Virus record (IMG/VR): IMGVR_UViG_3300021432_000031 | Coordinates: 1 to 29,676 of that record | Strand: one strand, 5' to 3' | DNA: 29,676 nucleotides | DNA from: a virus | In this document: piece by piece, positions 1 to 29,676 of the stretch | How positions within the stretch are numbered: the stretch's first letter is position 1 | How the letters are laid out: every line of letters starts with the position of its first letter | Notes under the pieces: model-generated | The model's input: only the letters and a program-made list of their open reading frames with translations | Database searches by the model: none | What the model was told of the DNA's origin: nothing | Program-made: the position numbers and the translations under genes

Positions 1-201
1 CAGCTGGGCACTTCGCCCTACGACGCCCTCATCCTCCCCAACCCCCGCTTCATCGACGGGAAATGGTGGGTCTATATCGAGCCCCGGCGCCTTCCCGGCG
101 AGACCGAGGAGCTCTCACCGATCGAGACCTGCGAAAACATCCACGACCTCTCTCCGATAGACAACTATTCGGAGAATGGAACCCGGAGACGCCGCACATG
201 A
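1..201 (+). CDS. Partial hypothetical protein (3' end only)
   Basis: Frame 1 is open from the left edge and stops at TGA 199-201, giving 66 residues of a C-terminus. The visible part contains a WWVYIEPRR stretch and ends in a basic run (RRRRT). The reading is accepted because its stop overlaps the next start as ATGA (198-201), the coupling seen at many later junctions on this strand, and because the codons are C-ending like those of its neighbours. I do not recognise the family. The N-terminus and any promoter lie outside the window. Confidence 0.6.
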   Translation, partial: QLGTSPYDALILPNPRFIDGKWWVYIEPRRLPGETEELSPIETCENIHDLSPIDNYSENGTRRRRT

Positions 202-410
202 CCGCCAAAGGCCCTCGACGCCTCGAGATCGAACGCCGTCTCGCCCTCTTCCATGCCAACCGCCCCGTTAAGATCGCCCGCGACCTAGGCGTCTCCGTCC
301 AATGGGTCAATGACATTTCACAAATGATGCAGGAGTCCTCCCGTGCCAACCCCGCCCCTCGAAGAGCCCCACAAGAAGGTGACCCTCAACATCTGGGCAA
401 AGGACTATGA
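198..410 (+). CDS. Small helix-turn-helix-like DNA-binding protein
   Basis: This is a 70-residue basic protein. The start at 198 is preferred over upstream in-frame starts because it overlaps the previous stop (ATGA) and has GGAG about 8-10 bases upstream. Residues about 15-45 read as helix, turn, helix: the PVKIARDLGVSVQWVNDI segment has the A-x-x-L-G-V-S spacing of a recognition-helix pair in small phage or Xre/resolvase-type DNA-binding proteins. The tail is Pro/Arg-rich and probably disordered. Its 3' end overlaps the following GTG-started gene by 68 bases. A regulatory or replication-accessory role is inferred from fold and position only; no operator was identified. Confidence 0.6.
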   Translation: MTAKGPRRLEIERRLALFHANRPVKIARDLGVSVQWVNDISQMMQESSRANPAPRRAPQEGDPQHLGKGL

Positions 411-501
411 ATACCTAAAGGCCAACTACGAACGCTGGTCCGAGAAGGTCCGCGACATCGTGCATGAATTCGTCCGCGGCAGGAGGATTAAGGATGACTG
501 A
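343..501 (+). CDS. Very small ribbon-helix-helix-like protein, GTG start
   Basis: This 52-residue protein is on a third frame. It starts at GTG 343 with AGGAG at 331-335 seven bases upstream and ends at TGA 499-501, overlapping the next ATG at 494. After a proline-rich N-terminus comes a short strand (KKVTLNIW) followed by two amphipathic, charged helices (DYEYLKANYERW and EKVRDIVHEFV). A strand followed by two helices is the layout of a ribbon-helix-helix DNA-binding subunit. The family name is inferred, since I do not recognise a specific homologue. The good ribosome binding site, the overlaps at both ends and the protein-like composition argue that it is real despite its size. An alternative GTG start lies at 379. 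Confidence 0.55.
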   Translation: MPTPPLEEPHKKVTLNIWAKDYEYLKANYERWSEKVRDIVHEFVRGRRIKDD

Positions 502-742
502 CGACATCGAGAAGGACCCCCGCTTCCCTGGTACAGGTAATTACCTCGACTGGCTAATGAGCCTCGACCCCCTAGACCTGTCCGCCAGGAACATCGACGA
601 AGTCATCACCTACCACCGGCGCAACCGCTCCCTCGTCGATGCAGGCGTCAAGCCGAAGAAGAACGAAGGGCCAAAGGTTGACCTCGCGAAGATCGGCCTC
701 GCCTCGCCCCCGCAGGTGGTAAAGAGGAGGACGATACCTTGA
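494..742 (+). CDS. Hypothetical phage protein upstream of nuclease
   Basis: The product has 82 residues. ATG 494 is chosen over an in-frame ATG at 464 because AGGAGGATTAAGG lies directly upstream of it, and the 464 start would extend the overlap with the preceding gene. The first half is acidic (TDDIEKDPRFPG) with a YLDWLMSLDPLDLS segment. The middle is a probable helix (IDEVITYHRRNRSLVDAG), and the end is basic (KPKKN, KRR). The stop overlaps the following TTG start as TTGA (739-742), so the two are probably translated together. I do not recognise the family. The position directly before a recombination nuclease suggests a partner or accessory role, but nothing in the sequence proves it. Confidence 0.65.
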   Translation: MTDDIEKDPRFPGTGNYLDWLMSLDPLDLSARNIDEVITYHRRNRSLVDAGVKPKKNEGPKVDLAKIGLASPPQVVKRRTIP

Positions 743-1740
743 CCGAAGAGGCACAGTCGCCGTTCTTGTCAGGGACCAAAATCCAGTACGCTTGGGACAG
801 CACCTCCCTCGGCCACCTCAAAGTCTGTCCCCGGCTCTACCAATACATCATGATCGAGGGCTGGTCCTCGAACGAGGAGTCCGTCCATCTCCGCTTTGGT
901 CAGGAGTATCACCATGCGCTTCAGGACTACGACATATCACGAGCATCTGGCATCAAACACAACGATGCAGTACATGATACAGTTAGGGAGCTACTCATTC
1001 GCACTAAAGATTTCGACCCCGACCACAAGGTCAAGACGCGTAATTCGCTCGTCCGTACTGTCATTTGGTACTTGGATCAGTTTAAGAACGAGCAAACCCA
1101 TACCCACATCCTCGCCGACGGGAAGCCAGCGGTAGAGTTGAGCTTCCGGTTTGAGTTGGATTGGGGGCCCGCGAGTACCAAGGTGGAGGGGTGGTCGCAA
1201 ATTGATGACACTCCAATAGTCAAGGGATACTCACAGCCCTACATCCTCTCCGGCCACCTCGATCGCGTCGTCTCCTTCAACGACGATCTCTTCGTCATGG
1301 ACCGCAAGACTACATCCTCAGCCCCTGGTAACTGGTTCTATTCTCAGTTTACTCCAGATAATCAGATGTCTCTTTATACTTTCGCTGGACAAATTATCAT
1401 GGGGACCCCCGTCAAGGGCGTCATCATCGACGCGGCGCAAATCCTCGAAGACGAGTCCCGCTTCGGCCGGGGCTTCACCTATCGCACCCCGGCGCAGACG
1501 CAGGAATGGGTCAAGGACCTCCGCTATTGGCTCGCCCTTGCAGAGCAATACGCAATCAACAACTACTGGCCGATGAATGATAAATCCTGCGGGCACTATC
1601 GCTCGGAGAAGGATGACCGGATCGGGTGCCCCTTCCGGGAAATCTGTGGAAAGGACCCCTCGGTGCGAGAGACCTTCCTCAAGACCCAGTTCACCAAGCT
1701 AGAGGAGAAGGACCGTTGGAACCCGCTGAAGCCCCGTTAA
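739..1740 (+). CDS. PD-(D/E)XK exonuclease, Cas4/RecB-like with Fe-S cysteines
   Basis: This 333-residue protein starts at TTG 739 behind AAAGAGGAGG. Residues about 170-192 carry the nuclease core: SGHLDRV with D175, then a strand ending VMDRKTT with D188 and K190, the GhxD ... D-x-K pattern of PD-(D/E)XK enzymes. N208-Q209 in the following helix fits the QxxxY-type motif IV (NQMSLY). C30 (KVCPRLYQY) together with C284, C297 and C303 near the C-terminus matches the one-plus-three cysteine arrangement that binds a 4Fe-4S cluster in Cas4/AddB-type nucleases. By family knowledge such enzymes resect DNA ends, here probably with the Sak4-like ATPase downstream for recombination. The stop is overlapped by the next gene. 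Third-position composition varies along the gene, with AT-rich patches near 940-1230 and 1310-1395. Confidence 0.85.
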   Translation: MTEEAQSPFLSGTKIQYAWDSTSLGHLKVCPRLYQYIMIEGWSSNEESVHLRFGQEYHHALQDYDISRASGIKHNDAVHDTVRELLIRTKDFDPDHKVKTRNSLVRTVIWYLDQFKNEQTHTHILADGKPAVELSFRFELDWGPASTKVEGWSQIDDTPIVKGYSQPYILSGHLDRVVSFNDDLFVMDRKTTSSAPGNWFYSQFTPDNQMSLYTFAGQIIMGTPVKGVIIDAAQILEDESRFGRGFTYRTPAQTQEWVKDLRYWLALAEQYAINNYWPMNDKSCGHYRSEKDDRIGCPFREICGKDPSVRETFLKTQFTKLEEKDRWNPLKPR

Positions 1741-1925
1741 GATACAAGCTCATCTTAGGTAAGTTCCGCGTCACCCGCATCATCGAACAAGGCGCGCTCC
1801 TAGAGTTCCACATCCAACTCCCTGGCCTAGGGACCCTCATGTGCACCGGGCCGAAGGCGGATGTCAAGGAAGGGGACCTGCTCACCCTCTACACGGAGAT
1901 ACTGGCAAATGCCAAGTCTAGCTGA
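1716..1925 (+). CDS. Small beta-rich hypothetical protein, TTG start
   Basis: This 69-residue protein fills the space between the nuclease and the ATPase. The best start is TTG 1716, with AGAGGAGAAG at 1701-1710 in front; no ATG is available before the conserved-looking part. From residue about 10 it alternates hydrophobic and polar residues (YKLILGKFRVTRII, ALLEFHIQLPG, DLLTLYTEIL), as expected for a small barrel. OB-like is possible but not demonstrated. It overlaps the nuclease by 25 bases and the ATPase by 17 bases in different frames. I do not recognise the family. The reading is supported by the ribosome binding site and by continuous coverage of the operon. Confidence 0.55.
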   Translation: MEPAEAPLRYKLILGKFRVTRIIEQGALLEFHIQLPGLGTLMCTGPKADVKEGDLLTLYTEILANAKSS

Positions 1926-2727
1926 CCATCAATCCAATGAGTTCACGAAGCTCTGCTGCATGGGCAACCCCGGCACCGGGAAGACCGGCGGCCTTACCTC
2001 CCTCGTCAAGGCAGGGTACTCCCTCCGCATCCTCGATCTCGACAATGGGCTTGACTCGCTCAAGAACTACGTTCTCAAAGAGTGCCCCGACAAAATCTCC
2101 AATATCGAATACCGCACCCTCCGTGACAAGCGCAAATCCTCCGCCATCGGCCCTCAGATTATCGGCGCCCCGAAGGCCTTTATCGACACCCTCAAAATGC
2201 TCGACCGCTGGAAGTACGACGACATCGACCTCGGGCCTCCAGCGGAGTGGGGCCCCGACTGCATCCTCGTCATCGACACCCTCACCTTCCTCTCCGACGC
2301 GGCGTGGTCGTTCTACGACTCCATCAACGCGAACCCGGATAAGCGCTCGACCTTCTTCGAAGCACAGAAGGGCATCCTCGCAGTTCTCGCCCAGCTAAAC
2401 TCCGATCACTTCGAGACAAACGTCATCTTAAACTCCCACATCGTCTTCGTCGATACCGACGATGGCAAGACGAAAGGCTTCCCTTCCACCGTAGGCAAAG
2501 CCATTGCTAGCAAGGTCAACGCCTATTTCAACACCGTCGCCCTTTTCGAAACCAACGCAGGAGGAAAACGCCGGATCAAAACCGTCCCCACTCGAACCAT
2601 CGACCTCAAAAACCCCAAGCCCTTCGACATGGCAGAGGAGTACCCCATCGAAACAGGCCTAGCCGATATCTTCGCGGTTCTCCGCGCACAACCAGCCAAA
2701 GTCACCCCACTCAAACGCAAGGCATAG
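1909..2727 (+). CDS. Sak4-like RecA-fold recombination ATPase
   Basis: The product has 272 residues. ATG 1909 is chosen because the longer in-frame extension back to 1861 reads as non-native sequence from the overlapping gene. A Walker A motif lies at residues 19-26 (GNPGTGKT), a LDLDNG strand follows at 42-47, and a Walker B strand ends CILVIDT with D123. The segment LNSDHFETNVILNSHIVF resembles the sensor region of phage RecA-like ATPases. This is the pattern of Sak4-type proteins, ATP-dependent single-strand annealing or recombinase factors usually encoded beside an exonuclease and an ssDNA-binding protein, as here. A generic P-loop NTPase of another phage family is the main alternative. 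The 17-base overlap upstream and 3-base gap downstream point to a single transcript. Confidence 0.75.
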   Translation: MPSLADHQSNEFTKLCCMGNPGTGKTGGLTSLVKAGYSLRILDLDNGLDSLKNYVLKECPDKISNIEYRTLRDKRKSSAIGPQIIGAPKAFIDTLKMLDRWKYDDIDLGPPAEWGPDCILVIDTLTFLSDAAWSFYDSINANPDKRSTFFEAQKGILAVLAQLNSDHFETNVILNSHIVFVDTDDGKTKGFPSTVGKAIASKVNAYFNTVALFETNAGGKRRIKTVPTRTIDLKNPKPFDMAEEYPIETGLADIFAVLRAQPAKVTPLKRKA

Positions 2728-2730
2728 CAC

Positions 2731-3228
2731 ATGGCAAAAACCGCCACAGCACAACGCACCTCCGCAACATCCTTCTCAGACATCCTCAACACCAAAGCCT
2801 CCGATGTCGAACGCCCTGCCGCGATGCCAGTCGGCGATTACGTCGTCGTCGTCACCGGCCAGCCAAGGCAGGATAAGTCCGCGAAGAAGCAAACCCCCTT
2901 CGTGGAGTTCACCTACAAGGTCCTCGAAGCAATGGACTCCGTCGACTCCGACCAACTCGACGAGTGGCTGACGAATAAGAAAGGTGAGAAGAAGAAGCTG
3001 ACCGAGATCACGATCAAGGACACTTACTATCTCACCGAAAACTCCCTCTGGCGTCTCACAGATATGCTCAAGGCGTGTGGGCTCGATACCGAGTCCGACA
3101 CTTCCCTAGGCCAGTTGATCGAAGAGGCCCCTGGCTCGCAGCTGATCGTCACCATGCGGCATGAGTCGTTCCAAGACGGAACGGGCGTGAGCGCGAAGGT
3201 GGGTAGCGTAGCCGCGGTGGAGGAGTAA
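2731..3228 (+). CDS. Probable phage ssDNA-binding protein (DUF669-like)
   Basis: This 165-residue protein begins three bases after the ATPase stop. The N-terminus (SFSDILNTKASDVERP) is followed by beta strands (MPVGDYVVVVTG and TPFVEFTYKVLEAM), an acidic linker, a conserved-looking segment (IKDTYYLTENSLWRLTDMLKACG) and a final beta-rich domain (GSQLIVTMRHESF). The layout fits the DUF669-type or ssDNA-binding-like proteins that accompany Sak4 ATPases in phages, but that identification comes from memory of the family and from context. Its probable role is coating single strands during recombination or replication. It is followed two bases later by the Acb2-like gene. Confidence 0.55.
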   Translation: MAKTATAQRTSATSFSDILNTKASDVERPAAMPVGDYVVVVTGQPRQDKSAKKQTPFVEFTYKVLEAMDSVDSDQLDEWLTNKKGEKKKLTEITIKDTYYLTENSLWRLTDMLKACGLDTESDTSLGQLIEEAPGSQLIVTMRHESFQDGTGVSAKVGSVAAVEE

Positions 3229-3230
3229 CC

Positions 3231-3470
3231 ATGCCCGAGCAAACCTTCGGCGAAAAGGCTGTCGGCCTTTCGTTCAACCCCTCTGGGATGAGCGATGTCG
3301 ATAAGCTTAAGAAACTCTACGCCAACGTGATCGACCACCTCGACGACTTCCGCAAGGGATACATCGAGCGCGGTGACAACCCCGAAATGGTTCGGCTCTG
3401 CTCGATCGCTATCACAGAAGCGCAGACCGCGCAGATGTGGGCGGTCAAAGCCGTAACCTGGAGGGGCTAA
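3231..3470 (+). CDS. Acb2-like small protein (candidate cyclic-nucleotide sponge, anti-CBASS)
   Basis: This 79-residue protein starts at ATG 3231, two bases after the previous stop, with GGAGGAGTAACC immediately upstream. The N-terminal FGEKAVGLSFNPSG motif leads into a long helix (DKLKKLYANVIDHLDDFRKGY). A short turn is followed by a second helix ending CSIAITEAQTAQMWAVKAVTW. This helical hairpin with the A-x-T-x-x-x-x-A-x-M-W-A-V-K-A signature matches my recollection of the Acb2/Tad1 hairpin family. Acb2 members, including T4 Vs.4, sequester cyclic di- and trinucleotides and blunt CBASS immunity. The molecule is cytoplasmic and probably oligomeric. The assignment rests on motif memory without a search, and the ligand is unknown. 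Its codon usage matches its neighbours, so it looks like a settled member of this operon. Confidence 0.65.
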   Translation: MPEQTFGEKAVGLSFNPSGMSDVDKLKKLYANVIDHLDDFRKGYIERGDNPEMVRLCSIAITEAQTAQMWAVKAVTWRG

Positions 3471-3473
3471 GTA

Positions 3474-3842
3474 ATGAAGTGCCCCCAGGACCAAGTCTTA
3501 TGGCAAAGCCCTGGGGGCAACTATTGTTGGTTCTCCAAAGACTTCGAACCGGGTTTACATAGCAAAGAGTCAGGATGGATTAAGATGGCTGAGCCCCGCG
3601 ACCCACTCCTCGTCGAACGTGAGAAGACGCATGGATCGTTTGAATATAACGCCCAAGTTTGGAGCGCAATGTGTGCAGCGATACCAAGTGGTTTCGCTCA
3701 GCATAATCCAAGAATGCGATTAGCGGTTAACATGATGCTACTAAAAATTTCTCGTTTAGTGTCAGGTCCCAGTACGGCTTACAAAGATCATCTAGAAGAC
3801 ATCGCCGGGTACGCGAAGCTTGGGAGTGAGGCGTGTGACTGA
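3474..3842 (+). CDS. DUF6378-like phage protein
   Basis: The product has 122 residues. ATG 3474 has GGAGG upstream, and a second in-frame ATG at 3585 (residue 38) also has a purine-rich leader, so the true start is uncertain. The part after residue 38 carries LLVEREKTHGSF, a helix with NAQVWSAM, then AVNMMLLKISRLVSG and a terminal DHLEDIAGYAKLG. Those segments correspond to what I recall of DUF6378, a phage family of unknown biochemical function. The N-terminal 37 residues, with C3, C18 and several aromatics, are not something I recognise. The gene is visibly AT-richer than the genes on either side. Its last bases overlap the next gene by 8. Confidence 0.6.
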   Translation: MKCPQDQVLWQSPGGNYCWFSKDFEPGLHSKESGWIKMAEPRDPLLVEREKTHGSFEYNAQVWSAMCAAIPSGFAQHNPRMRLAVNMMLLKISRLVSGPSTAYKDHLEDIAGYAKLGSEACD

Positions 3843-4851
3843 CATTGCCATAGTGGGAGAGGCCTGGGGAGAGGCAGAGGAGAAAGCCCAGACCCCGTTT
3901 ATAGGATATTCGGGCCAGGAGCTCACCCGCATGCTCGAAGACGCAGGCATCCACCGCGCCGATTGCTTCCTCACCAACGTCTTCAACCTCCATCCCCCCG
4001 GCAACCAAGTGGAGTTCTTCTGTGGAACAAAAGCCGAAGGCATCGACGGGTACCCAGCCCTCACCAAATCTAAGTACGTCCGAACCGAATTTATTCCAGA
4101 GATACAGAGACTTGGAGAGGAGCTTGCATCAGTTAACCCAAATATCATCATTGCGTTGGGAAACACAGCTATGTGGGCCCTGCTGGGAAGGACTGCTATC
4201 AGTAAGTATCGTGGAACTACGGACATTTCTACACACACGGCTACAGGGTTCAAAGTGTTGTGTACATATCACCCCGCCGCCGTCTGTCGACAATGGGAAC
4301 TCCGACCCACGACTGTGATGGACCTGATAAAGGCCGCTCGCGAGTCCGCCTTCCCCGAAATCCGCCGCCCCGCCGTCTCGGTCCATATCCCAGAAACCAT
4401 CTCCGACCTAGAGGACTTCTATGCCCTACACATCCGAGGATGCCAATCGCTGGCTGTGGACATTGAAACAGCTGGAGTCCAGATCACCTGCATTGGGTTC
4501 GCACCTACGGCAGGAGATGCTCTCGTTATTCCAATCTTTGACCGACGAAGAAAGAACCGAAGCTATTGGCCTGATGCAGTCAGTGAAGGACAAGCTTGGG
4601 GCTTTATACGTAAGCTACTCATGGATCGAGCAATTCCTAAAATCTTCCAAAACGGAATGTACGACATCGCCTTCCTCTGGCGGTCCTACGGCCTGAAGGT
4701 GATGAATGCGGAGCATGATACCATGCTCCTCCACCACGCGCTCCAGCCGGAGTCGCTCAAAGGCCTCGGCTACCTCGGCTCGATCTACACCGACCACGGC
4801 GCGTGGAAGCAGATGCGGGAGAAGGTCACTACCATAAAACGTGACGAATAG
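3835..4851 (+). CDS. UDG-like domain fused to N-terminal part of PolA 3'-5' exonuclease (split polymerase, first half)
   Basis: This 338-residue protein starts at GTG 3835, which has GGGAGTGAGG upstream and overlaps the previous stop. Residues about 3-165 look like a uracil-DNA glycosylase: GEAWGEAEE (8-16), PFIGYSGQEL, a TNVFNLHPPG strand, IIIALGNTA and the YHPAAV motif with H146. Residues about 205-338 are the start of a family A exonuclease: Exo I LAVDIET with D209 and E211, and Exo II QNGMYD with N273 and D277. Exo III is absent; it lies in the separate reading frame that begins at 5263. The protein therefore ends inside the exonuclease domain at IKRDE, nine bases before an HNH gene. The UDG may excise uracil or only serve as a polymerase-associated module. 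The split was either made functional by re-association of the two halves or it inactivates proofreading. Confidence 0.8.
   Translation: MTDIAIVGEAWGEAEEKAQTPFIGYSGQELTRMLEDAGIHRADCFLTNVFNLHPPGNQVEFFCGTKAEGIDGYPALTKSKYVRTEFIPEIQRLGEELASVNPNIIIALGNTAMWALLGRTAISKYRGTTDISTHTATGFKVLCTYHPAAVCRQWELRPTTVMDLIKAARESAFPEIRRPAVSVHIPETISDLEDFYALHIRGCQSLAVDIETAGVQITCIGFAPTAGDALVIPIFDRRRKNRSYWPDAVSEGQAWGFIRKLLMDRAIPKIFQNGMYDIAFLWRSYGLKVMNAEHDTMLLHHALQPESLKGLGYLGSIYTDHGAWKQMREKVTTIKRDE
4843..4849 (+). repeat. Left copy of a 7-bp direct repeat flanking the HNH insertion
   Basis: GACGAAT occurs here at the last codons of the first polymerase half and again at 5221-5227, just after the HNH stop codon. The copies bracket the inserted endonuclease gene. 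Seven bases is short enough to be chance, but the position fits a junction duplication or a homing target remnant. Confidence 0.35.
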
Positions 4852-4859
4852 GTGAAAAT

Positions 4860-5219
4860 ATGCACAGAGAAGATAATCGACTAGACCCAACTTGTATCTC
4901 CTGGTATCTACGCGATCCAGGAGATGGGCAACTAATCTGGGAAAGAGATAGAGGCCAGCGTGGTAGAAAAGGACGATTAGCTGGATACGATCATATAGTT
5001 CGATTTGAGCATAGGTGGACAATACAGTTGGAGGGGCGTAAGTACCTACGAAGCCATTTGGTATTTGCGTTGCATAAATGCCGTTGGCCACAAGATGATT
5101 TAGTTATAGATCATGTCGACAAGAATACTGCCAATGACTCATACCATAATCTACAAGAGGTTACACAAGCAATCAATATGGAGACGAGGTACTATCCCAA
5201 TGGCCATGCACGTGCATAA
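4860..5219 (+). CDS. HNH homing endonuclease inserted in the polymerase locus
   Basis: This 119-residue protein has AGGTG shortly before ATG 4860. Its C-terminal half is an HNH_3-type nuclease: RSHLVFALHK, then VIDHVDKNTANDSYHNLQEVT with D84-H85, N92 and N97, and a final N106. The N-terminal half is basic (RGQRGRKGRL) and probably contributes DNA contact. It sits between the two polymerase halves, a typical place for a phage homing endonuclease, which spreads by cutting the uninterrupted allele. Its composition stands apart: in its first 44 codons only 13 third positions are G or C, against 27 of 36 at the start of the second polymerase half. This indicates recent transfer. A group I intron is considered unlikely because there is almost no room outside the gene. 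Confidence 0.85.
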   Translation: MHREDNRLDPTCISWYLRDPGDGQLIWERDRGQRGRKGRLAGYDHIVRFEHRWTIQLEGRKYLRSHLVFALHKCRWPQDDLVIDHVDKNTANDSYHNLQEVTQAINMETRYYPNGHARA

Positions 5220-5220
5220 G

Positions 5221-5227
5221 GACGAAT
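5221..5227 (+). repeat. Right copy of the 7-bp direct repeat
   Basis: This is the second GACGAAT, two bases after the HNH stop codon and in the same frame as the first copy. Joining the copies would keep the polymerase frame but leave a TGA at 5227-5229, so a simple deletion between them would not restore one gene. Confidence 0.35.
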
Positions 5228-5230
5228 GAT

Positions 5231-5266
5231 ATGGGCCGATCAATTTCCGAAAAATTTTTCCCATGA
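5231..5266 (+). promoter_or_regulatory. Possible 11-codon leader coupling translation of the second polymerase half
   Basis: ATG 5231 has AAGGA (5218-5222) eight bases upstream. It opens an 11-residue frame (MGRSISEKFFP) that stops at TGA 5264-5266, overlapping the polymerase start ATG 5263-5265 as ATGA. The polymerase ATG itself is preceded by AAAAATTTTTCCC and no recognisable ribosome binding site. Re-initiation from this leader is a plausible way to translate the second half. It is inference from spacing alone. Confidence 0.4.
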
Positions 5267-6762
5267 AAGTCATCAAGACCGACGCCTCTGGCCCCGACGA
5301 CATCTCCCCCGCCGAGCGCGAATGGGTCTACAACGGTCTCGACTGCGTCATAACCCGCGAGGTTCTCGATGTCCTCCTTCCTCAACTCGATAATCAAACG
5401 TCGGGGACCTATTCCTTCTCCCGCGATCTCCAAGCCCCCATCCTCGAAATGCGTTGTCGCGGGGTCCTCATCGACCAAGCCCGCCGGGCCGAAGTCATCG
5501 ACGAATACTTCACCAAGCTCGACCAACTCGAAGAGCAGCTTAATCGCATCGTTGGCCACGGCCTTGGACTCTGGCAGTTTAACTGGCGATCGAATAAGGA
5601 TTTGCATCTCCTTTTCTACGATCACCTTGGTCTTCCACCCATCCGACGAGGTGGAAGACCTACAGTCAATCGCGAGGCTCTTGAGAAATTGGAGAGCTAT
5701 TTCTCTGCAAGATTGATCGTCGCGCATATGCTGGTCATGCGCGATATGCAGAAGAAGATCAGCATGCTCAAGACGGAGATCGACCCCGATGGAAGAATGC
5801 GAACGAGCTATAATATCGCAGGCACTACAACAGGTCGCCTCAGCTCTAGCTTTAGCGAGTTCGGAACAGGAACGAACCTCCAAAATATTGAAGAAAGCCT
5901 GCGATCAGTGTTTGTCAGTGATCCAGGATATAAGCTCGCCTACCTCGACGCCGAGCAGGGGGAGTCCCGCGTCGTCGGGGCCATCGAACACAACCTCTTT
6001 GGGGACGATAGATATCTGGATGCCTGCGAAGGGGGTGACCTCCACACAACTGTCGCAAGGCTTGTTTGGCCACACTTGGATTGGCCGGGTACCAATCACG
6101 GGGATCGTGAACTTGCAGAACGGGTGTATTATCGACATTATGATCGACGTTTTATGTGCAAGAAAATTGGCCACGGCTCTAACTACGGAGGCAAACCAAG
6201 GACCCTTGCCAATCAAGCTAGAATTGACATTGGACTCATCGAGGATTTCCAGCCTAAGTATTTTCGAGCGTTCCCGGCCCACCTCCGCTGGCACGCCTGG
6301 GTAGACCGCACCCTCCGCGAGGACGGGTACCTCACCACCTTAACCGGCCGCAAGCGCTGGTTCTTCGGGAGACGAAACGATGACTCGACTCTTCGTGAGG
6401 CTATTGCCTACGACCCTCAAGGAAGCCTTGCTGATATCCTTAATCGAGGAATGTTGCAGGTCTGGAGATACGGTATATGCGTTCTACTTATGCAAATACA
6501 TGACGCAGTTCTTATCCAATATCCAGAGTCCCAGGAGGATGAAATTATTCCAAGAGTGCTTGAAGCACTTTCTGTCCCGATCATGTTGGATAATGGACGG
6601 CAATTCATAATCCCCTACGGCGTCCAGACCGGTTGGAACTGGGGCAAGTGGGACGAGGAAAACAATCCAGATGGCCTTAAGAGCTACAAGGGTAATGACC
6701 AACGGAAGCGCACGCCGCCGGTGCCAATCCTGGATCGCAGCCTTCGTAAAGTACACCGATAA
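5263..6762 (+). CDS. Family A DNA polymerase, second half (Exo III plus polymerase domain)
   Basis: This 499-residue protein carries Exo III near its start (WVYNGLDC, Y23 and D27) and then a full polymerase domain. The TGRLSSS ... TNLQNI segment is at 190-209, motif A at 228-235 (LDAEQGES, D229), motif B around 295-309 (RRFMCKKIGHGSNYG, K300/K301, H304, Y308) and motif C at 411-415 (QIHDA, H413, D414). The catalytic residues of a PolA-type replicative enzyme are all present. Exo I and Exo II are on the other polypeptide (3835-4851), so proofreading would require the halves to assemble. The start at 5263 lacks a ribosome binding site of its own. Codon usage alternates between C-ending and AT-ending blocks along the gene. 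The next gene overlaps its 3' end by 92 bases if that gene starts at 6671. Confidence 0.88.
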   Translation: MKVIKTDASGPDDISPAEREWVYNGLDCVITREVLDVLLPQLDNQTSGTYSFSRDLQAPILEMRCRGVLIDQARRAEVIDEYFTKLDQLEEQLNRIVGHGLGLWQFNWRSNKDLHLLFYDHLGLPPIRRGGRPTVNREALEKLESYFSARLIVAHMLVMRDMQKKISMLKTEIDPDGRMRTSYNIAGTTTGRLSSSFSEFGTGTNLQNIEESLRSVFVSDPGYKLAYLDAEQGESRVVGAIEHNLFGDDRYLDACEGGDLHTTVARLVWPHLDWPGTNHGDRELAERVYYRHYDRRFMCKKIGHGSNYGGKPRTLANQARIDIGLIEDFQPKYFRAFPAHLRWHAWVDRTLREDGYLTTLTGRKRWFFGRRNDDSTLREAIAYDPQGSLADILNRGMLQVWRYGICVLLMQIHDAVLIQYPESQEDEIIPRVLEALSVPIMLDNGRQFIIPYGVQTGWNWGKWDEENNPDGLKSYKGNDQRKRTPPVPILDRSLRKVHR

Positions 6763-7876
6763 CCTCGGGAGCTCGGAGCTCTTTCGCAAATGGACAGCAA
6801 TCACAACCCTGGCAGGGGTACTGGAGCAGAAGGTATGGCTCACCACGACGGATCAAATCTTCCCGAATTTATATACCATTCTGGTCGCACCACCAGGGAT
6901 TGGAAAGACTCGCACTATCATGTCTGCTCGGAAATTTTTGGGGGAGTTGCCCGACTTCTGTATCGCTCCTACCTCGATGACGATGGCATCCCTTGTGGAT
7001 TTCTTATCGAGGTCATCGAAGAAACACGTACTCCCAAAGGGGAAAGGCATCCTCGACTACCACACCGCGATGATGATCATGGACGAGTGGAGCGCGTTCA
7101 TGTCGGAATATTCGCACGATATTATCGGCGGCTTAACGACGTTCTACGACGTTACAGTACCGTACCGGGAGACGAGGATCACGAAGTCTCGTGACACCAC
7201 GATCGAGCGGCCGCAGTTGAACATGCTCGCTGGTTCCACACCCTCTAACCTAATGAAATTCATGCCCGAATTCGCCTGGGACCAGGGCTTCACCTCCCGG
7301 ATCATCCTAATCTACTCCGACGAACAAAGGCTCACCGATGACTTCGCTGAGGTTATCCGCACTCCTGATCCTGATCTCGTCCATGACCTTAACTCTATCT
7401 ACGGCTGCATCGGGGAGTTCGCCACCACAAGGGAATGGGAAGAACTCGTTATGGAATGGCGCCGGGGTGGCGAAGGGACCAAGCCTTCCCACCCGAAGCT
7501 GGTGCATTACAATAGCCGACGCAAGGTGCACCTTTACAAGCTATCAATGATCGCGGCGATTGACAAGGGCGATGAACTTGTCCTAACCCCGGATTGCTTC
7601 ACCACCGCGCTTCGTTGGCTCGAAGAGGCGGAGATCAACATGCCCCTCCTCTTCTCCGCGGGCTCGACCACCCTCGACGGGCGGGCTATGGAGGAGATCG
7701 TGGATTTCATCCGCCGGGCGGGGAAACCTGTTCCGCAGTATCGCGTGATCCACTTCGCCTGCGGGCTGGTCCCCAACCACTCCGTGATCCGGGTTCTCCA
7801 ACTCATGGAGCTCTCGGGCCAGATCGAAGAGGCTGGGGAGGCCAACGGCCAGAAGCTCTACGTCGTTAGCGACTGA
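6671..7876 (+). CDS. DUF3987-like P-loop ATPase (primase/helicase candidate)
   Basis: The product has 401 residues if it starts at ATG 6671, which has GAGGAAAA upstream. ATG 6695 (393 residues) is an alternative. The N-terminal region WIAAFVKYTDNLGSSELFRKW leads into Walker A APPGIGKT at 73-80 and Walker B AMMIMDEW with D138 and E139. LAGSTPSNLM and QGFTSRIILIY follow, the latter with an arginine suited to an arginine finger. The C-terminal 80 residues look like a winged-helix domain (MEEIVDFIRRAGKP and VIRVLQLMELSGQIEE). This matches my memory of DUF3987/YfjI-like proteins, which take the helicase or primase-helicase position in many phage replication modules. The role is inferred. It is the last gene of the + strand operon. 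Confidence 0.72.
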   Translation: MALRATRVMTNGSARRRCQSWIAAFVKYTDNLGSSELFRKWTAITTLAGVLEQKVWLTTTDQIFPNLYTILVAPPGIGKTRTIMSARKFLGELPDFCIAPTSMTMASLVDFLSRSSKKHVLPKGKGILDYHTAMMIMDEWSAFMSEYSHDIIGGLTTFYDVTVPYRETRITKSRDTTIERPQLNMLAGSTPSNLMKFMPEFAWDQGFTSRIILIYSDEQRLTDDFAEVIRTPDPDLVHDLNSIYGCIGEFATTREWEELVMEWRRGGEGTKPSHPKLVHYNSRRKVHLYKLSMIAAIDKGDELVLTPDCFTTALRWLEEAEINMPLLFSAGSTTLDGRAMEEIVDFIRRAGKPVPQYRVIHFACGLVPNHSVIRVLQLMELSGQIEEAGEANGQKLYVVSD

Positions 7877-7880
7877 TCGA

Positions 7881-7910
7881 CGGGACCTCAGGCTCTACCT
7901 GCTTCTCCCG
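7881..7910 (+). terminator. Weak hairpin between convergent operons
   Basis: CGGGA (7881-7885) pairs with TCCCG (7906-7910), and inside it CAGG (7889-7892) pairs with CCTG (7898-7901) around a 5-base loop. It lies just after the last + strand stop. No clear U-tract follows (TTCCATCATC), so a rho-independent terminator is uncertain. The remaining gap to 7968 shows nothing else convincing. Confidence 0.25.
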
Positions 7911-7968
7911 TTCCATCATCTCACACCCGCGCATACCTTGGCAGTCAGGGGCGACCGTCCCCGGCGCG

Positions 7969-8163
7969 TCAATGAAAGGGGGAGCCGCGCCCGCCTTGTA
8001 GGATGAAGCCGAAGTCATTCCATCCTAACAGGAACAGCAGCACGAACACAATAAACATACTGCCGAACAACCCATAGGCCCAACCTGCTCCGTTGCGCCA
8101 CCAGACGCCACTGAAGAGTATCACTAGGATGAAGATCATCCAGAATAGAAGACCGATAGGCAT
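7969..8163 (-). CDS. Small two-helix membrane protein
   Basis: The product has 64 residues. The start at 8163 is preferred because GGAAGG lies just upstream, and a start at 8178 would place that ribosome binding site inside the coding region. There are two hydrophobic helices, roughly residues 3-20 (IGLLFWMIFILVILFSG) and 30-50 (YGLFGSMFIVFVLLFLLGW), joined by a short WWRNGAGWA loop. A short polar tail ends PFH. It follows the DUF3309-like gene with one base between stop and start. I do not recognise a family. It is the last gene of the late operon, downstream of lysis genes, and could act on the envelope (holin-like or accessory), but that is speculation. Confidence 0.6.
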   Translation of the reverse strand: MPIGLLFWMIFILVILFSGVWWRNGAGWAYGLFGSMFIVFVLLFLLGWNDFGFILQGGRGSPFH

Positions 8164-8164
8164 G

Positions 8165-8329
8165 TTATATCCTTCCAAGTAGGAGTAAGATCACGAGGAT
8201 GATTACGACGAACCCCAAACCACCCCCGAGGTAAGGGCCGCCGCCGTAGAACGGCCCGCCTCCTATTCCACTGAAGCCACCGAGTAAGATGATGACTAAG
8301 ATGATTACTAAGATTGTTCCAAGGCTCAT
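8165..8329 (-). CDS. DUF3309-like tiny membrane protein
   Basis: This 54-residue gene starts at 8329 with GAGGAG about 8 bases upstream, sharing an A with the previous stop (TAATG). It begins MSLGTILVIILVIILLGG, has a Gly/Tyr/Pro-rich middle (GIGGGPFYGGGPYLGGG) and ends with a second hydrophobic helix finishing LLLLGRI. The MSLGTILLIIL...LLLLGRI framing is how I remember DUF3309, a tiny membrane protein family common in rhizobia and other proteobacteria, of unknown function. Presence of a host-like family in a phage late operon suggests acquisition from the host. It is probably an inner-membrane protein. Confidence 0.65.
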   Translation of the reverse strand: MSLGTILVIILVIILLGGFSGIGGGPFYGGGPYLGGGLGFVVIILVILLLLGRI

Positions 8330-8532
8330 TACACGTCTCCTCTAGCTCGTTCTTCTGTAATCCCCTCAGCCTTCATCTCCTTACCATGGGCCAGCAATAG
8401 CTGATCCATTCGACTATTGATTGCAATATGCACTTCGTTAAGATGTCTCGCGTTGACAATCCCTATCACCACCGCACCGACTGCTGTCACTAACGTCGCG
8501 ATTGAAATGATCAGTGCGGTTGCAGCTTCCAT
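8329..8532 (-). CDS. Small N-terminally anchored membrane protein
   Basis: The product has 67 residues. The start at 8532 is chosen because AGAGGATAAA stands before it; a longer in-frame version back to 8634 would run into the upstream gene. Residues 3-26 form one hydrophobic helix (ATALIISIATLVTAVGAVVIGIV), followed by a charged probably helical tail (HLNEVHIAINSRMDQLLLAHGKEM). One membrane anchor plus a short helical periplasmic or cytoplasmic tail is seen in small phage proteins of unknown role near lysis genes. An inner-membrane spanin-like or holin-accessory role is possible but unproven. Its stop is shared with the next start. Confidence 0.6.
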   Translation of the reverse strand: MEAATALIISIATLVTAVGAVVIGIVNARHLNEVHIAINSRMDQLLLAHGKEMKAEGITEERARGDV

Positions 8533-8548
8533 TTTATCCTCTGAAAGG

Positions 8549-8570
8549 TGAGGGGCATTAGCGCCCCTCA
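8549..8570 (-). terminator. GC-rich perfect hairpin after the outer-membrane protein gene
   Basis: TGAGGGGC (8549-8556) and GCCCCTCA (8563-8570) form an 8-bp perfect stem with a 6-base loop. It lies in the only substantial gap of the late operon, between the outer-membrane protein stop (8612) and the next start (8532). On the - strand it is followed by ACCTTTCAG, only a weak T-run, so it could be a leaky terminator, an mRNA 3' stabiliser or a processing site. Confidence 0.5.
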
Positions 8571-8611
8571 GTTGCCCTGGCTTGGCGTCAACTCCGGCCA
8601 GGGAGGGAGGT

Positions 8612-9313
8612 TCAATACTTGAAGCTGACCCCAACCTTGAGCCGCTGGCCCAGCTTGGGGCACATCCCCGCGCCGATGCACATCGAGTTGCTCTGGAGTT
8701 CGTACCCAGCGTAGGTGTCTGCGACGATAGGCGTCCCGTTCGCGAGCTTGATTGGGATCAAGAGCCCGGTCCCAACCTCAGGCGACACCAACCAATCCCG
8801 CCCTGAGGCAAGGCCGAACTGGCTGGAGATGTCGTCCTCGTTGATCGCCCCGTAGAGGTAGTTCACCGGCGTCCCAACAGTCGCGCCTGGGGGCAGGACT
8901 GGAAGGGTCGGTGTGGTCGGCGCCGCCGGGAAGCCAAGGCTTGGGAACAGTTGGAGCAAAGGCGTCTGCACGCCAAGGCGCTGTTCCAAATGCGCCGGGC
9001 CCGAGAGCGAGAACCCGGCGTTCCCTGCGTTGAGGTTTTGGAAATCCGCAAGGGCCTCAACGAAGATCGGGATGCTCGCCATGGGGCAAGCGTACCCGAC
9101 CAGTCCACCGATATCCCCACCGACGACAACCGTCCCAGCGGGGGCATTGGGCACGTTCCCCGCCCCGCCTTCGGCATTGATACCGTAGTAAAGCCCGCAC
9201 TTCGTGGTGGGGTACGGCCCACCGTAGATCGGTGCCTTGGTAGGCAAGTCCGCTGCCAGCGAGGTGCTAGCCGATAGCCCCGCCGCCAGTATTCCCAATA
9301 CTAGCTTTCTCAT
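8612..9313 (-). CDS. Outer-membrane beta-barrel-like protein with signal peptide
   Basis: This 233-residue protein starts behind AGGGGACTACAA. Residues 1-20 (MRKLVLGILAAGLSASTSLA) are a classical Sec signal peptide with an Ala-x-Ala-like cleavage region. The mature end ADLPTKAPIYGG resembles rhizobial Omp25/Omp31-type proteins. The body alternates Gly/aromatic strands and Pro/Thr-rich loops, contains four cysteines that could pair (KCGLYYG, YACPM, SMCIGAGMC), and finishes KVGVSFKY, an aromatic-ended strand like the beta-signal recognised by the BAM complex. It would act in the outer membrane of the infected cell. Masking or altering a receptor (superinfection exclusion) or changing the envelope before lysis are candidate roles. 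It is odd to find in a lytic late operon and is probably of host origin. The 5' end overlaps the upstream gene by 47 bases. Confidence 0.7.
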   Translation of the reverse strand: MRKLVLGILAAGLSASTSLAADLPTKAPIYGGPYPTTKCGLYYGINAEGGAGNVPNAPAGTVVVGGDIGGLVGYACPMASIPIFVEALADFQNLNAGNAGFSLSGPAHLEQRLGVQTPLLQLFPSLGFPAAPTTPTLPVLPPGATVGTPVNYLYGAINEDDISSQFGLASGRDWLVSPEVGTGLLIPIKLANGTPIVADTYAGYELQSNSMCIGAGMCPKLGQRLKVGVSFKY

Positions 9314-9515
9314 TTGTAGTCCCCTGTTGTAGTGTCTTCGCCACTAACTCCGCTGTGGCGATAGCGGCCTTAACCTCAGGGTCCGCTTCGATCTCCCCGA
9401 CAAGAGCGATCGTGGTTGGGACCCTGGGGTCGTTCATGTATTTCTTGACGAGCTCGATCGCGGCTTCGATCTGAGGGATCAGTGGCGCGAGCTTGAAGAG
9501 GTCGAAGTAATTCAT
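9267..9515 (-). CDS. Small helical hypothetical protein in lysis region
   Basis: The product has 82 residues. The start at 9515 overlaps the previous stop as ATGA, with TATCAGG in front. The first 65 residues are mostly predicted helix: FDLFKLAPLIPQIEAAIELVKKYM, then TIALVGEIEADPEVKAAIATAELVAKTL. A Gly/Thr/Asn tail (NTGGGAIG) runs over the start of the outer-membrane protein in a different frame. There is no clear signal peptide or membrane helix. I do not recognise the family. Its position between the holin candidate and the outer-membrane protein hints at an envelope or lysis accessory role only by proximity. Confidence 0.55.
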   Translation of the reverse strand: MNYFDLFKLAPLIPQIEAAIELVKKYMNDPRVPTTIALVGEIEADPEVKAAIATAELVAKTLQQGTTNEKASIGNTGGGAIG

Positions 9516-9856
9516 CCTGATATGACCTTGCTGCTGGAGGTTGCATTGGCAACAGCCTCAGTGGTGATGACACCTTTGACCTCAGGGTTATGCGCCACGA
9601 GGCTGTCGAGTTTCTGCGGGAGCGGGACCTGCTGGACATTGGCGATGCGACCTGCGTTGGTCATGTTCGCACCAGCGATGTAGGTCATAATCCCGTTCCC
9701 CTGTGTTGCAATGATAAGACACCACTTCACAAGAGGAGCGATGACCCATTCAGGAAGTGCACCAGAGAAGAAGGTTGTACCAGCAGTTGCTATATTACCA
9801 CAGATGTAGAAGGTGAGTCCAAGCCAGAAAGCTACCTTTGGATCGATGTTAAACAT
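9512..9856 (-). CDS. Two-helix membrane protein, holin candidate
   Basis: The product has 114 residues. AGGGG sits seven bases before the start at 9856, which overlaps the endolysin stop by 8 bases. Two hydrophobic helices are visible: about 9-31 (AFWLGLTFYICGNIATAGTTFF) and about 37-61 (WVIAPLVKWCLIIATQGNGIMTYIAG). They are followed by a soluble Val/Ala/Asn-rich tail of about 50 residues. Small two-helix proteins next to a GH24 endolysin are usually holins, which form the inner-membrane lesion that releases the lysozyme. The identification is from context and topology, not from a recognised sequence family. The soluble tail is long for a simple class II holin. Confidence 0.6.
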   Translation of the reverse strand: MFNIDPKVAFWLGLTFYICGNIATAGTTFFSGALPEWVIAPLVKWCLIIATQGNGIMTYIAGANMTNAGRIANVQQVPLPQKLDSLVAHNPEVKGVITTEAVANATSSSKVISG

Positions 9857-10334
9857 TTGGGTACCCCTGTGTGAATATCTTCGCCTCGCGTTGCCTACGT
9901 CCTAGCAGGATGGGCACCATAGCCCCGTGGATGTGCGCATACCGCCAAGCACAAAACGCAGCGGTGATCTCATCAGCGTTTGTCACGCCCTTGTTAATCA
10001 ACACCAGGAGCCCGGACCGATCCAGGGCCCCTGTGTTGAAGTCAAAGCTAACCAATGCATCGAACTGGTTCTGGTTCACCTGCACCGTAAGGTGGTGGTT
10101 AATGTCCGCCTCCACGCTTGCCAGATCGCTCGCCAAGATCGCGTCGGCCTGGTCAGCAGTGATCGACATTCCTGGGTATACTCTAGGAAGTCCCGCTGCT
10201 GTAGTATGTCCAAAGCCAATCGTCCACGTTCCTGTTCCGTCATTATAGGCCTTGAGCTTTGCAACACCACTCTCCTCCTCCATCTCGATGAACTTCCGGC
10301 CAGCGGCCGAGGTTTTCATTGGGGTTGGGATCAT
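9849..10334 (-). CDS. GH24 T4-type lysozyme (endolysin)
   Basis: This 161-residue enzyme starts at ATG 10334, which overlaps the upstream stop as ATGA and has AGGAG eight bases upstream. The GH24 core is visible: an acidic helix end EEESGV (E21 the likely catalytic acid), YNDGTGTWTIGFGHT with D32 and T38 matching the E-D-T triad of T4 lysozyme, then QFDALVSFDFNTGAL and a C-terminal GRRQREAKIF. It cleaves the N-acetylmuramic acid to N-acetylglucosamine bond of peptidoglycan. There is no signal peptide or SAR helix at the N-terminus, so release should depend on a holin, consistent with the next gene. Confidence 0.9.
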   Translation of the reverse strand: MIPTPMKTSAAGRKFIEMEEESGVAKLKAYNDGTGTWTIGFGHTTAAGLPRVYPGMSITADQADAILASDLASVEADINHHLTVQVNQNQFDALVSFDFNTGALDRSGLLVLINKGVTNADEITAAFCAWRYAHIHGAMVPILLGRRQREAKIFTQGYPNV

Positions 10335-13300
10335 CTCCTAGGCTCCTGTTGTGTGCCGGTGCGAACGCCCTTCCAGAGGTCACCAAAGCCCTTGGGGTGC
10401 TCCTTCCCGGCAAGGACGTTGATGAGATACTCCCCGAGCTTGTCAGTGGACTGGGTCGTGAGCCCGGTGCTGAGGGAGAGAACATCTGCCGCGGTCCGGA
10501 AGGTCTTGCCGGGGTTGGTGCGGTAATCGTAGCTCTTGGTGCTGAGGGATTTCTTCACGTCCTGAGCGAGGGTGCCATAGAGGCCGATGGAAGGATCGTG
10601 CCCGTCGATCAGGTAGTTGGAGACGTCCCGTACCAAGGGGACCTGGGCCGGGTACCCACGGAGAAGCATCTTGGCCAAGTGGGCGCCTTCGCTCTCATCG
10701 CTCTTCTTCGGCTGGCCTGAGATCAGGTGTTCGATCAACCCAACCGCAAGGCCGAAGACCGCGACCCCACCCATGATAGGGAGGATATGCTGAGGTCCCG
10801 CCTCGAACTTTTCCTCAAGGAACCCAGGCATCTCCGGAAGCTCGCGCCCTTGCGTCGCCAGCTTTGCCTTCCAAGCGAGTTCGTAGTTCCGTTGAAGGGC
10901 GTTGCTAAGGAAGGTGTAGAAGGGCATGATAAGGCGGACGAATGGGGACTGATGCCGCTGCACGGCGGAGCGGTTGGTTAAGATCGAGGACCCATGCGTC
11001 CTACGCACCGCGGTATCAGCCGCATACACAAGGTCACCATGCGTCATATCCGGATCGGCCTTGTTCAGCCGCCGATACTCCGCATCCCACATTGACACCG
11101 CTGAGAGCAAGTCCCCCGCCCCCACCGGCGCATGGCCCCACCAATTAACCGCATCGCGGAAGGACTCCAGCTTCACCCGCGTGGCATCGAACGCCCGGTT
11201 CTTCTGGGTTCGAAAGAGTTCCTTGTTCTGGGCGACGATGGTGTCCTGGACATTGTGCAGCCGGTTGCGGATTTCCTCACTATTATCCATCGCGAACTTC
11301 CACCGCTCTCGCGAGCCAGGGAGTTCGTGGATCATATGAAGCATCGACGAGGCCCAGTTGCCAAGGCCGACTTCCCAAGAGGAGAATATCCCGGCGGTAA
11401 GCCCATGCTTCGCCACCGTCCCTGGGTTGAACCCGATCATCATCGTGGACATGTTCTGGGCGAGGGAGTTGACCCAGCGATCGAGGGCCCGCATGTTCGC
11501 CGGTTGCCATTGGCGGTTGCCAGCGGCGTCCTTCATCCAGGCATCGAGGGCGGAGTGGTATTCAGGGCCGTAGTATTCCTTGAACGCTTCCATGAACTTT
11601 TTATTGTAAACGATCTTGCTCACCTCCGTGATCGGTATCCTCATCGCGGCGTCGTTGAGGATTTGCTTTAGCTTGAACGCTGCGGACTCGAACGAGAGGT
11701 CAAGGGGGTACCGCGCCCCGGTGCGGGTCTTGGTATAGCCAGAGGCGGGTGAGGGTTTCCAAAACCCACTGTCCCCCATCATGTCGTCGACCGTCATCTT
11801 CGACGAGTGGCGAAGAGGGTCCGCGATCAGTGGGTGGTACCATTCATCCGCATCGCCCCAGGGGGTTCGGACTTTGTAAAGTTCGATCCTTGCAGGTGCG
11901 ACCCCAGCGGTGTGGACGTAGGCATGCTCGGCTAGGGTAAAGGCATCGCTGTAAACCTTCCCCATCCGTTGCGCCCGCTTGAGGTCTTCAGGCCCCATCC
12001 CTGCGGTGTTCTGTAGCCAGTGCCATACCATCTGCTCGCCGACATCCTGATCCTTGGAAATGTTCCAACCGTCGATGAGCTTGCGGCGCTGGAGGGCATT
12101 GCCCATATTCTGGAGGACCGCATAGGCATGCCCCTTGGTCATGTCGATGAACCGGCCGTCGTCGGTGCGGAAGAGGGTATTGGTGAGCTTCTTGTTAAAG
12201 TCAGGGAACGGGCCGAGGTCTTTCCACTTCGCCGCGAAGTCCCTGTTCAGTTGGCGAAGGTAGTTCTGCCCTTCAGTAATCGGGCGCATGATTAGTTGAT
12301 TGAATGGGCCCTGACGATTACCAAGGTCGAGCCGGTTGAGCCAAGTCTCGGTATTCAACAAGAGCGAGCCGATGGTCCTGAACTTACTCTCCTCATGCGC
12401 CCCCTGAACCGCGGGCTTATTATCCACCGCGGCCTTAAGGCGCTCGACCAGCCCTGAGACGACATTCGCCAGATCGATCTTATTCCCCTTCACCGTGTAC
12501 TTGTTCGCCTCATGCCCGTAGTGGTTGATCGACTTGAGGGAGTCGTAGACCCCTTGGAACTCGGCGGTGCTGAGGCCCTCGAAATCCTTCCCTGGCCAGT
12601 TGGTAGAGAAGAGTTCAGGGAGGACGTTGAGGGTGTGGGTGACAGGGGGGTTGTCAGGATCGGTAGAGGCCGTTCCGTTCGCCCTATTCCTCGCCTCGAC
12701 ATACTCGCGTAGGTTCGCGTACCGCGACGACATTTCCTTCCTTCGCTCAAGGTCCTGCCGCGAGGTCTGTATCCCATCCGGGCCTAGAACTTGAAGAAGT
12801 ATCTGATGCATCCACACCGCGTCCTCTTGCGGAACACCTGGGGGCTCCCTCCTCCCCCAGCGGGGCGCGTCAGTTTCCTTAAACCTCTTAAGCCCCTTCT
12901 CAAACTTAAGAGCAAGGTTAGCATAGATCGCGGCATTCGCCTGCTCTTGCTTGGCCTTAAGGGCGGCACGATAGTCACCTTTGAGCAGGGCGTCCTGAAC
13001 GGCTTGACCGGCCCGGCCGGAGGAGGCCTCGAAGGCTTTGGACGAGATAGCCCGTAATGGCGAGGCATTGAACACCTGCCTTGCTCCTTTCAGGAGGTCC
13101 TCTTTGGTGATAGGGAGTTCGGACTTTGCCAACGACGCGAGGTGGATGGTCTCGTCAGCGAGGATGTCGATCTGCGATGGCGAGAAGACATGCTCCTTGG
13201 CTTCGCGGAGGATATTCTCTTCGAGGTCCCCATACCGCCGTTGCATCTCATGCTCGGTGGCGACGCTCACCATCTTCGATATGTGCGCCTGCGGCGTTAG

Positions 13301-16168
13301 CCCCTCCAGATCGCGTTCCGCCTTTAGCTGCCCTAGGGCCTGAACTAAGGAGTCCCCAGACTGGTAGCCAAAGAGTCTAGCCATATCATCAGGGTTAGCG
13401 CCACCGCTAGCGTAATAGTCAGGAGATAGGCTTCGAATCTGCTCATCGGTTAAGGCTCCTTTATCGAGTTTGAAAGCCCCAGCCTTACGGCCCTCGAGAA
13501 TGCCCTCACGGAGGTAGCGGTCGGCGGCGATCACTGGACGGCGATAGACGCCTTCGCGGACCTCGGACCGAACGGTCTTCTGGTTCTCTTTCCACTCCGC
13601 GGTCTGCCGCTTGCGCTCATCTTCGAGCGCCTTGCTCTCAACGTGCTTGGCCTCAACCTCTTGCTGCCTCTCGATCAGGCCCATGTACTTGCGTAGGTCG
13701 TCGGCCTTGAGCCCGACGGTAGCGGGGGTCTTGAAGGCCTTACGATCTTCGATAGGCTCGGCCCCTAAGGCCTCCCCTCCTCGCCTCGTTACCTTGTTAG
13801 CTTCCTCGAACGCCTCACCGATCCGCATCATCCCGTCAAGGACAGTAGGAGGAACCTTCACCCCCGTTAGGCGCTGGACTAAGTTAGCAACAATCTGCTT
13901 CACCGCGTCCCAGACCGAGGACGATTTCGCGTTCAGCCCAAGGCGCCCAGCGAGTTCGTTTGATAGCGGGGTGGTAGCGAGGACTTCCTGGAACCGTGGG
14001 TTGGAGAAAGTCTCAGCAACGAACTCGTCTTCGTTCTTGAAAGCGTACTTATGAACCTCACGATCCTCAAAGGCGTTCTTGCTAAGCCACTTATCAGCCT
14101 CGCCCATTAAGCTCCCAACCATCTGCTTGATGGCGGGGAACTCCCTCATCTCGTTATAGGTCGCGGCGTGGGCGACTTCGTGGATCAGGATATGGGTCGC
14201 GACATCATGCCCAAGCATCCCACTCGCAGCATCTTCGCGCATTATTATCGCGTGCTGATCAGGGTAGTAAAACCCTGGAGTGTTCGGCCGGACTCTAACG
14301 TTCTTATTAAGCTCCTTCATCAAGTTGTTAGGGGCAACCCAGATCGGGGTATCACCAGCGAGCTTATCAAGGCGATTGTGAAAGAACTCTGCAAGGGCGC
14401 GGGGGACGCCGGTTAGCTGGTCCTTATCAACAAGGGCCATCCCTTCTCGAGCGGGAAAGGTTTTGACGATACGGTCGCCGCTATCGGTGGTAAGGGTAGC
14501 GTCCTTAGCCGTCTCCGGGATCAACGACTGGGGCTGCTCTCGGAAGATCGGGTTCAGGCCCGCGGCGTCTCGGATGGAGGCCATAGCAGCGACGTGAGGA
14601 CCTTGGTTTATTGCCACACGCGTACGGGTTTGTTCTACACCAGCCGCTCCCCTCGCTCCAGTATCTCTATAGGCTGTGATGGACCTGGCTTCAGGAAACT
14701 GCCGAGCCAATTCGTCCCGCACTGCTTTGACACCTGCAATGCCCAAGGACCCACGGCCTTCTTCACTACCCATATAATCGACGTGAAGCTCCTTGCCACG
14801 ATCGGTTACTTGAATAGTTCCAGCGGCGTTGCCAGAGTCGTTGATGTTGAACACATGCTCGTTTGGGCCTTGATGCTCACCAACCCAAGTACCTTTCTCG
14901 AGAGTGATTGCGGGCTCTTCCTCTTCCTTCGGCTCCGCCGCCTTCCTCTCCGCTGCAAGCTCCCCCTCCGCCTGCGTCACGCCCCCTGGCATAGCCGCGA
15001 ACTTCTCTAGGAACTTCGCCTCCTCAGGGTTCTTATTCTGGAACAGAAACCAATCCGCGAGGGGGACCTGGACGTGGCCACCATGCCGCTCGGCTAACTG
15101 TAGCTCCTGCTCGAAGCCAGGGATATCCCCAAAGCGATCATCACCGGGGGTGGGGATATCTTCGCCGTAGAGGGATCGGACCGCGTCGGCTTGGAGTTCG
15201 ATGTGCCCAGGATTATGCGCGTTGACAAAGGCCTTGAACGACTCCGGGTCCCGCTCAATAGTGTTGGTGGCGTTAGCAGCCTGCCCTTGCTCCTTGAGGG
15301 ATTTGATAAATTCCTTCTGCTCGTCCTGCCTTACATCGTCGATGATCTTACTCACCCCAGGCGGTGGGACTTCCCCAGCCTTGAGATAAGGCGCGACCTT
15401 CTGTATCTCCTCGTGGAGCTTCGCTAACTCCCCTTGCCCTTGAATCAACGCCGCCCCATGCTCCATCAGCAAGGGGTTGATCGAGGCCATCGCGCCAGGA
15501 TCGGAGATCGCTTGGAGGAAGTTCTCAACCGAGTCGGACCCTGACTTGCCGGTTATGGTTTCGTACGATCGCCGGATGGATTGGATAACCGCGTTGATTA
15601 TGCCACCAGGGGCGCGAAAGGCGAGGTCCAAGGGGGCCCCAGCTATCGTCCCTAGGGCCATCAGGGCCCCCAACCCCGGATGAGCCTGGGCCTCTTCTAA
15701 GCTCCTTGGTGCATTGCCGAATAGGCCAGGTGGGCCGTACCCTTCTCCAAAGTCCTTGGCCGCTTGCACTACGCTGGTCCCCAACCTTCCCGCCGGGGTG
15801 GCTTGGAGAGCCTGCGAGAACGCGTCCAGTTGCCCCCAGTCGTCGTTGGAAATCTTCGACCCGAGAGGGTGGGTTTGGATATAGTCCCGGATGAAGGGGT
15901 TATTGTCGAGGATTTGGGAAGTCAGCGCCGCCTTGTGTTGCTGCTCAAAGCTCTCAAGGTTCCCATAGACAAGCCCGGGTCCAGCGCCAGTGGCCTCAGC
16001 CAACTGCTGGGCCCGAGCGGCGTCATCGGGGTTCGCCTCAAGGTCATTGATCGCCCCAACCGTCGCCCTACGGCGCTGGTTCAGGACATAGGCGGCGGGG
16101 TTTAGATTGAGGACGTTATCCTCATCAAGCCCACCGTCGTACTCTTGGTCAAGGTCCTGTTGCGCCAT
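10331..16168 (-). CDS. Giant internal virion/ejection protein with metallopeptidase motif (T7 gp16 position)
   Basis: This 1945-residue protein has an acidic N-terminus (MAQQDLDQEYDGGLDED). Recognisable parts include a Gly/Ala-rich hydrophobic stretch near 165-200, a polyvalent-protein module ending VQVPLADWF near 370, and a domain around 440-510 with ELHVDYMG and SITAYRDTGARG that resembles a GNAT-like or polyvalent-protein-associated domain. A zinc peptidase motif HEVAH lies at 663-667 within THILIHEVAHAATYNEM, followed by DEFVAETFSNPRFQEVL. Long charged helical regions follow, with a hydrophobic segment near 1793-1812 (ILPIMGGVAVFGLAVGLIEHL). By position after gp11- to gp15-like genes it should be the protein ejected into the host envelope at infection. 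T7 gp16 is about 1318 residues, so this one is much longer. Peptidase activity is inferred from the motif. Confidence 0.75.
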   Translation of the reverse strand: MAQQDLDQEYDGGLDEDNVLNLNPAAYVLNQRRRATVGAINDLEANPDDAARAQQLAEATGAGPGLVYGNLESFEQQHKAALTSQILDNNPFIRDYIQTHPLGSKISNDDWGQLDAFSQALQATPAGRLGTSVVQAAKDFGEGYGPPGLFGNAPRSLEEAQAHPGLGALMALGTIAGAPLDLAFRAPGGIINAVIQSIRRSYETITGKSGSDSVENFLQAISDPGAMASINPLLMEHGAALIQGQGELAKLHEEIQKVAPYLKAGEVPPPGVSKIIDDVRQDEQKEFIKSLKEQGQAANATNTIERDPESFKAFVNAHNPGHIELQADAVRSLYGEDIPTPGDDRFGDIPGFEQELQLAERHGGHVQVPLADWFLFQNKNPEEAKFLEKFAAMPGGVTQAEGELAAERKAAEPKEEEEPAITLEKGTWVGEHQGPNEHVFNINDSGNAAGTIQVTDRGKELHVDYMGSEEGRGSLGIAGVKAVRDELARQFPEARSITAYRDTGARGAAGVEQTRTRVAINQGPHVAAMASIRDAAGLNPIFREQPQSLIPETAKDATLTTDSGDRIVKTFPAREGMALVDKDQLTGVPRALAEFFHNRLDKLAGDTPIWVAPNNLMKELNKNVRVRPNTPGFYYPDQHAIIMREDAASGMLGHDVATHILIHEVAHAATYNEMREFPAIKQMVGSLMGEADKWLSKNAFEDREVHKYAFKNEDEFVAETFSNPRFQEVLATTPLSNELAGRLGLNAKSSSVWDAVKQIVANLVQRLTGVKVPPTVLDGMMRIGEAFEEANKVTRRGGEALGAEPIEDRKAFKTPATVGLKADDLRKYMGLIERQQEVEAKHVESKALEDERKRQTAEWKENQKTVRSEVREGVYRRPVIAADRYLREGILEGRKAGAFKLDKGALTDEQIRSLSPDYYASGGANPDDMARLFGYQSGDSLVQALGQLKAERDLEGLTPQAHISKMVSVATEHEMQRRYGDLEENILREAKEHVFSPSQIDILADETIHLASLAKSELPITKEDLLKGARQVFNASPLRAISSKAFEASSGRAGQAVQDALLKGDYRAALKAKQEQANAAIYANLALKFEKGLKRFKETDAPRWGRREPPGVPQEDAVWMHQILLQVLGPDGIQTSRQDLERRKEMSSRYANLREYVEARNRANGTASTDPDNPPVTHTLNVLPELFSTNWPGKDFEGLSTAEFQGVYDSLKSINHYGHEANKYTVKGNKIDLANVVSGLVERLKAAVDNKPAVQGAHEESKFRTIGSLLLNTETWLNRLDLGNRQGPFNQLIMRPITEGQNYLRQLNRDFAAKWKDLGPFPDFNKKLTNTLFRTDDGRFIDMTKGHAYAVLQNMGNALQRRKLIDGWNISKDQDVGEQMVWHWLQNTAGMGPEDLKRAQRMGKVYSDAFTLAEHAYVHTAGVAPARIELYKVRTPWGDADEWYHPLIADPLRHSSKMTVDDMMGDSGFWKPSPASGYTKTRTGARYPLDLSFESAAFKLKQILNDAAMRIPITEVSKIVYNKKFMEAFKEYYGPEYHSALDAWMKDAAGNRQWQPANMRALDRWVNSLAQNMSTMMIGFNPGTVAKHGLTAGIFSSWEVGLGNWASSMLHMIHELPGSRERWKFAMDNSEEIRNRLHNVQDTIVAQNKELFRTQKNRAFDATRVKLESFRDAVNWWGHAPVGAGDLLSAVSMWDAEYRRLNKADPDMTHGDLVYAADTAVRRTHGSSILTNRSAVQRHQSPFVRLIMPFYTFLSNALQRNYELAWKAKLATQGRELPEMPGFLEEKFEAGPQHILPIMGGVAVFGLAVGLIEHLISGQPKKSDESEGAHLAKMLLRGYPAQVPLVRDVSNYLIDGHDPSIGLYGTLAQDVKKSLSTKSYDYRTNPGKTFRTAADVLSLSTGLTTQSTDKLGEYLINVLAGKEHPKGFGDLWKGVRTGTQQEPRR

Positions 16169-17936
16169 CGCCCTTAGCTTTCTTGTAGAACTGATCCCAT
16201 TGCTTCCGGACTATGTACATCCGGATTTCGCTATCACTCGGCTGGTAGCCAGAGCGGGCGTCAGGTCGGGTGGCCTCCTCCTGCTGCAACGCCGACCGGG
16301 CCTCGTTCATCACCGGCTCAGGGATCGTTCTTTCGAACTCTGGCTCGTCACGGTTCCCCATTAGCCCATGGAACCAGGTCCCTTCGGAGGTGGAGTGGGT
16401 CGCGAGCAGGGGCTTGGCGATCTTCTCGTCGAACTCCTGCGGGGTGGGGAAGTGCTTATTCGTTTCTTGAAAGGACTCAAGCGCCTGGGCCAGGGAGCCG
16501 ACGTACATGTTGTAGTTCTTAACCCGGTCGCTGGTTGGGTCCTCAGTCCGCGAAGGGGCAAAGCGAACGCCGAGTTCACCGAGTTCCTGACCGTGGGTGG
16601 TCTTCATCCATTGAAGCGCGCGGGTGACCTGGGGATTGGCCTGAGGGTTCGCGACTAGCTGCTTGCGGACGTTAAGCAAGTCCCCCCGCTGCTCACGGGT
16701 CAGGTGGAGATCGGGGTCGTATAGGTCGGTGTCGAGGAACCTATCTGGGTTATGCCGCGCGGCTCCGTAGAGGGCCTGCCAGTTGTTGTACCCAACATCT
16801 GCATCATGCTTGGCCCAATGCTGAGCGAGCATCTCAGGGATTTTGTCCTGGGCCGCAGAGGGGAGGGCCTTGATAGCCATGCCGACTTGTGGATCAGCGA
16901 GGAGCTCCTGGCTCGTATGGAATTTATCCGAATGGATCGCGTCCATCAGGGTTCCCATATTCGTGCGGTTCTGGTCCGTCGTGATCGACTTGTCATAGAT
17001 GGACTTCGACCGGATCGCCGTCCGAAGGTCCTTCTCGAAGAGCGGATCGTTGAGGGTGACCTTCGGGTCTTGGGAGACCTTATGGGCCTCGGCGTCCATA
17101 TCCGCAAGGGACTTCCCACCAGGGCCGAAGATCGCGGTGGCTTGGTTCTGAACGCCGACCGCGCGGTTGTGGAGATAGATATTATCCAGCGCCCGATCGG
17201 CAGAGGCTTGATCGATTTCGTTATTCTTGATCGCCGCTTGGAGAGTGCCATAGGCCTTGATCGGGTCCTGCATCGCCTGCTGGTTGATCTGGCCAAGGCG
17301 ATTGGCGCTTTGCTGTTTTAGGACGAAGGCCTGCCGTTCAGGCTCACTCCATCCCCTGGCCTGAGCGATGGTATGAGACCCCTCCTCAATGGTGGTGTTC
17401 TTGGCCGAGCGTTCGGACTCGCTAAAGGGATTGACGTAGGCCTTGGTGGTGTTGTCGATCTGAGCCTGAGCGGTGCCAACGACGTAGTTCTTAAACTGCT
17501 CACCCGCGTGCGCGGCAGAAGAGAAGGTGATCCGGTTCTGAAAGCTCGCGGCCTCTTGGTCAAAATACTTTTGGGCCATCGGGGACGAAAGGGTCCCACG
17601 CATATCAGTGCGAAGGTCCCCGATCGCTTTTAGGTGCCCAGGTAACGCGTTCTTCGCATCGACCCCTTCAAGGGAGTCGAAGTCCGCCTGTCGCTGGGCG
17701 GCCTGGGTGGTGAAGTCGACGACCTTGTTCCTGGCCTCGGTCTCATTCGCAAGGTCTTGAAGCGCGATCGCGCGGGTGAAGAGTTCGTCACCGACCTTTT
17801 CACCGGTGGTGCCTAGGTGCTGGAGCGCGGCCCCTACGTTCTCGCCAAAGGCAGCGCCGGGGGTCTGGACGCTGATCTGCTCCCCAGGCGACTGGGGCTG
17901 AATGTCAGGGACTGGGTTGTATGGAACGCGGGGCAT
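16149..17936 (-). CDS. Internal virion protein (T7 gp15 position)
   Basis: The product has 595 residues. The start at 17936 (MPRVPYNPVPDIQPQSPG) follows the upstream stop by two bases; an in-frame extension to 17975 would overlap the previous gene. After a Pro-rich N-terminus and TPGAAFGENVGAAL, almost the whole protein is helical, rich in Gln, Ala, Asp and Lys, with many heptad-like stretches and no membrane helix. This is the profile of gp15-type core proteins that form the ejection channel with gp14 and gp16 in podoviruses. The assignment rests on gene order and composition. Its 3' end overlaps the giant protein gene by 20 bases. Confidence 0.7.
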   Translation of the reverse strand: MPRVPYNPVPDIQPQSPGEQISVQTPGAAFGENVGAALQHLGTTGEKVGDELFTRAIALQDLANETEARNKVVDFTTQAAQRQADFDSLEGVDAKNALPGHLKAIGDLRTDMRGTLSSPMAQKYFDQEAASFQNRITFSSAAHAGEQFKNYVVGTAQAQIDNTTKAYVNPFSESERSAKNTTIEEGSHTIAQARGWSEPERQAFVLKQQSANRLGQINQQAMQDPIKAYGTLQAAIKNNEIDQASADRALDNIYLHNRAVGVQNQATAIFGPGGKSLADMDAEAHKVSQDPKVTLNDPLFEKDLRTAIRSKSIYDKSITTDQNRTNMGTLMDAIHSDKFHTSQELLADPQVGMAIKALPSAAQDKIPEMLAQHWAKHDADVGYNNWQALYGAARHNPDRFLDTDLYDPDLHLTREQRGDLLNVRKQLVANPQANPQVTRALQWMKTTHGQELGELGVRFAPSRTEDPTSDRVKNYNMYVGSLAQALESFQETNKHFPTPQEFDEKIAKPLLATHSTSEGTWFHGLMGNRDEPEFERTIPEPVMNEARSALQQEEATRPDARSGYQPSDSEIRMYIVRKQWDQFYKKAKGDGATGP

Positions 17937-17938
17937 GG

Positions 17939-18472
17939 CTATGAAGTCCCAAAGCTCTGGCCGTACTGCATCCACTTACTCGCAACATTCCCGGCGCCGC
18001 CAACGATGGAGCTCACGGCGCCGATCTCGCCAGCCTCCTGAGAGGTGGCAGCGGCCACATCGTAGGCCCCAGCCTGGGCGACATCCTCGGCCCCTTTCAC
18101 CTCGAAGCCGTAGGCCCGCTTCGCTGCGTTGGCCCGGATCATGGCCTCGTTCTGTTGGCCTACAGCCGTCTCGCTCGCCACTACCCTCGCCGCAGACCCG
18201 GTGTTGACGTCTATATTCCCCGCTCCTATCCCCGCGCGCGTGGACCCGATCTGCTGACGGGTCTTGATCCCCGCCGTCGCCGCCTCAGACTCCCCCGCAG
18301 CCGTCGCGTACTGCGCATCCTGCTTCGCGACGGTGGCATTGACCTGTGCCACCCCCGCTTGATACTTGTACATGTTCGATTGGGCTTGGCCCTGAAACAG
18401 GCTCCCAAACGCGCCAAGCCCCGCGCCCGCAGCGGAGGTCCCTATCCCGGCAAGGGCTACTGGGCTAGCCAT
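17939..18472 (-). CDS. Internal virion protein (T7 gp14-like)
   Basis: This 177-residue protein has AGGAG upstream of the start at 18472 and overlaps the previous stop by 8 bases. The N-terminal 30 residues are hydrophobic and Gly/Ala-rich (VALAGIGTSAAGAGLGAFGSLF), then a long Ala/Gln/Glu-rich helical region runs to a second Gly/Ala/Val patch near 150-165. This matches gp14-type internal virion proteins (196 residues in T7), which insert in the outer membrane during genome ejection. The sequence contains a typical GxGNIDVNTGSA turn seen in related phage proteins. Function is by analogy. Confidence 0.72.
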   Translation of the reverse strand: MASPVALAGIGTSAAGAGLGAFGSLFQGQAQSNMYKYQAGVAQVNATVAKQDAQYATAAGESEAATAGIKTRQQIGSTRAGIGAGNIDVNTGSAARVVASETAVGQQNEAMIRANAAKRAYGFEVKGAEDVAQAGAYDVAAATSQEAGEIGAVSSIVGGAGNVASKWMQYGQSFGTS

Positions 18473-18890
18473 TCAATCGTCTCCTGATAGTGAATGGAAG
18501 CCATCTCCCATCGGGGTCGCCGAAGGCCCCTCCTAGCCACTTGATCCAGCGGATGGCCTTGCGGTCGTCGATGGCGGTGTTGCCGATGATCGTAGGCCAA
18601 TGCTCCAGGGCTTCTTTGATAAATAGCTGTGAGTGACGAACAAACAGAAACTTATGCTCCGCGGCGATGTCGGTGGTGAGTAGCCAGAGATAGGCGGTGG
18701 TCGAGAGGACCGTTGGTTGGATAAACCCCCACACGCAGGCGGGTTCGCCATCAACCAGCCCATAGTAAATCTCCGTACTCCTATACATCCACTCATTCAT
18801 CACCGACCAAGCCTCAGGCACATCGGCGACGGGGCTCCGTGCGAGGATCGATCGCATATCTTGCCCACGGTTCTGAACGATGTTGATCAT
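18465..18890 (-). CDS. T7 gp13-like protein (DUF2833), GNAT-like fold
   Basis: The product has 141 residues, close to the 138 of T7 gp13. The start at 18890 overlaps the nozzle stop as ATGA; a longer in-frame version to 18986 would lie inside the nozzle gene. Core segments are MINIVQNRGQDMRSIL, an acidic NEWMYRSTEIYYGLVDGEPACVWGF strand pair, LWLLTTDIAAEHKFLFVRHS, and IRWIKWLGGAFGD near the C-terminus. The arrangement fits the Phage_T7_Gp13/DUF2833 family, which has an acetyltransferase-like fold. In T7 the protein is needed for assembly of the internal core. Whether it acetylates anything is unknown. Gene order (nozzle, gp13, gp14, gp15, gp16) supports the call strongly. Confidence 0.75.
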   Translation of the reverse strand: MINIVQNRGQDMRSILARSPVADVPEAWSVMNEWMYRSTEIYYGLVDGEPACVWGFIQPTVLSTTAYLWLLTTDIAAEHKFLFVRHSQLFIKEALEHWPTIIGNTAIDDRKAIRWIKWLGGAFGDPDGRWLPFTIRRRLNG

Positions 18891-21800
18891 TTGGTATCGC
18901 CCATTGCTATCTCTGGCATGGCCCCCAGGACCGTGGCGGGGTAAGGAAGGTTCTGCTGGATGCAATAGTTCCCCGCCTCGTCCCATGCTTGGTCGATGAT
19001 CGTCCGCCCATCCCCGCTCACCAACCCAGTGACCTTCGCTGGCCCGTTGGAGGTGGTAGGGACGTTGCCGAGGACGAAGTCCTTCATCGCGGTCAGGGTC
19101 TGGAAGGTCTTACCAATGCTCAGACCTAAAGTATCCGCGACTCGTAAAGTTATACCAGTAATCTTCTTCCTCTTCCCCTGCACCGTCGGCTCGCCTAGAT
19201 CGAGCGGTAGCGTCTGCAATTGTGGTAAGTACGCAAGCCCCAGGGTGACCTTCGAGGCGGGGGCGCCTAAAGTAACTAAGCCAGTCCCGGAGACGGCAGA
19301 TGGTCCGACTGGGACACCGTCTGCCAGTCCAACTACAGACTGGCCTGCGAGCTGGGTTAGGCCAGTGACGGTTGTGGTTGGCATCCATAGAGTCCAGTCC
19401 GTTGTGTTAGGGATGGGCACGCCGGTATAGGGGTTGACGGCGGTGATGTTCTGGGTGATGGTACAGGCACAGACGCTTCCGGAGCTAACGATACCGATCG
19501 TGGCAATGCCGCCCCCGGTGCGGATTACGTCGCCGACGTTGCCGCTGTTCAGGCCGATGTTCGTGGAGAAGGTGAACAAGGCCGGGCCGGAAGCGGAGTC
19601 TACGGTTAGCGTAACGCCGTTGAAGCCGTTGTTCTGGGACAGCACGCCGGGGCTACCCGCGAAGACGGGGAGGGTTTGCAGACCGCAGTCCACCGACCAA
19701 GCATCCTCGTAGCCGTAAGGGAAGTAGCGATCGGCCATCCGTTCGACGTAGCCGACCTGTGGACCGAGGGTGGCGAAGGGGTTGGTGTAGGTGAAGGGGC
19801 CGAAGGTGTTCATTGTCACCGAGGGGAGGACTGGCTCGGTGATTAACGTAGCGAAGTATATCTCATCCATGTTACTATTCGGCCCACTAGGCCCGGCCGT
19901 AGTTGGGAAGTTAATTCCACCAACACCAGTGTTAGGGTTGGCAGCGGGGTTACCATTCCACGGCCCTCCAGCGACCGCCATCCAAACCAGCGCGTTTGTT
20001 GCATCCAATGCTACCCTAAGGATTTGTCCGTTGAAATTACCAAGCGAGAATTGAAGCACTGGATGGCCAGTAGAACCAACGAAGACTTCGCCATTACCAG
20101 CGGATATAACCACAGCGGTGCTCGCGCTAAGATCAATAACCGATATCTCATCCCCTGGTTGGTCGTAATCAGAACTAACTGCAAACTCAGCGTAGATTTG
20201 CCCGGAGCGATAGAAGGCTGTGGCGATCGTGAACCCCGTTGCGGGGGCTGTTAGCGTTGCGGTATGGGCGGCGTTGGTGAGGGTAAGGTTGACCGTCTCG
20301 ACGATGTCCCAGGTGTTGTCTAGCTGAACATTTGGAAGATAAGTCTGCCGAAAGACGATGACGTAGACAGCGTCGACGATATTCCCATTCACATTCTCGA
20401 TGACTGAGGCGACCGATTTGAACTGGCCGTTGGTGTCATGATGGGCCCAACCGATGAGCTCCTGCTCCTTAACGTACCCCAGCGACAGCATCTCCCCATC
20501 GTTCCGAACTGCCCAAAGGGTCTTGAAAGGCTCCTCGCTCCAAGCCCAATCGAGCATGTAATAGCCGAAGAAGAGATGGTTGGAGAAGACGGAGATGTCG
20601 GACCCGGTGAAGATTTGGGCGTAGAGATTGTAGGTCAGGTCGCGGACGTAGTTGCCCTTGTTGGTCCCGTAGAGGACATCCATGTTGATCTTGATCGGGC
20701 GGAGATCGTTGGCCCCGTTGAAGCCTTGGGGTTGGGCAGTTTGGTCTGATGGCGTGATGGGGGTTTGGGTCGAGATGCCCCCACCGCCGTTGATCAACCA
20801 CGCGCCCTTGCCGGTGAAGGCGATGATCCCTGTCGGGACGGGGGTGAGGTTGCGGATGTCGTTGAGTTCCTCGGCGATGATTGTCCCGGCGATCGCGTCG
20901 TCGTCTTCGCTCGGGTTGGAGATGTTGAAGTTGTAGAAGGCCCCAGGTTGGGACATGTTGTAGGATTGGATGGCCTGCGGTTGCCCGGCGAACATCAAGC
21001 GCTCTTGGATGAACCCTGGGACGCCGGGGTTGCCTGAGGAGACCATGCCCAGCACCGCTGTGGCGGCTGCGGCTCCTGCGGAGAAAGCGACAGCCGGAAC
21101 GGTGGTGTAGCCAGAGCCCCCTGAGATCATCCCTGCGGCGACGATGGCGAAGGTGACGTTCAAGACCAGCCCTGTCCCAGTCCCAGAGGTGCTTGCTTGG
21201 GAAAGGGTGCCGAATAAGCCGGTGAATGGGAACTGGAAAGCGTGTACCACGGTGTAGGTGGACACTGAGCCGCCACCGCCAACACCGGTGATCTGGATCA
21301 CGCCTACGAGGTTGAAGTTGACGAAATCATTAACCGCATAGCCGTTACCGGCGGCGTTCACCGAACTGGTCAGGAGTTGGAAGATCGGGTACGCGGTCGC
21401 CTGCGCACCTGCGAGCGGCGCTGCGATTGTGAGGGTTGGGGCGGCGCCTGGCCCGTACGATCCGCCATTGGTGATGGTAAGGGAGGTCACCGGCGAGCCG
21501 AGGAAGGGGTTCTCTTCAATCGGTATAGACTGCGAGAAGTCTGGTGGGATGCCGGGTGGGGAATTGTTGAAGGATGTCCCAGTGCAGTTGCCGACGAAGC
21601 CGAAGGGCGAGCCATTCGGAACGGGGATGTTCGCGCTTGGGGAGGTGAAGTAGACGTTGTAGCTCGATGCCCCAGGTACTACATTCCAAGTTAGTTCTAA
21701 GTTTACCGACCCTGCAGCGAGTTCACCAGTGTTGGAGACGGTGGCGATTGCCGAGGCCGCGCTCTCTTGACCATTCGCATCTACCGCTGTAACGCACGCG

Positions 21801-22579
21801 GCGTAGAACCAGCCCGAGCCTGTGCCAAAGGCCGACATGGCGACGCCGGTTGGGGTCGCAATAGTCGGCCCGAACTGAATGCTGTTTATGGTCCAGTTCG
21901 TCGCAGCGGTTTCGGTCAGGACCTGAGCCGGGTAGTTAGGATGGCAGATGATAAGGGAGGTGACATTCTGGACGAACTTGAGCCCGGGGTTGCCGGTGAG
22001 GGGGTTGGGGAACAAGTCGCTGGCGAGGTAGGGGGAGGTGATAGTGTAAACGCGTTGGAGTTGGCCGCCTGAGGTCCAGGTCCCGGTGAAGGTAACGGGG
22101 TTGCCTTGGAGATCGACGACGGTCACTGCCGGGCCGAAGACAACGGAGACTTGGAAGTAGTTGCCATTGACGTTGGTCAACCCGCCCCAGCCGGTGGCGT
22201 AGACCCAATCCCCCGGGACCCAAGGGGGATCAGCGGTGAGATCAAAGAGATCGCCAGCAGCGCCACCGCCAGCAGCGAAGAAGGGGGCTTCAAGGACCGC
22301 CGCCCCGTTGGAGTAGAAGCGAATGTAGTTCTGGCCAAACTCGAGGACGTAGCTGAGGGTTGAAGAGGGTTGGAAGGGGATTAAGCGCGCGCCAGAGGTT
22401 TTGCATTGGGCAATGAACTTCGTCCCCTGGCGGGTGGAGGCGCCCCCGCCGGAGTAGTCGACGTAGAAGTTGCGGAGGAGCGCCGCGCCGGACTTATACT
22501 TCTGGATATCGACCCGCGAACGGAGCTTAGGGGCCCACTCGCCAGAGCCGAAGGAGGTTTGGATGGTGGGTTGTGCCAT
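18887..22579 (-). CDS. Tail nozzle / tail tubular protein B-like (T7 gp12 position)
   Basis: This 1230-residue protein abuts the adaptor stop (TAG followed at once by ATG). Its N-terminus, SFGSGEWAPKLRSRVDIQKY followed by NFYVDYSGGGASTRQGTKFI, is the conserved opening of podovirus nozzle proteins. Residues about 241-317 resemble a fibronectin type III domain (WFYAACVTAVDANGQES and SSYNVYF). Residues about 365-512 form a Gly-rich beta insert with GxGYxxxD repeats. The normal nozzle sequence resumes with QERLMFAGQPQAIQSY and SEDDDAI. T7 gp12 has about 794 residues, so the extra length comes largely from these insertions. It would form the lower tail tube and may contribute to receptor contact. 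The 3' end overlaps the gp13-like start by 4 bases. Confidence 0.82.
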   Translation of the reverse strand: MAQPTIQTSFGSGEWAPKLRSRVDIQKYKSGAALLRNFYVDYSGGGASTRQGTKFIAQCKTSGARLIPFQPSSTLSYVLEFGQNYIRFYSNGAAVLEAPFFAAGGGAAGDLFDLTADPPWVPGDWVYATGWGGLTNVNGNYFQVSVVFGPAVTVVDLQGNPVTFTGTWTSGGQLQRVYTITSPYLASDLFPNPLTGNPGLKFVQNVTSLIICHPNYPAQVLTETAATNWTINSIQFGPTIATPTGVAMSAFGTGSGWFYAACVTAVDANGQESAASAIATVSNTGELAAGSVNLELTWNVVPGASSYNVYFTSPSANIPVPNGSPFGFVGNCTGTSFNNSPPGIPPDFSQSIPIEENPFLGSPVTSLTITNGGSYGPGAAPTLTIAAPLAGAQATAYPIFQLLTSSVNAAGNGYAVNDFVNFNLVGVIQITGVGGGGSVSTYTVVHAFQFPFTGLFGTLSQASTSGTGTGLVLNVTFAIVAAGMISGGSGYTTVPAVAFSAGAAAATAVLGMVSSGNPGVPGFIQERLMFAGQPQAIQSYNMSQPGAFYNFNISNPSEDDDAIAGTIIAEELNDIRNLTPVPTGIIAFTGKGAWLINGGGGISTQTPITPSDQTAQPQGFNGANDLRPIKINMDVLYGTNKGNYVRDLTYNLYAQIFTGSDISVFSNHLFFGYYMLDWAWSEEPFKTLWAVRNDGEMLSLGYVKEQELIGWAHHDTNGQFKSVASVIENVNGNIVDAVYVIVFRQTYLPNVQLDNTWDIVETVNLTLTNAAHTATLTAPATGFTIATAFYRSGQIYAEFAVSSDYDQPGDEISVIDLSASTAVVISAGNGEVFVGSTGHPVLQFSLGNFNGQILRVALDATNALVWMAVAGGPWNGNPAANPNTGVGGINFPTTAGPSGPNSNMDEIYFATLITEPVLPSVTMNTFGPFTYTNPFATLGPQVGYVERMADRYFPYGYEDAWSVDCGLQTLPVFAGSPGVLSQNNGFNGVTLTVDSASGPALFTFSTNIGLNSGNVGDVIRTGGGIATIGIVSSGSVCACTITQNITAVNPYTGVPIPNTTDWTLWMPTTTVTGLTQLAGQSVVGLADGVPVGPSAVSGTGLVTLGAPASKVTLGLAYLPQLQTLPLDLGEPTVQGKRKKITGITLRVADTLGLSIGKTFQTLTAMKDFVLGNVPTTSNGPAKVTGLVSGDGRTIIDQAWDEAGNYCIQQNLPYPATVLGAMPEIAMGDTK

Positions 22580-23713
22580 CTAGAATGCCGTGAGCAAGGG
22601 GCCCCAATTAAACCCGCCTATGGAAGAGGAGTATTCCCAATTCGGGCTGTAGCCCCCGCGTATGCGGAGGAAGTCCGGCATCACATCGTTAACAGTCAGC
22701 CCCTCATTCCCGTCCGCCTTTCGGGCCTCGATCACCACGCTATTCGCGAGGCCGATTTCCATGTTCGCCTTTTGCTTATCTCCATGGAGTTGGTACCCGA
22801 CGTAGCCTGCGAGGCCGTGGCACCAAGCGGAGATGAAGAGGGGGTCCATCGTATTCGGGTCGGTGATCTGCTTGATGTAGGCCAGGGTTGCGAACTCTTG
22901 CCCGGTCCAGATCACGCGCTGGTCGCCCTGCGTTGCAGTGAAGGTGACGTTAAAAGCGGCCCCAGTGCCCTGGCCAGTGGTTGAGGCTTGTGGCATAGGC
23001 GAAGCCTGGACGGCGAAGTACTGACCTGAGAGCGGCTCCGTGTTCTCAGGTTGAGATTGGGCGAAGGTGTTGACCATAGTGAAGGTGAGGATAGCGCCAC
23101 TTCCATCAACAGTAACCACTTGCGCAATAGCAGGGCCCCCGATTGGGGGAGTGTTGGTGGGGATGTTCCCAGGCGAGTATTGGCCAGGGGCGAGGTACAC
23201 TAAATCCCCAGCGATATATCCAGTGCCTCCACTGCTAAGCGTCATCGACGAGACGGAGTAGAATTGGTCGATGCCTATCTTAAAGGGGGAAGGTGGGGAG
23301 CCCCAGTTGGTGGGGGCACCCATCCCCACCGACGTGACCGCCGTCGTGATAGGGATGCCTCCCGCAAAGCCAGTATTAAGCCAAGGCACAACCCAACAAG
23401 CGCGTAAGCAATCACCGGGGTATGCATATTCGTAGCTCCATGGTGGGGCCGGTTGGCCCTTGACCCAGGTCTGGGTGATCTGGGAAGTGTTCTCAGGCGT
23501 CCCCGGCGTCGAGGTGATATAGTTGAGGTTGTTGAAGTTGAACGCGCAGTCCCAGGGCGCCATCCGAAGGAGTTCGTCCCGAAGGGAGTTGATGACCAAC
23601 TGCGTTTGGATCGCCTCGTTCGAGGTCTGGTTAGCGAACTCGCTGGCGGACATGTTCGTACGCGTGCCCGCCAGCTGTAGGGCGCGGTTGCCGATATCGA
23701 CGAGCGCGACCAT
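22580..23713 (-). CDS. Tail adaptor / tail tubular protein A-like (T7 gp11 position)
   Basis: The product has 377 residues. The start at 23713 shares a base with the upstream stop (TAATG). VDIGNRALQLAGTR, SNEAIQTQLVINSLRDELLRMAPWDCA and SYEYAYPGDCLRACWV are the conserved features of podovirus adaptor proteins that connect portal to nozzle. T7 gp11 is 196 residues; here residues about 157-261 are a Gly/Thr-rich beta insert (GGTGYIAGD to GAAFNVTF) after which the adaptor fold resumes at RVIWTGQEFATLAYIKQI. The insert has a clear counterpart in the nozzle gene. Location upstream of the nozzle matches the family order. Confidence 0.82.
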   Translation of the reverse strand: MVALVDIGNRALQLAGTRTNMSASEFANQTSNEAIQTQLVINSLRDELLRMAPWDCAFNFNNLNYITSTPGTPENTSQITQTWVKGQPAPPWSYEYAYPGDCLRACWVVPWLNTGFAGGIPITTAVTSVGMGAPTNWGSPPSPFKIGIDQFYSVSSMTLSSGGTGYIAGDLVYLAPGQYSPGNIPTNTPPIGGPAIAQVVTVDGSGAILTFTMVNTFAQSQPENTEPLSGQYFAVQASPMPQASTTGQGTGAAFNVTFTATQGDQRVIWTGQEFATLAYIKQITDPNTMDPLFISAWCHGLAGYVGYQLHGDKQKANMEIGLANSVVIEARKADGNEGLTVNDVMPDFLRIRGGYSPNWEYSSSIGGFNWGPLLTAF

Positions 23714-23907
23714 TATCTCTTGCCTTGAGTTCCGCAGTTACCGTGGTTGGTGCCGTGCAGGCCAGGGCTTTCTTGCATATGCGCGGTGGGGCCCTTCGGG
23801 GGATCGTAAGGAAGGGGCTTGCAGGTGACCTGGCCACTCCCAGACATCTTCGAGGCTTGAGGGTTGGGCGAGTCGGGGCCGTATTCGGAGAGGATGTCTC
23901 TAGGCAT
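23713..23907 (-). CDS. Small hypothetical protein upstream of adaptor
   Basis: This 64-residue product uses the start at 23907, where the ATG overlaps the end of the preceding gene by 8 bases. The in-frame extension to 24024 is basic and looks like antisense noise of the preceding gene. The protein is Pro/Gly/Ser-rich without clear secondary structure (MPRDILSEYGPDSPN, CKPLPYDPPKGP, HGTNHGNCG). It has two cysteines and several histidines. I do not recognise it. Coupling to the adaptor (TAATG) suggests it is translated with the tail genes. Confidence 0.45.
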   Translation of the reverse strand: MPRDILSEYGPDSPNPQASKMSGSGQVTCKPLPYDPPKGPTAHMQESPGLHGTNHGNCGTQGKR

Positions 23908-24268
23908 TGGTTGGCTCCCGGCGCTTGGTGGCCTCATCCTCTTTGAGGATGCTTTCTGACTTCGCATCCACCGCGGCCTTATCCGCAGCGGCTTTCTTTG
24001 CCTGCTCGTCGCGGGCCTTGGCATCCGCAGCGGCCTTCGCTTCAGCCTCTACGATCTTCTTCGCCTCAGCGTCGGCTTTGGCCTTAGCGGCGGCGGCTTC
24101 AGCGGCATCCTTCTTCAAGAGCTCGTCATGCTCCTTCTTTGCCTCGGCGTCTTTCGCTTCGAGCTCTCGCATCGCGAGCGCGCCGACTGATTTCAGCTTG
24201 GTTGGATGGCCTGCGGCCTCCTTCACGATCTCAAGAAGGACTCTGATCCGATCTACGTCTAATGCCAT
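23900..24268 (-). CDS. Ala/Lys/Glu-rich coiled-coil protein
   Basis: This 122-residue protein has AAAGGAGA nine bases before the start at 24268. A short folded N-terminus (ALDVDRIRVLLEIVKEAAGHP, then KLKSVGALAMRELEAKD) is followed by about 70 residues of nearly uninterrupted Ala, Lys, Glu and Asp. These residues form one long helix or coiled coil (EAAAAKAKADAEAKK, AKAAADAKARDEQAKK). It has no cysteine or membrane helix. It lies among small genes between the spike/enzyme genes and the adaptor. A structural or assembly role is possible, but the low complexity prevents any family call. Confidence 0.6.
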   Translation of the reverse strand: MALDVDRIRVLLEIVKEAAGHPTKLKSVGALAMRELEAKDAEAKKEHDELLKKDAAEAAAAKAKADAEAKKIVEAEAKAAADAKARDEQAKKAAADKAAVDAKSESILKEDEATKRREPTNA

Positions 24269-24504
24269 TAGTCATGTCTCCTTTGGCTTCCGCCGTGGTG
24301 GATGGTACGCCCCGCATCGCGGGGTGCTTCGAAGCCACGACCCTTGTGCAGGTCCTTGGCTGGGTTGGGTAGGACGCCTTTGATATCGGTGGCGTGGTTG
24401 CCCATCGCCATGCCGATCTGCGAAACGGCCTTCACGCTTATCGCATTGGCGATAGGCTCCCGTTTCTGCGCAGAGTGGGAGCTAGTTCCAGAGCCTTGCT
24501 TCAT
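24268..24504 (-). CDS. Small basic hypothetical protein
   Basis: The 78-residue product has GAGGTGAAG just before the start, and its ATG overlaps the upstream stop (ATGA). The sequence is rich in Gly, His, Arg and Ser, with a helix-like middle (IANAISVKAVSQIGMAM) and a basic histidine-containing end (RTIHHGGSQRRHD). No domain is recognised. Reality is supported by the overlaps on both sides (TAATG downstream) and by even spacing within the late operon. Confidence 0.5.
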   Translation of the reverse strand: MKQGSGTSSHSAQKREPIANAISVKAVSQIGMAMGNHATDIKGVLPNPAKDLHKGRGFEAPRDAGRTIHHGGSQRRHD

Positions 24505-24872
24505 TTCTTCACCTCGTGGGTTGGTGGGGGGAGTTGCCGGGTGTGGTCCCAGCGGTTCTCAGGATCGGAAGCCATGTCGCGGCGGACTTTGTTAAACGCC
24601 CCGCCTTCGGCATTCTGCTCGGCCATTAGTTGCCGGAAGCGATCGTCGCAGCGTTCCATCTCACGGAGTTGGTGCGGAGGCACGGTATGGCCGAGTTCTT
24701 CATACATGTACTTGATATCATGGAGGTCGTGCATGTAGTTCATGAACCTCCGCATCTTTTCTGGGACTTCGCTCTCCGCATCGCGGATGTAGGTGACGAT
24801 GGTCGTCATCATCTGACGCATCATGGAGAGTTCCCGCGCGATGCGGTTGAGCTCGTCCCTGTCTTCGGTCAT
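24501..24872 (-). CDS. Helical hypothetical phage protein
   Basis: The product has 123 residues with GAGGAAG upstream of the start at 24872. The first 60 residues are helical and Met-rich (LNRIARELSMMRQMMTTIVTYI, then EKMRRFMNYMHDLHDIKYMYEEL). The rest is polar and contains HQLREMERCDDRFRQLM and a disordered end (QLPPPTHEVKK). It overlaps both neighbours by 4 bases as ATGA. I do not recognise the family. The predicted helical bundle without membrane segments would suit a small structural or chaperone protein for the tail genes, but this is conjecture. Confidence 0.55.
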   Translation of the reverse strand: MTEDRDELNRIARELSMMRQMMTTIVTYIRDAESEVPEKMRRFMNYMHDLHDIKYMYEELGHTVPPHQLREMERCDDRFRQLMAEQNAEGGAFNKVRRDMASDPENRWDHTRQLPPPTHEVKK

Positions 24873-25021
24873 TTCTTTTTCTTCCTCAAGATGCCGGTCT
24901 TGGCATCGGCTTTGTTGAACTCCTTAGCGACGGACATTGGCACACCGACCTTCTTTGCAAACTTTGCGCTGTGCGCGGCTCCAGCCATTAATCGTGCTTG
25001 TGGTGGTGTGGTGCTGGGCAT
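24869..25021 (-). CDS. Very small basic protein between enzyme and helical protein
   Basis: The 50-residue product starts at 25021, seven bases after the enzyme gene stop. A second in-frame ATG at 24988 would give 39 residues (MAGAAHSAKFAKKVGVP...). The AKKVGVPMSVAKEFNKADAKTG segment resembles small basic phage proteins I have seen described only as hypothetical. The C-terminus is KKKK, followed by a stop overlapping the next start (ATGA). Neither start has a strong ribosome binding site, so it may depend on coupling from the upstream gene. Confidence 0.5.
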   Translation of the reverse strand: MPSTTPPQARLMAGAAHSAKFAKKVGVPMSVAKEFNKADAKTGILRKKKK

Positions 25022-25028
25022 GAGCGGC

Positions 25029-27839
25029 CTATGGGAAGTGGGTTGAGGCGAACTTAAGCTGGGCATCAGTGCCTGCGAAGGCAAAGTCGCAGGGGTAGTC
25101 ATGGCCACAGCCAGGGGCGACTTGCAACGCGTCGTGGGTAACGCCAGCGTAGTCGAGGAGGTTGTAGAAGTCCGTCGCGACACCCTCTAACGAGTCAGCG
25201 CTGCCGATGAGAACATGGATCGGGAGGCCGTTGATGTTAGGGGCGTTGTAGGAGCCCGCGGCCCAGACGGTGTCGTTTTGCCAAGCCACCAAGCTGTTGT
25301 TGAAAAGGACAGATAGCTGAGTAGGCTCCGACGAGGTAGGGCTAACGCAGGGGCCGGAGGATGAGCAGAAGGGATAGTTCGGCGCTACGTCATCGCTGGC
25401 CGGGGCGCCGCAGTAGGCAGAGGAAAACATCTGGGGGTACTTCGTAGCGAACCGCATACAGGCCTGCCCACCCATCGAGAAGCCGAAGAGTGCCCGGCCG
25501 GTTTTATTGGCGATGGTGCTATAAGCCGCGTCGATCGCGGGGATGGCCTCGCTGATGAACATATTCTGCGGCGCCCAGGTGCCGTAGTTCGGCGATCCTG
25601 GCTGGGCGTTGCGGCTATCGCCGGAGAGGCCGTTGTTCACCTCGACGATGATCATTGGTTTGATCGTGCTGGCGAGGATGTCGGTCTGGGCGATCTGGAA
25701 AAGGTCGGGGGAGTTGAAGCCGACATAGCCGTTCTCGTTGCTACCCGAGCCGGGGAAGATATAAAGGACCGGGAACGGGCCCCCGGTTGGATAGCCCGGC
25801 GGGGTATAGATGACGTAGCCGACGTCCACGTTCAGCAGGTTGCTGTGGTAGGTGTGATGCGAGACGCCGGTATCGCCATTGCAGCAGCCACCAGGGGTGC
25901 TCCAAACGGTGCCATCGTAGGGGGCGATGGGCGTGGCGACGGTGTAGGTGAACGGAGTGGGGTTGGTCCAACTCTGAGCGTTGGTGATGGTAAGGGTCTT
26001 GGCGCCAGCGGTGGCGTTCTTGTAGGTGAAGGTGAAACTGGTAGTGCTGATGGTGGGGGTCACCGTAACGGTGCTGGTCCCAGGCGAGCCAACCGAGGGG
26101 GTGATGGTACCACCGGCGCCCCCATCGGCGATGGTGACAGTCTCCGACCCAGAGAAGACGCCGGTGTTGCGCTTCACGGTGAAGGGCAACGAAGGCGAGC
26201 TTGTCACATTCGCCATGTAAGGGGGTGGGGTAACTGTGTAAGTCACGGTGGAGGGGATGACCTCTACGATTAGTGGGTGCGCTCCGATTGTCGTGCTGAT
26301 TGAGGCCACGCTCGATGAGGTGCTGATCGGGGCCGTCCCGGCCATAGGGTCGTAGACGTTGACGGTGTCTGCGGTAAGGCCAAAGGCAACGGTGATGGAG
26401 GAATTGGAAGGGGTGATCGGCGCGTGAGTGGAGTCGTTCCAGATCGCCGGCTCTTTCCAGATTAGGATTTCGAAGTTGCCATTGGTCTTCTCAAGCAGGG
26501 TAGAGAACCCACCACCAGCGCCAGGGGCGGGGAGGCCGCTGATGGAGTAGTTCAGTCTGGTAGGGGTGAACCCGGTTGCAGAGTCGGCGAGGATCGTCTG
26601 CATGTTGGCGATGACCGCGCCTGAGGTCTTGGCTGAGGTCTGGTCGCTTTGATAGAGGCCGTAGTTGTCGAAGCAGGAGTTGTCGCCGGTGGTCACATCG
26701 AAGATGGTGTAGGCGGTAGTGTATTGGACATTGGCACTGAACATATCAAGGTAATTGTTCAGCAGGAGGTTGGCCTGGGTAGTCATGTTGACAAGGCCGG
26801 TGGTGCCAGTGCCGGTGCACCAGCCAGTCTCAGTCACTACGTATGGCTTTCCAGGTAACGCCGCCGTGGCTGGGTTAAGGTAAGAGATTATCGAGCTACC
26901 AGCGTAGGTGGTTGGCTGTGCACCACCAGGAATTGGATAGAAGTGGAGGTTGTTGTAATCGGCGGTACCGGCGATGCTGGGGGGCTGAGGGCTCGCGCCT
27001 GAGACGAAGGAGGTGTAGTTGGCAACCTTCACACCAGATAGGTTCGCCTGCGTGGCGTTGTAGATTAGAACTTGCCAAGCGAGGCTGGATGCGGTGGAGG
27101 CCACGGTCGTGCCAGGGACTGCGCCCTGGGCTTGGAACTGGATAGTGTCGCCATTTGTGACAGTGACGCTGGCGCTCAAGGTTACGGTGGACGAGGTAGC
27201 AGAGACGATCGTGGTGTTGGCTGGGATCGCTGAGGGGTGGGTGGTGTCGGTGACGGTGATGCCTGAGCCGGCGGAGATCGTGCCACCGTTGGTGTAGGTG
27301 TAGCCAGCAACGGTGACGACTTCGGCTGGGGTTGAGGTAAAGTTCACCACCGAGCCAGTGCTACCGGTCGCGGTAGCGGTGTTGTTGTAACAGACAGGGA
27401 AGTTGTTGGTTTCATTCGGCCCTTCGTTGGCAACGAGTTGACCAGGGAAGGACCCGATGAAGGTGTTCTCAAAGGCAATGACGGTGGCGATGCTAGAAGG
27501 GTTGTTGGCGCAGCTAGTCAGAGGGAAGGAACTGAACCCGTTGGCCCAGAGGAAGTCAAAGCGGATGCCCTGCGCGGCGAGGGCATTGTAATTGCCTCCG
27601 CTATCGCCGGAGTTGGGCATTATCGTCCGCGCGATGGTCATCCCCATCGCTGCCATAGCCGCGCCGATTGTGCTTGCAGGGGTGCCTTGTGGGTCGACCA
27701 CGCCGATGGTATTGGTGAAGGTCTTCGCCCGCTGCGCGAGGACGCCGCCAGATGCACCGCCTCCGGCGAAGCGACTACCGCTAGGCCAAGCGCCTAAGGA
27801 GACAGCGGCTAGGGCTAGGGCAATGCCAAGGCGGTGCAT
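25029..27839 (-). CDS. Secreted-type glycoside hydrolase plus esterase fusion
   Basis: This 936-residue protein starts at ATG 27839, sharing a base with the fibre stop (TAATG) and with GGAG nine bases upstream; a GTG at 27854 is possible. Residues about 1-22 (MHRLGIALALAAVSLGAWPSG) look like a Sec signal peptide. Residues 35-420 fit a clan GH-A barrel: NEGPNE (acid/base E143 or E139) and VVTETGW (nucleophile E337), interrupted by a beta-rich insert at about 150-245. A beta-sandwich (VNVYDPMAGT) and an Ig-like segment follow. Residues about 635-936 are an esterase D/feruloyl-esterase-like alpha/beta hydrolase: GFSMGG with S788, D882 in GSADSLEG and H913 in GCGHDYP. It could strip glycan and ester groups from host exopolysaccharide. 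A signal peptide is odd for a virion protein. The families were assigned by motif only. Confidence 0.75.
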   Translation of the reverse strand: MHRLGIALALAAVSLGAWPSGSRFAGGGASGGVLAQRAKTFTNTIGVVDPQGTPASTIGAAMAAMGMTIARTIMPNSGDSGGNYNALAAQGIRFDFLWANGFSSFPLTSCANNPSSIATVIAFENTFIGSFPGQLVANEGPNETNNFPVCYNNTATATGSTGSVVNFTSTPAEVVTVAGYTYTNGGTISAGSGITVTDTTHPSAIPANTTIVSATSSTVTLSASVTVTNGDTIQFQAQGAVPGTTVASTASSLAWQVLIYNATQANLSGVKVANYTSFVSGASPQPPSIAGTADYNNLHFYPIPGGAQPTTYAGSSIISYLNPATAALPGKPYVVTETGWCTGTGTTGLVNMTTQANLLLNNYLDMFSANVQYTTAYTIFDVTTGDNSCFDNYGLYQSDQTSAKTSGAVIANMQTILADSATGFTPTRLNYSISGLPAPGAGGGFSTLLEKTNGNFEILIWKEPAIWNDSTHAPITPSNSSITVAFGLTADTVNVYDPMAGTAPISTSSSVASISTTIGAHPLIVEVIPSTVTYTVTPPPYMANVTSSPSLPFTVKRNTGVFSGSETVTIADGGAGGTITPSVGSPGTSTVTVTPTISTTSFTFTYKNATAGAKTLTITNAQSWTNPTPFTYTVATPIAPYDGTVWSTPGGCCNGDTGVSHHTYHSNLLNVDVGYVIYTPPGYPTGGPFPVLYIFPGSGSNENGYVGFNSPDLFQIAQTDILASTIKPMIIVEVNNGLSGDSRNAQPGSPNYGTWAPQNMFISEAIPAIDAAYSTIANKTGRALFGFSMGGQACMRFATKYPQMFSSAYCGAPASDDVAPNYPFCSSSGPCVSPTSSEPTQLSVLFNNSLVAWQNDTVWAAGSYNAPNINGLPIHVLIGSADSLEGVATDFYNLLDYAGVTHDALQVAPGCGHDYPCDFAFAGTDAQLKFASTHFP

Positions 27840-29676
27840 TAGTTCTGACTCCACTGCGTGCCGTTGTAAGTCACAGCGGTGCTTTGGTAATTGGTGCCAA
27901 GGGTTATCAACGAGACTCCGTCGATGGTGGTTGGGGAAATGGAAACGATGGTGATGCTATGGGTAGCGGCGTTACCACCGCAGTCTTTGATGAGGAAGGT
28001 CAGGCCGTTCGCACCAGCGGGGAGGTTCTCGGTAGCTGCGCCAGAGGTGTTGAGTGGGCAGACGAAGTAGTCGGTGGTGGCGGAGATGGAGTCGGTGGTG
28101 CTGACCGCGGTGCGGACGGGGACCTTTAACGCGCCGGTGAAGGTGCTTACGCCAGCAAGGGTGGTGTTGCTAAGGGTCGAGACATTGGAGAAGACCACGT
28201 TGCCAGTGCCGGTGGGGGTGCCGACTGGAACGCCTGCGATCTTAGCAACCGAGGCAGATGCCGCGCCTGGGCCGGTGGCAACGACATCGCCGAAGAGGGA
28301 GGTGATACCACTCCCACCGGCACCAGCGGCGCTTTCGATGTACGGGTACCAAGCATTGTTAGCCGCGTTGTATTGCATCGCGAGGGGGATGTTCGCGGTT
28401 AGGCTCGCTGGCGCTCCAACGACGGTACTGCCATCGGTGGTAGATACCGTTAGGTTGGTGATGGTTTGGGTAGAGGTGATGTGGCTGACGTAGCCATCGC
28501 TGGCAAAGACCGTCGCGGCGGGTGGGAGTTGCAAGGTCAGGGTGGAGAGGATGCCAGCGGGGGTTAGGATTTGGTTAGGCTGGCTCCCTGAGAGGACGAC
28601 CGTGCCTCCGGTGGTAGGGGTGGAGACCACCGTTACTGGGATGTCTGAGTGGGCGTTTGGTAATATCCACCCTGGCTTATCCCCTGGCCAGAAGGTTGGA
28701 GAGCCGGTGGAGTTATAGAGGGTCGCGGCGTAGGCGTAGAATTGGAATGTGCTGGTGGGGGAACCGCTGTAAGCGGTGCAATGATCTTCGATCAGACCCC
28801 CTTCGGTGGTGTCGACGAAGAAGGTGAATACGGAACTGGCTTGGATCGTTACCGATGAGGCGAAGTTGACAATGAACGACCCAGCGCCAGCGGCGATGAA
28901 GGCTGCGCTGGTTCCGGTGTTGAGAGTGCCAGTGCCGTAGATGTTAAGCACAGCGAATGGGTTGATGGTCTGGACCATAACGCCGGAGGAGGTAACTGGG
29001 GCAAGGGCCCAACTACCGGTATGGCCGGATACGGAGGTTGCGTTGGATGGGAGGGTGGCGCCGAGGATGATGCTGCCGCCGTAGACGAGGATGTCGTTAA
29101 CGGTCGATGAGGTCCCAAGCAGAACGTTGTTGATGGTAATTACCGGCGCGGTGGTTGCGCCTACGACAGGGAAGAAGGTGAGGTCGTTGATCCGAGTGGT
29201 GGTTGCACCAGCGCCGATGATATTAACATACTTCATCCCCACCCACGGGATTTGGGATGAAAGGGTGTAAGGGCCTGCGCCAACGAGGTGGATGTTTACG
29301 CTAAAGCCTAACCCATCGAGGGTGCCAGCGAGATGCTCGTAGGTGTATTGAAGATGCTGACAGGGCGAGCCGACTGAACAGGGGTTGCTGTCTGAGCCGG
29401 TGGAGGAGTTGACGTAGAAGTCAGTGTCAGCGGAAAGGATAGTTCGCTCAGTGGAGGAGGTGCAGGAGAATACCCCACTGGAGTTGACGGTGCAGCTACC
29501 GCTGGCGACTTCGAACAAGGGGGTGGTGCCAGCGCCTTGGTCGATGAGGATGCGACCGGCGGTGCCAGCGGCCGGGCCGCATTGCCAAGTGCCGGTGATA
29601 CGGACTAGGAGGTCGTTGTCGGTCGAGCAGATTTCGTCGATGACCGCTGAGGGAGTGGTATCAGCGAGGAGGGTAC
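27839..29676 (-). CDS. Tail fibre/spike, right beta-helix type (5' end beyond window)
   Basis: The frame is open to the right edge, giving at least 611 residues with the N-terminus missing. The first visible segment (SAVIDEICSTDNDLLVRITGTW, GTAGRILIDQGAGTTP) resembles the repeat motif common in phage tail fibres that precedes receptor-binding parts. Residues about 70-300 of the visible part, from DTDFYVNSSTGSDSNPC through PYTLSSQIPWVGMKYVNIIGAG, have the short alternating strands of a pectin-lyase-like beta-helix. The C-terminal 200 residues are Ser/Thr/Gly-rich with another fibre-type motif (GITSLFGDVVATGPGAA). Such proteins bind or cut surface polysaccharide. It is coupled to the downstream hydrolase/esterase gene. 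Confidence 0.78.
   Translation of the reverse strand, partial: TLLADTTPSAVIDEICSTDNDLLVRITGTWQCGPAAGTAGRILIDQGAGTTPLFEVASGSCTVNSSGVFSCTSSTERTILSADTDFYVNSSTGSDSNPCSVGSPCQHLQYTYEHLAGTLDGLGFSVNIHLVGAGPYTLSSQIPWVGMKYVNIIGAGATTTRINDLTFFPVVGATTAPVITINNVLLGTSSTVNDILVYGGSIILGATLPSNATSVSGHTGSWALAPVTSSGVMVQTINPFAVLNIYGTGTLNTGTSAAFIAAGAGSFIVNFASSVTIQASSVFTFFVDTTEGGLIEDHCTAYSGSPTSTFQFYAYAATLYNSTGSPTFWPGDKPGWILPNAHSDIPVTVVSTPTTGGTVVLSGSQPNQILTPAGILSTLTLQLPPAATVFASDGYVSHITSTQTITNLTVSTTDGSTVVGAPASLTANIPLAMQYNAANNAWYPYIESAAGAGGSGITSLFGDVVATGPGAASASVAKIAGVPVGTPTGTGNVVFSNVSTLSNTTLAGVSTFTGALKVPVRTAVSTTDSISATTDYFVCPLNTSGAATENLPAGANGLTFLIKDCGGNAATHSITIVSISPTTIDGVSLITLGTNYQSTAVTYNGTQWSQN

Follow-up and report, generated by a model that had tools for sequence, protein, structure and literature searches.

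Cyclic nucleotides serve bacteria as an infection alarm, and the tested members of the Acb2/Tad1 family soak them up. Whether a short gene in the replication operon of the virus in IMG/VR record IMGVR_UViG_3300021432_000031 encodes another such sponge is the question raised by this locus, and it was addressed within the window, the whole stretch of 29,676 nucleotides analysed (positions 1 to 29,676 of the record). An earlier note, made from the sequence alone, had proposed an Acb2-like anti-CBASS protein in a rhizobial-type phage. The protein adds a member to the known Acb2/Tad1 family, and a probability of roughly 70% is assigned to the reading that it is an Acb2-family nucleotide sponge, a hexamer that would trap cyclic oligonucleotides.

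The acb2-like gene runs from ATG to TAA at positions 3231 to 3470 of the + strand and encodes 79 amino acids, MPEQTFGEKAVGLSFNPSGMSDVDKLKKLYANVIDHLDDFRKGYIERGDNPEMVRLCSIAITEAQTAQMWAVKAVTWRG, confirming the open reading frame of the earlier note and including both of the segments it had quoted, FGEKAVGLSFNPSG (residues 6-19) and ITEAQTAQMWAVKAVTW (residues 61-77). A Shine-Dalgarno region (GGAGGAG; 3215-3225, + strand) lies in the end of the upstream DUF669 gene, just 5′ of the ATG. Relatives are encoded at 329 places in viral contigs, the closest being 93-96% identical. Comparisons with close relatives gave dN of 0.03-0.13 and dS from 0.65 to saturation, with a median dN/dS of about 0.06 over the pairs with usable dS, and 24 residues are invariant across 35 diverse relatives. 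Given these relatives, this ratio and these invariant residues, the open reading frame is a real gene under constraint.

The gene order around it is PD-(D/E)XK nuclease, Sak4-like AAA ATPase, DUF669, acb2-like, DUF6378, uracil-DNA glycosylase (UDG)/3′-5′ exonuclease, HNH, family A polymerase, and DNA primase-like. The DUF669 protein (2731-3228, + strand; Pfam PF05037) has a predicted OB fold, with a model nearest to PrgE, a plasmid protein that binds DNA (VIA Z 11.0, Foldseek E 1e-5), and, after PrgE, resembling SSB, PriB, and RPA, which suggests that it binds ssDNA. The 3′ neighbor encodes a DUF6378 protein (3474-3842, + strand; Pfam PF19905), for which no credible solved relative was found; related phages repeatedly carry its gene at the corresponding position, whether or not the acb2-like gene is there too. 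The UDG/3′-5′ exonuclease (3820-4851), HNH (4860-5219), and family A polymerase (5263-6762) follow as separate genes on the + strand. The possibility that an intron splits the polymerase gene was rejected, as exonuclease and polymerase are separate open reading frames in 83 of the 83 relatives showing both. The earlier note was right about the location of the acb2-like gene, which has the ssDNA-binding-like gene on one side and, beyond DUF6378, the polymerase genes on the other. Elsewhere in the window, on the - strand, a 941-residue protein (25029-27854) matches the Pfam Esterase domain over residues 671-889 (E 1.3e-15) and is perhaps a receptor- or capsule-modifying virion enzyme, and a 1945-residue large polyvalent protein (10331-16168) contains an LPD22 domain (E 1.5e-13). 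An Rfam search of the whole window gave no match.

Membership in the Acb2/Tad1 family is supported by profile searches. The Pfam model PF24729, Acb2_Tad1_hairpin, matches the protein with E 3.9e-9 and 37 bits, above its curated cut-off of 27 bits; T4 Vs.4, the sequence of which came from the PDB hit and from the T4 record, scores 70 bits against the same model. The best PHROG for both proteins is phrog_717 (E 2.7e-8 for the acb2-like protein and 4.7e-32 for Vs.4). A single-sequence search of the PDB returned chance matches only, and a family profile was needed: with a profile from 35 relatives, Vs.4 ranked first among all PDB sequences at E 0.081, not significant alone, and PaMx33 Acb2 reached E 1.6, while a broader profile of 17 diverse members placed Vs.4 second at E 0.0084. 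The top match of the broader profile, an AI-designed TIM barrel, was rejected as a repeat artefact composed of four weak 8-bit matches. HHalign of two narrow alignments (Neff ~2) returned an uninformative probability of 5%. PADLOC and NCBIfam searches gave no match, the PADLOC models representing defence and not counter-defence. None of the searches retrieved Tad1, and this absence was not counted as evidence.

The predicted structure agrees with this assignment. An AlphaFold2 model of the protomer (pLDDT 95) contains helices at residues 6-11, 21-47, and 51-76, so the two helices described in the earlier note correspond to the two long ones, to which a short N-terminal helix must be added; the layout matches that of the Acb2 protomer (PMC10419184). 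Among PDB entries, Foldseek ranked Vs.4 first (probability 0.94) and PaMx33 Acb2 third (probability 0.63), both with E ~1, and VIA-align also placed Vs.4 first, with Z 8.0 and 2.4 Å over 64 residues, followed closely by unrelated hairpins at Z 7 to 7.7. The best two matches among predicted viral structures (E 1.2e-3 and 3.7e-3) bear the name Acb2/Tad1 hairpin proteins. The outcome named by the earlier note as counting against its assignment, neither an HMM nor a structure matching Acb2 significantly, was not obtained. The fold match supports the Acb2 assignment but would not decide it alone, given the Foldseek E value to Vs.4 and the scores of the unrelated hairpins.

The proven T4 Acb2, Vs.4, was shown by experiment to be a hexameric cGAMP sponge that contacts its ligand through Y8, H11, K23, R79, and F82 and needs L29, A66, A73, and A77 to form the hexamer (PMC10097602). 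Judged by where the Pfam and PHROG alignments end, the residue numbers of Vs.4 and the acb2-like protein differ by 4 along helix 1 and by 6 along helix 2, so that K23 maps to K27 (codon 3309-3311, + strand), R79 to K73, F82 to T76, and A66, A73, and A77 to A60, A67, and A71. The helix-2 face from A60 to W77, which carries A60, A67, A71, K73, and the T76-W77 pair in the F82 region, is encoded at 3408-3461, and a conserved loop motif, F15-N16-P17-S18, at 3273-3284, both on the + strand. F15, K27, K73, A60, A67, and A71 are invariant in 35 of 35 subfamily members, and all of these except A71 are invariant in a wider set of 17; the invariance of the alanines is only moderately beyond chance, as 12 of 26 helix-2 positions are invariant. 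The position of Vs.4 L29 is occupied by V or I in the subfamily, and Vs.4 H11 found no clear counterpart in the mapping. MAFFT aligns Vs.4 Y8 with F15 and P10 with P17, making F15 the likely counterpart of Y8, although this match is uncertain because the MAFFT gap placement disagrees with the HMMs in helix 1.

Comparison with the characterized sponges shows both retained and altered features. The acb2-like protein and Vs.4 (PDB 7uq2) have in common the PF24729 hairpin, their best PHROG, the fold, the mapped lysine, basic residue, and three alanines, and an MWA-(C/V)-(R/K)-A motif, yet they are only ~23% identical, the acb2-like hairpin has about ten fewer residues separating the mapped contacts, and the Vs.4 N-terminus IEDIKGYKPHT is replaced by TFGEKAVGLSFNPS. 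The Acb2 of PaMx33 (p26; PDB 8h2x, 8h2j, 8ixz) resembles the acb2-like protein in protomer layout, an aromatic residue before helix 1, a helix-1 lysine, a basic residue near the C-terminus, and the absence of F82, whereas its identity is very low, its PDB chains comprise 92-93 residues, and it lacks the MWAVKA motif.

If the protein acts as its characterized relatives do, six copies would assemble into a hexamer, with the small residues on one face of helix 2 (A60, A67, A71) at the contacts, and cyclic oligonucleotide second messengers would be trapped in pockets between protomers, the lining of which would be formed by K27, K73, and the N-terminal FNP loop. During infection, such a sponge would lower the amount of free alarm molecule, whether a CBASS di- or trinucleotide or some related signal, leaving the host suicide effector inactive. 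From Vs.4 and PaMx33 Acb2 we infer the hexamer, the ligand binding, and the CBASS inhibition alike.

The ligand cannot be read from sequence, since published sponges bind several types of signal, and the explanation that competes best is a sponge of the same fold with a different target: the cADPR isomers of Thoeris, as in Tad1, cyclic trinucleotides only, or a new messenger, to the exclusion of dinucleotides. In published work, separate sites of Acb2 take up di- and trinucleotides, and cADPR isomers are further ligands of Tad1 (PMC12043709); the PF24729 hairpin model spans both Acb2 and Tad1. In addition, F82, the mutation of which lowers the cGAMP affinity of Vs.4 more than 25-fold (PMC10097602), is replaced by T76 in 35 of 35 subfamily members, which carry an aromatic residue at 77, and among the wider relatives neither 76 nor 77 is aromatic. 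PaMx33 Acb2 also lacks F82 in the alignment, so this replacement alone is no argument against dinucleotide binding. Tad1 has an N-terminal antiparallel four-stranded sheet that helps form its gcADPR pocket (PMC12043709), whereas the AlphaFold2 model of the acb2-like protein has 20 residues and no strand before the hairpin, and the dinucleotide-contacting lysine and a basic residue at the R79 position are kept. A sponge directed at a signal other than dinucleotides is considered unlikely, though it deserves more weight than either of the other two rivals.

Two-helix hairpins are common and unrelated ones score nearly as well as Vs.4 in VIA-align, so the likeness could be superficial, with the protein being a small coiled-coil of other function or a family member that has lost sponge activity. 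Against this stand the two HMM libraries that pair the protein with Vs.4, evidence independent of the fold, and the invariance of the mapped contact and interface residues, and such an explanation is improbable.

The behavior of the gene among related phages bears on whether it is cargo or a replication component. Related loci were collected through their AAA protein, without regard to the acb2-like gene, which was present in 18 of the 64 modules in which the DUF669 and polymerase genes were both visible and missing from the other 46; merging identical DUF669 C-termini gave 14 of 54. In several relatives, DUF669 directly abuts the exonuclease gene. L138 and L190, two loci from one metagenome, share 94% identity as far as the DUF669 stop and 90% beyond the acb2-like gene, which alone is missing from L190, and L140 repeats this pattern. 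Counted over distinct AAA/DUF669 pairs, the gene lies before DUF669 in 21 and after it in 23, and in unrelated phages it is found beside terminase (Pmp11) or between internal virion genes (PS3). This pattern of partial presence, clean single-gene absence, and two insertion positions is cargo-like, and counter-defence by an optional single-gene cassette fits better than replication. A helper in replication or recombination, for which the operon location in this lineage and the strong purifying selection might speak, is the least probable explanation, as the gene is dispensed with in most related modules, is cleanly absent from near-identical ones, and occupies varied positions.

Proteins of the same type, with a GEK-VG--FNPS and QMW-VKA signature, 34-60% identity, and the same length class, are encoded by Pasteurella phage Pmp11, Enterobacter phage EcP1, Flavobacterium phages, and Providencia phage PS3, where they are uncharacterised and annotated as hypothetical, with other hosts and gene neighborhoods. 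These FNPS-type relatives extend to Aggregatibacter phages, soil viral contigs, and genome contigs of Bacteroidota, Pasteurellaceae, Burkholderiales, Rhizobiales, and Saccharibacteria, the last including MAGs. One genome of Avibacterium paragallinarum holds five copies at different places (L103, L105, L106, L107, and L108), which suggests several related prophages. A tentative further proposal, held with considerably less confidence than the sponge assignment, is that the FNPS-type proteins form a distinct and very widespread sponge subfamily with a remodelled pocket and a ligand other than the cyclic dinucleotides of T4 and PaMx33 Acb2, encoded within replication operons by a single gene that behaves as an optional cassette.

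The description of the virus as a rhizobial-type phage was not confirmed, the nearest polymerase of an isolated phage, that of Caulobacter phage Kuura, being only 39% identical. The only close copy of the acb2-like protein in the cellular genome set, 92% identical, lies on a 7.4-kb contig that was binned with a Terriglobia MAG and may be misbinned. A SMODS-type nucleotidyltransferase scored above the cut-off in 14 of 101 sampled Terriglobia genomes, the link to a Terriglobia host being weak, and from this sample no CBASS system could be assigned to the host of the phage. Separately, Rhizobium phage RHph_N2_6 encodes a 112-residue Vs.4-like protein (GYQPQSDEKV...MWLNRAVFQP; locus L201, 2896-3234) that is annotated as hypothetical and was the only rhizobial phage match to Vs.4 seen.

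Annotation of Acb2 by homology is already practised, as in the Statler announcement, and a 2024 preprint described Acb2 as comparatively uncommon and confined to particular groups of phages (PMC11722364); no functional study of the FNPS subfamily was found in the open-access literature. The defence system Panoptes punishes phages that carry Acb2 (PMC12657218), a possible reason why only about a quarter of the related genomes keep the acb2-like gene. Because nearly identical phages occur in nature both carrying and lacking the gene, what it costs and what it gains a phage could be compared directly. If the FNPS subfamily does act as a sponge, cyclic-nucleotide counter-defence would have a far wider reach among phages and hosts, extending to soil phages whose hosts are uncultured.
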